From Eubacteriaceae bacterium ES3 (GTDB taxonomy: Bacteria; Bacillota; Clostridia; Eubacteriales; Eubacteriaceae), in contig CP130741.1 of NCBI GenBank assembly GCA_030586155.1, positions 3,032,680 to 3,096,679 of the forward strand: a DNA stretch of 64,000 nt, in the 5' to 3' direction. Of the stretch, positions 1 through 64,000 are shown piece after piece. Within the stretch, counting starts at the first letter, position 1. The number at the start of each line of letters is the position of its first letter. Below the pieces are notes generated by a model. That model did no database searches, was not told where the DNA came from, and saw only the letters and a list, made by a program, of their open reading frames with translations. A program made the position numbers and the translations under genes.

Positions 1-251
1 TAGAAACCCGTATCTCCAGATACCACCAGGGCCGTTTTTTTACTCTGATAAACCGAAACAACCCGATCCATTAACGCACTTAGAGAAATCCCTTCGCCAA
101 TATATAAAATCTCTTTGCCTTCTGTAGAAAAACTTTCCGTATGGCGTCTCCCACAAAGAATAACTTGAGCTTCTTCTATTTCTTTTTTAGCGATCGGCAA
201 AATATAATCCGGATGACCCGGTCCCAGACCAATAATTTTCAATTGATACAT
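1..251 (-). CDS. cbiE: Cobalt-precorrin-7 C5-methyltransferase CbiE, N-terminal part (cut by window edge)
   Basis: Reading leftward from ATG at 251, the frame encodes about 83 residues and runs off the window. It opens MYQLKIIGLGPGHPDYILP, the glycine-rich first strand-loop of tetrapyrrole methylases that binds SAM, and later has ALVVSGDTGF, the second conserved loop. Family knowledge: CbiE methylates C5 of the corrin ring in anaerobic B12 synthesis and is often paired or fused with CbiT. The start lies 13 bases inside the end of cbiD, which suggests translational coupling. CbiE rather than another methylase is inferred from its place after cbiD and from the SGDTGF motif. Whether a CbiT domain is fused cannot be seen. 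Confidence 0.85.
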   Translation of the reverse strand, partial: MYQLKIIGLGPGHPDYILPIAKKEIEEAQVILCGRRHTESFSTEGKEILYIGEGISLSALMDRVVSVYQSKKTALVVSGDTGF

Positions 252-1372
252 AAGCTGTCCCTCATTTCAGAAGCGTCCTTACTCTGACCCAGGAAACCCA
301 GTTCCCGGGAGAAAATAATAACTTCAATGTCGATATTGCCATAAACCCGATCAGCAACTCTTCTTTTAACCGCCTCAGCGAGTACATTAAAATAATCAGG
401 TATCTCAGATTTAAGAATTAAATCAGTTGCTTCGTCAGTGGTTTTAGACTCCATAATCGCCTTTAAAAGGTCCTGTTCCCCACCTAATAATCCGGCATAA
501 GCCGTTAAAACTTCCATCCGAGCATCAGCTACATTGCTGTGGGTATTAAATATCCCGCCAGCTACCTTGACTAGTTTACCCAGATGACCGATTAAAAGAA
601 TTTTTTTAATTTCCATCCGTTCTGCTTCATCCAGCATAAACCCAAGATAGTTGCTGGTTTTAATCAAGGCCGATTCCGGAAGATTCAATTCATTTGCAAA
701 ATCTTTTCCGTAATTTCCGGGAACAAAAATAATATGCTCCAGGCCCTTGGCTTTTAATACCGACAACTCAAGTTTTAATGAGGCTTTTAGTGCCTCTTCA
801 CTCATCGGCTCAACAATGCCTGACGTCCCAATAACCGAAAGTCCACCTTCAATCCCAAGTTTTGGATTAAAGGTCCGTTTGGCCAGTTCTACACCCTGAG
901 GAATCGAGATTTCCACATTCCAGCCTTCACTTCCCTGATGGCCGGTTTGAGCCAACACTTCAGCAATAACTTCCCGAATCATCTCCCGGGGAACAGGGTT
1001 AATAGCCGCCTGGCCCACTGGGACGCTTAAGCCCGGCGAAGTCACGGTGCCAACACCCTGGCCTGCAAAAAAGTGTACACCTTCTTCTTTTGCCGGAAAA
1101 ACTCTGGAAAATATTTTTATCCCATTGGTCACATCCGGATCATCCCCGCTGTCTTTAATCACTGAACAGGAGGCTTCATGACTGTCAAAATGCTGATCAT
1201 GAATCAGCAAATCCAGATCCCAGCCTTTGGGCGTTTTTATTAAAACACTCTCCTGCTTATCCTGATTTAAAAACATCAAAAGGGCCGCTTTAGTGGCGGC
1301 CGTTGCACAGGAACCAGTGGTATAACCGTAACGCAAGACTTTTCCGTTCTTTTCAATGGTTTTGTCAAACAT
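239..1372 (-). CDS. cbiD: Cobalt-precorrin-5B C1-methyltransferase CbiD
   Basis: A 377-residue protein of normal length for CbiD, which methylates C1 of cobalt-precorrin-5B in the anaerobic (early cobalt insertion) pathway. The N-terminus has the family signature YGYTTGSCATAATKAAL (about residues 16-32). Further in are glycine-rich segments such as GTSGIVEPMS and a FVPGNYGKDFA stretch typical of the family. It lies between cbiL (4 bases upstream) and cbiE (overlapping downstream), so it belongs to the riboswitch-controlled B12 operon. CbiD is specific to the anaerobic route, so its presence shows which corrin pathway this organism uses. Confidence 0.95.
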   Translation of the reverse strand: MFDKTIEKNGKVLRYGYTTGSCATAATKAALLMFLNQDKQESVLIKTPKGWDLDLLIHDQHFDSHEASCSVIKDSGDDPDVTNGIKIFSRVFPAKEEGVHFFAGQGVGTVTSPGLSVPVGQAAINPVPREMIREVIAEVLAQTGHQGSEGWNVEISIPQGVELAKRTFNPKLGIEGGLSVIGTSGIVEPMSEEALKASLKLELSVLKAKGLEHIIFVPGNYGKDFANELNLPESALIKTSNYLGFMLDEAERMEIKKILLIGHLGKLVKVAGGIFNTHSNVADARMEVLTAYAGLLGGEQDLLKAIMESKTTDEATDLILKSEIPDYFNVLAEAVKRRVADRVYGNIDIEVIIFSRELGFLGQSKDASEMRDSLCIN

Positions 1373-1376
1373 TGGC

Positions 1377-2102
1377 TCAATCCTTAAAAAGAGGATAATC
1401 TTTTTTGATCAGCATTGTTGACAGGTAGGGGATTTTTCCTTTTAAAACATTGATATCCGTAACCACATTCTGGGTTTCCATTCCAATATTGGAAACCAGT
1501 ACAAAAGATTTTTCAAGTCCACGGGCTTCCAGTTCTTCTGCCATCAACTGGTTATTGGCGGAAATTTTCATTACCACGATATTTTTATGCGCATCAAGAA
1601 TCTGTCTGATTTCTTCAATCGGCTGAGTCATTGCCACAACACCTAAAGATTCTTCACCTTGAGTCAGGGGAATGTTTAGCTGAGCCCCCAGATTACAGAA
1701 AGAAGGAATACCTGATAGGGTTACCACTTCGATATCACGTTCTAGCAGAAACTCCATGACATAGGAATAAGTGGAGAAAACCATAGGATCTCCCAACGTA
1801 ATAAATGCAACATCCTTACCCTGATTTAAAAGTTCTTCGATCTCATCGGCATTTTTCTTCCACTGGGCTTCCAAGGTTTCTCGCTCGGCACTTAATGAAA
1901 TCATCGGGAAGTTCATTTCCAGACATTTTGACAAATCCTCAATATGCGGTTTAACAATATTAAAGGCAATACTGTCAGTCCCCATTTTCTTAGTAGGTGT
2001 AATTACCACATCACAGTCTTTAAGCACTCTCGCCGCTTTGACGGTCAACAGATCAGGATCTCCCGGTCCGACACCAATCCCATAAAAAATTCCTTTACTC
2101 AT
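1377..2102 (-). CDS. cbiL: Cobalt-precorrin-2 C20-methyltransferase CbiL
   Basis: A tetrapyrrole methylase of 241 residues from the ATG at 2102. The start was chosen because the SAM-binding motif GIGVGPGDPDLLTVKAA follows within a few residues. A longer in-frame reading from 2141 would only add a tail overlapping cbiC. Other conserved parts are VAFITLGDPMVFSTYSYV (about residues 87-104) and VVTLSGIPSFCNLG. The spacing and the GDPMVFSTY motif fit the CbiL/CobI branch, which adds the C20 methyl to (cobalt-)factor II or precorrin-2. It is the fourth gene of the visible cob operon, just after cbiC. Assignment to CbiL over other methylases rests on these motifs. Confidence 0.9.
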   Translation of the reverse strand: MSKGIFYGIGVGPGDPDLLTVKAARVLKDCDVVITPTKKMGTDSIAFNIVKPHIEDLSKCLEMNFPMISLSAERETLEAQWKKNADEIEELLNQGKDVAFITLGDPMVFSTYSYVMEFLLERDIEVVTLSGIPSFCNLGAQLNIPLTQGEESLGVVAMTQPIEEIRQILDAHKNIVVMKISANNQLMAEELEARGLEKSFVLVSNIGMETQNVVTDINVLKGKIPYLSTMLIKKDYPLFKD

Positions 2103-2106
2103 CAAT

Positions 2107-2736
2107 CTACCATTCCCTTCCCAGTTGATACAGCATGGCATTTAAAATCGCTGCAACTACCGGACTGCCACCTTTTCGTCCGTTAATGCGCACATAAGGG
2201 CTGTCAATAGCATCCAGTGCCTGCTTTGATTCCGCTGCACCAACAAAACCAATTGGCGCACCAATAATCAGGTCTGGTTTGGCACTACCCGATTTAATAG
2301 CCTCAATTAAAGTATAAAGTGCTGTTGGGGCATTGCCGATTGCAAAAATTCCCACCGACTCATCTGCCAGGGCTTTTTGAATAGCCACTGTTGAACGGGT
2401 TACACCCCGCTCCTTAGCTTCTTTCATCACTTCGGGTTCGTGAACATAATTGACAATTTCAATCCCGTGATCTGCAAGAGCTTTTTTATTAACGCCAACC
2501 TGAATCATTCGCGTATCGGCATAGATTTTCTTGCCTTTTTTGAGCGCTTCCATTCCTTTAGCATAGCCGTCATTACAGAATTCTAAAAGATCTGCATACT
2601 CAAAATCAGCGGTTGTATGAATGATTCGCTTAACAATTGGGGCAATATCATCGGGAAATACCTTATCTCCCAATTCTTCGGTAATAATTTCAAAACTGCG
2701 TTCTTCAATTTCTCTCGGATTATTAATATATTCCAT
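2107..2736 (-). CDS. cbiC: Cobalt-precorrin-8 methylmutase CbiC
   Basis: A 209-residue protein matching the CbiC/CobH family in length and motifs. It moves the C11 methyl to C12, giving cobyrinate. The family histidine that acts as acid/base is seen in RIIHTTADFEYADLL (about residues 38-52), and the tail carries GAPIGFVGAAESK and RGTKGGSP-like RINGRKGGSPVVAAILNA. It sits 17 bases after the pduX-like gene and 4 bases before cbiL, in the same minus-strand operon. A ribosome binding site AAGGAG lies just upstream of its ATG. Confidence 0.94.
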   Translation of the reverse strand: MEYINNPREIEERSFEIITEELGDKVFPDDIAPIVKRIIHTTADFEYADLLEFCNDGYAKGMEALKKGKKIYADTRMIQVGVNKKALADHGIEIVNYVHEPEVMKEAKERGVTRSTVAIQKALADESVGIFAIGNAPTALYTLIEAIKSGSAKPDLIIGAPIGFVGAAESKQALDAIDSPYVRINGRKGGSPVVAAILNAMLYQLGREW

Positions 2737-2753
2737 TTTAGTCTCCTTAAATT

Positions 2754-3668
2754 TTAACTGGACTGCTGATTCAAACAGAACTGTCGAGCATCACTGCAGT
2801 CAATTTCAATACCGCCACCAATCAGGCGATTTTCAAAAACACCGGTATAGTCTTCTGTCGGCAAACGTTTTTTAACACCTTCTAAAAACAATACCTTGTC
2901 AAAAGCGTTTTCTTCGTACATCACGCCAATTACTGTCCCGCTATGGCCGATCACCGTTCCCAGCCCACCGCATTCTTCCATCAGATCCACCATCAGATCC
3001 AAATGCTTTTTGGGCAGCCGCTTCTGGTTCAAATAAGCACTCAAAGTACAGGCTCTGCCTATTTTTTTCAAATCATTATCAGCAAGTCCCTGTTCAAACT
3101 CACTGATAATTTTTCTAAAAATACCCAAATCTTTCTGCGAATAATCGTCCTGGGATTCATTGAAAGTCATGGTGTCAATCCCACCACAAAAATCAACAAT
3201 CATCAAGTTCGCTTCGATCAGGCCATCAAGTTCTTTTAGCACCTGACCCGTTATATGATTAAATAAATTTAGCTTCTCGAACATCAAATTGTCTGAAGGC
3301 TCTATTTCCGCACATAATCGACCAATATCTATTGACTTTAAACCCAGATCATAATAAGCTGACAAACCTGCCGCGACTCCGGACAGATCAGCTGTCGAAC
3401 TTGCCATTCCTTTTTTCTCCGGGATCTGGCTCTGATGGGTGATCATCAGTCGTTCCCACTGGTTTCTGGCAATTCCATAACGCTCAAAAATCAGTCTGGC
3501 CATTTTCTGGGCTTTAAACTTCAGATTACTGTTTCTGAATTCACCCGCTTCGATGGTAATTGTTGAATACCGGTCAATCGGGCTGGAAATTAAACAGGGA
3601 CTGCCCTCAAACCAGCCCTGAATATATTCACCGCAAGTTCCCGGGCTTTTAACAATCACCTTTTTCAT
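2754..3668 (-). CDS. pduX: GHMP-family kinase, probable L-threonine kinase (PduX-like) for cobalamin side chain
   Basis: A 304-residue GHMP kinase. The N-terminus VKSPGTCGEYIQGWFEG and the ATP-loop PEKKGMASSTADLSGVAAGL (about residues 86-105) are the two recognisable family blocks; a C-terminal GLGTVIGHSGTVIGVM block follows. Known PduX phosphorylates L-threonine, which is then decarboxylated by CobD to (R)-1-aminopropan-2-ol phosphate, the linker of the B12 nucleotide loop. Its ATG overlaps the cbiA stop (ATGA), so the two are translationally coupled. The PduX role is inferred from the operon and the PGTCGEY motif; homoserine kinase is a less likely alternative. Confidence 0.82.
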   Translation of the reverse strand: MKKVIVKSPGTCGEYIQGWFEGSPCLISSPIDRYSTITIEAGEFRNSNLKFKAQKMARLIFERYGIARNQWERLMITHQSQIPEKKGMASSTADLSGVAAGLSAYYDLGLKSIDIGRLCAEIEPSDNLMFEKLNLFNHITGQVLKELDGLIEANLMIVDFCGGIDTMTFNESQDDYSQKDLGIFRKIISEFEQGLADNDLKKIGRACTLSAYLNQKRLPKKHLDLMVDLMEECGGLGTVIGHSGTVIGVMYEENAFDKVLFLEGVKKRLPTEDYTGVFENRLIGGGIEIDCSDARQFCLNQQSS

Positions 3669-5029
3669 TGTGTAGCCTCCCGATGATTTTTTACAACGCT
3701 CAAAAGAGCCTCCAAAAATTTAGGGTTACTGTAAAAATGAATGTGGGGATAACCGGCCAGAACATTATTTTGGGTATAGCCACAGGTCCATGTTTTTCCA
3801 CGTTTGGAAATGACATAGGCGGTCTGCAGCTCTTCTTCCGATTCAATCAGGCTGTGATGAAACTCGTGCCCTCTGCTCTCGATTGACTGACCACCTATAA
3901 AAGCACAAAGATCCACATAGCCAAAACGCTGCAGCTTTTTAGTCATTTTCGCCTGTGCCTTTAGAAAACCCACCATCTCAAAAGACTGGCCTTCATTATT
4001 AGTAATTCTTTCAGTCAGGTACATTAACCCACCGCATTCTGCATAGCAGGGCAGTCCCGCCTCCAGTTTTTTACGGATATCTTCAAGCATTGAAGTATTT
4101 TTCTCCAGCTCCTTAGCAAAAATTTCCGGGAATCCACCGCCAATATAAAGACCATCCAGACCTTGCGGCAAACATTTATCATTAATCGGACTAAACTCTA
4201 CCAGCGAAACGCCAGCATTTTCTAAGGCTCTTAAATTATCATCATAATAAAAGTTGAAGGCCCGATCTCGCGGAATTCCAATCTTTAGCCCTTTATATGT
4301 TTCATTTAAACGCAAAAAAGGATCGGGCCGATTTGGTTTTCGTACTGGACGTTCACTGATTTCCAGCAGTTTATCTAAATCAATGGTTTTTTCAGCAATT
4401 TCGGCCGCCTTCTCAACTTTTTCACGAAACCCCTCAAGCTCCTCAACCGGAACAAGTCCTAAATGTCTACTGTCCATAATAATTTCCGGTGTTTCTGGGA
4501 AATAGCCCAGACAAGTCACCGGATTGTAAGCTTCAATCATTTCTTTCAAAAGCTGATAATGGGATTCTGATGAAATACGATTGATAATAACCCCTTTAAT
4601 GTTGACGTCGGGATCAAAATCCATATAGCCCTTGACCAGGGCCGCTGCCGATTTAGCCATCCCGCGACCGTTGATTATTAAAATAACCGGTGCATCGACA
4701 AGCTTAGACAAATAAGCCGAACTTCCCTTCTCGGACTCCAGCCGATTGCCATCGTACAAACCCATAACGCCTTCAAGTACGCCGACATCATTCTCTTCCA
4801 TGCGCCGGTCAAAAAGCTGTCTGACAACTTCTTCACTCAGCATCCAGGTATCCAGATTGATCGAATCCTCTCCGGTCACAAAACGGTGAAACATCGGATC
4901 GATATAGTCCGGTCCGGTTTTAAAAGGTTTCACTTTTAATTTTCTGTTTTTCAGGGCACCCATGATCCCCATGGTCACCGTGGTTTTACCCACATTGCTG
5001 CTGATCCCTGCCAGCATAAAATAATTCAC
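3665..5029 (-). CDS. cbiA: Cobyrinate a,c-diamide synthase CbiA
   Basis: CbiA amidates the a and c side chains of cobyrinate with glutamine and ATP. The N-terminal dethiobiotin-synthetase-like half has the P-loop GISSNVGKTTVTMG (about residues 8-21), followed by KTGPDYIDPMFH. The C-terminal glutaminase half has LYIGGGFPE and the nucleophile motif CYAECGGLMYL near residue 330. The start is the GTG at 5029, preceded by AAGGAGG at 8 bases. An upstream in-frame extension to 5065 runs into the riboswitch terminator and is rejected, giving 454 residues. It is the first gene of the B12 operon. Confidence 0.94.
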   Translation of the reverse strand: MNYFMLAGISSNVGKTTVTMGIMGALKNRKLKVKPFKTGPDYIDPMFHRFVTGEDSINLDTWMLSEEVVRQLFDRRMEENDVGVLEGVMGLYDGNRLESEKGSSAYLSKLVDAPVILIINGRGMAKSAAALVKGYMDFDPDVNIKGVIINRISSESHYQLLKEMIEAYNPVTCLGYFPETPEIIMDSRHLGLVPVEELEGFREKVEKAAEIAEKTIDLDKLLEISERPVRKPNRPDPFLRLNETYKGLKIGIPRDRAFNFYYDDNLRALENAGVSLVEFSPINDKCLPQGLDGLYIGGGFPEIFAKELEKNTSMLEDIRKKLEAGLPCYAECGGLMYLTERITNNEGQSFEMVGFLKAQAKMTKKLQRFGYVDLCAFIGGQSIESRGHEFHHSLIESEEELQTAYVISKRGKTWTCGYTQNNVLAGYPHIHFYSNPKFLEALLSVVKNHREATQ

Positions 5030-5063
5030 ATTCCGTCCCTCCTTTAGTGACTCTATAAGGACC

Positions 5064-5095
5064 AAACAAAAGTCCAGCTTCTGGGAAGCTGGACT
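5064..5095 (-). terminator. Intrinsic terminator of the B12 riboswitch (expression platform)
   Basis: Minus strand: AGTCCAGCTT pairs with AAGCTGGACT around a short loop, and TTTTGTTT follows. It lies between the cobalamin aptamer and the cbiA ribosome binding site, so it is the off-state hairpin. A TTAAAC/GTTTAA pairing just upstream could form an antiterminator. Confidence 0.88.
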
Positions 5096-5097
5096 TA

Positions 5098-5268
5098 AAC
5101 TTTGTTTAACAGGCTTCTTCCCTCCGAAGAAAATTACGATCTGAGTTTCCTGACTTTTGCTTCATCCTCTGCTTTTCCTTCCCATCCTAAGACAGTGGCT
5201 TATAAAAACTTCGTCTGCAATTACAGTAGCGGGGGCTGTAGGGCTTTTCACCCTTTTCCTCAATACAT
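5098..5268 (-). promoter_or_regulatory. Cobalamin (B12) riboswitch aptamer
   Basis: The minus strand shows the conserved blocks of the cobalamin riboswitch in order: GGGTGAAAAGCCC, then CCCCCGCTACTGTAA, then AGCCACTG followed by GGATGGGAAGG, and AGTCAGGAAACT near the 3' side. These match the family's core and B12-box elements. It precedes a terminator and the cob operon, so cobalamin binding should stop transcription of cbiA and the genes after it. Confidence 0.95.
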
Positions 5269-5285
5269 TATTAAATTATTTTTAA

Positions 5286-5314
5286 AGTTTACCATAATTT
5301 CAGAGCGATTTCAA
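5286..5314 (-). promoter_or_regulatory. Promoter of the cob operon
   Basis: On the minus strand, TTGAAA is separated by 17 bases from TAAACT, with a TG one base before the -10 (extended -10). It ends about 18 bases upstream of the riboswitch start and lies just after the stop of the upstream gene. Confidence 0.65.
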
Positions 5315-5318
5315 TTTA

Positions 5319-6104
5319 TTATTTCCATTCCTTTTTAGTGCTCAAACTTTCGCGAACAGAAGAAGTAAAAGCAAGGGGATCTTGACCCTGCCATTTTTCG
5401 CTGGCAATCACTTCATAAGAAATCGTCTCAATGCTTTGGACGCTAAAAATTTCCGGCATAATCTCATCAAAGGGGATCAAACCTTCCCCCGGAATCCAAT
5501 GTCGATCTTTTAAAAAATCGTTATCCGATAGATGCAGGGCTTTAATTCTTTCCTTATGTTTTCGCAGAATTTTCCCGCAATTCTCTTCCTCCAAAAAATC
5601 GTGCGAACTGTCATAACACATTCCAAAACGGAGGGCATCTATTTCTTCCAGCAAAAAGTCAAGCAGATACTGTCTTGATACATTTTCCACTGCCAGATTA
5701 ATGCCATATTTTTCGGCAGTATCCGCCAGTTCAGAGAAAAACGCCCGCCCCTTGTCCAGGTCCGGTGTAAAATCATCCAAATCATTGGTATGAACAACTA
5801 TTGTTGGGATATCGAAGTCATAACAATCTTTGATAAAGCCCTGAAACTGCCGAACTTTAGGTGTGATTTCCATTCTTGACGCTTCCCAAATATCATTATA
5901 GCCCATAAAAGGGGCATGGATATTGGTAATTTCCAGTCCCAATTTTCTGACAATCTCAGGAAATTCCTCTTTCTCAAGGGCCCACGGTTCAAATTCATCT
6001 TCCCATGAGATCATCGCCGCGTCAAAACCGCCTTCAGCAATCATTTTAATGCGTTCTTCAAAAGGCATAAAAAAACCAAACCAGGAAAACATACTGTATT
6101 TCAT
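5319..6104 (-). CDS. Sugar phosphate isomerase/epimerase-like TIM-barrel protein
   Basis: A 261-residue protein of the xylose-isomerase-like TIM-barrel (AP endonuclease 2) superfamily. Conserved pieces are ITNIHAPF, IVVHTNDL, NLAVENVS, CYDSSHDFLEEEN and ALHLSDND, which supply the Glu, Asp and His ligands expected for a divalent metal site. The start is the ATG at 6104, preceded by AAAGAGG; an in-frame extension to 6185 would cross a terminator hairpin. It follows mtnP-mtnA on the same strand but lies behind a terminator, so a link to methylthioribose metabolism is possible but unproven. The substrate is unknown. Confidence 0.78.
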   Translation of the reverse strand: MKYSMFSWFGFFMPFEERIKMIAEGGFDAAMISWEDEFEPWALEKEEFPEIVRKLGLEITNIHAPFMGYNDIWEASRMEITPKVRQFQGFIKDCYDFDIPTIVVHTNDLDDFTPDLDKGRAFFSELADTAEKYGINLAVENVSRQYLLDFLLEEIDALRFGMCYDSSHDFLEEENCGKILRKHKERIKALHLSDNDFLKDRHWIPGEGLIPFDEIMPEIFSVQSIETISYEVIASEKWQGQDPLAFTSSVRESLSTKKEWK

Positions 6105-6125
6105 CGCTAATACCTCTTTATAATT

Positions 6126-6176
6126 AAATAAAACCCGGTTAAAGACACTCAAGTTAACTTGGGTCCATAACCGGGT
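6126..6176 (-). terminator. Intrinsic terminator after mtnA
   Basis: Minus strand ACCCGGTTA pairs with TAACCGGGT, followed by TTTTATTT. The enclosed part contains a second small hairpin, CAAGTTAACTTG. It lies 50 bases after the mtnA stop and before the next gene's ribosome binding site. Confidence 0.72.
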
Positions 6177-6228
6177 CCACGTCATGACACTGTTTCACTT
6201 TGAGAAGTATCGTAACTTTAACTTCTCA

Positions 6229-7257
6229 TTATTTCAATTTTTTGATATTAATATCATACGGTGGATAAACCACGCCTTTTTCAGTAATAATTGCCGTCAC
6301 ATTCTGATGAGGGGTTACATCAAAGGCCGGATTTTCCATTCTAATTCCATCTGGAGCAACCTGCACTTCACCAACATGGCTGATCTCACGGGTACTGCGT
6401 TCTTCGATAATGATTTCATCGCCGGATTCAATTGAAAAATCTATGGTTGATGTGGGAGCTGCCACATACATGGGAATCCCATGGGCTTTTGCCAAAACTG
6501 AAACTGAGTAAGTCCCGATCTTATTGGCTACATCTCCATTTGAAGCAATCCTGTCAGCACCAACTACAACACCATCGATTTTCCCCTGTTTCATCATCCA
6601 ACCGGCCATATTATCGGTAATCAGAGTGACCGGAATATCATCAGCATGAAGTTCATATGCAGTTAGTCTGGCTCCCTGCAAAAACGGTCTGGTTTCATCA
6701 GCATAAACAGAAATTTCTTTTCCCTGTTCATGGGCTGCCCGAATCACACCCAAGGCTGTTCCATAGTCTGCCGTGGCCAGTGCGCCCGCATTACAATGGG
6801 TTAAAATCGTATCGCCCTGATGAATCAGCTCAGCCCCAAAGGCGCCCATGTCACGACACATCTGAATATCTTCTGCACAAATATTATGCGCCTCTTCTTT
6901 AAGAAGAGCTGTAATCTCAATCGGAGATAGTGCTTCATTTTTCTTAATGACCTTTTCCATTCGGTCAATCGCCCAGAACAGATTAACTGCTGTTGGCCTG
7001 GTCGAAGCCAGTAGGCCGGCAACTTTTTTCATTTCTGCCAAAAATTCCTGACTTGTTTCATTCTCATATTCTTTTGCGCCAAAATACATCCCATAACCGG
7101 CGGTCACACCGATGGCCGGAGCGCCTCTGACAATCATATCAACGATCGCTTTTGCAATCTCCCGATAATCGGTATAAGTTCTGATGATAAATTCAGTTGG
7201 AAGCCTGGTCTGGTCAATCAGTTTGAGGGATTCATCTTCAAAATATACTGGTTTCAC
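6229..7257 (-). CDS. mtnA: S-methyl-5-thioribose-1-phosphate isomerase MtnA
   Basis: MtnA converts methylthioribose 1-phosphate to methylthioribulose 1-phosphate. Seen: IVRGAPAIGVTAGYGM (about residues 41-56), the catalytic cysteine in THCNAGALATADYGT, and the catalytic aspartate in VVGADRIASNGDVANKIGT. The start is taken as GTG at 7257, preceded by GAGGG six bases upstream, giving VKPVYFEDESLKLIDQ and 342 residues, the usual length. A TTG at 7278 is the alternative but lies inside mtnP. Only one base separates it from the mtnP stop. Some relatives act on 5-deoxyribose 1-phosphate, which cannot be told apart here. Confidence 0.92.
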   Translation of the reverse strand: MKPVYFEDESLKLIDQTRLPTEFIIRTYTDYREIAKAIVDMIVRGAPAIGVTAGYGMYFGAKEYENETSQEFLAEMKKVAGLLASTRPTAVNLFWAIDRMEKVIKKNEALSPIEITALLKEEAHNICAEDIQMCRDMGAFGAELIHQGDTILTHCNAGALATADYGTALGVIRAAHEQGKEISVYADETRPFLQGARLTAYELHADDIPVTLITDNMAGWMMKQGKIDGVVVGADRIASNGDVANKIGTYSVSVLAKAHGIPMYVAAPTSTIDFSIESGDEIIIEERSTREISHVGEVQVAPDGIRMENPAFDVTPHQNVTAIITEKGVVYPPYDINIKKLK

Positions 7258-7258
7258 A

Positions 7259-8014
7259 TTAACCCTCAATCTTTTCAATCAAATTAAAAATCAGTTTTTT
7301 AACTTTTTCTGAGTTTTCATGCAAAACACGAACCACATCTTCATTGGTTACCGGCTTAATCTCCGGGTGGACTTCCAGTCCCGCATCATAATCGGTAATC
7401 AGCGCGATATTCACCACTGGAATTTCCTGTTCCAGACAAAGATATCCTTCGGGATACTGGGTCATATTGACCACATCAGCACCCATCATGGCAAACATCC
7501 GGCTTTCTGCTACTGTAGAAAAACGCGGTCCGTTAATAACTACTACCGTTCCGCCATCATGAACAGAAATTCCACATTCTTTAGCTGATGCAATGGCTTT
7601 TTCCCGCAGATTCTGATCGTAGGGATGGGCCGAACTCAGGTGGTTAACCTTGGGTTTTTCAAAGAAGGTATCTTTTCGCCCGGAGGTCATATTGATAAAC
7701 TGATCGGTTATCACAAAATCTCCCGGCTTCATTTCAAAACGCAGACTGCCTACACAACAAGGAGAAATCAGCGCCCTAATCCCCAGCATTTTCATGGCAT
7801 AGATATTGGCCCGATAATTTATCTCTGATGGATTAAGAATATGATCCTTGTGATGTCGCGGCAGAAAAGCAATGGTTTTTTCCCCAACCTTGACCAGGCT
7901 TATTTCATCCGATGGTTTTCCGTAAGGGGTATCCACTTCAATCTTTTTTACATCAGGATACAGTTCATATAAACCCGATCCGCCAATTACACCAATATCT
8001 GCTGAATAATACAT
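7259..8014 (-). CDS. mtnP: S-methyl-5'-thioadenosine phosphorylase
   Basis: A 251-residue purine nucleoside phosphorylase-fold enzyme that splits methylthioadenosine with phosphate to adenine and methylthioribose 1-phosphate, the MtnA substrate. Motifs seen: IGVIGGSGLYEL at the N-terminus, the phosphate-site FLPRHHKDH, and the active site INGPRFSTVAESRMF with NMTQYPE, and TDYDAG near the C-terminus. The gene is followed immediately by mtnA. The window also has a hydrolytic MTA/SAH nucleosidase at 20479-21186, so two routes of MTA breakdown coexist. Confidence 0.92.
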   Translation of the reverse strand: MYYSADIGVIGGSGLYELYPDVKKIEVDTPYGKPSDEISLVKVGEKTIAFLPRHHKDHILNPSEINYRANIYAMKMLGIRALISPCCVGSLRFEMKPGDFVITDQFINMTSGRKDTFFEKPKVNHLSSAHPYDQNLREKAIASAKECGISVHDGGTVVVINGPRFSTVAESRMFAMMGADVVNMTQYPEGYLCLEQEIPVVNIALITDYDAGLEVHPEIKPVTNEDVVRVLHENSEKVKKLIFNLIEKIEG

Positions 8015-8037
8015 ATTTCTCCTCCTTAGGTTTCCTT

Positions 8038-9570
8038 TTATTCTTCAATGACTAATGATGCAAGACTTGATTTTGTCACAATTTTCTCTTCATCTTCGTC
8101 CACTTTACCTTTGAAGCCCAGCCATTTATACTTGCTGTCATCCTCTTCCACAGGTGTTTCTACTGCTTTAGGTGATTCCATTTCAGACGTTTCTGTTTTT
8201 ATCGTCTCACCCGTTGCTGCCGCTTTAACCAAATCTGAAATAGTCTTTTCCAGTGATGGAGCCGTTTTTCTAACAACTTTGACTTCTTCCGGAGCTGCTG
8301 CTTTTTCAACCACCGACTCGACAATTTTCTCTTCCGTAGCAGGTTCACTGACCACCGATTCAATAGTAGTCTGCTCGATGGCAACAGCTGGTTCATCTGA
8401 AGGTTCTACTACTTCAGGCTCTAACGCGGCTTCTTTTTCAGTCTCACTTTCCGGATCATCCCCTTCCAGAATCAGTTCCGACATTTTGGGGATGGGGCGC
8501 TTGGGCATTTCGTCAAAGTCATCGACATTGCCTTTAAAACCCAGCCACTTATATTTCGAATCATCTTCCTCTTCTACTATCGGATTGGCCTCCACTATCT
8601 CAACTTCCTCAACCACTTCTGTGATCTCTTCAGCTACTTCGGGAATTTCAGCTTTTGTAGTGAGTTCTTCCACCACTTCTGCCGGTAATTCAACCTCAGG
8701 CTTTTCCGCTTCCTCCCCCTGAATCGTAACTGTCCAGCCTTTTTTCATCGGCGGTTCGCCTTCTTCACGCTCAGCCTTAAAGCCGACCCAGCTTTTCTGC
8801 GGCTGATAAGGTGGAATTTCCTCATCGATAATCCGATTTATTGCTTTGCTTGCCTGGGCAGTACCATGCAGCGTTTCTGACGGCATAATCTTTTCCGATG
8901 TATGAAATTCCTTTTGAGCCATCAGTGGATTTTTTCTTTCCCATGATTTCTTTTTGTCCGGGAAATATTTTTTAAGCACCTCTTTAGGGATCTCTTCATT
9001 ACACAGTATTGCCGAAACTGAAGTCAGTATTTCCGGCAACCGCTGATTTTCAGGCCATTTTGTCGACATTCCGACCTCATATTTGACCAGATCCACCACA
9101 TTAAAGCCCAATGATTCCAGCGAAAAACGCATAAGTTTGGGAAAACGACAGGGCTGGCCACTTTTTCGCGCGCATTCCATCCCCTGGACCTGGCATACCG
9201 GGCAAGACCCGGGAATCAATCCCATCACGCCTTCAACTTCATTCTCGATTTCCAGCAGAGTCTGCCAGGTCATCACTTTAATGGCTTCCATCTTTTCCGT
9301 ACAATAATCAGAAATCGCTTTCGGATCGCGAATCAGACGAATATCATTACGGGGTACCTCATACTGTCTACCGATAATATGCATATATTTAAATTGTTTT
9401 AAAAAAAGTTCTTCATCAAACTGATATGGCGGGCATGACCAGATCTTGCTGTAATTAGGACACGCTTTACAAAAACCAAGTGTTTTGTCGCGATCAAAAT
9501 ACTCTTCCATTAACCGGTCAATACTGATTGCGCCAAAGCTGAGTTTATTCTTAAGTTCCATCATTTTCAT
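8038..9570 (-). CDS. DUF2284 metal-binding protein with a repetitive acidic C-terminal tail
   Basis: The first ~200 residues match DUF2284, a predicted metal-binding domain of anaerobes. Cysteines 34, 37 and 46 are in LGFCKACPNYSKIWSCPPYQ, and a second cluster is GSCPVCQVQGMECARKSGQPC. The remaining ~300 residues are low in complexity and rich in Glu, Val and Pro. They are punctuated by three aromatic motifs: KSWVGFKAE near 260, KYKWLGFKG near 340 and KYKWLGFKG near 480. Usual DUF2284 proteins end after the first domain, so the tail is an unusual addition. It lies 23 bases upstream of mtnP on the same strand. Function unknown; the tail may be a docking or scaffold region (inference). Confidence 0.8.
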   Translation of the reverse strand: MKMMELKNKLSFGAISIDRLMEEYFDRDKTLGFCKACPNYSKIWSCPPYQFDEELFLKQFKYMHIIGRQYEVPRNDIRLIRDPKAISDYCTEKMEAIKVMTWQTLLEIENEVEGVMGLIPGSCPVCQVQGMECARKSGQPCRFPKLMRFSLESLGFNVVDLVKYEVGMSTKWPENQRLPEILTSVSAILCNEEIPKEVLKKYFPDKKKSWERKNPLMAQKEFHTSEKIMPSETLHGTAQASKAINRIIDEEIPPYQPQKSWVGFKAEREEGEPPMKKGWTVTIQGEEAEKPEVELPAEVVEELTTKAEIPEVAEEITEVVEEVEIVEANPIVEEEDDSKYKWLGFKGNVDDFDEMPKRPIPKMSELILEGDDPESETEKEAALEPEVVEPSDEPAVAIEQTTIESVVSEPATEEKIVESVVEKAAAPEEVKVVRKTAPSLEKTISDLVKAAATGETIKTETSEMESPKAVETPVEEDDSKYKWLGFKGKVDEDEEKIVTKSSLASLVIEE

Positions 9571-9799
9571 CCCTTCATCGGTTTTATCAGAAACCCTTAA
9601 GTTACTGATAACAATGGATAGACCTCGCCTAATTATCCATTCTTTCTTATTCTACATCGATTTCAATTTTACATCAATTAAACTTTTTGTCTAACTATGA
9701 TATTTTTCCTGTTTTTTCTTATATGTCAAAATATTACCTGTTTTTTTAAGTTTAATACGGTTATAATTAAAAGAGTAATTTTTTGAAGGGAGATTATGA

Positions 9800-10492
9800 A
9801 TGGAATATTCTCATGAAGTAAAACGAATGTGTGTCGTCGGCAACAATGCTAAACATGGCGCTGCTCCTATACCCGAAGAAGGAAAATGGGTACAGGCCAA
9901 GGAGGTTACTGATATCTCCGGTCTGACACACGGGATTGGCTGGTGCGCACCTCAGCAGGGAGCCTGCAAATTAACATTAAATGTCAAAGACGGAATCATT
10001 GAAGAATGTCTAATTGAAACCATTGGATGTTCAGGAATGACTCATTCAGCTTCTATGGCCTCAGAAATTCTACCGGGAAAAACCATTTTGGAAGCATTAA
10101 ATACTGACCTGGTCTGTGATGCCATTAACACAGCAATGCGGGAATTATTTCTGCAAATCGTTTATGGACGTTCACAAACTGCTTTCTCTGAAGGTGGCCT
10201 GCCGATTGGAGCTGGTCTTGAAGATCTTGGAAAAGGACTCCGCAGCCAGGTTGGGACCACTTATGGCACCCTTGAAAAAGGCCCCCGTTACCTTGATATT
10301 GCCGAAGGTTATATTAAAGAACTGGCCTTAAATGAAAATAACGAAATTATTGGCTATTCCTTTGTTCATCTTGGAAAAATGATGGAGAACATCAAAAAAG
10401 GTGACACGCCAGCCGATGCCCTGGAAAAAGCTTCCGGACAGTACGGCCAATTTGATGATGCAGTAAAATACATCGATCCACGAAACGAATAG
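9800..10492 (+). CDS. NifU/IscU-like iron-sulfur cluster assembly scaffold protein
   Basis: A 230-residue protein with a NifU N-terminal-like fold. LTLNVKDGIIEECLIETIG leads into GCSGMTHSASMASEILPGK (C77), which resembles the GC..a.asSsm segment of IscU/NifU. Other cysteines are C11, C49, C56, C70 and C106. The C-terminal ~70 residues have no recognised motif. The start is the ATG at 9800, with AAGGGAG seven bases upstream; a TATAAT lies at 9762-9767. It is followed 9 bases later by the GGGtGRT gene. Unlike true scaffolds it has no cysteine desulfurase neighbour, so a role in ordinary cluster assembly is uncertain. Confidence 0.8.
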   Translation: MEYSHEVKRMCVVGNNAKHGAAPIPEEGKWVQAKEVTDISGLTHGIGWCAPQQGACKLTLNVKDGIIEECLIETIGCSGMTHSASMASEILPGKTILEALNTDLVCDAINTAMRELFLQIVYGRSQTAFSEGGLPIGAGLEDLGKGLRSQVGTTYGTLEKGPRYLDIAEGYIKELALNENNEIIGYSFVHLGKMMENIKKGDTPADALEKASGQYGQFDDAVKYIDPRNE

Positions 10493-10501
10493 GAGGAAGA
10501 C

Positions 10502-11500
10502 ATGGCATTATTTGAAAGTTATGAAAGACGAATTGATAAAATAGGATCTGTCTTATCCGCAAACGGCATTGCTTCCCTGGAAGAAGCAAAATCTATCTGC
10601 GACGAAAAAGGCATTGATGTCGCTGAACTTGTCAAAAGCATTCAGCCCATTTGTTTTGAAAACGCCTGCTGGGCCTATACTTTAGGTGCTGCCCTGGCCA
10701 TTAAACGGGGAATCACTAACGCCGCCGACGCCGCTGAAGTAATCGGTGAAGGCCTGCAGGCATTCTGTATCCCTGGCTCAGTTGCCGAACAGCGAAAAGT
10801 TGGTTTAGGCCATGGAAATCTTGGCGCCATGCTTTTAAGAGACGAAACGGAATGTTTTGCCTTCCTGGCTGGTCACGAATCCTTTGCTGCTGCTGAAGGC
10901 GCCATTGGGATTGCCCGTTCAGCCAACAAAGTCAGAAAGCAGCCACTGCGGGTTATTTTAAATGGCCTTGGTAAAGATGCCGCTCTGATTATCTCTCGTA
11001 TCAACGGTTTTACTTATGTAAAAACCGACTATGATTACGCAACTGGCGAATTAAAAATTGTCAGCAAAACGCCTTATTCGAAAGGTGAAAGAGCTGCTGT
11101 CAACTGCTACGGCTGTAACGATGTTCAGGAAGGTGTTGCCATCATGCATCATGAAGGCGTTCACGTTTCTATTACTGGAAACTCAACCAACCCTACCCGT
11201 TTCCAGCATCCAGTTGCCGGCACTTATAAAAAAGAAGCTCTGGAACAGGGCAAAAAATACTTCTCTGTTGCTTCCGGCGGTGGAACCGGACGAACCCTGC
11301 ATCCAGACAACATGGCCGCTGGTCCAGCTTCGTACGGTATGACCGATACTATGGGCCGTATGCACTCTGATGCTCAGTTTGCCGGTTCATCTTCTGTTCC
11401 TGCCCACGTTGAAATGATGGGCTTAATCGGAATGGGTAACAACCCCATGGTAGGTGCGACTGTATCTGTTGCCGTTGCGATCGAGGAAGCAAGCAAGTAG
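10502..11500 (+). CDS. GGGtGRT family protein (function unknown)
   Basis: A 332-residue soluble protein carrying the name-giving motif VASGGGTGRTLHPDNMA (about residues 257-273), followed by SYGMTDTMGRMHSDAQFAG. Also notable are VGLGHGNLGAMLL, FLAGHESFAAAEGAIG and the cysteine pair VNCYGCNDVQEG. This family occurs in anaerobic bacteria directly after a NifU-like protein, as here (9-base gap, AGGAGG site at 10491-10496). No signal peptide or membrane segment is seen. No biochemical function is known to me. The glycine-rich loops suggest a phosphate or nucleotide ligand, which is only a guess. Confidence 0.88.
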   Translation: MALFESYERRIDKIGSVLSANGIASLEEAKSICDEKGIDVAELVKSIQPICFENACWAYTLGAALAIKRGITNAADAAEVIGEGLQAFCIPGSVAEQRKVGLGHGNLGAMLLRDETECFAFLAGHESFAAAEGAIGIARSANKVRKQPLRVILNGLGKDAALIISRINGFTYVKTDYDYATGELKIVSKTPYSKGERAAVNCYGCNDVQEGVAIMHHEGVHVSITGNSTNPTRFQHPVAGTYKKEALEQGKKYFSVASGGGTGRTLHPDNMAAGPASYGMTDTMGRMHSDAQFAGSSSVPAHVEMMGLIGMGNNPMVGATVSVAVAIEEASK

Positions 11501-11573
11501 GTTATAGCCCGAGCTTTCGCATTAAAAGGCCATTTCAGGTTAGAACAATTTGCATCATTTTTAGCACATATTC

Positions 11574-11617
11574 AAAACATAAGAAGCCCCTTTTTATTCT
11601 GGGGTTTCTTATGTTTT
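11574..11617 (+). terminator. Intrinsic terminator after the GGGtGRT gene
   Basis: AAAACATAAGAAGCCCC pairs with GGGGTTTCTTATGTTTT around a 10-base loop. The stem is long and AT-rich at its foot, so it may work in either direction. It lies 73 bases after the stop codon. Confidence 0.8.
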
Positions 11618-11646
11618 AAATCAACACACTTTCCAGGAGGACAGGT

Positions 11647-11733
11647 ATGAACACAACAATGCTGATCGTTTTCTTCGCAATTATTTCTGGAGTTTTTATC
11701 CCTATTCTTTACAATAATAAAAATAGAAAATAA
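11647..11733 (+). CDS. 28-residue single-span membrane microprotein
   Basis: A short frame with a strong site CCAGGAGGACAGGT ending at its ATG. It encodes a polar start (MNTTM), one hydrophobic stretch LIVFFAIISGVFIPILY long enough to cross the membrane once, and a basic tail NNKNRK. It lies between two strong terminators (11574-11617 and 11745-11785), 147 bases after the GGGtGRT gene. It is either expressed by read-through of the first hairpin or from its own weak promoter. No homologue is recognised. The good ribosome site, the membrane-segment composition and the bounded unit support a real gene. Confidence 0.55.
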   Translation: MNTTMLIVFFAIISGVFIPILYNNKNRK

Positions 11734-11744
11734 TTTTTCATAAT

Positions 11745-11785
11745 AAAAGGTCAGGAGACGTAACGTTCCTGACCTTTTTATTTTC
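11745..11785 (+). terminator. Intrinsic terminator after the microprotein
   Basis: AAAAGGTCAGGA pairs with TCCTGACCTTTT around a 10-base loop, followed by TTATTTT. It begins 12 bases after the microprotein stop. Confidence 0.85.
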
Positions 11786-11866
11786 AAAACCTTATCTTTA
11801 CCGCACAGTTTTTAAACAACTTAAACCGATGAAGCTAGTTGTGACGCATTTTCTTGACGAGTCCTT

Positions 11867-12082
11867 CTATTCCAATTCAAACATTTGTCGATATTTTTTC
11901 AATAGAGTATTAACCTTATTTTTTTCAGTAACTACAACATTGAAGTCCTGATATTTATTATCTTTCTTGAATATCATATTAAATCCAGTATCCGGATTTT
12001 TATTGCCGTAACTATTGGACCTCACTTCAACACAATTGTAACCAGTATTTAATAACTTTTCGATCATATCTATGTTAATCAT
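11867..12082 (-). CDS. Hypothetical protein, 71 residues
   Basis: Starts at the ATG at 12082, with ATAGGAG seven bases upstream; an in-frame extension to 12118 has no site. The product begins MINIDMIEKLLNTGYNCVEV and is mixed polar/charged with no signal peptide, membrane span or cysteine pair. Charged residues cluster in the C-terminal half (KKDNKYQDF, EKNKVNTLLKKY). It stands alone on the minus strand between the microprotein unit and the TPR/DUF4125 pair. No family recognised; the ribosome site and the 71-codon frame are the main support. Confidence 0.5.
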   Translation of the reverse strand: MINIDMIEKLLNTGYNCVEVRSNSYGNKNPDTGFNMIFKKDNKYQDFNVVVTEKNKVNTLLKKYRQMFELE

Positions 12083-12161
12083 AATCACTCCTATTGCAGA
12101 ATAATTATCATTATACACCTTTATGTTCTTATTTTCAATGTGTAAAAATTAGTTTACACAT

Positions 12162-12183
12162 AAAAAGCACCCCGAAGGATGGC
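12162..12183 (-). terminator. Intrinsic terminator after the TPR/DUF4125 operon
   Basis: Minus strand CATCC-TTCG-GGGTG hairpin with a UUCG tetraloop, followed by CTTTTTATG. It lies about 75 bases after the DUF4125 stop. The stem is short, so strength is moderate. Confidence 0.55.
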
Positions 12184-12257
12184 GAAACAAAAAATTGCAG
12201 CGAAAGCTCACTCTCCAATCGACTTTTTCATGGGCAATCTGGCGACCTTCCTCACCC

Positions 12258-12863
12258 TTATACTAATTGCATCTCCGCTTCATCAATGGAAGGATAGCCA
12301 TATGCTCTGGCTATATTAGCATTAATTTTAATTGAGATATTCTCACCCTTTTCATTTAATTCTTCTAAATAGCCTAGAAACAAGGCTAAAGTTTTCTCTG
12401 AATAGGTTGAAATTTCACCCTCAAAGTAAACCTCAACTGTGGCATTTCGGCTCAAATCAGTTGACCGACCTCTAGCTTTCAGTTTAGGGTAATTCTCTGA
12501 AAAAATTCTGTCCTGTTCTTTATAAAGCTGGGCAATCTGTTCTATAAGTCTCTCTTTTTCTGGAGAAATTATCGGTAAATGAGATTTTATTTTCTCATAT
12601 TCTGCCGGATGCGTATATTTCATCATCATAGCATACTTTTCAGTCAGTAAATTTCTTTCCCCCTTTTCGGCCGCCTTTAAATCCTCTAAATAACTTTCCT
12701 GCAGTTCAACACTCCATGCTTTAAATTGCGAAGAACGCATAATTTCAAAGGTCCTTAAGTTATCCTGACAACTGGCACGACCGCCGGTATTTGAAACCTT
12801 TTGAAACATTTCCCATTCAATTTTTAAAATTTCTTTTATCAAATCTGCACTTTTACTACTCAT
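12258..12863 (-). CDS. DUF4125 family protein
   Basis: A 201-residue soluble protein with the DUF4125 core IEWEMFQKVSNTGGRASCQ and TFEIMRSSQFKAWS in the first 55 residues. The middle carries many charged residues and may be helical. Its ATG overlaps the stop of the upstream TPR gene by 4 bases, a sign of coupled translation. Function is unknown. Genes of this family are often beside TPR or DUF4037 genes in Clostridia and Actinobacteria (family knowledge, from memory). No catalytic motif is evident. Confidence 0.75.
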   Translation of the reverse strand: MSSKSADLIKEILKIEWEMFQKVSNTGGRASCQDNLRTFEIMRSSQFKAWSVELQESYLEDLKAAEKGERNLLTEKYAMMMKYTHPAEYEKIKSHLPIISPEKERLIEQIAQLYKEQDRIFSENYPKLKARGRSTDLSRNATVEVYFEGEISTYSEKTLALFLGYLEELNEKGENISIKINANIARAYGYPSIDEAEMQLV

Positions 12864-13732
12864 TCTAATTTCCCCTCAACTTCTTTGATATTTAAAACCA
12901 GCGACTGGTATTGTGGACTATTTTCGCTGTAGGTCGCTTTTAACAAAGGTTCAACGTTATTTAACATTTCAAGGGCTTTATCATATTTCTTTTGATGAAA
13001 ATAGATTGCCGCCAGATTATTTAGTGACGTTAAATATAATGGATGATCTTTGCCTAAGTGCTCATCAAAAATCAATAGACTCGATTCAATCATACTAAGC
13101 GCTTCATCTAATTCGCCTTCTACCATTAATGCATTTGCCAGGTTTAAATTTGAAATTGCTATATACTCATGATTCCCTGTATTTTTCAGCAGCTCTAAAC
13201 TTTTGGATAAAAAAACCTTTGCTTCTGCCATCTTACCCATATCCTGATAGAGATTGGCTAGATTATTTGTGGCGTTTGCATATAAAGTACTCTTAAATTC
13301 AAGGTTTTCCGGGGAAATTGAAATCGTATCAGCTGATAATATATCTTTCATTTCCCGGTCATTATCGTAGCTTTTCAAAGCCTCTAAAAACATTCTTTCA
13401 GCTTTGTCAAATTCTTTTGTAAGCCTATACATGCAGGCCAGATTGACCGATGTTGTTGCATATTGCATCGAATCTTTTCCCACTTTTTTCTCAATAAGTT
13501 TTAGGGCTTTATCAAATGTTTCATGGCTTTTTTCAAAATCCCCAACATTTCGATACATTCCACCCAAGTCATTAATAACAGTTACATATCTGTCTGAATC
13601 AGCACCAAAATGCTCCCTGATCAAGTCGCAATATGTTTCCATATAAGGAATCGCCTCTACATAATTTCCTTCATGGCTAAACTTTCTAATCACAGCTTTT
13701 AGTTGTTCTTTTTGATTTTCATATTCATTCAT
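12860..13732 (-). CDS. Tetratricopeptide repeat protein (kinesin-light-chain-like TPRs)
   Basis: A 290-residue protein made almost wholly of TPR units of about 42 residues, the kinesin-light-chain subtype. Repeats are visible at VTVINDLGGMYRNVGDFEKS, ATTSVNLACMYRLTKEFDKA, ANATNNLANLYQDMGKMAEA, ISNLNLANALMVEGELDEA and LTSLNNLAAIYFHQKKYDKA. There is no signal peptide or membrane segment, so it is a cytoplasmic protein-binding module. It is the first gene of a two-gene operon with the DUF4125 protein, which is its most likely partner (inference). Confidence 0.88.
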   Translation of the reverse strand: MNEYENQKEQLKAVIRKFSHEGNYVEAIPYMETYCDLIREHFGADSDRYVTVINDLGGMYRNVGDFEKSHETFDKALKLIEKKVGKDSMQYATTSVNLACMYRLTKEFDKAERMFLEALKSYDNDREMKDILSADTISISPENLEFKSTLYANATNNLANLYQDMGKMAEAKVFLSKSLELLKNTGNHEYIAISNLNLANALMVEGELDEALSMIESSLLIFDEHLGKDHPLYLTSLNNLAAIYFHQKKYDKALEMLNNVEPLLKATYSENSPQYQSLVLNIKEVEGKLE

Positions 13733-14048
13733 ATTCTATTCTCACCTCACACTTAGTATTTAATGCTAGCATTACTTTAATTCAGTATAAACCTTCCTTC
13801 TGCTTCTTTCAAGCAGACTCTTAACCCAAATGCTATAACAAAACCTAATCTATTTTCAAAAATGCGATGATCTTCAGCGGGATTAACGGCCGGAAAAATT
13901 GAACAATAAAAATCTTTATAAAGGGATTAAAAGACGAAAAAATTGTTATATACTTTAAATAAGCTGGTATTTTTTATAAAAACCATTGACAGAACTTGTA
14001 TTTGTGTAATATAAAAGAAGTATACATCAGCGGAAGGAGAGATTAATT
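13733..14048 (+). promoter_or_regulatory. 316-base divergent intergenic region with a promoter at 13986-14015
   Basis: The gap separates the minus-strand TPR gene from the plus-strand 14049 gene. A good sigma-70-type promoter is seen on the plus strand: TTGACA at 13986-13991, 18 bases, then TATAAA at 14010-14015. A ribosome site GGAAGGAGAG follows. Nothing else in the stretch suggests a gene or structured RNA. Confidence 0.6.
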
Positions 14049-14318
14049 ATGGCAATGCGTTACTCAAGTCTGGTCAAAGACGGCAAACTCAATGTACGAC
14101 AGGACTATATTCAGACTGAATCCGGCGATTTTCAGAAACTCACTCCAAACTGGGTGAGAAAAGCCTATGAAAAGGCTCAGGAGCTGGAAGATACCGAATC
14201 CATTGAAAAACTGGAGAATCTGGTCCTCGATGTCTATATTAAAGGAGAAGAAGACCATCTCGGCAAACGGATTAACTGGTGCTTAAAAGACGAATTAAAC
14301 AGTCTTAACAACAATTAA
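14049..14318 (+). CDS. Hypothetical protein, 89 residues
   Basis: A small soluble protein, MAMRYSSLVKDGKLNVRQDY at the start, rich in Glu and Lys, with no cysteine cluster or membrane span. GGAAGGAGAG precedes the ATG and a consensus promoter (TTGACA-18-TATAAA) lies directly upstream. A bidirectional terminator follows 52 bases after the stop. It is therefore a complete single-gene unit that looks well expressed. No family is recognised; the helical stretch at residues 35-65 (VRKAYEKAQELEDTESIEKL) might pair with another helix. Confidence 0.65.
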   Translation: MAMRYSSLVKDGKLNVRQDYIQTESGDFQKLTPNWVRKAYEKAQELEDTESIEKLENLVLDVYIKGEEDHLGKRINWCLKDELNSLNNN

Positions 14319-14370
14319 AAAGCATTCTCTTTGGCTCGTAAAACCCATTTTCCTAAATATCATCCACAAT

Positions 14371-14412
14371 AAAAGCAAACAGACAAGTATTCTATTCTGA
14401 CTGTTTGCTTTT
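14371..14412. terminator. Bidirectional intrinsic terminator between convergent genes
   Basis: AAAAGCAAACAG pairs with CTGTTTGCTTTT around an 18-base loop. A-run and T-run flank both sides, and the genes on each side converge on it. Confidence 0.8.
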
Positions 14413-14449
14413 ACTATTTTCTATATTCTGGCAGTCCTGATGCCCTTTA

Positions 14450-16213
14450 TCAGTTCAAAATAATCTGCTTCAGGTATTTAATAACCAGATCCGAAAAGCG
14501 GTTGATATCCCTGATATAGGCAAAATCCTTACCATAAATCAATTTTTCCGCCATCAGGTCCTGCTCTTTTCCGGTAAAGACTCCCAAGACCAGTATTCCG
14601 GCCTGTCTGGCCGCCCGCACTTCTCTGGCTGTATCGGTAATGGCAACCCGGCCTCTGTAAGCCTGATCCAGGCTTTCTTTTTGCCCTTTACCGACTTTTA
14701 TATCATTAGGTCGTCCGTCGCTTAAGACAATTAGAATTTTATTGTCTTCAGTACGTTTTAACAAATCTTCTGTGGTTGCCCGAATCGCCAGACCATCGCG
14801 ATTATTACCGGTACAAAAGTATTCAAAGATATTCTCATTGTGTGATAAGGGCGCTTCATAGTCACGAAACCGCTTAATTACCGTATAATCAAGAAAACTT
14901 GAAAATCCCATCACCCGGTTGGGAATCCCTACCAGAGTTAAAGCCTGGGCCAGTAAAAAAGCCTGAATGGCCACGCTGGACTGATTGCGCCTTTGCGAGC
15001 CACTGGAATCCATCAGGATATCCACAACAAAAGACCCTTTATCATTATCGATGGTTTTTACAAACACTTTGTTATTGCTGCTTCGACCAATACGCCAGAG
15101 TTTATTGGCTACCAGTGTCCCGCTGTCGGAAGGAATCGCGTCTTTGGTTTCTTCCTGAACCAGGGTTCTGGCCATACTTTCTTTCAGCTTATTGATATTT
15201 CGCTTACAAACCTTGTAATTGGCACGATAAACATCTATATTTTTAGTCTGATGTCGACGAACATATTTCTGTTGGAACTCATTTTCACTTTCACTGCGAA
15301 TAACCCCATCGGTCATGTGTATCCGACAATTTCCGTGCTCACCGCGGCAAACGCGGTTCTCAAGCTTACGCACCTCGCTGATATTCAAAAATGAGTTACC
15401 ATAATAATAGGATACTTTTTCATAGATCTTTTCCAGATCTTCTTCCTGAACTCTGATAATCCGATTATCTTTGTCCACACCTGGCATCGTTGCGTCACTA
15501 TTGCTTTCACCAAGTAAGGCTTCGGCGATTTCTTCAATTGATGCCTCAATTTCCTCATTGGCCGGATCATCAAACAACTCCTCCAGCATAAAGTCAGAGA
15601 AATCACCACGCAGACCTTTGGGATTTCCATTCTCATCAATGATTTCACCATCGGCATTCACGAAAAGCGGAAAGTGATCCATATAAATATCTTCGATTCC
15701 ACGTAAAAATTCGATGGTATCCTCACGGTCCGACAAAGCATTGAGATCATGCATCAGGTTTCTGGTTGCCACATCAACCTGTGGTGACTTGCCGATTTTT
15801 TCCAAAACCATTGCGTGTCTGGTCTTTTCGATCAGATTTTCGGTATGAAGATTATAATAGCTCATCAAGACATCATCATAAGCTTTTTTGCGGATATCAT
15901 AAATCCCCGGCCGCTCAGCAATCAGTTTTTCTTCAATCAGGACATCACTTCCCATGCCAATCAGACCAAGCAGTATATCTTTATCAAACCCTGCTTTATA
16001 GCGGCTGATCACATATTTTTTAACAGAATCCCATTTGATGTACTTGCGTCTTCCACCAGCCGTCACGGCGTGGTAGAGGGCAACATTTTCAGAGATAAAA
16101 CTTTTTTCTCCCCGATCCATATTTTCATCATAGTCACCGGAGACAGTCCACATCAGATTGGAAACCCGATTGTCAAATTCATAATTCTCATAAATCCATT
16201 TTTTTGACTCCAT
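14450..16213 (-). CDS. VWA-domain protein of the NorD/CobT-like type
   Basis: A 587-residue cytoplasmic protein from the ATG at 16213 (AAAGGAGG six bases upstream). The C-terminal third is a von Willebrand A domain: MIDAS motif VDILMDSSGSQ (about residue 400) and LIVLSDGRPND (about residue 499). The middle has an acidic stretch (LEELFDDPANEEIEASIEEI). This layout is shared with NorD and with the CobT subunit of cobaltochelatase. Such proteins act with a MoxR/CbbQ-type AAA+ ATPase, which is encoded just upstream. The target is unknown: metal-centre maturation is the usual role of the pair, but no obvious client gene is adjacent. Confidence 0.82.
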   Translation of the reverse strand: MESKKWIYENYEFDNRVSNLMWTVSGDYDENMDRGEKSFISENVALYHAVTAGGRRKYIKWDSVKKYVISRYKAGFDKDILLGLIGMGSDVLIEEKLIAERPGIYDIRKKAYDDVLMSYYNLHTENLIEKTRHAMVLEKIGKSPQVDVATRNLMHDLNALSDREDTIEFLRGIEDIYMDHFPLFVNADGEIIDENGNPKGLRGDFSDFMLEELFDDPANEEIEASIEEIAEALLGESNSDATMPGVDKDNRIIRVQEEDLEKIYEKVSYYYGNSFLNISEVRKLENRVCRGEHGNCRIHMTDGVIRSESENEFQQKYVRRHQTKNIDVYRANYKVCKRNINKLKESMARTLVQEETKDAIPSDSGTLVANKLWRIGRSSNNKVFVKTIDNDKGSFVVDILMDSSGSQRRNQSSVAIQAFLLAQALTLVGIPNRVMGFSSFLDYTVIKRFRDYEAPLSHNENIFEYFCTGNNRDGLAIRATTEDLLKRTEDNKILIVLSDGRPNDIKVGKGQKESLDQAYRGRVAITDTAREVRAARQAGILVLGVFTGKEQDLMAEKLIYGKDFAYIRDINRFSDLVIKYLKQIILN

Positions 16214-16302
16214 CACAAACCTCCTTTCCGAAGCTAAGGTTAAAATCACCATTATCATCCCGACAAAAACTAATTTAACTTAGCTACAGCTTTGACAATT
16301 GC

Positions 16303-17229
16303 TTAAGCCTCCGGAAAGATGTCAGCAGCTTCCCAGGATTCTCGGATTCTGGTTCTAATGACATCCAGGACGATTTCCTTTTCATACTGATCAAAGCTTT
16401 TGCCAATCACGCCCATATCTACGGCCAGCATTGGTTTTAACCCTCGGCGAATGGTTTTTAGGCTGCCGATAATCCCTCGCAGGTCCACGGATTTTGTGGA
16501 AATCTCAGAATTTCTCGACTTCTCCTGCAGATCCAGAAAAACTCCGGCAAACTGGGCCAGCATCTCATCATCCGCATCAGTGAAGTTGTTTTTCAGAATC
16601 ACCATCAGGGTTTCTTCTTCAATCTGCGGAATATCAATGGTCATAAACCGTGAAACCAGGGCTTCATTAAGCTCCTTGGTACCAGCATATTCGTAGTTCA
16701 TCGTTCCAATAAAACGGGTCGCTTCATGGAGACCAATTTTTTCATAACCCGGAACATCAATTATTTTTCGGTAGTCGAGGGCTGAATGCAGCACGACCAG
16801 AGCATCATTCTTGGCCATATTAATTTCATCAAAGACCCCAAACCCGCCATGAATGGCGCACTCATAGACTGATCCCCGTCGCAGTTTGACCTCATCATCA
16901 ATAAAAGTATCCGTTCCGATCAGGCTGGCGCTATCAGTATTGACATGAAATGAGGTGTTCCACTGGGGGCGGCCGAAGAGCTCGCAGATATTATCAGCCA
17001 GCACATTTTTGCCGGTCGCCTTGGGACCAGATAAGAGAATGTTTTCTTCTTCAAGAAGTGCTGAGATACACATCGACCAAATATCCTTACCGTAAAAAAC
17101 CGTTTCCGTTCTCGGTACCCGGCTCTTTAGATTTTCGTCTTCCAATGTATAAAATACTTTAAATTTTTCAACATCATCAAGCAGTTTTTCAGAAACTCCC
17201 TGCTTAATTAATTGTTCTCTTAATATCAT
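16303..17229 (-). CDS. MoxR/CbbQ-type AAA+ ATPase with a variant Walker A
   Basis: A 308-residue AAA+ protein from the ATG at 17229 (AAAGGAAA upstream). The Walker A reads LLSGPKATGKNVLADN (about residues 66-81). The residue after the lysine is Asn rather than Ser/Thr, an unusual change at the magnesium-coordinating position. Walker B is GGFGVFDEINMAK (about 130), the sensor region FIGTMNYEYAGT, and ALVSRFMTIDIP holds the arginine region. Family members remodel metalloenzymes together with a VWA partner, which follows 89 bases downstream on the same strand. Confidence 0.88.
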   Translation of the reverse strand: MILREQLIKQGVSEKLLDDVEKFKVFYTLEDENLKSRVPRTETVFYGKDIWSMCISALLEEENILLSGPKATGKNVLADNICELFGRPQWNTSFHVNTDSASLIGTDTFIDDEVKLRRGSVYECAIHGGFGVFDEINMAKNDALVVLHSALDYRKIIDVPGYEKIGLHEATRFIGTMNYEYAGTKELNEALVSRFMTIDIPQIEEETLMVILKNNFTDADDEMLAQFAGVFLDLQEKSRNSEISTKSVDLRGIIGSLKTIRRGLKPMLAVDMGVIGKSFDQYEKEIVLDVIRTRIRESWEAADIFPEA

Positions 17230-17462
17230 GATTTTTCCTTTCTGTCTCAAAACAGGCTTCAATTAGTGTTGCATAACTTAGAATGATTTTAAATATATCA
17301 TTAAACATCTTCCCATACAAGGCAAATTAAGAAATGACAAGATTTTATCCGCGTTTTGAAGATCCTAAACGCCACTTTCCCAGAACCTCTGACTTTAAAA
17401 ACCAACCGTTCGATAACGATTATGTAATGAATTTTTTCTCCTGTGAAATAGAGTTACTCAAT
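17230..17462. other. Intergenic stretch without a visible gene
   Basis: AT-rich spacer between the MoxR start and the terminator behind the transketolase genes. It must hold the MoxR/VWA promoter, but I could not single out a convincing -35/-10 pair. No open frame with a ribosome site was seen. Confidence 0.4.
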
Positions 17463-17502
17463 AAAAAAAAAGAGAGAAAAGCAAACGCTTTTCATCTCTT
17501 TT
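17463..17502 (-). terminator. Intrinsic terminator after the transketolase operon
   Basis: Minus strand AAAGAGATGAAAAGC pairs with GCTTTTCTCTCTTT (one mismatch), followed by a run of nine or more T. It lies 34 bases after the last stop codon of the ispF-tkt operon. Confidence 0.85.
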
Positions 17503-17536
17503 GAAAGGATTAATCCTATAAACAAGTTTTGGTCAT

Positions 17537-18475
17537 TTATTTTCGGCCAATAACCTTTTTAGCCGCAGCTACGATATCTTTAGCTGTCAAGCCATATTCT
17601 TCCATCAATGGCGGCACTTTACCAGACTGGCCAAAACGATCTTTAACCCCGATTCGTTCCATCGGCACCGGATATGTTTCAGCCAGCACCTCAGCAACAG
17701 CCGCACCCAGACCGCCAATCACACTGTGTTCTTCAGCAGTGACAATGGCGCCCGTCTTTTTAGCAGCCGCTTCGATTGCTGCTGTATCGATTGGTTTAAT
17801 GGAACCCATATTCAGAAGCTCTGCTGAAATGCCTTCGGCAGCCAGTGCCTCAACCGCTTCCAGTGCTGGTCCCACCATCAAACCGGTCGCAATAATACTC
17901 ACATCGTTTCCGTCTTTTAAAGGTGTGGCTTTTCCCACTTTGAAGCTATAGTTTTCATCAAAAAGAACCGGTACATCACTTCGACCCAGACGGATATAAA
18001 CAGGACCATCAATTTCAAGTGCAGCATCTATCATTTTTTCAGTTTCTACGGCATCGGCCGGACATAATACCGTCATATTAGGCATAACCCGCATCAAGGC
18101 AATATCCTCGATCGACTGATGGGATCCGCCATCCTCGCCGACTGAAATTCCCGAGTGAGTTAAAGCAATTTTAACATTAAGTTTTGGATAACAGATACTG
18201 TTTCTGATTACTTCATAGGCTCGTCCCGCACCAAAGATTGCAAATGTAGAAGCAAAGGGAACTTTACCAACAGCGGCCAGTCCGGCAGACATACCCATCA
18301 GATTGGCTTCAGCAATCCCTACATTAAAATGACGTTCGGTACATTGTTTGGCAAAAATATTAGTCTTTGTCGCGCCTGATAAGTCGGCATCCAGAACAAC
18401 CAGATCCTGATTTTCATCTCTTAACTTTACCAGATATTCACCATATGCAACTCGTGTAGATTTTTTTTCTGCCAT
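17537..18475 (-). CDS. Transketolase, C-terminal subunit
   Basis: A 312-residue protein corresponding to the pyrimidine-binding and C-terminal domains of transketolase. Motifs: FNVGIAEANLMGMSAGLAAV (the Glu activates the thiamine diphosphate), LTHSGISVGEDGGSHQSIED, and the C-terminal TAEEHSVIGGLGAAVAEVL. Together with the N-terminal subunit encoded 2 bases upstream it forms a split transketolase, common in Clostridia and archaea. It moves two-carbon units in the non-oxidative pentose phosphate pathway. Last gene of its operon, with a terminator downstream. Confidence 0.93.
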   Translation of the reverse strand: MAEKKSTRVAYGEYLVKLRDENQDLVVLDADLSGATKTNIFAKQCTERHFNVGIAEANLMGMSAGLAAVGKVPFASTFAIFGAGRAYEVIRNSICYPKLNVKIALTHSGISVGEDGGSHQSIEDIALMRVMPNMTVLCPADAVETEKMIDAALEIDGPVYIRLGRSDVPVLFDENYSFKVGKATPLKDGNDVSIIATGLMVGPALEAVEALAAEGISAELLNMGSIKPIDTAAIEAAAKKTGAIVTAEEHSVIGGLGAAVAEVLAETYPVPMERIGVKDRFGQSGKVPPLMEEYGLTAKDIVAAAKKVIGRK

Positions 18476-18477
18476 TA

Positions 18478-19287
18478 TTATGCCTCCAAATCTGCCAGCG
18501 CCTGCGCAAGTTCTTCAGCGTTGGGTCCTTTTCCATGCCATCCAGCGTTATTTTCCATGAAAGTTACGCCTTTTCCTTTTACCGTTTGGCAGATAATCAC
18601 AGTTGGCTGATCAACTACCGCTTTTGCTTCTTCAACGGCTTTTCTTAGTTTAGGAAAATTATGTCCATCATCTACATTAATAACTTTCCAGCCAAAGGCT
18701 GCAAATTTTTCATCAATTGGATAAGGTGATAAAACATCACAGATTGGTCCATCGATCTGCAGATTATTGTTATCAACAAAGGCAATCAGATTCCCCAATT
18801 TATAATGAGAAGCTGCCATCGCAGCTTCCCAGACCAAACCTTCCTGCAATTCGCCATCGCCCAGAAGAGCATAAACAGCATATGGCTTATGATCGATTTT
18901 TCCACCCAGGGCCATTCCCACAGCTGCTGAAATCCCCTGTCCCAGCGATCCGGTCGACATATCAACACCCGGAGTTTTTTTCATATCCGGATGTCCTTGC
19001 AGAATCGAACCTAACTGTCTTAAAGTTTCCAGTTCAGAACGGTCAAAATAACCTTTTGCTGCCAGGGTTGCATATAAACCGGGTGCCGCGTGTCCTTTTG
19101 ACAGCACAAAACGGTCCCTGTTATCATCCTTTGGATTCCTGGGATCCACATTCATCTGTTCAAAGTAAAGCAAGGTCAGGATTTCTGCCGAAGACAAAGA
19201 TCCTCCCGGATGTCCGGAGCCCGCTTTTCCAATCATTTTAACAATGTCTTTTCGAATGCCACGAACGGTTTCTTCTAAAAACGCCAT
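18478..19287 (-). CDS. Transketolase, N-terminal subunit
   Basis: A 269-residue thiamine-diphosphate-binding half of a split transketolase. The N-terminal [20 protein letters not shown] and the cofactor motif [20 protein letters not shown] with downstream [10 protein letters not shown] (GDG...NN) are clear, as are [13 protein letters not shown] and [19 protein letters not shown]. The other half follows after 2 bases. It sits after alr, in an operon ispF-mtnN-alr-tktN-tktC that mixes isoprenoid, nucleoside, cell-wall and pentose metabolism; the mix looks like co-expression rather than one pathway. Confidence 0.93.
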
Positions 19288-19305
19288 TTAAATCTCCTTT
19301 TGTTT

Positions 19306-20469
19306 CTAAGTGTTTTTGAGTATTTCTCTCTTAATTTCTATTTGACTGCCTTGCGATATATAAAGACGGGGAACCCGCTTATTAACCAGACAGGTGATTT
19401 CATAATTGATCGTCCCAAGCTTATCGGCCAGCTCATCAGCAGATAAATTCCTGCCAAAAAGTTCGACCTCGTCATAGAGACTGACCTCATCAAGACCGGA
19501 ACAATCCACCATACATTGATCCATACAGATATTACCGACAATTGGGGCTCTCTGTCCGTTAATAAAGACCTCAGCTTTTCCACTTAACATTCTGGTATAA
19601 CCATCAGCATAACCCACTGGCAATGTGCCGATCAGTTTTTCCTCACTGGCCACATAACGATTGCCATAACTGACAGACTCACCCGGTCCAATAGTTTTGA
19701 GATGGACAATTCGGCTTTTAAAAGACATAACCGGTTTTAAGTCTATCTTAGACCGTTCCACTTGCGCCGAAGGGTAAAGACCGTAAAGAATAATCCCCGG
19801 CCGCACCATATCAAGATGCAGTCCCTCCAAATCAAAAATTGCCGCGCTGTTGGCAATATGATAAATTGGGATTTCAATGCCTTGACGGACGATTGCCGCC
19901 ATCACTTCTTTGAACCGGTCATACTGCAGTCTGGTAAAGGTTTTATCGCTTGCATCAGCTGTTGAGAAATGACTGAACAGCCCCTGAATAAAGACACCTT
20001 CCAGCTCATTGATAAGCCCGACCATTTCCGCCGCTTCACGATAAGAAAACCCGATTCGTCCCATTCCCGTATCCACTTTTATATGGATGGGATGGATCAG
20101 GCCTTTTTTCCGGCAATAATCCGAAAGAGCCAGGGCAAAAGAATGCTGGTACACTGTCGGTATAATATCAAACTTAATAAGCTCTGGAATCACCGCTTCC
20201 GGCGAAAAGCCCAGAAGCATTATCTCACTGGTAATTCCGTTTTGGCGAAGAGCAATGGCTTCATCGATAAAGGCAACTGCCAGCATATCAGCACCTGCTG
20301 CAAGCAGAGCTTTTGCACACGCCACACTGCCATGTCCATAGGCATCGGCTTTAACAACACCAAGAACCTTTACCTGATTACCAACAATTTTTCGGATCTC
20401 ACGAAAATTATGTGTCAGCGCATCAAGATCAATTTCAGCCCAGGTGGGCCGAAGTTCCAAATCAAGCAT
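19306..20469 (-). CDS. alr: Alanine racemase
   Basis: A 387-residue PLP enzyme that interconverts L- and D-alanine for peptidoglycan. The PLP lysine is in VLGVVKADAYGHGSVACAKA (about residues 35-54). The N-terminus is RPTWAEIDLDALTHNFREI, and the C-terminal domain has GNICMDQCMVDCSGL with the catalytic-region YGNRYVASEEKLIGTLPVGY before it. Length is normal. The ATG at 20469 lies 9 bases after mtnN. Tyrosine and lysine positions fit an active enzyme. Confidence 0.95.
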   Translation of the reverse strand: MLDLELRPTWAEIDLDALTHNFREIRKIVGNQVKVLGVVKADAYGHGSVACAKALLAAGADMLAVAFIDEAIALRQNGITSEIMLLGFSPEAVIPELIKFDIIPTVYQHSFALALSDYCRKKGLIHPIHIKVDTGMGRIGFSYREAAEMVGLINELEGVFIQGLFSHFSTADASDKTFTRLQYDRFKEVMAAIVRQGIEIPIYHIANSAAIFDLEGLHLDMVRPGIILYGLYPSAQVERSKIDLKPVMSFKSRIVHLKTIGPGESVSYGNRYVASEEKLIGTLPVGYADGYTRMLSGKAEVFINGQRAPIVGNICMDQCMVDCSGLDEVSLYDEVELFGRNLSADELADKLGTINYEITCLVNKRVPRLYISQGSQIEIKREILKNT

Positions 20470-20478
20470 TTAATCTCC

Positions 20479-21186
20479 TTATTCCACACCCTGCATCAAG
20501 ACAATTCTCCCAATCAGATGTTTAACCAGTTCAACGCCTTTTTCAATGGATTTTCCCAGGTTATCCCGGTAATCTGCTTCAAGATTTCCATCAGCCTGAT
20601 CAGACATCGAGCGAATAATCAGATAGGGTACACGGTTAACTACAGCAACCTGACCAACCGCAGCCCCTTCCATTTCAACACACAGGCCATCAAATTCCTT
20701 CAGCAGCTCTTCTTTCAATTCCACCGAATCAACGCCCAAATCCGCTGTCATGACCCGGCCTTTTAAAAAAGTCAGTTCAAGTTTTTCAGCTTCTTCTGCC
20801 GCCAGATCGATCAATTGTGAATCTGCCTTGAAATAGGTCATATCCATATTGGGAATCTCTCCGCGGGGGTGACCAAAGGCTCTGGCATCCATATCATACT
20901 GAACACTGTCCGTAGAGATCACAATATCCCCCACATTTAGTTTTGGCGACACTGCCCCGGCTACACCCACATTGATAATGACTTTCGCTTTGAAAAGATC
21001 AATCAAAATCTGGGTACACATTGCCGCATTGACCTTTCCCACACCCGACTTGACCACTACCACCTCTTTATTATCAAGCTTGCCTTTAATAAAAGTCATA
21101 CCGCCATGATGAATTTTAAACGGGTCTGTCATCGATGACTTTAAGTCCCGTGCTTCACTTTCCATCGCCGCAATGATTCCGATCAT
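20479..21186 (-). CDS. mtnN: 5'-methylthioadenosine/S-adenosylhomocysteine nucleosidase
   Basis: A 235-residue enzyme that hydrolyses MTA and SAH to adenine and the thioribose product. It starts [17 protein letters not shown], where the Glu after MES is in the active-site region. [40 protein letters not shown] and [12 protein letters not shown] are family blocks, and RSMSDQADG carries the catalytic aspartate. Its ATG overlaps the ispF stop (ATGA). With mtnP elsewhere in the window this gives a second MTA route and the SAH route. Confidence 0.93.
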
Positions 21187-21668
21187 TTTCCTTCTCCTTT
21201 CAGCAGACTAACGACTGCATTAGCTGCGATCCCTTCTTCTCTTCCAGAAAAACCCAGTCCTTCTTCGGTTGTCGCTTTAACGCTGACCCGATTCGTGGTT
21301 AACCCCAGACAGTTCTCAATATTTATAACCATCTCATCAATATAAGGCTTAAGTTTTGGCGCCTGGGCAATTATCGTTGAATCAATATTGTTGATGATAT
21401 AGCCCTGGGCACCAACAAGCTCACCGACTTGCTCAAGCAAAAGCAGGCTGTCACAATTTTTATATTTTGGATCCGTGTCCGGAAAATGCTTACCAATGTC
21501 ACCGAGAGCCAAAGCACCCAGAAGTGCATCCATTATGGCGTGTACCAGTACATCTGCATCTGAATGTCCTAACAATCCTAATTGATGTTCAATTCTTACG
21601 CCGCCTAAAATAAGCGCACGATTTTCAACCAGACGGTGAACATCATAACCTGTTCCGACCCTTATCAT
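21183..21668 (-). CDS. ispF: 2-C-methyl-D-erythritol 2,4-cyclodiphosphate synthase
   Basis: A 161-residue protein of typical IspF size, acting in the MEP isoprenoid pathway. Zinc ligands are in [11 protein letters not shown] (Asp8, His10) and [20 protein letters not shown] (His about 42). [15 protein letters not shown] and the C-terminal [20 protein letters not shown] complete the family pattern. It is the first gene of the five-gene minus-strand operon. No ispD was seen nearby. Confidence 0.95.
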
Positions 21669-21774
21669 AGTTCTCCTCTTTAATCATTCTTCACCTAAAT
21701 TTAACCATATTTTACTGCTTTTGTACAGGTTTTTAGCTTTGTAGTTGTTTACATATTCCTGAATAAAAGCTTTC

Positions 21775-22089
21775 TTAATCTTTTGTCCGATGGCTATATT
21801 CTTTATAAACCCGATACGGTTTGGAAATAACACGCTGGGGAAGAGATTTTAAAAACCCACTCAAGTCATGTTCCATTTCTTTTGTCATCCGGCTTGGTTT
21901 TGATAAGACTCTTTTTACAAATTCTTCCTTATAATGGGCATTGACAAATTCCTGATTAAGCTGAACCTGAATATGGCAGGTTTCACAAGTAATCCGATCA
22001 ATTTGTCCATTAAGATACTCAATTTCGTGCTGGGTTTCCTTTTCACAGTTCACACAGAACAGATAGGCTTTCATTCGATTTTTCGGCAT
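21775..22089 (-). CDS. Small zinc-ribbon protein ('bh protein' type)
   Basis: A 104-residue protein from the ATG at 22089 (TCAGGAGG upstream). Two CxxC pairs, LFCVNCEKE (C12, C15) and RITCETCHI (C35, C38), form a zinc ribbon. The remainder is basic and charged (FVKRVLSKPSRMTKEMEHD), suggesting nucleic-acid or ribosome contact (inference). Related short proteins in Clostridia are filed as 'bh protein' with no known role. A structured transcript ending in a terminator lies directly upstream at 22179-22354, so expression could depend on read-through. Confidence 0.75.
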   Translation of the reverse strand: MPKNRMKAYLFCVNCEKETQHEIEYLNGQIDRITCETCHIQVQLNQEFVNAHYKEEFVKRVLSKPSRMTKEMEHDLSGFLKSLPQRVISKPYRVYKEYSHRTKD

Positions 22090-22178
22090 GGTATCCTCCT
22101 GAGACACTTTCAGAAATTATATCATACTTCTGCACTTAATTCTTTGTCATATTTCAATCAGAGGCTTATTTTTCCCAC

Positions 22179-22206
22179 AAAAAAACCCGGTTGTTTTAAA
22201 CCGGGT
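22179..22206 (-). terminator. Intrinsic terminator at the end of the putative RNA
   Basis: Minus strand ACCCGGTT pairs with AACCGGGT around a short AT-rich loop, followed by seven T. It closes the structured region that begins near 22354. Confidence 0.85.
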
Positions 22207-22354
22207 CAGTGCGTCAATAAACCCCGTCCCGACCAATTGAATTTAGTAGGCTGCTACGGTCTCGTACAGTTGCAATAATTGAACTGACTAATATATGCGT
22301 TTCTGGACAACTGTTCGCCCCGATGCAGCCAACTAAAAGGCCAATTGTCGGTCC
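22179..22354 (-). ncRNA. Putative structured noncoding RNA, rod-like (6S-like architecture)
   Basis: No gene fits this interval, but on the minus strand distant parts pair in nested order. CCGACAATTG (22351-22342) pairs with CAATTGGTCGG (22239-22229). TTTAGTTGGCTGC (22337-22325) pairs with GCAGCCTACTAAA (22254-22242) apart from one T-T mismatch. ACAGTTG (22314-22308) pairs with CAACTGT (22272-22266). The result is an extended hairpin of about 125 bases followed by a terminator. A promoter-like GGGTCA-17-TATACC (22389-22361) places a start near 22354, giving about 175 nt. Size and long interrupted rod resemble 6S RNA; a leader controlling the zinc-ribbon gene is the alternative. Confidence 0.55.
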
Positions 22355-22413
22355 TCAGTCGGTATAATTAACTTTTGACAATTTGACCCAGTTATTTAAA
22401 CCGGGCTTCCTGC

Positions 22414-23544
22414 CTAATATCTGTAAATTGCTGCAATATCACTGCCTGTTGGCATGTCCGCCCCTTCAAGAACGATTACCTCACCTCCACGGCTCAAAAC
22501 GGCTTCTGCCATAGCATCGTAGATATCACCAACGTAAGGGCTTAAAAGATCATCTACATGGATATTTCCCAGAATCGGATCAAATTTTCCAGGATGAACC
22601 TTGCTGCCATTCAAGAACAGGCGTGACACCTTACCTTGTGAAATTGCCTTTCCGATCTGCGAGACATCATCTGACCCCAGATCTTTTGCCTGAGCTTCAA
22701 AAAATACCTCCATCTGGTCTTTGAGCTGCTGATCAAATAGCTCTTTCATCACCGCCTGAACTTTTTTATGAAGTGCTTTTACGTCAACAGCATCCACATC
22801 TATTTTTACGCCTTCTTTAATCAAGTACGGATTTTTGGAAATTTTTCGAAACTCTCCCTGATGTTCTTCGAGTCCGATTAAAATCAAGGGAATTTTAAAA
22901 GCTTTGGAATACTGTTCCAGAATATAGGTATCCACATATCTAAAGAATTTTTCCCGATCAAGATTTTTCTCGTCTTTAGCTCCACCATGTCCGTGAAAAA
23001 TAGCCTGATCTCCACCATAGCTTCCAGCGGTTAAATGCGGTTCAGTTTTTTCTTTACCCAACACACCTTCCAGCGTTGAATCTTTTTCATCAACAGGAAT
23101 CTGATAGATCTGCGTTTTATCCGCTTCATAGAAGTAAAAACTATCACGATTCAATCCCAGCACATGATATAAACCACTGGACTGATAATTTTTCAGTAAT
23201 GGCTTGGTATAGAAACTGTCTGAAACAATGGCCTGATTAGGCACATCCATCGGCAGTTTATAAACCACGCATTCTTCTTCATCCGCTAATATAGCCACAC
23301 CTTCGGATGTATAATCCCAAAACAAGGTATCATTTTCCATTTCACTAAAAAGATCAAACAGATCTTTAAAATTCCGGTTATCGTCCAGCGATCTCTGAAC
23401 TTCTTTAACAAGGTTTTTAAATCGAATGGGATTTTCAAAGCGCTCCGGTATTCTTGTGTTAGTATCCATGTAAATTGAAACGACCGGTTTGCCCTGTTTT
23501 TCAAGGATAGGATGGGGAAATTCTTTTGCAATCTGATAGTTCAT
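22414..23544 (-). CDS. BaeRF-type (bacterial eRF1-like) protein
   Basis: A 376-residue soluble protein with the layout of the bacterial/archaeal eRF1-like (baeRF) group. The motif AIFHGHGGAKDEKNLDREKF (about residues 185-204) is characteristic, and VSIYMDTNTRIPER opens the N-terminal domain. The C-terminal L7Ae-like part has RLFLNGSKVHPG and VIVLEGADMPTGSDIAAIYR. Family proposals link these proteins to ribosome rescue or stress-related translation control, without firm biochemistry. It is monocistronic, divergent from phoH, and its 3' end overlaps the region from which the structured RNA starts. Confidence 0.75.
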   Translation of the reverse strand: MNYQIAKEFPHPILEKQGKPVVSIYMDTNTRIPERFENPIRFKNLVKEVQRSLDDNRNFKDLFDLFSEMENDTLFWDYTSEGVAILADEEECVVYKLPMDVPNQAIVSDSFYTKPLLKNYQSSGLYHVLGLNRDSFYFYEADKTQIYQIPVDEKDSTLEGVLGKEKTEPHLTAGSYGGDQAIFHGHGGAKDEKNLDREKFFRYVDTYILEQYSKAFKIPLILIGLEEHQGEFRKISKNPYLIKEGVKIDVDAVDVKALHKKVQAVMKELFDQQLKDQMEVFFEAQAKDLGSDDVSQIGKAISQGKVSRLFLNGSKVHPGKFDPILGNIHVDDLLSPYVGDIYDAMAEAVLSRGGEVIVLEGADMPTGSDIAAIYRY

Positions 23545-23782
23545 ATTACAGACCTCCTTTCTGATATAATCACTTTCTACCCAGATTTTTCTAAATAAAA
23601 CAAACCCTTAAATAAACCACTGCCTGAATCTTTTTCTCAAAGCCCAAAGAAGATATTTTCCTCCCTTCAAAATCTTTATTTCCTATGATAAAATGCCATA
23701 TTGTTTATTTATTTTTAACCTTTTTATTCCCTTTTCTTAATCTTTTTATGCTATATTAAAAAAAAGCCCTGGAGGTCCATGC

Positions 23783-25150
23783 TTGAAAACATACATTCTC
23801 GATACAAACGTTTTAATCCAATCTCCCTCTGCTCTCTTTTCCTTTGATGATAACAATATTGTTCTTCCCATCGCCGTGCTCGAAGACCTGGATAAGCTTA
23901 AGAATGAAGATGGCGAACGTGGTGCTAATGCCCGTGAATCCATCCGTACTCTCGAACATTTTAGACAAACCGCCAATCTGATTGCCGGTGCGCCCCTTAA
24001 CAATGGCGGTTTTCTGCGCATTGAATTAAATTGCGAATCGGTGGAACTGCCCTACGGTTTTAGAACCGACTGCAATGATAATCGTATCCTCAAGGTCTGC
24101 AAGGGGCTGCAAAACAAAGGTGAGAACGTAATTCTTGTTACTAAAGATATCATTGTCCGATTAAAAGCTCAGACGATGTCAATTCCTGCTGAAGATTTTT
24201 TTGCAGAACAATCCCCAACTTACACTGACCAGTATACCGGAAGAATTAAGATTGACTGCCCAGACGAACTTTTTGATGAACTCTCCCGAGGTGGACTTAA
24301 CCCTGACCAGACTTTTATTCTGAAAGCCAACGGCGAAAAGGAAGCCGTCAATCTGGTGATCAATCAGTTTGTGATCATCTGTTCTGAGCTGGATTCCCGA
24401 AAAACTCGGCTTGGCCGTTTTGACGGCAAAAGAATCGTCCCGCTTAAAACTTTAAACCAGGAGCCTTTTGGTGTCAAAGCCCAGAATGTCGGTCAGCGCT
24501 TCCTGCAGGAAGCCTTATTGGAAGATGCTCAGCGTGCGCCTCTGGTCATTGTCAAAGGTACATCTGGTACCGCTAAAACTTTCTATTCCCTGGCTGTCGG
24601 CCTCAGCCAGACAGTAAACATGGATCAGAACAGCTACCGCAAAATCCTGATCACCCGTCCCAATGCTCAATTCGACGAAAATATCGGCTACCTTCCAGGC
24701 AGCGAACAGGAAAAAATCGCTCCCCTGCTACGTCCGATTATTGATAATCTTGAGATTCTTTTAGACAAACCCAATCAAACCCGTTTCCAGAACGAGGTAG
24801 AATCGAAAAAGAAAATAGAGTCTTATTTTAACCAGGGTATCATCACTGCTGAAGCTATCAATTTTATCCGCGGACGTTCTATCACGCATACTTATCTGAT
24901 CATTGATGAAGCGCAAAACCTGACCCCTAAACAGGTCAAGGGTATCATAACCCGCGTTGGAAAAGGAACTAAAATTGTCCTGCTGGGTGATCCCCAGCAG
25001 ATCGACAATCCCCTTCTGGACGAAAAGACCAATGGCTTAAGTTATGCCTCAGAAAGAATGAAAGGCAGCCCACTCTGTTATCAGCTAACTATGGAACCCG
25101 ATGAGTGTCTGCGTTCAAAACTGGCTTATGATGCCGCTCAGCGAATGTAA
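23783..25150 (+). CDS. PhoH family PIN-domain/ATPase protein
   Basis: A 455-residue fusion. The N-terminal PIN nuclease domain (about residues 1-130) has YILDTNVLIQS, IAVLEDLDKLKNE, and RTDCNDNRILKVCKG with VILVTKD supplying acidic residues. The C-terminal PhoH ATPase has Walker A IVKGTSGTAKTFYSLA (about 262-277) and Walker B LIIDEAQNLTPKQ, followed by LLGDPQQID. The start is TTG at 23783, with GGAGG seven bases upstream; the nearby ATG at 23779 is out of frame. TATATT at 23752 is a probable -10. Such PIN-PhoH proteins are proposed RNA helicase-nucleases. A terminator follows. Confidence 0.9.
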   Translation: MKTYILDTNVLIQSPSALFSFDDNNIVLPIAVLEDLDKLKNEDGERGANARESIRTLEHFRQTANLIAGAPLNNGGFLRIELNCESVELPYGFRTDCNDNRILKVCKGLQNKGENVILVTKDIIVRLKAQTMSIPAEDFFAEQSPTYTDQYTGRIKIDCPDELFDELSRGGLNPDQTFILKANGEKEAVNLVINQFVIICSELDSRKTRLGRFDGKRIVPLKTLNQEPFGVKAQNVGQRFLQEALLEDAQRAPLVIVKGTSGTAKTFYSLAVGLSQTVNMDQNSYRKILITRPNAQFDENIGYLPGSEQEKIAPLLRPIIDNLEILLDKPNQTRFQNEVESKKKIESYFNQGIITAEAINFIRGRSITHTYLIIDEAQNLTPKQVKGIITRVGKGTKIVLLGDPQQIDNPLLDEKTNGLSYASERMKGSPLCYQLTMEPDECLRSKLAYDAAQRM

Positions 25151-25173
25151 ATATTTTTTAACACCTGTAAATT

Positions 25174-25220
25174 AAAAAAGCATCATCCCTTAACTTTACA
25201 TCAAGGGACGATGCTTTTTT
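25174..25220. terminator. Bidirectional terminator between phoH and the CheW-CZB gene
   Basis: AAAAAAGCATCATCCCTT pairs with AAGGGACGATGCTTTTTT (one mismatch) around 11 bases. It lies between convergent genes. Confidence 0.88.
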
Positions 25221-25232
25221 ATCTAAAACTAT

Positions 25233-26030
25233 TTACAAATTAATAATATACTCTTCATCAATCATAAATAAAGGCGCTTTATCTTTTTCACGACGACCAA
25301 GTTTTAAACTCTCATTCTGCAGACTTGGCATTTTGTCTGAAAGCTCTTCGGTTTCATCAAGGACCATTTCGACGCCAATCACCTTGTCTACCGTCATGCC
25401 CATCTGCTTACCGGTCGCTTCATTTTGAAGGACGATGGTCAGCTCCCGTCGGCTTTCGGTATATTCTTTACATAATGAATTAAACAGCTTGATCATCTGA
25501 CTTAATTCTCTATTTCTGGCCTTTTCAATCAGATTCAGGGCCTTGTTGTATTCACCCTGCACCTGTAAACGCTCAACTTCATGAGCTAACTGATGAATCC
25601 TTTTATGAGGCCCGTCAAATTTTTTTAAAAGTTGCTGCAATATCAAATCTTCTGTTTTATAAGAATCATACCACTTGCCAAACGCACAGGCATGAGGATC
25701 TGTGGTTAAGGTAAATTTTCTTTTTTCATGGACGGAATTTTCCAGTTCATTCACCCAGTTAATATGATCCTGTTTTCTTTGTGCCAACAAAACCTTTAAT
25801 TCGTCAACTTCCTCTTCTATAGTAGACATTCCATAGAATTTCCGGGTATCAATCACCGGAATGATTTCCCCCCTCAAATTCACGGCACCTTTTATATAAT
25901 AAGCTGTATCCGGCATTTTTATCAGGTTTTCCATGATAAAAATTGATTTAACATATTCACTTGAAACGGCAAATATTTCTTTTCCCAGATTAAATAAAGC
26001 CCATGGAAATTCAGACTTTTCTTCTGCCAC
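25233..26030 (-). CDS. CheW-like scaffold protein with an inserted CZB zinc-binding domain
   Basis: A 265-residue protein from the GTG at 26030 (GGGAGG eight bases upstream). The CheW fold begins FPWALFNLGKEIFAVSSEYV and continues with YYIKGAVNLRGEIIPVIDTR. It is then interrupted by about 120 residues and resumes with MGMTVDKVIGVEMVL and APLFMIDEEYII. The insert has the CZB pattern: His89 in DHINW, Cys115 in ACAFGKWYDSY, and His142/146/150 in HKRIHQLAHEV. CZB domains bind zinc and sense hypochlorite or zinc in chemoreceptors. Here the sensor sits inside the coupling protein itself. It is a lone gene with no other chemotaxis gene in the window. Confidence 0.85.
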   Translation of the reverse strand: MAEEKSEFPWALFNLGKEIFAVSSEYVKSIFIMENLIKMPDTAYYIKGAVNLRGEIIPVIDTRKFYGMSTIEEEVDELKVLLAQRKQDHINWVNELENSVHEKRKFTLTTDPHACAFGKWYDSYKTEDLILQQLLKKFDGPHKRIHQLAHEVERLQVQGEYNKALNLIEKARNRELSQMIKLFNSLCKEYTESRRELTIVLQNEATGKQMGMTVDKVIGVEMVLDETEELSDKMPSLQNESLKLGRREKDKAPLFMIDEEYIINL

Positions 26031-26288
26031 CGTAACACCTCCCAAAAGTTTAGTCCATCTTAACTATTTTTGCAGCTTTCGTCAAGTTTTTATTGTTTTA
26101 TCACTTTATTCATCGCATAAAAACATATCAATTTTGCATCTTATTATAAACTTACATCAAACTTAAAGTTCATATCACGAATCGTTTTTTATTCATATAT
26201 ATAAGAATAATTTTTAATTTTCTTTCTGCCATCTGAAATATTTTATGAACACTGCATCATTTTTTTATCAATATTTATACGCTCTTAC

Positions 26289-28325
26289 TTAATTCATCCC
26301 ATAAAACCCTTCCATAGTCAATCCACTATTATAGATGGCGTTCGCTACTTCAGTTCCCACATAACGCAAATGCCACGGCTCATAGGCATAACCGGTAATC
26401 CCCGTCTGCCCTTCGGGATAGCGGATAATAAAACCGTACTTATGGGCATTGTTTTTAACAAACAGGCCTTCCGGGGTATTTGCAAAACTTTCCACCAGAT
26501 CAAACCCCACTGAAGCAGAGGTCACATCCATGACCAGGCCCAGCTGATGTTCGCTCATACCAGGTCGGGCACTAACCAGTTCTGCATAAGCCAACCCAAA
26601 TGTATCCACATTCCACTGGTACAAGGAAGCCTGGGTCTGATAAGACCGGTAGCCGGAACAGCAGTAGAGGGTCAGTCCGCTGTTTTTAGCGGCAGCAAAA
26701 AGATTACCCAGGGCTGCGGCTGCTTCTGCCCGCATCATGGTTGTTCGGGTAGACGGCAAGGACAGTACAACCAGATCTGACGGCTCATAACTGGCAGGAA
26801 TACTATGGTTTTTATTCACCAGCCGAGTCATCGAAGTCAGTTCCTGTTCCATATTAGCTGGTCGGCTGCTGCCTTTGGGCAAAATGACAACTTTTATCCC
26901 TTCCAAGCGTAAAGACATCCCTTCGTATCCAGCCGCTTCACCGGTGCTAACCCAGGGCAGCCAGCCAAAACCTTCTGTATAAACTGCATAATAAAGATCA
27001 CACATTTTAGCATCATAACCAGTCAGACTTAGTCTGATGGACTCTATCCGATAGCTCTGACCAGTTGTACCTGCCAGCTCGCCATCAGTAGACCAGTCCT
27101 GCCAGCCGATATTTTGAACATGGGCCTGATAACGGATACCCACATCATAACCGCTGTTGTTAACCTGTATCTGTAAGGCTTCCAACCTCAAATCAGAACC
27201 AGTGTTGCCACTCAAATCCCCTTTTGCCCGCCAGTCCTGCCAACCAGTATTTTGAACATAGGCGCGGTATTCGGCAAAGATACGGTTTGTCAGAAAGGGC
27301 AGGTTCTCACTGCCGGGAGCTGGCATCCCCTTAGGAATAACCATGATCCGGATACCTTCCAGCCGGTAGCCCATCCCTTCTGTACCAGCTTCATCACCAT
27401 TTTTCGCCCAGTCCATCCATCCATAATTCTGAGCATGAACCTGATAATAAATATCATAAAGGTCCGCATACGTTCCGGTCAGTCTCATCCTGATCGCTTC
27501 CAGACGGTAGCCCAATCCTTCAGTACCACTTAATTCTCCGGTCTCTTTAGCAGCCTGCCAGCCGATATTCTCTATCTGTGTCTCGTAGGATACGCCCAGA
27601 TCATAGCCCTGATTATCGAGTTCAATTCTGATCGCTTCCAGTCTTAAAGAACTGCCAGTGCTGCCGCTTACAGAGCCATCGCTTTTCCATTCCTGCCAGC
27701 CCAGATTCTCAACATGGGTCTGATAAGTTGCTTTCACGTTACCGTTAACATATGGGCGATCGGTCTCACCCGGCACATCAACTCCTTTTTCCTGAAGCAG
27801 AATCCGAATGCCTTCCAACCGAAAGCCCAAACCCTGGCTACCTGCTGATTCTCCATTTTTTGCCCAATCAAGCCAGCCAAAATTCTGGGCATGAACCTGA
27901 TAGTAAACATCATACTTGTCTGAATCCGATCCGGTTAAAGCGATTTCTATTCCTTCAAGCCGCAGGCCCTGTCCTGTTGTTCCACTGAATTGGCCATCAG
28001 TCACCTTTTCCTGCCAGCCGAAATTCTCTACATAGGTGCGGTATTCGATGAAAAGATCCGCTTGAGTATCCAGGACGATTTCAATCCCTTCCAGTCTTAA
28101 ACCCTGGCCTGTCGTCCCTCCGTCCTCACCATCAGATACCCATTCCTGATAACCTGCATTTTGCACGTATGTGCGATACTGGCAAATAGCTGGTGGTAAA
28201 GATTCCTGAATCTGCACCTCTTGTGAGACTTGAGTTGTGTCATTTATTATTTCCTCAGCATACACAAATCCCGAAAAAATCCAAAGCACTGCCATAACTA
28301 AAAGCGGAAACCATTTATTTTTCAT
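26289..28325 (-). CDS. Secreted ChW-repeat protein with D-Ala-D-Ala carboxypeptidase (M15B/VanY) domain
   Basis: A 678-residue exported protein. Residues 1-24 form a signal peptide (FPLLVMAVLWIFSGFVYA). Nine clostridial hydrophobic repeats (ChW, about 45 residues each) follow, recognisable by NxGW..W...G...G T.G...RLE.I, for example NFGWLDWAKNGESAGSQG. They form three sets of three: the third repeat of each set is shorter in linker and is followed by a Pro/Gly linker (EKGVDVPGE, PKGMPAPGS, PKGSSRPAN). The C-terminal ~150 residues are an M15B peptidase: YCCSGYRSYQTQASLYQ, MSEHQLGLVMDV and EPWHLRYVG give the zinc ligands. It likely trims peptidoglycan at the cell surface. Confidence 0.92.
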   Translation of the reverse strand: MKNKWFPLLVMAVLWIFSGFVYAEEIINDTTQVSQEVQIQESLPPAICQYRTYVQNAGYQEWVSDGEDGGTTGQGLRLEGIEIVLDTQADLFIEYRTYVENFGWQEKVTDGQFSGTTGQGLRLEGIEIALTGSDSDKYDVYYQVHAQNFGWLDWAKNGESAGSQGLGFRLEGIRILLQEKGVDVPGETDRPYVNGNVKATYQTHVENLGWQEWKSDGSVSGSTGSSLRLEAIRIELDNQGYDLGVSYETQIENIGWQAAKETGELSGTEGLGYRLEAIRMRLTGTYADLYDIYYQVHAQNYGWMDWAKNGDEAGTEGMGYRLEGIRIMVIPKGMPAPGSENLPFLTNRIFAEYRAYVQNTGWQDWRAKGDLSGNTGSDLRLEALQIQVNNSGYDVGIRYQAHVQNIGWQDWSTDGELAGTTGQSYRIESIRLSLTGYDAKMCDLYYAVYTEGFGWLPWVSTGEAAGYEGMSLRLEGIKVVILPKGSSRPANMEQELTSMTRLVNKNHSIPASYEPSDLVVLSLPSTRTTMMRAEAAAALGNLFAAAKNSGLTLYCCSGYRSYQTQASLYQWNVDTFGLAYAELVSARPGMSEHQLGLVMDVTSASVGFDLVESFANTPEGLFVKNNAHKYGFIIRYPEGQTGITGYAYEPWHLRYVGTEVANAIYNSGLTMEGFYGMN

Positions 28326-28460
28326 TTTCTCTCCTTATTCTAAACTAATTTCAAAAAATCTTTTTCCTTGTCAAAATAAGTAAATTTCTATTATGTTTTG
28401 GGTATATATCCTAATAACAAAATAATTCAAGCGGGTGATTTCAAACTGCAGAATCTTAAA

Positions 28461-28478
28461 CCTGAATTATTCATCCAG
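28461..28478 (+). repeat. Left terminal inverted repeat of the IS1380-like element
   Basis: CCTGAATTATTCATCCAG, identical in reverse complement to the right end. It begins directly after the TTAAA target copy. Confidence 0.9.
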
Positions 28479-28595
28479 ATACAATTAACGGCACATTGTG
28501 CCGCATAGATACAGTGTTTTTGATTATTTTTGCTTTTCACTAAATAAGTGAAGCTAAGACAATAGAAAAAGAGCTCCAACTTTGTTAAAATTTAA

Positions 28596-29941
28596 GTGAC
28601 CAAACCAAAACCAAACAAAGGAGAAACTCTTCATATGTCTAGTTTAGATGCACTTCAGTTAGAAAGCAATAAAAAAATCAAAATAAATTTCGATGGCGGT
28701 GATTTATCCTCTGATTCCGGACTGATTCTGATCAAAGAATTTGCTCATAAATTCAGTTTCCATAAACATGTCAGCAACTTCAAAACTGATGAGAAGACCA
28801 GTCGTCAGCATAAGGATGATCAAAACCTGTGCCAAATGGTATATCAGATCATTGCTGGTTACTTTGAAGATGACGATGCTGATGAATTGACAAATGAACC
28901 TGTCTTTACAAACATTCTGGGTAAAAAAGCACTGGCTTCTCAACCGACTCTGTCAAGATTCTGGAACCGGATGGATGATAAAACGCTGCCAAAATTTGAT
29001 GCCATCATTAAAGCAATGCGGACATCTGCTTATAAAATAAAACGTCCAAAACAGGTATTGCTGGATTTGGACTCCACCCTATTGAATACCTATGGAAAAC
29101 AGGAAGGTGAAGGTTTCAACTATCATTACAGGGTACATGGTTATCATCCATTACTTTGTTACGACGGATTAACCGGTGATCTGCTGAAAGCAGATCTCCG
29201 TGATGGAACGGACTACAGTTCCACTGGGGTTGTTGATTTTATGCAACCTCTACTTGATGAATATTTCACGGAGTATCCCGACATAGAGCTGTATTTACGT
29301 GGTGACAGCGGGTTTATTTGTACAAGCAATGCGAAACCAATGGTGTGTCTTATGCGATCCGTTTAAAAGCGAACAGTGTTTTAAATGACAAAGCGAAACA
29401 TCTTGATCATGAAATATTTGAAGCGATGAAAGAAGATATGTCCCAGTATATTGTCCGCTATGATGAGTTTTATTACAAAGCAGGCAAGTGGGAGTACCCG
29501 CGCAGGGTAGTTGTTAAAGTGGAGAAACCTTGCAATCAGTTCACCATTCAGCATTCCTTCATTGTAACCAATATGGACTTGAAACCTGAAGAAATCCTAA
29601 GATACTATCGTAACCGAGGCACTATGGAGAATTTCATCAAAGAAAGCAAGTCCGGATTTGGCTTCGCTTCTACCGGAAGTAAATCCAAAGTAGTCAATGC
29701 CAACCGACTGCAACTGCATGTGTTGGCTTATAATCTGTTTAATTGTTTCAGACGATTGGTTCTGCCGAAGAGCATGAAAAAGATGCAGATCGATACCATT
29801 CGTTTAAAGCTGCTAAAAATTGCTTCGAAAATCGTAAAAGCAGCAAGCTATATTTATTTCAAGCTATGTAGCAGTTGTCCCTACAAAGATGAATTTTATA
29901 AAACTTTAGAAAATATCAGACAACTTCCGCAGCTGGAATAA
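28596..29941 (+). pseudogene. IS1380-type transposase, frameshifted
   Basis: The product is split in two frames, 28596-29366 and 29318-29941. The first part holds FDGGDLSSDSGLILIKEF and the first catalytic aspartate in LLDLDSTLLNTYGK. The second aspartate is in LRGDSGF. The frame then breaks: family members continue with a few residues and then LYK, while here the sequence changes frame around 29313-29318 and reads YKQCETNGVSYAIRLKANSV. The second frame holds the glutamate in NRGTMENFIKESKSGFGF. The short junction fits a small deletion. IS1380 transposases are single-frame proteins, so this copy is probably inactive unless supplied in trans. Confidence 0.85.
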
Positions 29942-30084
29942 CAGTAACTGATGATCTTTGGCAACTTAAAATCTTGAAAATAACATCTACGGGATTCGTC
30001 TACCCTTTTTGGGTTGAAATTCAACCGTCTGTGTATTTAATCCTTGAAAAAGATGTTGTTTCTCGATTTTAAGATTGCTCATTG

Positions 30085-30102
30085 CTGGATGAATAATTCA
30101 GG
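30085..30102 (-). repeat. Right terminal inverted repeat of the IS1380-like element
   Basis: Reverse complement of the left end over all 18 bases, followed by the second TTAAA copy at 30103-30107. Confidence 0.9.
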
Positions 30103-30349
30103 TTAAATTATAAAATCTTTGAGTCGCATTTCCCTGATACAGCTATCATATCATATTTTATTTTTCATTGAAAAGGATTACTTCATTTCTTACAGTTCTT
30201 CAATCAGGAAAACTTGATTTTTTAGTGATTATTAAAATTTACCTATACAAACTTTCACCCAACTTTCACATAAATCTCATAAGTTTCTCATAAAATTATA
30301 AGATACTATCTTTAGCAGATAAAGTTATTTAATTAGAAACGAGGTCATT

Positions 30350-31903
30350 ATGAACTTATTAAAACTATTAAAAAATATCAAGGTCCTGCTTTTACAGGGT
30401 TCCTTAAATCAGGAAATGAATGAAATCCGGATTGATTCCCGCAAAGTTTCCCAGAATGACCTGTTTATTTGTATAAAAGGAGCCCGGTCAGATGGGCATC
30501 AGTATATTAAAAAAGCTGTCAGCCAGGGGGCAACAGCCATTCTTGTTGAACACCTGGATGAAGATTTGTCAGAATTTAAAAACATCACTATCCTGCAGGT
30601 TGACGATAGCCGAAAAGCCTTGGCTTTAATTGCCGCCAACCGCTACAATCATCCTCAAAACAAGCTAAAAATAATTGGCATCACCGGAACCAAGGGGAAA
30701 ACCACAACCGCCCACATGATCACCGAAATTCTCAATCAGGCGGGTTTTAAAGCCGGCTATATTGGCACCAACGGCATTTCATACGGTCTGGTTAAAGAAA
30801 AATCCGATAATACTACCCCTGAACCGCTAAAGCTCCACTATACCTTCCGACAAATGGTTGACAACGGATGTACCCATGTCGTCATGGAAGCCTCTTCCCA
30901 GGGGTTTAAACAATTCCGGACCCATGGGCTGATTTTTGAATATGGACTATTCCTGAACATCGATTATGATCATGTCGGCCCAAATGAGCATCAGGATTTT
31001 GACGAATATTTTAACTGTAAGCGGATGATTTTTAATCAGAGCAGACAAATGATCATTAATAAAAGCCTGCCTCTTTGGGAAAAGCTGGCCGTTCACGAAA
31101 AAGAACGGGCAATCACTTTTTCGACAAACAGTCCGGCTGACTATTTTTCCCAAAACTATGAAATCACCCGTTCTGATAATGCTCTGGGAGGCCGTTTTGA
31201 ACTGGCAGGAAAAATCAGGGAAAGCATCCTTCTCAAACAGATGCTGGGCGTTTTTAACAGTGAAAATGCCCTTGCTGCCATAGCCACCTGCAGTCAAATG
31301 GGGATTGATATTCAAACTATCAAAAGCGCCCTTAAAAACTTTGAAGTTGAAGGCCGTACCCAGCTTGTAAAAGAAGCGCTCAAATATGACCGAACTGTAC
31401 TGATTGATTATGCTCATAACAGCATGAGTATGCTGAGCCTGCTAAAAGCCTTAAAGGCCTACGAACCGCGCCGTATCATCTGCGTCTTTGGTACCCGCGA
31501 AGATCGACCCGAACACCGACGTTTTGATATTGGCTATGCCGCTTCAAAATATGCCAATGAAATTATCCTGACTGAAGACAATCCCGGCTCACTTGAATTT
31601 GAAGCCGTCATTTCCGAAGCTGTCCGGGGGATTGCAACAAATAATTTTTCTGCTTTAAAAACGATTCGAGACCGTAAAACAGCTATCCTGTACGCCCTGG
31701 AGCATGCCACTAAAGAGGATATCATCGTAATTACCGGAAAAGGACATGAACACTATCAGATCACTGACGGCCAGCCAAATTATTTTTCCGAGGAAAAAAT
31801 TATCCTTGAACACCTGAAAAGAAAAAACGTCAAGAGAGCTGTTTTGAAATGCCTCCCCAAAAACAGCTCTAAAACCGCCCTAAGAATCACCTCATCATCA
31901 TAA
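30350..31903 (+). CDS. murE: MurE-like UDP-N-acetylmuramyl-dipeptide amino-acid ligase
   Basis: A 517-residue Mur ligase that adds the third amino acid of the peptidoglycan stem. The N-terminal domain has RIDSRKVSQNDLFICIKGAR. The ATP loop is IGITGTKGKTTTAHMITEIL (about residues 109-128), and the central region has TTPEPLKLHY and VMEASSQGFKQFRT. The C-terminal domain has LIDYAHNSMSMLSLL, FGTREDRPEHRR and TEDNPGSLEFEAV. The specificity motif reads DNPG, not the DNPR of diaminopimelate enzymes, so another amino acid is likely. It is far from other mur genes. Its last codons contain an inverted repeat (31834-31869) that looks like part of a terminator. Confidence 0.85.
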   Translation: MNLLKLLKNIKVLLLQGSLNQEMNEIRIDSRKVSQNDLFICIKGARSDGHQYIKKAVSQGATAILVEHLDEDLSEFKNITILQVDDSRKALALIAANRYNHPQNKLKIIGITGTKGKTTTAHMITEILNQAGFKAGYIGTNGISYGLVKEKSDNTTPEPLKLHYTFRQMVDNGCTHVVMEASSQGFKQFRTHGLIFEYGLFLNIDYDHVGPNEHQDFDEYFNCKRMIFNQSRQMIINKSLPLWEKLAVHEKERAITFSTNSPADYFSQNYEITRSDNALGGRFELAGKIRESILLKQMLGVFNSENALAAIATCSQMGIDIQTIKSALKNFEVEGRTQLVKEALKYDRTVLIDYAHNSMSMLSLLKALKAYEPRRIICVFGTREDRPEHRRFDIGYAASKYANEIILTEDNPGSLEFEAVISEAVRGIATNNFSALKTIRDRKTAILYALEHATKEDIIVITGKGHEHYQITDGQPNYFSEEKIILEHLKRKNVKRAVLKCLPKNSSKTALRITSSS

Positions 31904-31916
31904 CTACCAAAAAAAC

Positions 31917-31947
31917 TTGACTTTTCCGTTACGTTATCCTTTATGAT
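31917..31947 (+). promoter_or_regulatory. MerR-type promoter with a 19-bp spacer
   Basis: TTGACT (31917-31922) and TATGAT (31942-31947) are 19 bases apart, the overlong spacing that MerR-family activators bridge by untwisting DNA. The spacer holds CCGTTACGTTATCC, similar to ACGTTACGT-type sites of this family. It lies directly upstream of the MerR/TipAS gene, so autoregulation is likely. Confidence 0.65.
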
Positions 31948-31967
31948 AATAGCAGGAGGTGTTCAAA

Positions 31968-32726
31968 ATGGAATACACGATAAAAGAACTGGCTGACCTG
32001 GCAGGTGTTAGTACCCGCACCCTTAGATACTACGATGAAATTGCACTGCTTTCTCCCTGCCGTTTAAATCAATCAGGTTATCGCATCTACAGCAGCAATG
32101 AAGTTGATCGGCTGCAGCAGATTCTTTTCTATCGGGAACTTGACTTCGACTTGAAAACAATTCAAAGTCTTCTCGAAGATCCGGCTTATAATCGTCTGGC
32201 TTCCCTGAAAAAACAGCTCACTGCCATGACCACCAAACAAAAACATACAGAACGCTTGATTGAAACGCTTAAAAAAACTATTTTACAGGAAGAAGGAAAA
32301 ACAATCATGAAAGATCAGGAGAAATTTATCGGCTTGAAAGAAAAACAAATTGCCCAAAACGAAAAAAAATATGGCCGTGAAGCCCGTGAAAAATATGGAA
32401 ATGATACCATTGATGCTGCAAATGAAAAATTGAGAGCGATGACTCAGGATACCTATGAAAGTACTGAAGCGCTTGGGAAAAAAATAAACGCCCTGTTAGA
32501 AGAAGCGGTAAAAAATAATGACTCACCTGCTGACGAAAGCGGCAGGCTAGCGGCAACGCTTCATCAGCAGTGGATCAAAGCTTACTGGAGCCAATATTCA
32601 ATTGAAGCTCATCATGGACTGGTTGATATGTATCTGGCTGATGAGCGGTTTAAGGCATATTATGATAATACTATCGAGGGCTGTGCCGAATTTCTTCGCG
32701 ATGCCGTCAAACACTGGATCAACTAA
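31968..32726 (+). CDS. MerR family regulator with TipAS ligand-binding domain
   Basis: A 252-residue regulator from the ATG at 31968 (AGGAGG eight bases upstream; an upstream GTG at 31959 is too close to that site). Residues 1-70 form the MerR winged helix: TIKELADLAGVSTRTLRYYD and GYRIYSSNEVDRLQQILFYR. A coiled coil follows, and then a TipAS domain from about residue 114 (QNEKKYGREAREKYGND, HQQWIKAYWSQYS, AHHGLVDMYLADERFKAYYD). In Streptomyces TipAS binds thiopeptide drugs and is also made from an internal start. Here an ATG at 32307, preceded by GAAGGAAAA, could do the same. It is followed by a terminator. Confidence 0.9.
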   Translation: MEYTIKELADLAGVSTRTLRYYDEIALLSPCRLNQSGYRIYSSNEVDRLQQILFYRELDFDLKTIQSLLEDPAYNRLASLKKQLTAMTTKQKHTERLIETLKKTILQEEGKTIMKDQEKFIGLKEKQIAQNEKKYGREAREKYGNDTIDAANEKLRAMTQDTYESTEALGKKINALLEEAVKNNDSPADESGRLAATLHQQWIKAYWSQYSIEAHHGLVDMYLADERFKAYYDNTIEGCAEFLRDAVKHWIN

Positions 32727-32755
32727 AAAACGAGACGCCGTGGCGTCTCGTTTTT
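32726..32755. terminator. Bidirectional terminator between merR/tipAS and the ABC-F gene
   Basis: AAAAACGAGACGCC pairs with GGCGTCTCGTTTTT around two bases, giving a GC-rich stem with A and T runs. The genes on each side converge here. Confidence 0.9.
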
Positions 32756-32759
32756 CGTT

Positions 32760-34316
32760 TCAAAAGAGTTTTGTTGTCCATTGAGAGCAATCCCAGACCT
32801 GGTCAACAAAATCTTCGTAGAATTCAGGTTCATGGCAGACCATCAAAATGGCCCCGGAATAATCGGTCAACGCTCTTTTCAATTCTTCCTTGGCATCGGC
32901 ATCCAGATGGTTAGTTGGCTCATCCAGTACCAGTACATTCGTCTCTCGATTAATCAGCTTACAGAGTCTGACCTTGGCCTGCTCGCCCCCGCTTAAGACC
33001 TTAACCATACTTTCAATATGCTTGGTGGTTAAACCACATTTGGCCAATGCCGCCCGGACCTCATACTGGGTATAGGAGGGAAATTCCTGCCAGACTTCTT
33101 CAATACAGGTCGTTCTGACATTCTGGTCCATTTCCTGTTCAAAATAACCAATTTCCAGTTTCTCGCCTTTTTCCACTTCCCCATCAATTGGTGGAATCAG
33201 TCCCAAAAGACTTTTTAGAAGCGTTGTTTTACCAATTCCGTTGGTTCCCTTTAAGACAATTTTCTTTTTACGTTCCATCGTTAAATTGAGTGGTTTAGAT
33301 AAAGCCTCGTCATAACCGATAATCATCTCTCTCGCTTCAAACAGTATACGGCCGCTGGTACCAGCCTCCTTGAATTGAAAGCGCGGTTTCGGTTTCTCCC
33401 CAGCCAGCTCAATAATATCCATCTTATCCAATTTTTTCTGGCGGGACATGGCCATGTTTCGGGTCGATACTCTGGCTTTGTTACGGGCAACAAAATCCTT
33501 AAGTTCTGCTATTTCATTCTGCTGTCGATTATAAGCAGCCTCTTCCTGGGCCCGTTTTGCTGCAAGAACCTCTTTAAACTTCTCATAATCCCCAACATAA
33601 CGAGTCAGTTTCTGATTATCCATATGATAAATAATATTGATCACTGAATTTAAGAAAGGCAGATCATGGGAGATCAGGATAAAGGCATTTTCATAGTCAT
33701 TCAAATAACGTTTGAGCCACTCTATATGACCTTCATCCAGATAATTGGTTGGCTCATCCAAAAGCAGAATATCTGGTTTTTCTAAAAGCAGCTTGCCCAA
33801 AAGCACCTTGGTTCTCTGACCGCCACTTAATTCGGTAATTTCCTTGTCCAGCCCAATATCACTTAAACCTAACGACCGTCCAATTTCTTCGACCTTGGAA
33901 TCAATCAGATAAAAATCATGGAATTCCAGCATATCCTGAAGTGTTCCCACCTCTTCCAGAGCTGCTTCCAGATCTTCCGGCGAGCAGTCTCCCATTTCTT
34001 CGTATAATATGCCAATTCTTTTTTCAATTTCCAAAAGAAAATCAAAGGCAGAAGTCAGAACATCCCGAATACTCATCCCTTCCTTTAAGTTGGCATGCTG
34101 ATCGAGGTAACCTACTCTAACATTCTTTGACCATTCAACCTTACCTTCATCGGGCATAAGTGCTCCGGTGATTATATTCATAAAAGTGGATTTTCCTTCT
34201 CCGTTAGGGCCGATCAGTCCAATATGTTCCCCTTTAAGCAGACGAAACGAAACCTGATGAAAAATTGCCCGGTCACCAAATCCATGAGAAAGCTTCTCTA
34301 CATTTAAAATACTCAT
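32760..34316 (-). CDS. ABC-F family ATPase
   Basis: A 518-residue protein with two ABC ATPase domains and no membrane segment. Walker A motifs are IGLIGPNGEGKSTFMN (about residues 34-49) and VLKGTNGIGKTTLLKS. Signature motifs are ELSGGQRTKVLLGKLL and VLSGGEQAKVRLCKLI, each followed by LLDEPTNYLD or VLDEPTNHLD. The linker (NRQQNEIAELKDFVARNKAR) is the charged P-site interaction helix pair of ABC-F proteins, which act on ribosomes as translation factors or antibiotic-resistance proteins. Which of these it is cannot be told from sequence. It ends close to the bidirectional terminator. Confidence 0.92.
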   Translation of the reverse strand: MSILNVEKLSHGFGDRAIFHQVSFRLLKGEHIGLIGPNGEGKSTFMNIITGALMPDEGKVEWSKNVRVGYLDQHANLKEGMSIRDVLTSAFDFLLEIEKRIGILYEEMGDCSPEDLEAALEEVGTLQDMLEFHDFYLIDSKVEEIGRSLGLSDIGLDKEITELSGGQRTKVLLGKLLLEKPDILLLDEPTNYLDEGHIEWLKRYLNDYENAFILISHDLPFLNSVINIIYHMDNQKLTRYVGDYEKFKEVLAAKRAQEEAAYNRQQNEIAELKDFVARNKARVSTRNMAMSRQKKLDKMDIIELAGEKPKPRFQFKEAGTSGRILFEAREMIIGYDEALSKPLNLTMERKKKIVLKGTNGIGKTTLLKSLLGLIPPIDGEVEKGEKLEIGYFEQEMDQNVRTTCIEEVWQEFPSYTQYEVRAALAKCGLTTKHIESMVKVLSGGEQAKVRLCKLINRETNVLVLDEPTNHLDADAKEELKRALTDYSGAILMVCHEPEFYEDFVDQVWDCSQWTTKLF

Positions 34317-34560
34317 TTCTTAAGTTATTTCTCCATTTCCTTTTACTTCTTTGCCGAAATCATAAGCCGTCCTTTTTACAGGCTTGGCCTTTACCGACAG
34401 TCAACTTCTTATTATACCGGATGTAGGTTAAGGAATCCAGCAGTTTACCTTGATATTAAGAAATTGAAATTTATTTTTTATTTTTTTTACGCTAGCTGAA
34501 TATTTTTATTAAAATATGCTATCTATATTAATAAATCGGTTTTTTTATAGGAGGTATGAC

Positions 34561-35604
34561 ATGAACTATCTTCAGGATTTACGTTATAAAGGGCTGCTGT
34601 TACTTCAGTATTTGATTATACTAGGCTCACTCGCTGCGACCCTCATAGCCATTATCAATAGTCGCCAGTTTAGCAGCATTATTATCAATATTATTCCTGG
34701 ATTAATCATTCTTATCATTATTTTCTTGCAACGGGCAAATCGCAAAAGACATAATTGGGGCCGCATCTTTACACTTGTCGTATTAAACCTCTTGGCCCTC
34801 CCCATTCTCTGGTATAATTCCCCGGGGGTCAATAGTGCAATCCCCTTATATTCTCTTATGATAATCATTTTATCCGCCTTTTTTGCAGAAAAAATGATTG
34901 AGTTTTTATTGCCTTTAGCCGGTCTTGGAGTTTCCGTATTCATGATTCGATATACCTTAATTAATCCAGATTTTTTTTCGCAGTTCCCAAATCATGATAC
35001 ATATATATCTACTTTTATGATCAGTTTTATTATCGTTTCAGGCATCATTATGCTTGCTGTTTTTCTCATTAACAAATCATTTCAAAAAGACAATGAAAAG
35101 TTTTTTAACATGTCTATCACTGACGAATTAACGGGACTATATAACAGAATATACTTTTTTAAATCCGGCCTTGAAGCTTTTGAGGACTTTATCCGATACA
35201 GCACGAAATTTACTGTACTGATGATTGACCTGGATAGCTTAAAAGAAGTCAACGACCAGCACGGTCATTCGGCAGGTGATCTTGTTCTTGAAGAATTTGC
35301 GAGAATACTGTCCGATACTTTAAGAACAGTGGATATCCCCGCTCGAATTGGTGGTGAAGAATTTGCTGTTATTTTAAAAAACACCGATCTAAAGCAAACG
35401 GCCAATGTTGCCGAAAGGATCAGAGAAACTCTTGAAGAAACAGAAATAAAATTCAAAAAAGATATCCTTAAAATAACCTGCAGTATTGGTGGCCAGCAGG
35501 TAAGCTCTATGTCTAATTCCTTCGATGACGTCCTTCTTGAAAGTGAGAAAAAGATGACTCAGGCTAAAGAAAAGGGCCGAAACAAAGTAATCTTAAAACT
35601 CTAA
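34561..35604 (+). CDS. Membrane-bound GGDEF diguanylate cyclase
   Basis: A 347-residue protein from the ATG at 34561 (AGGAGG seven bases upstream). The first ~175 residues hold about six hydrophobic spans (for example LLLLQYLIILGSLAATLIAI, IVSGIIMLAVFLI). The GGDEF domain starts at ITDELTGLYNRIYFFKSGLE and has the active motif IPARIGGEEFAVIL. RTVD five residues before GGEEF is a product-inhibition I-site (RxxD). DLDSLKEVNDQHGHSAGD gives the metal and substrate residues. The enzyme should make cyclic di-GMP; its signal input is through the membrane region and unknown. Confidence 0.9.
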   Translation: MNYLQDLRYKGLLLLQYLIILGSLAATLIAIINSRQFSSIIINIIPGLIILIIIFLQRANRKRHNWGRIFTLVVLNLLALPILWYNSPGVNSAIPLYSLMIIILSAFFAEKMIEFLLPLAGLGVSVFMIRYTLINPDFFSQFPNHDTYISTFMISFIIVSGIIMLAVFLINKSFQKDNEKFFNMSITDELTGLYNRIYFFKSGLEAFEDFIRYSTKFTVLMIDLDSLKEVNDQHGHSAGDLVLEEFARILSDTLRTVDIPARIGGEEFAVILKNTDLKQTANVAERIRETLEETEIKFKKDILKITCSIGGQQVSSMSNSFDDVLLESEKKMTQAKEKGRNKVILKL

Positions 35605-35637
35605 GCAAATCTGCCGCCAGAATATTTCGCAAAATAA

Positions 35638-36057
35638 TCAGCTGAATAAGTGCGGCACCAGTAAGTGGATGGCAATTCCGACAAAAATAAGCAGGGCAAT
35701 GGTTCTGTGCATGATGAACCAAGCCCCTTTTCGCGGACGTTTTTTAATGCTGGCATAGATCCCCAGGCACACTTGACTCAACATCAGAAAAGCTGCCATG
35801 ACGCCAGTTAAATTGATCCCAAAACGTGAATATTGAATTGCAAAATGCGACAACAGAAAAATCACTGTTGCCATTCCAAAAATTTTGTGATTTTTAACAA
35901 ACACCGTCATTAAAAACTGCATCAGTTTTTTGGCCGTTTTATTCCTGGCAATCACCTTACCAAATCGTTTATTAATAAACTTTAAAACAAAGTTTAAAAG
36001 TGTCGCACCATAGGCAAAAATCAGCAGCCAACCAATCAGTTCCCCCAATTCTCTCAA
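35638..36057 (-). CDS. Four-helix membrane protein, probable b-type cytochrome
   Basis: A 139-residue protein with four hydrophobic segments. Two histidine pairs, each 14 residues apart within helices, H57/H71 (NHKIFGMATVIFLLSHF) and H117/H131 (MHRTIALLIFVGIAIHLL), are placed as in bis-histidine heme sites of ferric-reductase-like and cytochrome b561-type proteins. A basic loop (SIKKRPRKG) faces the cytoplasm. A heme function is inferred from this spacing; no electron-transfer partner is adjacent. It ends only 33 bases from the convergent GGDEF gene, and the next gene upstream is a hydroxyacid dehydrogenase. Confidence 0.6.
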   Translation of the reverse strand: MRELGELIGWLLIFAYGATLLNFVLKFINKRFGKVIARNKTAKKLMQFLMTVFVKNHKIFGMATVIFLLSHFAIQYSRFGINLTGVMAAFLMLSQVCLGIYASIKKRPRKGAWFIMHRTIALLIFVGIAIHLLVPHLFS

Positions 36058-36084
36058 TTAATTTCCCTCCATTTCATCAGCTTT

Positions 36085-37068
36085 TTACACAATAATCAAA
36101 GGGTTCTCTCGCCCTGCTGCCATATCCAATAAACAGTTGACCGTATTCTGAGCCATACTCTCAACTGTTGTTTCGGTGTAAAAGGCAGTGTGCGGTGTCA
36201 AAATAACATTTGGAAAAGACCTGAGCATTGCCATCTGACGGTTGTTGATACAATCACCGGAGCGATCAATATAATAAAGATTTTTTTCATCTTCCAGAAC
36301 ATCCAAGGCTGCTGCAGAAACACCGCCTTCGAGCAGAGCCTCAATCAAGGCATCTGTATCAATCAGGTTTCCACGGGCCGTGTTAATTAAAATCCCGCCG
36401 GTTTTCATCATTTCAAAAGCCTTTTTATCAAACATATGCTGAGTTTCCAGCGTTGATGGCGCATGCAGGGTGACCACATCACTCTCGGCCAACAGTTTTT
36501 CAAAAGATACGTATTCGCAAAGCTCGGCCACTTCTTTGTGGGCACTTGGAGAATAGGCCAAAATACGACACCCAAATGACGAAAGATACTTTATCACCGT
36601 CCGACCAATCATCCCGGTTCCAACTACCCCAATCGTAGATTCCCCAATACTTTTTCCAACCTTCCCCTTAAGGGTATAATTCTGAACCCTCGACTGCTCC
36701 ATAATAAAAGGCATTTTTCGCAGACACATGAGAATCAGCATAATGGCATAATCCGCCACTGCTTCCGGCGGGTATGAAACATTCGATACATGAAGATTCA
36801 ATTCCTGTGCCCGTTTCAGATCAATATGGTCATAACCGATGGATCGAGTTAAAAAACAAGACACACCCGCCTGATGAAAAGCCTCCAAAAGGCCAGCATC
36901 CATTTTTGTTGGCGTAAAACTGACGCCATCATAGCCTGCTGCCAGATGGACATTTTGAAGGGAAGGATACGCTTCAGTATAATCATAGTCAATCCCTTTT
37001 TCTTTGCACAATACATCAAAATACTTTTTTTCATCAAATTCTCTAAAACAATATAAAAATAATTTCAA
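36085..37068 (-). CDS. D-2-hydroxyacid dehydrogenase (D-lactate dehydrogenase/VanH-like)
   Basis: A 327-residue NAD-dependent oxidoreductase. The Rossmann motif is IGVVGTGMIGRTVIKYL (about residues 148-164). The substrate domain has FLTRSIGYDHIDLKRA and NVSYPPEAVADYA. Catalytic residues are the arginine in INTARGNLIDTD, the glutamate in LDVLEDEK, and the histidine in VILTPHTAFYTE. The overall pattern is that of D-lactate dehydrogenase and VanH, reducing pyruvate or a related 2-oxoacid. The exact substrate is not settled. It is upstream of the cytochrome-like gene on the same strand, with 27 bases between. Confidence 0.88.
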   Translation of the reverse strand: MKLFLYCFREFDEKKYFDVLCKEKGIDYDYTEAYPSLQNVHLAAGYDGVSFTPTKMDAGLLEAFHQAGVSCFLTRSIGYDHIDLKRAQELNLHVSNVSYPPEAVADYAIMLILMCLRKMPFIMEQSRVQNYTLKGKVGKSIGESTIGVVGTGMIGRTVIKYLSSFGCRILAYSPSAHKEVAELCEYVSFEKLLAESDVVTLHAPSTLETQHMFDKKAFEMMKTGGILINTARGNLIDTDALIEALLEGGVSAAALDVLEDEKNLYYIDRSGDCINNRQMAMLRSFPNVILTPHTAFYTETTVESMAQNTVNCLLDMAAGRENPLIIV

Positions 37069-37111
37069 TTTCCCACCTTTTCGTTCCTTATATGTCTCCT
37101 CTGATTCACCC

Positions 37112-37801
37112 TCAATTTCTTCGCCGCTTATCTGGCTCTACAAGCTTATCTTCCGTAGTAAAGCTCCGGCCTTCTTCATACCCTTGAGCATAAAATTGAT
37201 GATGATAAACCTGATCCTTATCCTGATGTGGTCGGTGATGAAGAGGCTTTAAAATTTCCTTAACTTCTTCGGGAACCGCTATCACTAGTCCCCATTCCAG
37301 ATTTTCTGTTTCCTGTATTGTATAAGCATCCTCGAGCCCTTCATAAAAGCCTTTTCCATAACTTTCACAGGCATCATTGATCGTTTTTGCTGCTACGTCC
37401 TGTGAAGCCATCATTTTTTTTATATTTTCAAGATTAGACCGCACACAATCTACAGCATAAGCATAGATACTGCTACAGATTTGTGCATCCTCTTCATAAC
37501 CATAAAAAATAATATAATGGGTATCTGTATCATCTGGTGTAAACAGATAAAATACACAACAGTTATTTTCAGCTATCACATCTGCCAGGCCAGCCATCCA
37601 GTGCTCCTTATCCGTTGTATAAAAAAGCTCACTATCAACCTTAATTGGCTTTTGATCAAATCGTATAATATCACGATCTGTCAATTTATACTCAACCATT
37701 AACTTTCTGGCTTTTAAAATTGCATTATTCGCTTCATTCTGGTTAGGACTGGTTCCCAAGGCCAACAACTTTTTTATCCGTTCTCGAATATTTGTATCCA
37801 T
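37112..37801 (-). CDS. DUF2786 domain protein
   Basis: A 229-residue soluble protein from the ATG at 37801 (AAGAGG upstream); an extension to 37834 has no site. The N-terminal 40 residues (RIKKLLALGTSPNQNEANNA, then ILKARKLMVEYKLTDRDI) are the DUF2786 helical domain, found in bacteria and phage. The rest (CCVFYLFTPDDTDTHYIIFY, ARGRSF-like YEEGRSFTTED) is the domain that often follows it. Function unknown; phage or DNA-metabolism contexts are common for the family. No nearby phage genes are seen. Confidence 0.75.
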   Translation of the reverse strand: MDTNIRERIKKLLALGTSPNQNEANNAILKARKLMVEYKLTDRDIIRFDQKPIKVDSELFYTTDKEHWMAGLADVIAENNCCVFYLFTPDDTDTHYIIFYGYEEDAQICSSIYAYAVDCVRSNLENIKKMMASQDVAAKTINDACESYGKGFYEGLEDAYTIQETENLEWGLVIAVPEEVKEILKPLHHRPHQDKDQVYHHQFYAQGYEEGRSFTTEDKLVEPDKRRRN

Positions 37802-37956
37802 TTTAACACCTCTTAATTCTTCTTGGACACTCACAAATTAACGCAAATTAAAATAATTCTTATATAGTATTTTATTTGTATTATAAATTTCTGTCAAGAA
37901 TCATTATAAAAGACGTTCTGTTTTTAGAAAGAATTAAGCCACTTTTTTAAAAATCA

Positions 37957-38901
37957 TCAGTCCGGTAAATCAATCGATTTTTCCTCAACTGCTCCTACCA
38001 TAGTGCATTGATTTCTACCATTTTTTTTCGACGTGTAGAGGGCTTCATCAGCAAGATGAATGAAGTCATCACCTTTTTCAATCCCGTTCTCATTAACAAT
38101 CATCTGGTTTAAAAGTCCCATGCTGACTGTCAGCTTTATTTGATGGGTATCCTTACAAAAGATCAGCTCTTCTATATGAAGCCTTAATGCTTCCATCCGC
38201 TCTTTTAGCATTTTGGAGGATATTTTTTGCATAAACAATAGAAACTCTTCGCCACCATAACGAACAACCCAATCGGTTTCTTCGCGAATCCAATTCTTCA
38301 AAACTGTTGCAAGCTCTATCAGAACCTGATCGCCAGTTGGATGTCCATAGTCATCATTAATATGTTTGAAATAATCCACATCGAGCATCACAATACTAAT
38401 CGGATACTGGTCCTGATAGGCTTTAATAAGCTCATAGGGCAGCCTTTCTCTTAAAAAACGCCGATTATAAACATTTGTCAGTCCGTCTGTAACTACTTCC
38501 TGATTCAATTTCTTAAGTTTTTCCATGATCTTTTCGCTGGTTTCGTCTCTCATCCCTTCCAGCAGATGTTCATTGGTTACATCCCGCAGCAGTTCTAAAA
38601 CCTGTCTTTTGGATGGATCAGGTATAGCCGTAACCATGTATAATTTCTCATCTGTATACTCAAACTTCATTACCGTCCGATTTTCCTGTAATGCCCGAGT
38701 CGAAATACAGTTCTCGCAGGTTCTTCCAAAATCCCAGATATCATAGCAACAGGAAGGCTTTTCATTTTCCACAAACTCGTCATCAATCACGCTTTTTTCC
38801 AAAGGATTAACAACCCGAATGGCATCATAAACTTTTAACAGCAGACTGGTATCAATTGAATTTTCGTTCATCATCTTATGCTCCGACTCTTTTTTTATCA
38901 T
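37957..38901 (-). CDS. GGDEF diguanylate cyclase with a cysteine-rich PAS-like N-terminus
   Basis: A 314-residue soluble protein from the ATG at 38901 (AGGTGG upstream). Residues 10-120 look like a PAS-type sensor with a cysteine cluster, KPSCCYDIWDFGRTCENCIS, suitable for metal, heme or redox binding. The GGDEF domain begins VTDGLTNVYNRRFLRERLPY, with MLDVDYFKHINDDYGHPTGD and RYGGEEFLLFM, so it should be active. The position of the I-site reads EETD instead of RxxD, so product inhibition may be lost. It is a lone gene. Confidence 0.88.
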   Translation of the reverse strand: MIKKESEHKMMNENSIDTSLLLKVYDAIRVVNPLEKSVIDDEFVENEKPSCCYDIWDFGRTCENCISTRALQENRTVMKFEYTDEKLYMVTAIPDPSKRQVLELLRDVTNEHLLEGMRDETSEKIMEKLKKLNQEVVTDGLTNVYNRRFLRERLPYELIKAYQDQYPISIVMLDVDYFKHINDDYGHPTGDQVLIELATVLKNWIREETDWVVRYGGEEFLLFMQKISSKMLKERMEALRLHIEELIFCKDTHQIKLTVSMGLLNQMIVNENGIEKGDDFIHLADEALYTSKKNGRNQCTMVGAVEEKSIDLPD

Positions 38902-39083
38902 TTTACCACCTATTGTAAAAACATACCAGCCAGATCTATATTTTAAAACACCGCAATTTGAAGCCAATCTTTTACCAGGCCTGATAGAAATTTTTTTATC
39001 CAGAAAACAATTACAATCCAATTTATCTCTTTAATCACAAATTTTCTACTGGATTCACTGACTGTCTTGCCTTATAATAATAG

Positions 39084-39095
39084 TTAGATTTCTAA
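39084..39095 (+). promoter_or_regulatory. Palindromic operator candidate upstream of the marR gene
   Basis: TTAGATTTCTAA contains the inverted arms TTAGA/TCTAA around TT. It lies just after a TATAAT (39073-39078) and before the marR ribosome site, a usual place for an autoregulatory MarR site. Confidence 0.45.
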
Positions 39096-39127
39096 TTATT
39101 AGTATTCAAATATAAAGGAGGGTGGTA

Positions 39128-39553
39128 ATGAAACTATCTTTTCACTATTTACTGATGATCAATCAGGCGCTATTTAAAAAGAGAGTCATCTCCAGGTTAT
39201 CCGGTTCCGATCTGAGTTCCGGTCAACCTAAAGTTTTAGACTATCTTTCTCAGCACGACGGCAGCATCCAAAAGGACATCGCTTTTGGCTGCCAGATTGA
39301 GCCGGCTACTCTGACCACGATTATTAAAAGCATGGAAGATCAGAATCTCGTCGAGCGAAGAAGTATAAACGACAATCGTCGCAGTAATTTTGTTTACCTC
39401 ACATCATTGGGACGGGAAAAATCAGCTCATGTCAACACAATTTTCAAGCAGACCGAAAGTGATGCTTTTAAAGACATTTCAAAAAAAGAACAGGAAGATT
39501 TTCTCAAAACCTTTCAGAAAATCTGCCACAATCTGACAGAAACGGAGCACTAA
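39128..39553 (+). CDS. MarR family transcriptional regulator
   Basis: A 141-residue winged-helix regulator. The start is the ATG at 39128, seven bases after AAAGGAGG; the GTG at 39122 is too close to it. The recognition helices are in SGQPKVLDYLSQHDGSIQKD and GCQIEPATLTTIIKSMEDQN, and the wing in ERRSINDNRRSNFVYLTSLG. The stop (TAA) is directly followed by the ATG of the next gene, so the two form one transcript. It probably represses its own operon through the palindrome at 39084-39095. Confidence 0.9.
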   Translation: MKLSFHYLLMINQALFKKRVISRLSGSDLSSGQPKVLDYLSQHDGSIQKDIAFGCQIEPATLTTIIKSMEDQNLVERRSINDNRRSNFVYLTSLGREKSAHVNTIFKQTESDAFKDISKKEQEDFLKTFQKICHNLTETEH

Positions 39554-40858
39554 ATGAATCGCCAAGAACTCTTTAAACGTTATTTAATCTTTTCAATCGG
39601 TATTATTATTAATTCATTCGGAATCAGTTTGATCACTAAAGCGAATTTGGGAACTTCACCCATTTCCAGTCTTCCCTTCACCCTAAGCCTGGGATTTTCG
39701 CCTACTCTAGGAACTTTCACCCTCTACATGAGTATTATTCTGATTGTCCTGCAAATTATTCTGCTGCGAAAAAATTTTCCAAAACACTATTTCCTGCAGA
39801 TCCCTGTTTCCATTCTTTTTTCAGTTTTTATTGATTTAAGTATGTCTTTTTTGACATTCATGAATCCAGTCAATTTTATTTTCCAATTTCTTTTCCTTGT
39901 TTTAGGCTGTCTCATACTGGGTTTCGGTGTTTACCTGGAAATGGTGGCAGATGTGGTTATGCTGCCCGGTGAAGCTTTTGTCAACGCGGTATCTATTACC
40001 TTTAAAAGTGATTTTGGAAAAACAAAGGTTTTATTCGATACATCAATGACCATCTGTGCCATTTTACTAAGCTTTATCATTTTTAATCATCTGGAAGGCG
40101 TTGGTATCGGTACCGTCCTTGCTGCAGTTATGGTTGGGATGGTCGCCAGGTTTCTCAAACGACAGATTCAATTTATTCCTAATTTCATTAGTCAGAAAAG
40201 CCATTCAGAGCCGCTTCCCCAGGAATTTTCAAATCCCGGAAAAACAATCATCACGATCAGCCGCGAATATGGCAGTGATGGCCGCAAAATTGGCAAAGCC
40301 TTATCCGAACTTCTTGCTTATGACTATTATGATAAAGAAATAATTGAAATGACAGCACAAAATTTCAATCTCCCGGAAGCTGAGGTAGCCGCAAACGAAG
40401 AAATGATGCATAATCCGCTATTAAACGACCTGCTGGCATCCTACAATGAACTTGAAAAAGACGCGACTCTGCTTGATAAACTTTACCAGGCCGAAACTGA
40501 AATCATCCAAAAAGCCGCTGATAAAGGGAATTGCATCATCATTGGCAGAAGTGCAGATTATATTTTAAGAAACTATAATAACTGTATCAATATCTTCATT
40601 TATGCCAGCGACACTTATAAAATTTCGAATATCATGAATCGTGAAAATTTAAGTCGCCTTGCGGCCCAAAAACATATGCGCACTATTAATAAACGAAGAT
40701 TTATCCACTATAAGTACTATACCGGCCAGATTTTTGGCCTTTCAAAAAACTACCATCTTAGTCTTGATATTAGTAAACTTGGTTTTGAAAAAACACTCCA
40801 GCTCATCGAAGACTATTTGTCTATAACCAAATCGCAGGAAATAAAACTCAGCGCCTAA
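39554..40858 (+). CDS. YczE/YitT-type membrane protein fused to a cytidylate kinase-like domain
   Basis: A 434-residue fusion. Residues 1-210 hold about six membrane spans with GISLITKANLGTSPISSLPF and GEAFVNAVSITFKSDFGKTK, typical of the YczE/YyaS family. After a linker, residues ~230-434 form a cytidylate-kinase-like P-loop domain. TIITISREYGSDGRKIGKAL replaces a classic GxxGxGKS/T loop with GSDGRKIG, and IIIGRSADYILRN and RRFIHYKYYTGQIFG follow. The kinase part may not bind CMP. It is co-transcribed with marR, and a terminator follows. The transported or sensed compound is unknown. Confidence 0.85.
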   Translation: MNRQELFKRYLIFSIGIIINSFGISLITKANLGTSPISSLPFTLSLGFSPTLGTFTLYMSIILIVLQIILLRKNFPKHYFLQIPVSILFSVFIDLSMSFLTFMNPVNFIFQFLFLVLGCLILGFGVYLEMVADVVMLPGEAFVNAVSITFKSDFGKTKVLFDTSMTICAILLSFIIFNHLEGVGIGTVLAAVMVGMVARFLKRQIQFIPNFISQKSHSEPLPQEFSNPGKTIITISREYGSDGRKIGKALSELLAYDYYDKEIIEMTAQNFNLPEAEVAANEEMMHNPLLNDLLASYNELEKDATLLDKLYQAETEIIQKAADKGNCIIIGRSADYILRNYNNCINIFIYASDTYKISNIMNRENLSRLAAQKHMRTINKRRFIHYKYYTGQIFGLSKNYHLSLDISKLGFEKTLQLIEDYLSITKSQEIKLSA

Positions 40859-40875
40859 AATAAAAATTTTTACAA

Positions 40876-40920
40876 AAAAAACACCGGACAGCCGATAAAA
40901 ATCTCTGTCCGGTGTTTTTT
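40876..40920. terminator. Bidirectional terminator between convergent genes
   Basis: AAAAAACACCGGACAG pairs with CTGTCCGGTGTTTTTT around 13 bases. Perfect 16-bp stem. Confidence 0.92.
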
Positions 40921-40936
40921 ACTTATTGATAAACTA

Positions 40937-41185
40937 TTATTTTTTTATCATATTGATTACAATCAGAAGAATGGCTGCTCCCACAAAAGAAACAAAAATG
41001 CTCCATAAATTCAATCCACTTACTCCAGCCTGTCCGAAGAAGGAAAATACCCAACCGCCAATCACTGCACCCAGAATCCCGACAACAATATTTTTGAGCA
41101 AACCCATATCTTTATTATTGCTGGTAATAATACTGGCCAACCAACCGGCAATGCCGCCTAAAATAATCCATGAAAAAATACCCAT
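40937..41185 (-). CDS. GlsB/YeaQ/YmgE-type stress-response membrane protein
   Basis: An 82-residue protein with three hydrophobic segments: IFSWIILGGIAGWLASII, GLLKNIVVGILGAVIGGWVF and FVGAAILLIVINMI. The pattern GGxAGWLA at the start and GxxGAxIGGW in the middle are hallmarks of the transglycosylase-associated (GlsB/YeaQ/YmgE) family. These small membrane proteins are linked to general stress, without known activity. It follows metNI by 11 bases on the same strand and may be co-transcribed with it. Confidence 0.88.
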   Translation of the reverse strand: MGIFSWIILGGIAGWLASIITSNNKDMGLLKNIVVGILGAVIGGWVFSFFGQAGVSGLNLWSIFVSFVGAAILLIVINMIKK

Positions 41186-41196
41186 CTGTTCCTCCT

Positions 41197-41856
41197 CTAT
41201 TTTCGTTTATCCGATTGTCGGGCAATTCGCATACCCACTTCCTGAAAAAACTGCACAATTAAAACCAGTAACACAACAGTAACAATCATTACACCCGTTT
41301 CATAACGGTAGTATCCAAAGCGAATGGCAATATCGCCAAGTCCGCCGCCGCCAACAATCCCCGCCATTGCCGAGTATCCCAGAATGGTCGTCACTGCAAT
41401 CGCCGCACCCATTAAAAGCGAAGGTTTTGCTTCCGGTATCAGGACTTTCGTAACAACTTGCAGCGGGCTGGCCCCCATTGACAATGAGGCTTCAACAATA
41501 CCCTGATCAACTTCCTTTAGTGAAGACTCCACAAGTCTGGCAATAAAGGGTGCTGCCGCAATTACCAGCGGTACTATCGTTGCGGTTGAACCAATACTCG
41601 TTCCAGTAATCAGACGAGTTAGGGGAATCACCGCGATTAGCAAGATCAGAAAAGGAATAGAGCGGGTAATATTAACAACAATATTTAAGACCAGATTCAG
41701 GGCCTTAAAAGGTTTAATTCCGCCTTCTTCACTGGTTACCAGAAGAATACCCATCGGTATTCCTAATACGTAGGCAAGCAGTGTTGAGGTTAAAGTCATA
41801 TATAACGTTTCAAAAATCCCCTGAATAATTAATGGTGTCATTGATGAATCCCACAT
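41197..41856 (-). CDS. metI: Methionine ABC transporter permease MetI
   Basis: A 219-residue permease with five to six membrane segments, matching MetI length. The N-terminal GIFETLYMTLTSTLLAYVLG and RSIPFLILLIAVIPLTRLIT are typical. The cytoplasmic coupling loop EASLSMGASPLQVVTKVLIP is the EAA motif that contacts the ATPase. It is followed by GGGGLGDIAIRFGYYRYET. Its start abuts the metN stop (no gap). No metQ substrate-binding lipoprotein gene is beside it. Confidence 0.93.
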   Translation of the reverse strand: MWDSSMTPLIIQGIFETLYMTLTSTLLAYVLGIPMGILLVTSEEGGIKPFKALNLVLNIVVNITRSIPFLILLIAVIPLTRLITGTSIGSTATIVPLVIAAAPFIARLVESSLKEVDQGIVEASLSMGASPLQVVTKVLIPEAKPSLLMGAAIAVTTILGYSAMAGIVGGGGLGDIAIRFGYYRYETGVMIVTVVLLVLIVQFFQEVGMRIARQSDKRK

Positions 41857-42879
41857 TTAATTCACCTCCTCGACCGTTATTTGATGGGCTGTTAAGTAAG
41901 AAAGTGCTTTGTTTCGTCCTCTCTCATCATCGCCAAACTGAACCACCATCTGTCCATAACTGACACCGTCTATATGCTGCAGCTCTGCATGAAGAATATT
42001 AACCAGACAGTTAGTTTCAAGAACCATTCTGGCGATGACCGCCTGGCTGGCCGATTTTTCATCGAAGACCAGTCTATAAGTCTGAGCCCCCATGTCCATC
42101 TTAACATCATCCCGTTCCGGCAGAATCATTTTTCTGGCAATCTCGGTCTGTGGATTTCTAAAAACTTCCTCTACAGTCCCTTCTTCAGCAATATGACTTT
42201 TGTCAATGATTGCTACATGACTGCAGATTTCCTCCACTACACTCATTTCATGGGTGATAATGACAATTGTAATCCCCAGCTTTTCATTAATTTCTTTTAA
42301 AAGATTTAAAATAGCTTTGGTTGTTGAAGGGTCAAGCGCTGAGGTCGCCTCGTCACATAACAAAATCTTGGGGTTATTAGCCAGGGCTCTGGCAATGGCA
42401 ATTCTCTGCTTCTGACCGCCCGAGAGCTGCGATGGATAAGCTTTTGCTTTATCTGCCAGCCCGACAAGTGAGAGAAGCTCCTTTGCCCGTTTCTTTGCCG
42501 CTTCTTTCTCTACACCGGCAATTTCTAATGGAAAAAGAATGTTTTGCTCAGCCGTCCGCTGGGATAAAAGATTGAACTGCTGAAAGATCATCCCAAGAGA
42601 ATAGCGGACCCGTCTCAGCGCCTTTTCTTCGATACCGGAAATATCTTCACCATCAATAAATACCTGTCCGCTGGTTGGCTTTTCAAGTAGATTGATACAT
42701 CGAACCAGGGTACTTTTGCCTGCACCGCTCATGCCGATGATTCCATAAATTTCCCCTTGGCCAATTGTCAGGTTAATATCATCCAGGGCATTTACCTGAC
42801 CGTCTTTGACCTTAAATGTTTTTTTCAAATTCTTTATTTCGATAATCGGTTGGTTCTTTTGCTTCTCGATATGATTCAC
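41857..42879 (-). CDS. metN: Methionine ABC transporter ATP-binding protein MetN
   Basis: A 340-residue ATPase. Walker A is IGMSGAGKSTLVRCINLLEK (about residues 45-64), the signature is QLSGGQKQRIAIARALANN, and Walker B is ILLCDEATSALDPSTT. The C-terminal ~90 residues form the NIL/ACT-like domain (TNCLVNILHAELQHIDGVSY, MVVQFGDD) that binds methionine and inhibits transport in MetN. A promoter (TTGAAA-17-TATAAT) lies 125 bases upstream. No S-box or other known riboswitch was seen in the leader. MetI follows directly. Confidence 0.94.
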   Translation of the reverse strand: MNHIEKQKNQPIIEIKNLKKTFKVKDGQVNALDDINLTIGQGEIYGIIGMSGAGKSTLVRCINLLEKPTSGQVFIDGEDISGIEEKALRRVRYSLGMIFQQFNLLSQRTAEQNILFPLEIAGVEKEAAKKRAKELLSLVGLADKAKAYPSQLSGGQKQRIAIARALANNPKILLCDEATSALDPSTTKAILNLLKEINEKLGITIVIITHEMSVVEEICSHVAIIDKSHIAEEGTVEEVFRNPQTEIARKMILPERDDVKMDMGAQTYRLVFDEKSASQAVIARMVLETNCLVNILHAELQHIDGVSYGQMVVQFGDDERGRNKALSYLTAHQITVEEVN

Positions 42880-43003
42880 CTTCTTATAATTAATTAACCG
42901 CCTGATTTAATGACACTTCCAAAAACTTTAAATAAATGATTAATATAATGAGCTGTCTTGATTTAAAAGTTTATGCAAACGAAAATAAATTCAAACCCTT
43001 CTG

Positions 43004-43032
43004 ATTATAAACAAGTTTCACAAATTTTTCAA
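43004..43032 (-). promoter_or_regulatory. Promoter of metNI
   Basis: Minus strand TTGAAA (43032-43027), 17 bases, TATAAT (43009-43004). It overlaps the end of the upstream yccF gene and leaves a leader of about 117 bases before metN. Confidence 0.75.
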
Positions 43033-43034
43033 GC

Positions 43035-43406
43035 TTATTGTATCTCAGTAATTTCAGCGCCAAAAGGAAATAGCGCCAACATGGCAAACTTGAACCACTG
43101 AAGCCCAAAGGGAATCCCGATCAGAGTAATACAAAAGACCACGCCCAATACAGCTGAAGCAACAGCCAGCTCCCAGCCGAATAATATAATCCAAAAGACA
43201 TTAAGAATAATCGAGGTTGTCTTTAAATTCGGATATTCTATAGTTCGGCCAAAAGGCCATAAGACCAGTTTCGCCATCTTAAAGGCCTGCAGACCAAAAG
43301 GAATTCCAATAATTGTGATACAGGCGATAATTCCGGCTAAAAGCCAGCCCAGGGCCATAATAAAACCGCCAAAAATCACCCAAATAATATTTCCCAGTAT
43401 TCTCAT
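43035..43406 (-). CDS. YccF domain membrane protein
   Basis: A 123-residue protein with two copies of the YccF motif, each a hydrophobic hairpin. IIGIPFGLQAFKMAKLVLWP occurs near residue 35 and LIGIPFGLQWFKFAMLALFP near 97, a clear internal duplication. About four membrane spans are predicted by eye. Function unknown. Its ATG overlaps the msrA stop by 4 bases, so it is the last gene of a three-gene operon (hydrolase-msrA-yccF). Confidence 0.88.
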   Translation of the reverse strand: MRILGNIIWVIFGGFIMALGWLLAGIIACITIIGIPFGLQAFKMAKLVLWPFGRTIEYPNLKTTSIILNVFWIILFGWELAVASAVLGVVFCITLIGIPFGLQWFKFAMLALFPFGAEITEIQ

Positions 43407-43927
43407 GTTTTTTCACCTCCTATGTCTTTCGCCTTCCTGGCCATTTCAAAGTACTTTTTATCAATATGGCAATAACCGCCGGGATGCTTATCCAGATATC
43501 TCTGATGCGAATCATCGGCTGGTGCATAATTTTCAAGCGGCAACAGTTCAATGACTACCGGATTCTTAAATTTCTTTTGCAGATTGTTCAAAGACTCCTG
43601 AATAACCTCTATATCAGCAGAATCCGTGTAATATATACCGGTTCGATACTGGGTTCCTGTATCAGGTCCCTGCCTGTTCAGTACCGTTGGGTCGATCACC
43701 TGATAATACATTTCCAGTAAGAACGGAAGTGACACGCTTTCGCTGTCATAGACGATATAAACAACTTCTGCATGACCAGTATTACGGTAGCAGACATCTT
43801 CATAACTTGGATTAGACGTCTTACCATTGGCAAATCCAACCTGAGTTTTTTCTACTCCTCCGATTTCCTGAAAATATTTTTCAAGTCCCCAAAAACATCC
43901 TCCTGCCAGAATAATTTCTTTTTTCAT
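43403..43927 (-). CDS. msrA: Peptide-methionine (S)-S-oxide reductase MsrA
   Basis: A 174-residue enzyme that reduces methionine-S-sulfoxide in proteins. The catalytic cysteine is in ILAGGCFWGLEKYFQE (residue 11), followed by VGFANGKTSNPSYEDVCYRN and GHAEVVYIVYD. A C-terminal GGYCHIDKKYF cysteine is placed as a resolving residue. Some clostridial MsrA enzymes use selenocysteine, but this codon is a normal cysteine codon. It overlaps the hydrolase stop by one base and yccF by four. Confidence 0.94.
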   Translation of the reverse strand: MKKEIILAGGCFWGLEKYFQEIGGVEKTQVGFANGKTSNPSYEDVCYRNTGHAEVVYIVYDSESVSLPFLLEMYYQVIDPTVLNRQGPDTGTQYRTGIYYTDSADIEVIQESLNNLQKKFKNPVVIELLPLENYAPADDSHQRYLDKHPGGYCHIDKKYFEMARKAKDIGGEKT

Positions 43928-44652
43928 TATTTTGCCTCCTTTATGAAAGAATCTATCAGGAAGTCCGTTATCGACTGCTGCTCTGTTCGTGAAATGGTCC
44001 CTTCACTGTCACCTTCCTGTAATCCATAATCACCAAAATAAGAGTGATTACCACCGGAAATATTTTCAAACTGTGTAGTGTCTGCCCAGCTGGCAGATTC
44101 AAAGGACTGACGGTTAATAATCCGATCCTCCGAACCAGTGATCGCAAGATAAAACAAACCTGTGTCCTCTGGACTCTTGTTAGGATATGCCCCCATCAGG
44201 ACAACCCCTTTAACCAGATCCGGATTTGAAACCGCAAAATCTGAAGCCATAGACCCTCCCAGGGAATGACCACCAATATACCAGCTTTCGATTGTACTCA
44301 GATCTTCTTCTGCCATCACTTTGTTAGCTGCTTCCTGGTTAAACACTGCCAGATTAAAAGGCATTTTGGCGATCACTGTCACTACACCCTTTTCGGCTAG
44401 ACTTCTCATCAGGGGAGCGTATGCTTCAGGTTCAACTTTGCCGCCAGGATAAAAAATGAAACCAGTTGAAAGATTAGTTTCCAACGGAATAAATATAAAC
44501 GAATCCGGCGTTTCTTCAACTTTAACAGTCTTATCTGACGTAAGCGCCTGAACCGCATTTAAATCGGCACGATAGAAATCCCCCAGATAGGTCAGCATCA
44601 TTAATAGTAGACTATATAATACTACTAGCATAACTTTTAACATTTTTTTCAT
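43927..44652 (-). CDS. Alpha/beta hydrolase, membrane-anchored or secreted
   Basis: A 241-residue protein. The first ~22 residues (MLKVMLVVLYSLLLMMLTYL) form a signal anchor or signal peptide. The hydrolase core has FIFYPGGKVEPEAY, the nucleophile elbow YIGGHSLGGSMASDFA (GHSLG), the acid region ITGSEDRI and the histidine in SGGNHSYFGDYG. The target substrate is unknown. It is the first gene of an operon with msrA and yccF. Family members in Firmicutes share the NHSYFGDYG ending. Confidence 0.85.
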   Translation of the reverse strand: MKKMLKVMLVVLYSLLLMMLTYLGDFYRADLNAVQALTSDKTVKVEETPDSFIFIPLETNLSTGFIFYPGGKVEPEAYAPLMRSLAEKGVVTVIAKMPFNLAVFNQEAANKVMAEEDLSTIESWYIGGHSLGGSMASDFAVSNPDLVKGVVLMGAYPNKSPEDTGLFYLAITGSEDRIINRQSFESASWADTTQFENISGGNHSYFGDYGLQEGDSEGTISRTEQQSITDFLIDSFIKEAK

Positions 44653-44804
44653 AAATAATTCTTCCTTTATCTCATTATTTCTTTTATACCTGTATTACAC
44701 TTAAATTACCACCTTAATATAGTTTATACATTATTTTATCCAAAACAACTTAATTTATCGATAATTTAATACGTCTTGATATCAGCTGCTCACCCGTCCG
44801 GTAA
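44653..44804. other. AT-rich spacer without a visible gene
   Basis: Between the hydrolase start and the tandem repeat. It must contain the hydrolase promoter, but no clear -35/-10 pair was singled out. Confidence 0.35.
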
Positions 44805-45212
44805 CTCGGTTCCGCTAACGCTCCACCTTATCGCGTCAGTCGCCTTATGGCTCCTTCTTCTATAAAATCACATTCTTCGTTTTCTTTTTGATTTACTGTC
44901 CAGCCACTCTTTCATGCGGCTACTCGGTTCCGCTTACGCTCCACCTCGTCGCGTCAGTCGCCTTATGGCTCCTTCTTCTATAAAATCACATTCTTCGTTT
45001 TCTTTTTGATTTACTGTCCAGCCACTCTTTCATGCGGCTACTCGGTTCCGCTTACGCTCCACCTCGTCGCGTCAGTCGCCTTATGGCTCCTTCTTCTATA
45101 AAATCACATTCTTCGCTTTCTTTTTTGATTTACTATCCAGCCACTCTTTCATGCAGCTATTCGGTTCCGCTAACGCTCCACCTCATCGCGTCAGTCGCCT
45201 TATGGCTCCTTC
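44805..45212. repeat. Tandem repeat, 118-119 bp unit, about 3.5 copies
   Basis: Copies begin with CTCGGTTCCGCTTACGCTCC or a close variant at about 44805, 44923, 45041 and 45160; the last is partial. The unit also holds CGCGTCAGTCGCCTTATGGC and CACTCTTTCATGC. On the minus strand each full unit carries a short frame starting ATGAAAGAGTGGCTGGA. The unit nearest the tRNAs has one extra base, which changes the frame end. It lies downstream of the tRNA operon terminator. Confidence 0.9.
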
Positions 45213-45215
45213 CTT

Positions 45216-45281
45216 CGAAAATAAAAGAGAAAAGCCAGGAAACAAACGCATTTGCTTCCTGGCTTTTCTCTTTTATTTTCG
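45216..45281 (-). terminator. Terminator of the tRNA operon, 26-bp perfect stem
   Basis: CGAAAATAAAAGAGAAAAGC at 45216 starts a 26-base arm (45216-45241) that pairs perfectly with 45256-45281 around a 14-base loop. It lies 28 bases after the tRNA-Lys 3' end. Both strands end in AT-rich runs. Confidence 0.88.
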
Positions 45282-45309
45282 AGCCGCATGGCTCGTTGAT
45301 AAACGTAAA

Positions 45310-45385
45310 TGGTGACCCATGGGCGACTTGAACGCCCGACACCCTGATTAAAAGTCAGATGCTCTACCAACTGAGCTAATGGGTC
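45310..45385 (-). tRNA. tRNA-Lys (anticodon TTT)
   Basis: Minus strand, 76 nt with encoded CCA. Acceptor GACCCAT pairs with ATGGGTC. The D-loop is AGCTCAGTTGGTAGAGC, the anticodon arm CTGACTTTTAATCAG shows TTT, and the T-loop is GTTCAAGTC. Last of the five-tRNA transcript. Confidence 0.95.
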
Positions 45386-45437
45386 ATGATATTATTTTTT
45401 ATGCTTATATTAAGTCAACTGCTACCATCAGAAAAAC

Positions 45438-45514
45438 TGGCAGGGGTAGCAGGACTCGAACCTACGAAATGCCAGAATCAAAATCTGGTGCCTTACCGAC
45501 TTGGCTATACCCCT
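45438..45514 (-). tRNA. tRNA-Gln (anticodon TTG)
   Basis: Minus strand, 77 nt with CCA. Acceptor AGGGGTA pairs with TACCCCT; the anticodon arm CCAGATTTTGATTCTGG shows TTG; the T-arm holds GGTTCGAGTCC. GatCAB, encoded nearby, can make Gln-tRNA by transamidation. Confidence 0.94.
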
Positions 45515-45522
45515 AAAATAAA

Positions 45523-45598
45523 TGGGGTGGATGATGGGACTCGAACCCACGACAACCAGAACCACAATCTGGCGCTCTACCACTGAACTACACCCACC
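45523..45598 (-). tRNA. tRNA-His (anticodon GTG)
   Basis: Minus strand, 76 nt with CCA. The anticodon arm CCAGATTGTGGTTCTGG shows GTG. The extra 5' G (-1) opposite the discriminator C, typical of tRNA-His, is encoded. T-loop GGTTCGAGTCC. Confidence 0.95.
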
Positions 45599-45621
45599 AT
45601 ATACATAACACCTATTCTAAA

Positions 45622-45698
45622 TGGCGCGCCTGCAGGGATTCGAACCCCGGGCACACGGCTTAGAAGGCCGTTGCTCTATCCAACTGAGCTACAGGCGC
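45622..45698 (-). tRNA. tRNA-Arg (anticodon TCT)
   Basis: Minus strand, 77 nt with CCA. Acceptor GCGCCTG pairs with CAGGCGC; the anticodon arm CGGCCTTCTAAGCCG shows TCT; the T-arm holds GGTTCGAATCC. Confidence 0.95.
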
Positions 45699-45717
45699 TC
45701 ACGTTTTTAAACATAAA

Positions 45718-45791
45718 TGGAGCGGGTGAAGGGAATCGAACCCTCGCGACTGGCTTGGAAGGCCAGGGCTCTACCACTGAGCTACACCCGC
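45718..45791 (-). tRNA. tRNA-Gly (anticodon TCC)
   Basis: Minus strand, 74 nt with CCA. Acceptor GCGGGTG pairs with CACCCGC; the anticodon arm CTGGCCTTCCAAGCCAG shows TCC; the T-arm holds GGTTCGATTCC. First tRNA after the promoter. Confidence 0.95.
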
Positions 45792-45814
45792 AACGTCTCT
45801 TGAAGACAAGATTT

Positions 45815-45843
45815 AGTATACAACAATAGCAACCCTCTGTCAA
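45815..45843 (-). promoter_or_regulatory. Promoter of the tRNA operon
   Basis: Minus strand TTGACA (45843-45838), 17 bases, TATACT (45820-45815): a near-consensus sigma-70-type promoter 24 bases before tRNA-Gly. Confidence 0.9.
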
Positions 45844-45851
45844 CACTTTTT

Positions 45852-46334
45852 TTATTTTTTTAGACTAATTATTTCTCCATCTATTTGATCCCCGTTTATG
45901 CTAATAATACCATAGGTTTTTTCGCCACTAAGCCTTGGTGCTCCGACACTTCCGGGGTTAAAAAGCATTATTTCTCCGTCATCTGAACTATATGGATGAT
46001 GGGTATGGCCAAAAAGCACGATTCGGGCATTTCTTTCTCGTCCACGCATTGCCAGGCGGTATAAGTCGCTCTTGACACCATAAGTATGGCCGTGACAGGC
46101 AAGAATCGCCACTCCTTCTATAACCAGCAAGATTTCATCTTTGCCGGCCTTTGCGTATCGATCCATATTTCCTTTTGCTAAATAAACAGGAGTATCTGTC
46201 AGAGTTTTTAAATACTCACCATCCTCTACATAATCCCCCAGATGAAATAGTATATCCACATGACCCATTGCTAAAAGTGCCTGTTCAAGATCATGAAGAT
46301 TTCCGTGACTGTCACTGACTATTCCAATTCTCAT
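45852..46334 (-). CDS. YfcE/MJ0936-type metallophosphoesterase
   Basis: A 160-residue phosphodiesterase. The metal-binding set is complete: GIVSDSHGNLHDL, FHLGDYVEDG, AKGNMDRY, LACHGHTYG and LFGHTHHPY. This small single-domain form cleaves phosphodiesters in test assays, and its natural substrate is unclear. Its ATG follows the rdgB stop by 11 bases; the rph-rdgB-yfcE order is common in Firmicutes. Confidence 0.93.
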   Translation of the reverse strand: MRIGIVSDSHGNLHDLEQALLAMGHVDILFHLGDYVEDGEYLKTLTDTPVYLAKGNMDRYAKAGKDEILLVIEGVAILACHGHTYGVKSDLYRLAMRGRERNARIVLFGHTHHPYSSDDGEIMLFNPGSVGAPRLSGEKTYGIISINGDQIDGEIISLKK

Positions 46335-46345
46335 ATCAAACCTCT

Positions 46346-46945
46346 TTATTCCTGACTTTCAAGCATAATTTTAGCTTTTTTTAGCGCTACGCCACGATGG
46401 CTGACCGCATTTTTCTCGTCTTCTGCCATTTCAGCATAACAGCGACCGGTTTCTTCATGAATAAACAAGGGATCATACCCAAAACCGCCTTGGCCCGAAA
46501 GATTTCTGGCAATATGTCCGCGAACAACACCTTCACATGTCTCTTCACGTCCGTCCGGGAAAAGCAGTGCAATTACTGTAATAAATGAAGCTCCCCGATT
46601 TTCATCTGAGACCTCAGCCATCTCTTTTAACAGTTTTTCATTATTATCTGAATAACTTACATGCTCGCCTGCATAACGGGCCGAATAAATCCCTGGCGCA
46701 CCATCAAGAGCATCTACTGATAAACCCGAATCATCCCCCATAATAATGGCATCCCGCTTTTTAATTCGAGCATTGACGGTTCGTACCTTGATCAGAGCGT
46801 TCTCTTCAAAGGTGTCACCATCTTCCACGATATCATCTTCTATTCCTAGCTCTGTCATGGTCAGAACTTCAAAATCAGATCCCAGAATCTGCCCTATTTC
46901 TCTGGCTTTATTCTGATTTCCTGTGGCCAGTACGATTGTTTTCAT
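46346..46945 (-). CDS. rdgB: XTP/dITP diphosphatase (RdgB/HAM1)
   Basis: A 199-residue house-cleaning pyrophosphatase that removes dITP, XTP and similar bases. VLATGNQNKAREIGQIL opens the protein. DDSGLSVDALDGAPGIYSAR carries catalytic acids, and GQGGFGYDPLF and KNAVSHRG complete the family pattern. It lies 23 bases after rph and 11 bases before the phosphoesterase gene. Confidence 0.95.
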   Translation of the reverse strand: MKTIVLATGNQNKAREIGQILGSDFEVLTMTELGIEDDIVEDGDTFEENALIKVRTVNARIKKRDAIIMGDDSGLSVDALDGAPGIYSARYAGEHVSYSDNNEKLLKEMAEVSDENRGASFITVIALLFPDGREETCEGVVRGHIARNLSGQGGFGYDPLFIHEETGRCYAEMAEDEKNAVSHRGVALKKAKIMLESQE

Positions 46946-46968
46946 TTCGTATCCCTTTCAGCTTTTCT

Positions 46969-47688
46969 TTATTTTATCAAAGTTTTCTTTTGAAACTCAA
47001 TTATTTTTAAAATGTTTTTTTCGCCGATTTCTAAAAGGCTCTGCAGTTCATCTTTCTTAAATGGCCGTTCTTCACCAGTTCCCTGGATCTCTATCATTTC
47101 ACCATTCTCAGTCATAACCAGATTCATGTCCACATCTGCTGAAGAATCCTCTTCGTAACATAAATCTACTATGACTTCATCCTGATAGACACCAACACTT
47201 GTAGCCGCTACAAACTGTGTAATTGGAATTTCTTCGATAATACCCTGTTCTTTCAGTTTAATCATCGCATCATAGAGGGCCATAAAACTCCCGGTGATCG
47301 CCGCTGTGCGCGTTCCCCCATCAGCCTGAATGACATCACAATCGATCCAGATCGTTCGCTCACCGAGTTTTTCAAGATTGACTGTTGATCTGAGACTGCG
47401 CCCAATCAACCGCTGAATTTCCATCGTTCTGCCATCAATTTTCCCACGATTACGATCTCTGCTCTTACGGGTGTTAGTCGACGCCGGCAACATATCATAT
47501 TCCGCCGTAATCCAGCCTTTTTTCTGACCTTTTAGAAATGGCGGCACCTTTTCTTCTACCATTGCTGTACAAATCACCTTGGTATTACCGGTTTCAATGA
47601 GGACTGATCCCTGTGCGTGCCTGATAAAATTTCTGGTCACTCTGATCGACCGCATTTCGTCTGATTTTCTTCCATCGATTCGTTTCAT
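46969..47688 (-). CDS. rph: Ribonuclease PH
   Basis: A 239-residue phosphorolytic 3'-5' exoribonuclease that trims tRNA 3' ends. Motifs: [60 protein letters not shown] and [19 protein letters not shown]. Length is normal. It is the first gene of the rph-rdgB-phosphoesterase group; gatB lies 73 bases upstream. tRNA genes close by are likely substrates in the broad sense. Confidence 0.95.
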
Positions 47689-47761
47689 TTCCAGCTCCTT
47701 CCCATACTGTAAGAAAAGTCGAATTTCTCGCCTTTTCGTTTTATCTTACATTTGTTTTGTC

Positions 47762-49195
47762 TTACAGATATTTCGCTACAACTTTGCGGATTATTTCGTT
47801 TGCTACCTGTGGATTTGCCTGGCCTTTAGTAGCCTTCATCACCTGACCGGTTAAGAATCCGTAGGCTTTTTCATTGCCTGCTTTAATATCCTCAATGGAC
47901 TTAGGCTGGTTCTTGACAATTTCTTCGATGATGGCTTCCAGCTCACCAGTATCACTCATTTGAGCCAATCCCTGATCTTTGACAATATCTTTAGGGTTTT
48001 GGCCAGTTTTAAACACTTCAGACAGCACTTTTTTTCCGATGCTTCCACTGATCGTTCCGTCTTTAACCAGTACCAGCAGTTCAGCTAATTGCGCTGGCTT
48101 TAAAGGAATTTCTTCCATGGTCAGTTCCAGTTCTTTTAAAAGTGGTGGAACTTCAACCATCAGCCAGTTGGAAATCTGTTTTGGTTCATTATAAATGCCT
48201 ACCGTGTCTTCGAAGAATCGGGCAGTCACACCACTGGCAGTCAGTACCCCAGCATCATATTCCGGTAGCTGGTATTCCTCAACATAACGGGTCTTTTTAG
48301 CTTCCGGCAACTCCGGGAGCGCCTTTTTCATAGTGTCAATATAGGCCTCATCCAGAACAATCGGCACCAGGTCCGGTTCCGGGAAATAACGATAGTCATG
48401 GGCTTCTTCCTTACTTCGAAGAGAAGACGATACCCCTTTGGTATCATCCCATTTTCTTGTTTCCTGAATAATCCGGTGACCTTTTTTAAGCTCAATAATC
48501 TGACGCTTACTCTCGTAGGCAACGGCCCGCACCAAAGATCTGAAGGAGTTCAGGTTCTTCATTTCCGTACGGGTTCCATATTCTTCGGCACCTTTTTCCA
48601 TGATCGAAAGGTTGACGTCAAAACGCATGGAACCTTCTTGCATCTTACAGTCTGAAACCCCAGTGTACTCTAGAATATTTCTAACTTTCTCAGCAAAAAC
48701 CCGGGCTTCTTCAGCACTTCGCATATCTGGTTCAGTAACGATCTCGATCAGAGGTACACCACATCGATTGACATCCACCAATGATCCATCAGCAGATTCA
48801 TGAAGTAGTTTTCCTGCATCTTCTTCTATATGGATTCGGGTAATGCCGATATCTTTTTTAACGCCGTCCACTTCTATTTCTACTACACCACCCGTACAGA
48901 TGGGCAGATCAAATTGAGAGGTCTGATAAGCTTTGGGAAGATCCGGATAAAAATAATTTTTTCGATCCATTTTAGAAAAGTGGGCAATCTCGCAATTCAG
49001 TGCCAGTCCGGCCATTGTCGCATACTCAACCACTTTTTCATTGAGGACTGGTAAAACCCCCGGCATCCCCAAACAGATTGGGCATACATGGGTATTTTCG
49101 TCCTGACCAAATTCCGTCGGACAGGAACAGAAAATTTTTGATTTAGTCTGCAGTTCCACATGGATTTCCATTCCGATAACAATTTCATATTCCAT
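47762..49195 (-). CDS. gatB: Asp-tRNA(Asn)/Glu-tRNA(Gln) amidotransferase subunit B
   Basis: A 477-residue subunit that binds and activates the misacylated tRNA. The N-terminal EIVIGMEIHVELQTKSKIFC and CSCPTEFGQDENTHVCPICL show the zinc-binding cysteines. HIEEDAGKLLHE, RCGVPLIEIVTEPDM and RYFPEPDLVPI are conserved blocks, and the C-terminal YqeY-like tail ends GQANPQVANEIIRKVV. It follows gatA by 2 bases. Together GatCAB makes Gln-tRNA and/or Asn-tRNA. Confidence 0.96.
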   Translation of the reverse strand: MEYEIVIGMEIHVELQTKSKIFCSCPTEFGQDENTHVCPICLGMPGVLPVLNEKVVEYATMAGLALNCEIAHFSKMDRKNYFYPDLPKAYQTSQFDLPICTGGVVEIEVDGVKKDIGITRIHIEEDAGKLLHESADGSLVDVNRCGVPLIEIVTEPDMRSAEEARVFAEKVRNILEYTGVSDCKMQEGSMRFDVNLSIMEKGAEEYGTRTEMKNLNSFRSLVRAVAYESKRQIIELKKGHRIIQETRKWDDTKGVSSSLRSKEEAHDYRYFPEPDLVPIVLDEAYIDTMKKALPELPEAKKTRYVEEYQLPEYDAGVLTASGVTARFFEDTVGIYNEPKQISNWLMVEVPPLLKELELTMEEIPLKPAQLAELLVLVKDGTISGSIGKKVLSEVFKTGQNPKDIVKDQGLAQMSDTGELEAIIEEIVKNQPKSIEDIKAGNEKAYGFLTGQVMKATKGQANPQVANEIIRKVVAKYL

Positions 49196-49197
49196 TC

Positions 49198-50670
49198 TTA
49201 CGCCTCCTCTCCAAGTGGTGCTTTCATATTCTTGTAGCCTGATTCATTTTCAAAAGCCCAGGCAGCTCGCAGCAGCTTTTCTTCACTTAATACCGTTCCA
49301 AGAAGTTGCATCCCGATTGGAAGTCCCTGCTGATCCAGTCCGCAGGGGATTGAAATCCCAGGGATTCCAGCAATATTTACTGGTACAGTGTAAATATCAC
49401 TGAGGTACATTTCAAGTGGATTGCTGGTTTTTTCACCGATACCAAAAGCCGTTGTTGGTGAGGTCGGTGTCAGCAGTACATCACAATTTTTAAATACTTC
49501 ATCAAAATCAGTTTTGATCAGTGTTCTTACCTGCATAGCTTTTTTATAATAGGCATCGTAATAACCGGAACTAAGAGCATAAGTTCCCAGCATGATTCGA
49601 CGCTTGACTTCGCTGCCAAAACCCTGACTTCTGGTCTTTCGATAAAGATCAACCAGACCATCAAATTCTTCAGCCCGGAAACCATAGCGGATTCCGTCGT
49701 ATCGTGCAAGGTTAGAGCTGGCTTCAGCTGAAGAAATCATATAGTAGGCAGAAAGAGCATAATCCAGATATTCAAAGGAAACATCAATGATCTCCGCACC
49801 CATTTCTTCATACAGTTTAATCGCTTCTTCCAGTTTTGTCCTAACTTCAGACTGCAAACCTTCACCAAAAAAGGCTTTGGCCACACCGATTTTCATGCCT
49901 TTAACACCATCTTTTAATCCATTGGTATAATCTTTTTTCTCAACATTTAATGATGTAGAATCCTTTTTATCATGTCCGGCAATGGTATTAAGCACCAGCG
50001 CACAATCTTCTACATCTTTAGTGAAAGGACCAATCTGATCCAGAGAAGATGCAAAGGCGACCAATCCAAATCGGGAAACCAGACCATAGGTGGGTTTCAA
50101 ACCAACCACTCCGCAAAATGAAGCAGGTTGACGAATTGATCCGCCTGTATCAGACCCCAGTGAAAAATAAGCCATATCGGCGGCGACAGCCACTGCCGAA
50201 CCACCACTGGAGCCACCTGGCACCTTGCTTAAATCCCAGGGGTTTTTGGTGACCTGATAAGCCGAATTTTCGGTGGAAGATCCCATCGCAAATTCATCCA
50301 TATTGGTTTTCCCCAGAAGAATTCCGCCTTCTTCCATCAACTGCTGATAAACATGAGCATCATAGGGTGGTACGAAATTATAAAGCATTTTAGACGCACA
50401 GGTGGTCAGAATCCCTTTGGTACACATATTATCTTTCAAACCGTAGGGAACACCCTCAAGAACCGTTTTTCGTTCTCGACCTTTAAGTCCATCGTCCAGT
50501 TTTTTTGCACTCTCCAATGCCTGTTCGGTCTCAAGTTTCAGGTAAGCTTTAGCATCTTTTTCAACACCATCAATCCGATCAATAACTGATTGCGTGACTT
50601 CTGTAACAGTCACTTCTTTTTTGTTTAAAAGATCGCTGATTTCGTGAAGTGTTTTTTTGTATAAGCCCAT
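49198..50670 (-). CDS. gatA: Asp-tRNA(Asn)/Glu-tRNA(Gln) amidotransferase subunit A
   Basis: A 490-residue amidase that releases ammonia from glutamine. The Ser-cis-Ser-Lys triad is visible: the lysine in [15 protein letters not shown], and serines in [20 protein letters not shown] and [17 protein letters not shown]-terminal family blocks such as [20 protein letters not shown] are present. It lies between gatC (9 bases) and gatB (2 bases) on the minus strand. Length is normal. Confidence 0.96.
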
Positions 50671-50679
50671 CTTTTCCTC

Positions 50680-50967
50680 CTATTCCAGTACCGGCGGCAC
50701 TTTAAAGCATCCCGCTTCTGAATCAGGGGCATTAGACAACGCCTCCTCATTACTCAAACCAGGTTTAATTTCATCTTCCCGAAAAACATTTTGTACTGGC
50801 AGTACATGCTCAGTCGGTTTAACCGCTGAAGTATCAAGTTTATTTAGGGTTTCAGCATAATCTAGCACTGCTCCAAGTTCTTCAGCCAGGGACAAAACCT
50901 CAGCATCTGAAAACTCAAGTCTTGCAAGATCTGCTACATAGGTTACATCTTCTCGTGTTAAGCTCAT
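50680..50967 (-). CDS. gatC: Asp-tRNA(Asn)/Glu-tRNA(Gln) amidotransferase subunit C
   Basis: A 95-residue small subunit that wraps round GatA and helps it assemble with GatB. It begins MSLTREDVTYVADLARLEFS and ends with FREDEIKPGLSNEEALSNAP and FKVPPVLE, all family features. It is the first gene of gatCAB. A 184-base gap to ligA lies upstream and holds no clear T-box. Confidence 0.94.
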   Translation of the reverse strand: MSLTREDVTYVADLARLEFSDAEVLSLAEELGAVLDYAETLNKLDTSAVKPTEHVLPVQNVFREDEIKPGLSNEEALSNAPDSEAGCFKVPPVLE

Positions 50968-51151
50968 TCTTTTTCCTTTCTTTTTATCAGTTCAGGCGAT
51001 TAAATCACCGTTCAAAGTTCAGTCATTTATTTAAATTATTTTTATCAAAACCAGAATCCAGTTCACCTTGTTAATGCATTTGTAAATTTTACTTACAGTT
51101 TATTGTCTATGAAATCACTCAAATCATTACCCTTCATTATAAATCAAATGG

Positions 51152-53134
<1,983 letters not shown>

Positions 53135-55336
53135 TTACTTCGCCCTTTCAACATAGGCAGGATCCATCCGTTTTATCCCCACGCCTGGAAAGGCCACGGA
53201 AATCATCCCGGACCTAATTTCAACCACGGTTCCAATCCCAAACTTTTTATGCTTTACCCGATCACTGAGTTTTAAGTCCTCATTTTGGGTATCATTCAAG
53301 TTACCCATTGGTTTTTTACGAATGACTTCTTTTGACCGGGAAACTCTTTCCGTGAAAGAGGTTTTCTTTTTCGTTTCTGGGATTTCAATATCCATCTTTC
53401 GCTGATACTTGTTGTCCATATACTCACAGACCTCTACCGGGATTTCGTTAAGAAATCGTGATGGCGCCTGATACTGACGTCGTCCGTACAGGGTACGTTC
53501 TGCTGCCGATGAGATATAGAGTTTTTGTCTCGCCCGAGTAATACCTACATAACAGATCCGTCTTTCTTCTTCGATAGCTTCTGGCGAATCCTGAGATCTG
53601 GCATGGGGGAAAATCCCCTCTTCCAGTCCCGGTAGAAACACAATCGGGAATTCCAGGCCTTTGGCATTGTGCAATGTCATTAACAGAACTTTTCCTTCAT
53701 CTCCATCGTACTTGTCTGTTTCCGATGAGAGGGCAATGGTCTCAAGATAGGCAGTAATACTTACATCATCACTGTTGTTTTCAAAATCCACAGCTGCCGA
53801 TACGAGTTCCCTGAGGTTTTCAATCCGGTTTTCACCTTTATCCATTTTCCCCAGTTCCAGCATTTCCAGATAACCGCTTTCTTCAATGATGGCACTGACC
53901 AGATCACTGACACTTTCTGTTTCCATCATGTCACGAAACTGTGTCATTATTTTACCAAATTCACAAACCTTATTTTTTACACCTGCTGCCAGGTTGGGAA
54001 TTTCTTCAGCGTGAAAAAAGGCTTCCATCAGACTATATCCCTTAAACTCAGCATACTGGGTTATTTTTTCCAACGTAGCATTCCCAATACCCCGTTTAGG
54101 TACGTTGACTATTCTTAAAAAGCCCATATTATCTTTAGGATTATTAAGCACATTCAAGTAAGTAATGATATCTTTGATTTCCATCCGGGAATAAAAGCCC
54201 GTTCCTCCCACCAGCTGATAAGGAAGACCAGCCCGCATCAGGGCCTCCTCAAAAAGTCGCGACTGGGCATTAGTGCGGTAAAGAACTGCAAAGTCACCAT
54301 ATGTGAAACCATCGTTCAGTTTTGTCTGGATTTCTTCCACGACAAAACGGGCTTCATCATAGCCCTGGTTAAAAGAAGCGACCGCGACTTTTTCCTCATC
54401 GGTATTTCGCGTCCACAGCGCCTTATCTTTTCGACCGGTATTATTCCTGATCACTTTATTGGCGCAATCCAGAATCACCTGGGTTGAACGATAGTTTTCT
54501 TCCAGCTTAACGACTTTGGCATCAGGATAGTCCTTTTCAAAATCCAGGATATTTCTGATATCGGCCCCCCGCCATCCATAGATACTCTGATCATCATCAC
54601 CACAGACGCACAAATTTTTATTTTTTTGTGCCAACAAGTTAACCAGTTCATACTGACTGCGGTTAGTATCCTGATACTCGTCAACCAGTATATATTTAAA
54701 CTTATTCTGGTATTGTTCCAGAATTTCGGGAAAACCCTGAAACAAAACTAATGTATTGTAAATCAAATCGTCAAAATCCATGGCATTATTGGATTTTAGG
54801 GCTTTCTGATAACGTTCATAATAAAGTCCGACTTTTTCTTTTCTGAAATCGTCCTGATTTTCCTTCTGATACATAGCCGGACTGATGCCATTATTTTTAG
54901 CTTCTGAAACCTCATTACTGACATATGCATAGGAATAATACTTATCACTAAGCTTAAGTTCCTTGGCAATCGCCTTATATAATTTTTTCTGATCATCCGT
55001 ATCGTAGATCACAAATCGCTCGTCATAGCCAAGCCATTGCGCATGAACACGCATAATTCGGGCACACATGGCATGAAATGTTGACATCCAGATTCGATTA
55101 CTTTCATTTATATTCATCGCCGCGATTCGCTCACGCATTTCGCCAGCTGCTTTGTTTGTAAAAGTGATTGCCAGGATTTGCGACGAATAGGCCGCCCCCG
55201 ATTCAATGATATGTGCTATTCGATGAATAATCGTTCGGGTTTTTCCTGAACCTGCACCTGCCAAAATTAACAAAGGACCCTGAATTGTTTCTGCTGCCTC
55301 TCTTTGTCGATCATTTAAACCATCCAATAAATTCAT
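53135..55336 (-). CDS. pcrA: ATP-dependent DNA helicase PcrA/UvrD
   Basis: A 733-residue SF1A helicase. Motif I is LILAGAGSGKTRTIIHRIAH, motif II LVDEYQDTNRSQYEL, motif III GDDDQSIYGWRGADI, motif IV KLEENYRSTQVILDCANKV, and motif VI RRICYVGITRARQKLYIS. The C-terminal ~60 residues (LKLSDRVKHKKFGIGTVVEI) form the Tudor-like domain that binds RNA polymerase in PcrA. It unwinds DNA in repair and replication. It is followed directly by ligA. Confidence 0.95.
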   Translation of the reverse strand: MNLLDGLNDRQREAAETIQGPLLILAGAGSGKTRTIIHRIAHIIESGAAYSSQILAITFTNKAAGEMRERIAAMNINESNRIWMSTFHAMCARIMRVHAQWLGYDERFVIYDTDDQKKLYKAIAKELKLSDKYYSYAYVSNEVSEAKNNGISPAMYQKENQDDFRKEKVGLYYERYQKALKSNNAMDFDDLIYNTLVLFQGFPEILEQYQNKFKYILVDEYQDTNRSQYELVNLLAQKNKNLCVCGDDDQSIYGWRGADIRNILDFEKDYPDAKVVKLEENYRSTQVILDCANKVIRNNTGRKDKALWTRNTDEEKVAVASFNQGYDEARFVVEEIQTKLNDGFTYGDFAVLYRTNAQSRLFEEALMRAGLPYQLVGGTGFYSRMEIKDIITYLNVLNNPKDNMGFLRIVNVPKRGIGNATLEKITQYAEFKGYSLMEAFFHAEEIPNLAAGVKNKVCEFGKIMTQFRDMMETESVSDLVSAIIEESGYLEMLELGKMDKGENRIENLRELVSAAVDFENNSDDVSITAYLETIALSSETDKYDGDEGKVLLMTLHNAKGLEFPIVFLPGLEEGIFPHARSQDSPEAIEEERRICYVGITRARQKLYISSAAERTLYGRRQYQAPSRFLNEIPVEVCEYMDNKYQRKMDIEIPETKKKTSFTERVSRSKEVIRKKPMGNLNDTQNEDLKLSDRVKHKKFGIGTVVEIRSGMISVAFPGVGIKRMDPAYVERAK

Positions 55337-55355
55337 GCGTCCTCCTTATGAAACA

Positions 55356-56489
55356 CTAAAATTTAATTTCTCCATAAAATATACTTTTTAAAACCTTGTC
55401 CATTTCTTCCGAATTCATTTTAACCGGGTTTCTGACAGTTGAACCCTTCAACGCATTTTCAAGAATCATTTCATAATCCTCAAAAAACAACTCTTCATCG
55501 ATTCCGGCATTTTTGAAAGAATCCGGTACACCAAATTCATGGTTAAGATCTTTTATTTCTTCAATCACGTCTTTTTCAATCAGTTTTGACAAAGCTTCCA
55601 AGTCTTTGTTAACCTGTTCATCTCTCTTGTTGTAAGTCATCACATAGGGCAAAGCAATAGCATTTAAAAGACCATGACTGCTGCCAAAACGCCCGCCAAA
55701 AGAATGCGCAATTCCGTGATCCATGCCAAGTCCGGCATTCTGAAATGCAAATCCGGCCAGACACTGAAAATTGTGAACATGCTGTCGACTCTCAATATCC
55801 CCGTGATAAAAGGAATTCCGAATATTTTTTATCAAGCCCTCAAAAGCTCCTTTGGCAATCGCCTTGGAAAAATCATCGGCATTTTTGTTAATATAAGCTT
55901 CCAGGGCATGGGTCAGGGCATCCATGCCTGACTCAACCATCACTGCTTTGGGCATGGACAAGGTTAATTCTCCATCTAGAATGGCCAGATCCGGGATAAA
56001 GCTTTCAGTTTTTAATCCAATTTTTATATTTTCTTCGGGAAAGGTAATCACCGCCGCCCGGGTTACCTCTGAAGCGGTTCCTGACGTTGACGGAATCGCA
56101 ATCAGACGGATTTTTTTTCTTTTTTTAGGGGCCTTTCCGACTCTGATATCCATCAGGTTTAAGGACTCGTATTCGCTCAACAAAGTCATCACTTTAGCTG
56201 CATCAATCACCGATCCCCCACCGACAGCCAAAACTGCCTCTGGTCGAAAATCCTTCATTTCCCGGGTCGCCTGTATTACTGCTTCCACATCCGGATTTTT
56301 GGTAATGCCTTTTAATATTTTTATCTGCTTTCCGGCTAATATTGCTTCAAGGCGATCGATCACCCCGTTTTCAAACATTGCACTGGTGCCAGTTACAATA
56401 ACAATGCGTTCTTCATCCAGTTCAGAAAGCGAACTGATGCTTCCTGGTCCGGTAATGATTCGATCACCGTAAAATTTCAATTCTTTCAA
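55356..56489 (-). CDS. Iron-containing alcohol dehydrogenase
   Basis: A 377-residue group III alcohol dehydrogenase. The NAD(P) loop is VLAVGGGSVIDAAKVM (about residues 88-103), ARVTRAAV-like SGTASEVTRAAVITF follows, and the metal ligands are in MDALTHALEAYIN and MDHGIAHSFGGRFGSSHGLL. The start is TTG at 56489, with AAGGAG seven bases upstream, and overlaps the histidine kinase stop by 4 bases. The substrate is not predictable; aldehyde/alcohol interconversion in fermentation or ethanol use fits. Being coupled to a two-component system, it may be co-regulated. Confidence 0.9.
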   Translation of the reverse strand: MKELKFYGDRIITGPGSISSLSELDEERIVIVTGTSAMFENGVIDRLEAILAGKQIKILKGITKNPDVEAVIQATREMKDFRPEAVLAVGGGSVIDAAKVMTLLSEYESLNLMDIRVGKAPKKRKKIRLIAIPSTSGTASEVTRAAVITFPEENIKIGLKTESFIPDLAILDGELTLSMPKAVMVESGMDALTHALEAYINKNADDFSKAIAKGAFEGLIKNIRNSFYHGDIESRQHVHNFQCLAGFAFQNAGLGMDHGIAHSFGGRFGSSHGLLNAIALPYVMTYNKRDEQVNKDLEALSKLIEKDVIEEIKDLNHEFGVPDSFKNAGIDEELFFEDYEMILENALKGSTVRNPVKMNSEEMDKVLKSIFYGEIKF

Positions 56490-57796
56490 TTTGATTCTCC
56501 TTTAATAAAGAAAACTGTAACGGTTGTTCCTTCATTCTCCTTGCTTTCAATTCGCAGCTCAGCGTGATGCTTATCAACAATCCATTTGGCGATAGAAAGT
56601 CCTAATCCGGTACCCCCTTCAGTCCGAGAACGGGCTTTATCAACCCGATAAAAGCGCTGGGTCACTTTGTTTACTTCATCTTCAGGGATCCCAATACCCT
56701 GATCAGTAACTTGAATGATAATCCCGTTATTGGCCATTTTGGCACTGGTTTTTATGACTGTTGCTTCACCGCTGTACTTTATAGCATTATCAAGAATGAT
56801 CACGAATACTTGGGTGATCTGTTTTTCATCACCTTGTAATACCAAATCTTCTTCAATATTATTGTAGAGGCTAATACTCTTTTTAGCTGCCAGCGGAGCC
56901 ATTTTTTCACTGACCACTTTTAATAGAAAGGTCAAATCAACCGAAGTTTTCTCCGCCTGCAAGTCTCCTGAGTCAGCCCGCGCCAAAAACATCAAATCTT
57001 CAACAATTCGCTGCATCCGTCGCACTTCGCCATAGGCATTGTCAATCCAGACCCCTTGAGAATCAACGGTTTCGTCCCCAGAAGCTTTAACCACCTCAAG
57101 ATTAGTCTGAATCACTGAAATCGGTGTACGCAATTCATGGGAAGCATCAGCCAGAAATTCCTGTTGTCGTTCAAATGTTTTCTTGATTGGAATCAGTGAC
57201 CGGCCCGATAAAAAATACCCCCCTAAGAAGGATAAAGAAGCGCCAATTAACATCACCAGTCCAATGATCTGAACTGTATTATCCAGGATTTCCCGTTCCA
57301 GCGACATATTCTTCATCACCTGAATAGTTTTGAGCTCACCATTCTTATTGACAATCCTATATGTACATATTTTATAATTCCGATCATCCATTTTATAGTT
57401 ACTGAACAGGTATTTTTCGCGATTCTCTGAAAAATAATGTGTCGCAATCTGCCGCAGTTCTTCAATGGTAAAAGGAAGGGCACCTGACTGATCCAGAACG
57501 TTAAATTCATGATCATACATAATAAAAGAAATATTATTTTGTACTAAACTTCGTGAGTATTCCTGATAACCCTGCTTCTCTTCTTCGGTGATCCCTTGAC
57601 CTGAACGTTCTCGCTCCAGAAATTCAATTTCGTTAGCCAGCTGTGAACAATAAATCTGCAAGTCCCCATTAACATTATTCTCCACATCGATAGAAAGAAT
57701 CATATAAAGAAAAACCACAATAAATAACAGGAGCCCGATCAGAACTCCCGTATTTAAGAGGGTGAGATTAATCCTTAGCCGGTTGAGGTTGAACAT
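56486..57796 (-). CDS. Sensor histidine kinase
   Basis: A 436-residue membrane kinase. Spans are near residues 10-32 and 175-198, with a ~140-residue extracytoplasmic sensor between. The HisKA motif is LADASHELRTPISVIQTNLE (about residues 216-235). The ATPase blocks are IILDNAIKYSGEA, VTDQGIGIPEDEVN and GGTGLGLSIAKWIVDKH. It starts within the last 29 bases of the response regulator gene. The signal is unknown. Confidence 0.92.
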   Translation of the reverse strand: MFNLNRLRINLTLLNTGVLIGLLLFIVVFLYMILSIDVENNVNGDLQIYCSQLANEIEFLERERSGQGITEEEKQGYQEYSRSLVQNNISFIMYDHEFNVLDQSGALPFTIEELRQIATHYFSENREKYLFSNYKMDDRNYKICTYRIVNKNGELKTIQVMKNMSLEREILDNTVQIIGLVMLIGASLSFLGGYFLSGRSLIPIKKTFERQQEFLADASHELRTPISVIQTNLEVVKASGDETVDSQGVWIDNAYGEVRRMQRIVEDLMFLARADSGDLQAEKTSVDLTFLLKVVSEKMAPLAAKKSISLYNNIEEDLVLQGDEKQITQVFVIILDNAIKYSGEATVIKTSAKMANNGIIIQVTDQGIGIPEDEVNKVTQRFYRVDKARSRTEGGTGLGLSIAKWIVDKHHAELRIESKENEGTTVTVFFIKGESN

Positions 57797-58466
57797 GCTC
57801 TTTCTCCTTCAGAACGTATCCCAGACCCCGGATGGTCTTAATGTAAACCTTGGATTTACTGATTTTTTTACGCAGATAATGAACGTAAATTTCGACACTA
57901 TTTTCCATTACTGAGCTTTCAATCCCCCAGATTCGATCAAGAATCTGGTCTTTGGAAATCGTCATCCCCGGATTTCGGATAAACAGTTCTAACAACTGCG
58001 CCTCTTTAGCCGTTAATTTATTGGGAGTTTCATCAACAAACAGTTCTCCGGTAGAGATATCTAAAGCAATGTTGACAAAATGGATCACATTATCCTGATA
58101 AACTTCCCATGGTCTTCGCCCCAGGGCTCTGACTCTGGCAATCAGTTCTTCAGTTTCAAAGGGTTTAACCAGATAGTCATCAGCGCCCATATTAAGCCCC
58201 GCAACCTTGTCTTTGGTATCGTCTTTAGCGGTCAGCAAAAGAATTGGAACGTTTTTCCCCGCTTCGCGGATCGAACGAAGAATCTCCAGTCCCGATATGC
58301 CCGGCAGCATGATATCCAGAATAATCACATCATAGACATCATTTTCACTGAGAATTTTTCCCTCTATTCCATCATTAACCACATCAACCAGAATTTTGTT
58401 TTTCTCAAACAGTCTGGCTAGTGCTAAAGCCAGGTTCTTTTCGTCCTCAACCAGTAAAACACGCAT
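57768..58466 (-). CDS. OmpR-family response regulator
   Basis: A 232-residue regulator from the ATG at 58466 (AGGAG upstream); a longer in-frame reading to 58556 is rejected because the receiver begins at MRVLLVEDEKNLALALAR. Phosphoacceptor region VIILDIMLPGISGLEIL, followed by LLLTAKDDTKDKV and YLVKPFETEELIARV. The C-terminal winged helix has LTAKEAQLLELFIRNPGMTI and VEIYVHYLRKKISKS. It pairs with the histidine kinase that overlaps it. It may control the alcohol dehydrogenase gene downstream. Confidence 0.94.
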   Translation of the reverse strand: MRVLLVEDEKNLALALARLFEKNKILVDVVNDGIEGKILSENDVYDVIILDIMLPGISGLEILRSIREAGKNVPILLLTAKDDTKDKVAGLNMGADDYLVKPFETEELIARVRALGRRPWEVYQDNVIHFVNIALDISTGELFVDETPNKLTAKEAQLLELFIRNPGMTISKDQILDRIWGIESSVMENSVEIYVHYLRKKISKSKVYIKTIRGLGYVLKEKEHVQPQPAKD

Positions 58467-58485
58467 TTTTTCAACTCCTAACCAA

Positions 58486-60540
58486 TTATGCTTGTTCCGA
58501 ATCCTCGTGAGCACTGTCTTCAAGCAGCTCTTCAACCGGCCGCATCTTTCCTTCAAATTTCGGTTCCGCCATTACGCGTCGACATTCCAGAAATACTTTA
58601 ACCGCATTTTCATAATTGTCAATAAAGTCTTCGCCTTTAAGAATCCCTTTATCCATCAGATGGTAGATAAAAAGTCCCATATAATAAACCTTATCCGGTT
58701 CAATGTTTTTGAGATTCACATATTTGTAAAAGGCTGAAAGGGTATTGTCATTTTCCTCCAGTATTTCACCAGCGATTCTAACCCATTCCTGTGATAAGGT
58801 TTCAGTAATCGACTCATGAAAACTTACCCAAAGCATGGCTTTGGCAACCGACTCTTCGACAATATCCAGGGATTTTCTGCAGTCTTCAGCTCCCCAGTTA
58901 AAAGCCTCTATAATTTTGGGTGCATAAGTTATAGAACCCATGACATAATTTTTATTCTTAGTTTCATCAATATTGATAATTTTATTTAAAAGCAGATCGC
59001 TCTTTTTAAGCTCTCTTTGGATCATAAACCATTCATCGTAAATACAAAACGGCAGATAACCAAAGTCTGCAAAAATATGATTGATAATCCGCTGAACTTG
59101 AAGTCTTTTGTCTCTTTTTCGCTGAACTTCTTTTTGTTTACGCAAAAATGTATCCATATGATAATAAAGGTTATGCTTTTCAAAAAAACGCTCCATCTGA
59201 TTGATGGTTTCCGGTTCTTCACTGTAGAAAATCAGCTCATCCAGATCCCGGTATTCGTCAACTCTACCCGGTCCATTATTCATAATTAACTGCAGATACT
59301 CCTTATTTTCATAGGTGACCCGACTGCAGGGATGATAAAGCGCATTCGGGAAATTTTCCGTATAGATAAAAAAGACCTGTTTACTGCGCTTAAAGTAGAT
59401 AATATAGCCCTTTGTGGTGAAAAATCCCCATCCCTTGTCACTGGGTTTATTACCGTGTTTGATACTGAATCCTTCGGTATAAAGGGTGTTTTTAAGCATA
59501 TAGGAGATGATATTTTCGTTATTATCCATTCCCATATTACGAAGATTGCGTCGATAATAAGCCCAAAGAAGCTCAATCGTCGTCCCTTTGGGATCAAAAA
59601 GTGCTTCCATAGAAAAAAGATTCTGATTTTTTAAATTTTTCACTATACATAAAAGCAGGCAATCCAAATGAATGGCCTCCAGATATTCATCTGGCTTGAT
59701 CTTTTTAAGATCGGCTTCAACACAGCTATTAAAATATTCCAGACTGTCCTTTTTTAATTTTTCATGCAGCTTGGAGGTCTTCTGATTAAACCGATCGATG
59801 GCATTGGCAACAGAAAAAAGCAGATTCTCTGAAATTAGGGTCAGGACCACTTTCTTCTTGGCATCCCAAGGGTATTTCAGATTATGGAAAATAATCTCAT
59901 TAATAATTTCAGAGGTCTCTACATCGTATTCCACAACAACATCCTTAGGAATTGAAATAAAGATCAGTTTCTGCTCAGGGATTGTATCAATAATCAAACC
60001 CCGTCGGCTGATAAAAACATTGGCTTTAATGAGTTCGTCCTTAACACCGCAATTCACTTCGATATCTTCAAGGAAAACTACATTCTGAATCATATAGGCA
60101 ATGAAACTCCTGATCTCCTCAAGTTCACTATTCTGAAGATTTATTTTAAAGCCATAATCAAGCAGTTTATAAACGATTCTAACGACATCTTTCTGTCTGT
60201 CAATTCCCCGATCTTCACTGGCTCTGATAAAGACCTGATTAAGCGGTGTCTCGGGCAGGTAAAACTCTGGTTCAACCGACAACAAAGCTTCAACTGTCAA
60301 AAGGATCAGCAGATCAATTTCTACCGAATCTATCCCATTTTTCTGGACATCTTTATTCTGCTTCAGATTGCTTAATACTCGCTGATGAATATCTTCAAGT
60401 TTTTCTATTCCTTTTTTCAATACACTATGACAGTCTCCACAAAGATTATCATAACTAATATTCAATTTTGAGTTTTCTATTTTATAGCTTCTTTCCAGAA
60501 AGCTTAACTTTTTCCCGCATTTCTTGCAAGGTTCTTTCAT
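58486..60540 (-). CDS. Large hypothetical protein with an N-terminal zinc ribbon
   Basis: A 684-residue soluble protein not assigned to a family. An N-terminal zinc ribbon, C5/C8 in EPCKKCGKK and C34/C37 in LCGDCHS, is followed by long mostly helical regions, for example VQRKRDKRLQVQRIINHIFA. A middle portion, KGYIIYFKRSKQVFFIYTEN, looks like beta structure. No signal peptide or membrane span is seen, and no catalytic motif stands out. It lies directly before the two-component system (19 bases) and may be co-transcribed. The ending is acidic (EELLEDSAHEDSEQA). Confidence 0.8.
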   Translation of the reverse strand: MKEPCKKCGKKLSFLERSYKIENSKLNISYDNLCGDCHSVLKKGIEKLEDIHQRVLSNLKQNKDVQKNGIDSVEIDLLILLTVEALLSVEPEFYLPETPLNQVFIRASEDRGIDRQKDVVRIVYKLLDYGFKINLQNSELEEIRSFIAYMIQNVVFLEDIEVNCGVKDELIKANVFISRRGLIIDTIPEQKLIFISIPKDVVVEYDVETSEIINEIIFHNLKYPWDAKKKVVLTLISENLLFSVANAIDRFNQKTSKLHEKLKKDSLEYFNSCVEADLKKIKPDEYLEAIHLDCLLLCIVKNLKNQNLFSMEALFDPKGTTIELLWAYYRRNLRNMGMDNNENIISYMLKNTLYTEGFSIKHGNKPSDKGWGFFTTKGYIIYFKRSKQVFFIYTENFPNALYHPCSRVTYENKEYLQLIMNNGPGRVDEYRDLDELIFYSEEPETINQMERFFEKHNLYYHMDTFLRKQKEVQRKRDKRLQVQRIINHIFADFGYLPFCIYDEWFMIQRELKKSDLLLNKIINIDETKNKNYVMGSITYAPKIIEAFNWGAEDCRKSLDIVEESVAKAMLWVSFHESITETLSQEWVRIAGEILEENDNTLSAFYKYVNLKNIEPDKVYYMGLFIYHLMDKGILKGEDFIDNYENAVKVFLECRRVMAEPKFEGKMRPVEELLEDSAHEDSEQA

Positions 60541-60846
60541 TCAATTCAATCCTTTCTTAAAAAATCTGCCTGGCAAATTTCGTTTAAGGAATTTATTATT
60601 TAATCCTAACGCTAATCATAATTGCATTATCTATAGTTTACCATAAATTTTTAATTTTTTTCAAAAAAAGAAAAAAGAGCATGCATATTTTCATCGCTCT
60701 TTTTAGGTTTGAAAGCAATTTTAAACAGCTTCTCAATATTCTTTCAACTGTTTTCATTCATACTTTTTTTTCTGGATTTTTTCAGTCAAAAAGTCTAATT
60801 GCATTCAAAATCTTGCACTTCAACCAAGTGACCTCAAAACTGTAGT
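60541..60846. other. 306-base intergenic stretch with one terminator
   Basis: Lies between the start of the zinc-ribbon protein gene and the end of mnmA. The only clear element is the mnmA terminator at 60670-60706. The part from 60541 to 60669 should hold the promoter of the 684-residue gene; it is AT-rich, but no pair of boxes is convincing. Confidence 0.4.
60670..60706 (-). terminator. Intrinsic terminator of the fprA-mnmA transcript
   Basis: Minus strand AAAAGAGC pairs with GCTCTTTT across a 15-base loop, followed by TTCTTTTTTT. It lies about 140 bases after the mnmA stop. Confidence 0.65.
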
Positions 60847-63140
<2,294 letters not shown>

Positions 63141-63176
63141 AATATACCTCTCTTTCCAGAACTATTATTAAATTTT

Positions 63177-63205
63177 AATATAACCTGTATTTAAAATTTT
63201 TTCAA
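63177..63205 (-). promoter_or_regulatory. Promoter of the flavodiiron gene
   Basis: Minus strand TTGAAA (63205-63200), 17 bases, TATATT (63182-63177), with the gene's start 37 bases after the -10 box. Confidence 0.72.
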
Positions 63206-63264
63206 GTGATTCTGTAGATATTTTAACATACTATAAATGAGTCTACCATAAAAGCCACTTTTGG

Positions 63265-63338
63265 GCATGAAAAAAGAGGTGCTATGCACCTCTTTTTCAA
63301 GAAAATTAAGAAAGGAAATTAAAACGTTTTCACACCAT
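63265..63338 (-). ncRNA. Candidate small RNA of about 75 nt
   Basis: A TATAAT on the minus strand (63350-63345) with TGGATT 17 bases before it predicts a start near 63338. The transcript would contain the pyrimidine run TTTCCTTTCTTAATTTTCTT, complementary to Shine-Dalgarno-like sequences, and end in the hairpin below. No gene is available for that terminator to serve, which is the main argument for a small RNA. Confidence 0.35.
63270..63297 (-). terminator. Terminator hairpin in a divergent intergenic region
   Basis: AAAAAGAGGTGC pairs with GCACCTCTTTTT around three bases, with a run of six T on the minus strand and five on the plus strand. It lies between the minus-strand flavodiiron gene and a plus-strand gene, an unusual place for a terminator. 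Confidence 0.85.
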
Positions 63339-63442
63339 GTAATAATTATAACCGATTACATATAAAAAATCCAGTCTTTTTTAAAAAAAATTTAATTATC
63401 TATAAAAGGCCGGTTTCTTCCCATTTAGCCCCCATCCTGTGC

Positions 63443-63448
63443 TATAAT
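63443..63448 (+). promoter_or_regulatory. Extended -10 element upstream of the 63480 gene
   Basis: TGCTATAAT has TATAAT with the TGn extension, 32 bases before the start codon. No good -35 box is seen, as is usual for extended -10 promoters. Confidence 0.5.
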
Positions 63449-63479
63449 ACAGATAACCATAGCGAAAGGAGCTGGTAAG

Positions 63480-63761
63480 ATGATCGACGACGAAGCACAA
63501 ATTAATTCAGATAACCAGGATTCTTTAACCGAACAGGAAATCAAAGACGAACTCAGACGATTATTTTTAGGTGGTGATGACTGGTCCAAGGAAGCCTGCA
63601 TGGGTTATTTTCTTAAAGCTTGTCAAAAGGCAGGTCTTGATATTCTCACCGTTCAGAACCTGGCCCTTGTTTTGTTCCACCTTTTCGATGAAATGAGCGT
63701 TGACGAAGCAAAGCAATTTTATTTTAGTGACTGCCACGCTGTCCTGACCGGCAAAGAGTAA
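63480..63761 (+). CDS. Hypothetical protein, 93 residues
   Basis: A soluble acidic protein preceded by GAAAGGAGC and an extended -10 element. MIDDEAQINSDNQDSLTEQE is a disordered-looking start, then a helical core (LRRLFLGGDDWSKEA, VQNLALVLFHLFDEMSVDEA). Two cysteines in the core (EACMGYFLKACQK) are nine residues apart. No family is recognised. It is a single-gene unit facing the pilC-type gene. Confidence 0.65.
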   Translation: MIDDEAQINSDNQDSLTEQEIKDELRRLFLGGDDWSKEACMGYFLKACQKAGLDILTVQNLALVLFHLFDEMSVDEAKQFYFSDCHAVLTGKE

Positions 63762-63793
63762 ACGATAACAAATCTCTGCCTATTAATCAAATC

Positions 63794-64000
63794 TTAAAGG
63801 TTTGAATAGATCAGATAGAGATCAAAAACCGGCATCATGATAGCCAGTATCATAAAAAGAACTCCGCCTCCAATAATCAGCAGCAGAAAAGGTTCCAGCA
63901 TCATCTTAAGCATACCGATTCGATGTTTATACTGCGATTCATAAAAGGAGGCGGTCATCTCCATCATTTCAGAAACCATTCCCGATGACTCCCCGACAGC
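63794..64000 (-). CDS. Type II secretion/type IV pilus inner-membrane protein (PilC/GspF), C-terminal part
   Basis: The frame enters from the right window edge (AVGESSGMVSEMMEM) and ends at 63794. The pattern GESSGMVSEMMEMTASFYE, a charged segment QYKHRI and then LEPFLLLIIGGGVLFMILAI with IMMPVFDLY is the end of the second T2SF domain in PilC/GspF/ComGB proteins. These form the inner-membrane platform of type IV pili, competence pseudopili or type II secretion. Which of the three cannot be judged from this fragment. Confidence 0.88.
   Translation of the reverse strand, partial: AVGESSGMVSEMMEMTASFYESQYKHRIGMLKMMLEPFLLLIIGGGVLFMILAIMMPVFDLYLIYSNL

What the first reader, a model, noticed from the sequence alone, without database searches (positions are those of the whole stretch)
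9800..11785. NifU-like scaffold, GGGtGRT protein and a 28-residue membrane microprotein as one locus
Seen: two tightly spaced genes (9 bases), then a terminator, a microprotein with a strong ribosome site, and a second terminator. Known: the GGGtGRT family recurs beside NifU-like proteins in anaerobes without an assigned function. Inference: the scaffold delivers a cluster or other cofactor to the GGGtGRT protein, and the microprotein may tether or regulate it at the membrane. No desulfurase (IscS/NifS) is nearby, so this is not ordinary Fe-S assembly.
Basis: partly seen in the sequence, partly recalled or inferred. Interest (0 to 1): 0.78.

Follow-up and report, generated by a model that had tools for sequence, protein, structure and literature searches.

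The report
Likely missing enolase of gut anaerobes
Two neighbouring genes of unknown function most likely make an iron-sulfur version of enolase, a near-universal sugar-burning enzyme, which would explain how many gut and rumen bacteria live without the ordinary one.

Summary
The gene pair is real (NifU-like 9800-10492, GGGtGRT 10502-11500); the microprotein is not part of it (no match in 18 congeners). The evidence points to a non-homologous, probably [4Fe-4S]-dependent ENOLASE, not cofactor delivery. (1) The pair stays together in 125 of 128 loci; the other 3 are cut by contig ends. (2) Among 398 genomes of the phylum, ordinary enolase is missing from 11 of 29 with GGGtGRT and 14 of 369 without (p=1e-7). 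(3) In two enolase-less genomes of one family the operon reads gap-pgk-tpi-pgm-NifU-like-GGGtGRT: the pair sits where eno is expected. (4) In seven loci from several phyla a fluoride riboswitch precedes the pair, in six with exporter-type genes; fluoride is the classic enolase inhibitor. (5) Published data show opposite iron responses: GGGtGRT/NifU high with iron, enolase high without, in Clostridium pasteurianum (protein) and Bacteroides thetaiotaomicron (RNA; enolase row not significant alone). (6) The NifU-like protein has exactly three invariant cysteines (121 of 121), an aconitase-like pattern. 'Missing enolase' in Butyrivibrio, Oscillibacter and others is an open question in print. No activity has been measured; the window's own genome also has ordinary enolase.

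The parts
9762..9767 (+). TATAAT -10 box of the pair, 32 nt before the start codon; the leader is too short for a 64-nt fluoride riboswitch
   Evidence: Kept in all 18 same-genus upstream regions aligned, own included; promoter role is inference
9786..9793 (+). Ribosome-binding site GAAGGGAG of the NifU-like gene
   Evidence: Sequence; kept in the 18 aligned regions
9800..10492 (+). NifU-like subunit, 230 aa: IscU-fold half plus a family-specific C-terminal half; proposed [4Fe-4S] subunit
   Evidence: PF01592 23.2 bits; model matches IscU structures, best E 5e-5, TM-score 0.29 by query and 0.50 by target
9944..9946 (+). Codon of Cys49, invariant; proposed cluster ligand
   Evidence: 121 of 121 distinct sequences; ligand role inferred
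10028..10030 (+). Codon of Cys77, invariant; aligned with the second IscU cysteine
   Evidence: 121 of 121; aligned with own-genome NifU
10115..10117 (+). Codon of Cys106, invariant; proposed third ligand
   Evidence: 121 of 121; ligand role inferred
10502..11500 (+). GGGtGRT protein, 332 aa; proposed substrate-binding and catalytic partner of the enolase
   Evidence: PF14057 644 bits; 108 positions at least 99.5% identical over 129 distinct sequences
11276..11296 (+). GGGTGRT motif (residues 259-265), proposed phosphate-binding loop; it opens the low-confidence stretch 259-298 of the model, which is among the most conserved parts
   Evidence: phosphate binding is inference
11574..11617 (+). 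Hairpin, probable terminator of the two-gene operon
   Evidence: z -5.5 against shuffles

Best explanation
[quoted passage not shown] Proposed mechanism (inferred): the NifU-like subunit keeps a [4Fe-4S] cluster on Cys49, Cys77 and Cys106. The fourth, open iron acts as the Lewis acid that takes the 3-hydroxyl of 2-phosphoglycerate, as in aconitase-type hydro-lyases. GGGtGRT holds the phosphate with its GGGTGRT loop and supplies the base from its invariant His/Lys/Asp/Glu residues. Without the magnesium ions of ordinary enolase the enzyme should escape magnesium-fluoride-phosphate inhibition, so some fluoride-stressed bacteria switch it on by riboswitch. Needing iron, it is exchanged for ordinary enolase when iron is scarce. 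In iron-rich anoxic niches ordinary enolase was lost repeatedly. In the window's organism both enzymes are encoded, so there the pair would be the iron-replete or fluoride-tolerant isozyme. The confidence given is for enolase activity of the pair, whichever protein carries the cluster; the full mechanism is rated in the section on the most novel reading. I lowered it from 0.83 to 0.81 after checking that both operon-slot genomes and nine of the eleven pgm neighbours belong to one family.
For: SHOWN HERE. Gene content: 398 genomes of the phylum: GGGtGRT in 29, PF00113 enolase in 373; enolase missing from 11 of 29 GGGtGRT+ and 14 of 369 GGGtGRT-, Fisher p 9.6e-8; at >=90% completeness and <=5% contamination 9 of 27 vs 7 of 329, p 1.7e-7. 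Counting three GGGtGRT- genomes with only weak matches (G050, G175, G211) as lacking still gives p 4e-7. Second phylum, order of an Alistipes MAG: 5 of 36 vs 6 of 162, p 0.03. The preceding step is kept: cofactor-independent phosphoglycerate mutase (PF06415) in 17 of 18 enolase-less GGGtGRT+ genomes, vs 5 of 17 of the 20 enolase-less GGGtGRT- ones. Operon slot: gap-pgk-tpi-pgm-NifU-like-GGGtGRT, one strand, in two enolase-less genomes of family f40 (L162, L163). Fluoride: riboswitch RF01734 ahead of the pair on its strand in 7 of 31 pair loci scanned, a set partly chosen for CrcB; CrcB in 8 and DUF190 in 6 of 109 flanks. Exactly three invariant Cys. FROM PAPERS: C. pasteurianum proteome: enolase 4.1/4.8-fold higher without iron, GGGtGRT 7.1 and NifU-like 2.4/3.7 higher with iron, early phase (PMC5395762). 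B. thetaiotaomicron at low iron: BT0173-74 -11 to -12.8 (P printed 0); eno row BT4570-72 +2.0 to 7.7 (P 0.144) (PMC10434189).
Against: No enolase activity has been shown for the pair. Most GGGtGRT+ genomes also keep ordinary enolase (18 of 29 in the phylum sample; 31 of 36 Bacteroidales; 38 of 59 named genomes), the window's genome included. Some genomes lack both (14 of 369; 6 of 162). Many genomes are drafts or MAGs, so single absences are uncertain. Genomes of one family are not independent: four of the 11 phylum cases are family f4, two f40; the operon slot and nine of eleven pgm neighbours are f40. No background rate was computed for the neighbour counts. Only one type of phosphoglycerate mutase was searched; pyruvate kinase was not searched systematically. 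B. proteoclasticus B316 extracts showed only a very low enolase level (PMC2914790); whether B316 has the pair was not tested, and the passages I saw do not say that extracts were kept anoxic. The GGGtGRT model matches no solved fold at E<=0.001, so the active site is unsupported by structure. The [4Fe-4S] type rests on cysteine conservation and iron regulation only. The window's locus itself shows neither the fluoride nor the glycolytic context.
Confidence: 0.81

Rival explanations
1. GGGtGRT alone is the enolase, and the NifU-like protein is a dedicated scaffold that builds and hands over its cluster: the first reader's delivery idea with the client's reaction now named. (This odds figure lies inside the 0.81 for enolase activity.)
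For: The NifU-like half has the IscU fold and a similar cysteine order; the two are separate chains.
Against: It lacks the LPxxK sequence and the Asp after the first active-site Cys that the genome's own NifU proteins have (alignment uncertain there, and their roles in cluster hand-over are recalled). It is tied to a single partner in 125 of 128 loci. GGGtGRT has no invariant Cys to receive a cluster.
Confidence: 0.13
2. The pair is not an enolase but protects or supplements lower glycolysis under fluoride, for example by repairing a metabolite or by a bypass from 2-phosphoglycerate to pyruvate.
For: Fluoride operons and co-existence with enolase in most genomes.
Against: A protector of enolase has no job where enolase is absent (11 of 29). 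The pair directly follows pgm in two such genomes.
Confidence: 0.1
3. The pair stores or traffics iron-sulfur; the links to enolase and fluoride are coincidental.
For: High with iron, low without; an IscU-like fold.
Against: Does not explain the glycolytic operon slot, the enolase absences or the fluoride riboswitches.
Confidence: 0.04
4. The three-gene system of the first reader: scaffold, client and membrane microprotein.
For: The microprotein has a strong ribosome site between two hairpins.
Against: No counterpart in the 18 congeners searched.
Confidence: 0.01

Closest known systems
Canonical enolase (PF03952/PF00113)
   Same: Proposed reaction; position after pgm in a glycolytic operon (two genomes); fluoride connection; enolase absent more often where the pair is present; opposite iron response.
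   Different: No Pfam similarity; two chains instead of one; conserved Cys and iron regulation instead of the magnesium of the known enzyme (recalled).
IscU/NifU Fe-S scaffold (PF01592)
   Same: IscU fold over about residues 41-122 and cysteines in similar order.
   Different: No LPxxK and no Asp after the first active-site Cys, a family-specific C-terminal half, one fixed partner, no desulfurase in its operon.
[4Fe-4S] hydro-lyases (aconitase, class I fumarase, serine dehydratase; recalled)
   Same: Proposed chemistry: dehydration by a cluster held by three Cys with one open iron; iron-dependent abundance alongside aconitase in C. pasteurianum.
   Different: No sequence relation found; the cluster would be carried by an IscU-type fold.
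GGGtGRT family PF14057
   Same: The window protein is a full-length member, 644 bits.
   Different: The library entry names the motif only; this report proposes a function.

Membership tests
GGGtGRT protein family PF14057 | Full-length match with the GGGtGRT motif | tested here: met
   644 bits, profile 1-327 of 327
Canonical enolase superfamily | PF00113/PF03952 match | tested here: not met
   Neither protein matches at E<=1. So it is not a member; it is proposed to work like one
Enolase by function (EC 4.2.1.11) | Converts 2-phosphoglycerate to PEP | not testable with these tools
   Only indirect: gene content, operon slot, regulation
IscU/NifU scaffold | IscU fold | tested here: met
   Foldseek best E 5e-5 to IscU entries, modest TM-scores, model pTM 0.48; PF01592 just above cut-off
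IscU/NifU scaffold | LPxxK motif and Asp after the first active-site Cys (roles recalled) | tested here: not met
   Absent from the 12 NifU-like sequences aligned with the two own-genome NifU proteins
IscU/NifU scaffold | NCBIfam equivalog cut-off | tested here: not met
   28.7 bits vs 187.9 for NifU_clost; 22.5 vs 192.4 for iscU
Aconitase-type [4Fe-4S] hydro-lyase (mechanism) | Three conserved cysteines for the cluster | tested here: met
   Exactly C49, C77, C106 in 121 of 121 distinct sequences; C56 in 119 of 121
Aconitase-type [4Fe-4S] hydro-lyase (mechanism) | Cluster with an open iron that binds substrate | not testable with these tools
   Needs spectroscopy
Fluoride regulon | Fluoride riboswitch or exporter at the locus | tested here: not met
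   No riboswitch in the window at 9500-12200 (leader too short); met in relatives L129, L159, L160, L161, L165, L169, L170

The most novel reading that the evidence does not exclude
An IscU-type scaffold has been turned into a permanent catalytic subunit. With GGGtGRT it forms the first enolase unrelated to the universal one: iron-sulfur dependent, fluoride-proof and switched by iron. It replaced ordinary enolase independently in several lineages of gut, rumen and sediment bacteria, and it fills the 'missing enolase' gap reported in 2010.
Probability: 0.67. Interest if true: 0.97.

Novelty: categorically new. Interest (0 to 1): 0.94.

Why it matters
[quoted passage not shown] also PMC3558957, PMC2914790, PMC11026938, PMC11257099, PMC11187502; passages seen). 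Hungate1000 compared enolase-positive and -negative Butyrivibrio for a complementing gain of function and reported no substantial insight. If the pair is present in both classes (not tested in Butyrivibrio here), that comparison could not have revealed it. A named candidate makes the question testable with two genes. It would also give a function to a protein seen in a rumen metaproteome (PMC7035244), explain a fluoride-regulon gene, and reveal an iron-for-magnesium isozyme switch in central metabolism.

Tried and rejected
Microprotein as part of the system: rejected; DNA searches of 11500-11800 in the plasmid and phage collections found nothing.

Rfam at E<=5 over 9500-12200: ten matches, each below its gathering score, no fluoride riboswitch. 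A regex scan for fluoride riboswitches gave many chance hits and was not used; only cmscan hits are counted. L145 has a riboswitch about 2.5 kb downstream of the pair, not counted as leading it.

Fold search for GGGtGRT: no match at E<=0.001; the top rows are phosphofructokinases at E 0.02, TM-score about 0.25, not used. The NifU-like model is poor overall (pLDDT 72, pTM 0.48); only its IscU-like half is interpreted.

Own genome for a fluoride riboswitch: none, but only 120 of 406 candidates were scored. CrcB in the own genome was not searched.

Not-in-print check: searched open-licence PubMed Central only (no bioRxiv, most subscription journals missing). Of the 17 papers with 'GGGtGRT' I saw passages of four; the other 13 as a listing only. 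In the listings and passages I saw, no paper links GGGtGRT or its NifU-like partner with enolase function or fluoride. Two papers list GGGtGRT and enolase in separate rows of iron tables (PMC5395762, PMC10434189).

Not examined: the Fisher tests use all genomes of each draw, but five of the 25 enolase-less rows were not shown (two are known; three GGGtGRT- ones stay unseen and were not searched for phosphoglycerate mutase). 59 of the 80 named GGGtGRT+ genomes were examined for enolase (21 lack it); 21 were not, because of caps. Structure alignments used 58 of 80 (GGGtGRT) and 50 of 80 (NifU-like) named relatives.

Report check (and re-reading): corrected the pair count in the genus (18 of 19 NifU-like, one cut), the number of short NifU-like frames (four), the family bias of the pgm neighbours and operon-slot genomes, and the riboswitch count.
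Full report
THE OBSERVATION. The window is part of a 3.39-Mb single-contig genome (window = C1:3032680-3096679), which I take from gene content to be near Acetobacterium (recalled; no tool named it). At 9800-10492 lies a NifU-like gene, 9 nt later a GGGtGRT gene at 10502-11500, then a hairpin, a 28-codon ORF with a good ribosome site, and a second hairpin. GGGtGRT matches PF14057 over its full length at 644 bits; the NifU-like protein barely passes PF01592 (23.2 bits, cut-off 22) and falls far short of the NCBIfam NifU/IscU cut-offs.

THE MICROPROTEIN DROPS OUT. GGGtGRT is in 19 of 19 same-genus genomes, own included; the NifU-like gene is upstream in 18 and cut off by the contig end in one. 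The 28-residue frame gave no match in the 18 other genus loci (L018 holds only 187 bases downstream) and only chance-level matches elsewhere in those 18 genomes, five of which are 81-87% complete (best E 0.10). The nearest relative, with GGGtGRT 98.5% identical, has different DNA downstream.

THE PAIR IS ONE UNIT. I looked at 128 loci: 19 genus, 29 phylum and 80 named genomes, whose record titles name Clostridia and other Bacillota, Treponema, Akkermansia, Alistipes, Geobacter, Collinsella, Victivallis and others. A NifU-like frame lies upstream of GGGtGRT in 125; the three exceptions (L007, L080, L086) have 1 to 120 bases before a contig end, and in four (L056, L118, L132, L134) the frame is short. 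GGGtGRT is very conserved: 108 positions are at least 99.5% identical over 129 distinct sequences.

FIRST CLUE: FLUORIDE. Some loci carry CrcB/Fluc fluoride channels near the pair: 8 of 109 flanks, DUF190 in 6 (the 29 phylum loci have only about 1.5 kb of flank; Pfam examples). cmscan found fluoride riboswitches (RF01734) ahead of the pair on its strand in seven loci: L161, L160, L159 and L165 (three of these first seen as L066, L068 and L109), L129, and Vibrio sp. THAF191d L169 and Persicobacter psychrovividus L170. In L160, L161, L129 and L169 no gene lies between riboswitch and NifU-like gene. In L159 a TauE-like gene intervenes, in L165 several genes including CrcB and DUF190, in L170 a CLC channel gene (whether it is the fluoride-specific kind was not tested) and then 470 nt, so the last two may not be one transcript. 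In all 31 pair loci were scanned, partly chosen because CrcB was seen, so 7 of 31 is not an unbiased rate. For scale, a search of 30 GGGtGRT+ genomes, also partly chosen for CrcB, gave 23 riboswitch matches, 19 above the cut-off: under one per genome, so such placing by chance would be rare. [quoted passage not shown]

SECOND CLUE: LOWER GLYCOLYSIS. In 11 of 109 flanks phosphoglycerate mutase lies upstream on the same strand; in nine it is next to the NifU-like gene, and all nine belong to one family (f40). The other two (L135, L143) leave a gap of roughly 0.6-0.8 kb. Pyruvate kinase occurs in 4 flanks (two f40, one opposite strand, one 6.5 kb away) and enolase in 4 (two on the opposite strand, one 6.3 kb away). 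No background rate was computed. The clue suggested the test of whether these genomes have enolase at all.

THE GENE-CONTENT TEST. Of 56 genomes first tried, 13 lack PF00113 enolase; all 13 carry GGGtGRT (13 of 42 with it, 0 of 14 without). In the 398 genomes of the phylum (same handles), 25 lack enolase: 11 of 29 GGGtGRT+ and 14 of 369 GGGtGRT- (Fisher p 9.6e-8). With completeness >=90% and contamination <=5% it is 9 of 27 vs 7 of 329 (p 1.7e-7). Three GGGtGRT- genomes counted as having enolase have only weak matches (G050, G175, G211); counted as lacking, the tests give p 4e-7 and 3e-7. Every enolase-less genome of >=99% completeness whose row I could see (G160, G240, G264, G415, G336, G379, G398; G398 is one contig) carries GGGtGRT; three enolase-less rows were never shown. 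The 11 cases fall in seven families (four in f4, two in f40), so they are unlikely to be one event, but they are not independent within a family, and two (G127, G143) are 81-83% complete. In Bacteroidales (198 genomes of unknown completeness) it is 5 of 36 vs 6 of 162 (p 0.03): weaker, same direction. Of 59 named GGGtGRT+ genomes examined, 21 lack enolase; many are MAGs of unknown completeness, but the isolates Oscillibacter valericigenes An890, Oscillibacter sp. 1-3 and Suipraeoptans intestinalis are among them. My samples hold far more enolase-less genomes than the <0.5% reported for isolates (PMC6118326), as expected where MAGs are included.

THE STEP BEFORE ENOLASE IS KEPT. Cofactor-independent phosphoglycerate mutase, which makes enolase's substrate, is present in 17 of 18 enolase-less GGGtGRT+ genomes (the exception is 83% complete) and in 5 of the 17 examined of 20 enolase-less GGGtGRT- genomes, one of these by a weak fragment. 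The other type of mutase was not searched. In two enolase-less genomes the operon reads gap-pgk-tpi-pgm-NifU-like-GGGtGRT: L162 (G336; 569-6933, plus strand) and L163 (G379; 10499-4123, minus strand), with Pfam confirming all four glycolytic enzymes in both (gap of L163 is cut by the fetched stretch). Both belong to family f40. In many bacteria eno ends this operon (recalled). The window's own genome has gap-pgk-tpi-pgm (L167) with no enolase directly after it, and enolase elsewhere (C1:298038-298898).

PUBLISHED EXPRESSION. Clostridium pasteurianum 2-D gels (PMC5395762, one section with its Table 2 read): enolase is higher without iron (4.1 and 4.8-fold early; 4.0 and 1.8 late), GGGtGRT higher with iron (7.1 early, 2.2 late), NifU-like higher with iron (2.4 and 3.7 early; 1.6 and 2.9 late), in step with aconitase, hydrogenase and pyruvate:ferredoxin oxidoreductase. 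B. thetaiotaomicron RNA (PMC10434189, passages): under iron depletion BT0173-74 fall 11- to 12.8-fold (P printed 0), the operon BT1658-60 with a phosphoglycerate mutase rises 15- to 24-fold (P printed 0), and the row with eno (BT4570-72) rises 2.0- to 7.7-fold with P 0.144, so that last point is suggestive only. In the passages I saw the authors do not connect these rows; they mention the NifU gene under nitrogen metabolism. GGGtGRT of Pseudobutyrivibrio ruminis is among the changing rumen proteins (PMC7035244, passages); one P. ruminis strain, AD2017, is reported to lack enolase, while most sequenced Pseudobutyrivibrio have it (PMC7523725, passages).

THE OPEN QUESTION. Kelly et al. 2010 (PMC2914790, passages) reported no enolase gene and only a very low activity in Butyrivibrio proteoclasticus. 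[quoted passage not shown] Hungate1000 (PMC6118326, passages) found enolase missing in about half of Butyrivibrio and saw no substantial sign of a complementing function. Later papers call the gap unresolved (PMC11026938; PMC11257099; PMC11187502; PMC6912079, reports 18 Butyrivibrio genomes without it; passages only).

MECHANISM. Shown: the model of the NifU-like N-terminal half matches the IscU fold (best E 5e-5, modest TM-score); exactly three cysteines are invariant, C49, C77 and C106 (121 of 121), with C56 in 119 of 121; GGGtGRT has no invariant Cys and four invariant His, H104, H125, H236 and H302 (129 of 129); LPxxK and the Asp after the first active-site Cys of the own-genome NifU proteins are absent (local alignment uncertain). 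Inferred: a [4Fe-4S] cluster stays on the NifU-like subunit with one open iron that removes the 3-hydroxyl of 2-phosphoglycerate; GGGtGRT binds phosphate by the GGGTGRT loop and supplies the base. The stretch 259-298, among the most conserved, is the least confident part of the model, as expected of a loop ordered only by partner, cluster or substrate. Fluoride insensitivity follows if no magnesium is used; it is a prediction. In the window no riboswitch fits between the -10 box and the start codon, so iron or another signal, not a fluoride riboswitch, should control this copy.

VERDICT. The pair is most likely an unrecognised, non-homologous, iron-sulfur enolase. The family names are known; the function, if confirmed, is of a new kind. 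It is not a member of the enolase superfamily and fails two of three tests for an ordinary scaffold.

Noticed in passing
11647-11733 with hairpins 11574-11617 and 11745-11778: 28-codon ORF for a single hydrophobic stretch with a basic tail, matched only in this genome among 19 of the genus; a promoter-like site lies on the minus strand at 11741-11714. Could be a small toxin-like or spurious frame.
   Followed up: partly
5319-8014 (-): Sugar-isomerase-like (PF01261), IF-2B/MtnA-like (PF01008) and nucleoside-phosphorylase (PF01048) genes in a row; looks like methylthioadenosine salvage.
   Followed up: no
8038-9570 (-): DUF2284 metal-binding protein with a long acidic tail holding repeats of the type KYKWLGFKG; divergent from the pair across a conserved intergenic region.
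   Followed up: no
L167 (own genome C1:989500-999500): gap-pgk-tpi-pgm operon without eno directly after it, followed by what looks like a membrane pyrophosphatase gene (by eye).
   Followed up: partly
L064 and L070 (genome G225): One genome with two GGGtGRT copies, the second divergent (526 bits, motif GGGIGRT), and no enolase found.
   Followed up: no
L171 Collinsella aerofaciens, 1-5993: The pair lies downstream of SufD, SufS and SufU genes, with a transposase gene between; a possible link to Fe-S assembly in that species.
   Followed up: no
L164 (G606), 2661-8821: NifU-like and GGGtGRT followed by a histidine-phosphatase gene, with enolase and, by eye, DUF190 and CrcB genes on the opposite strand: both enolase types at one locus.
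   Followed up: partly
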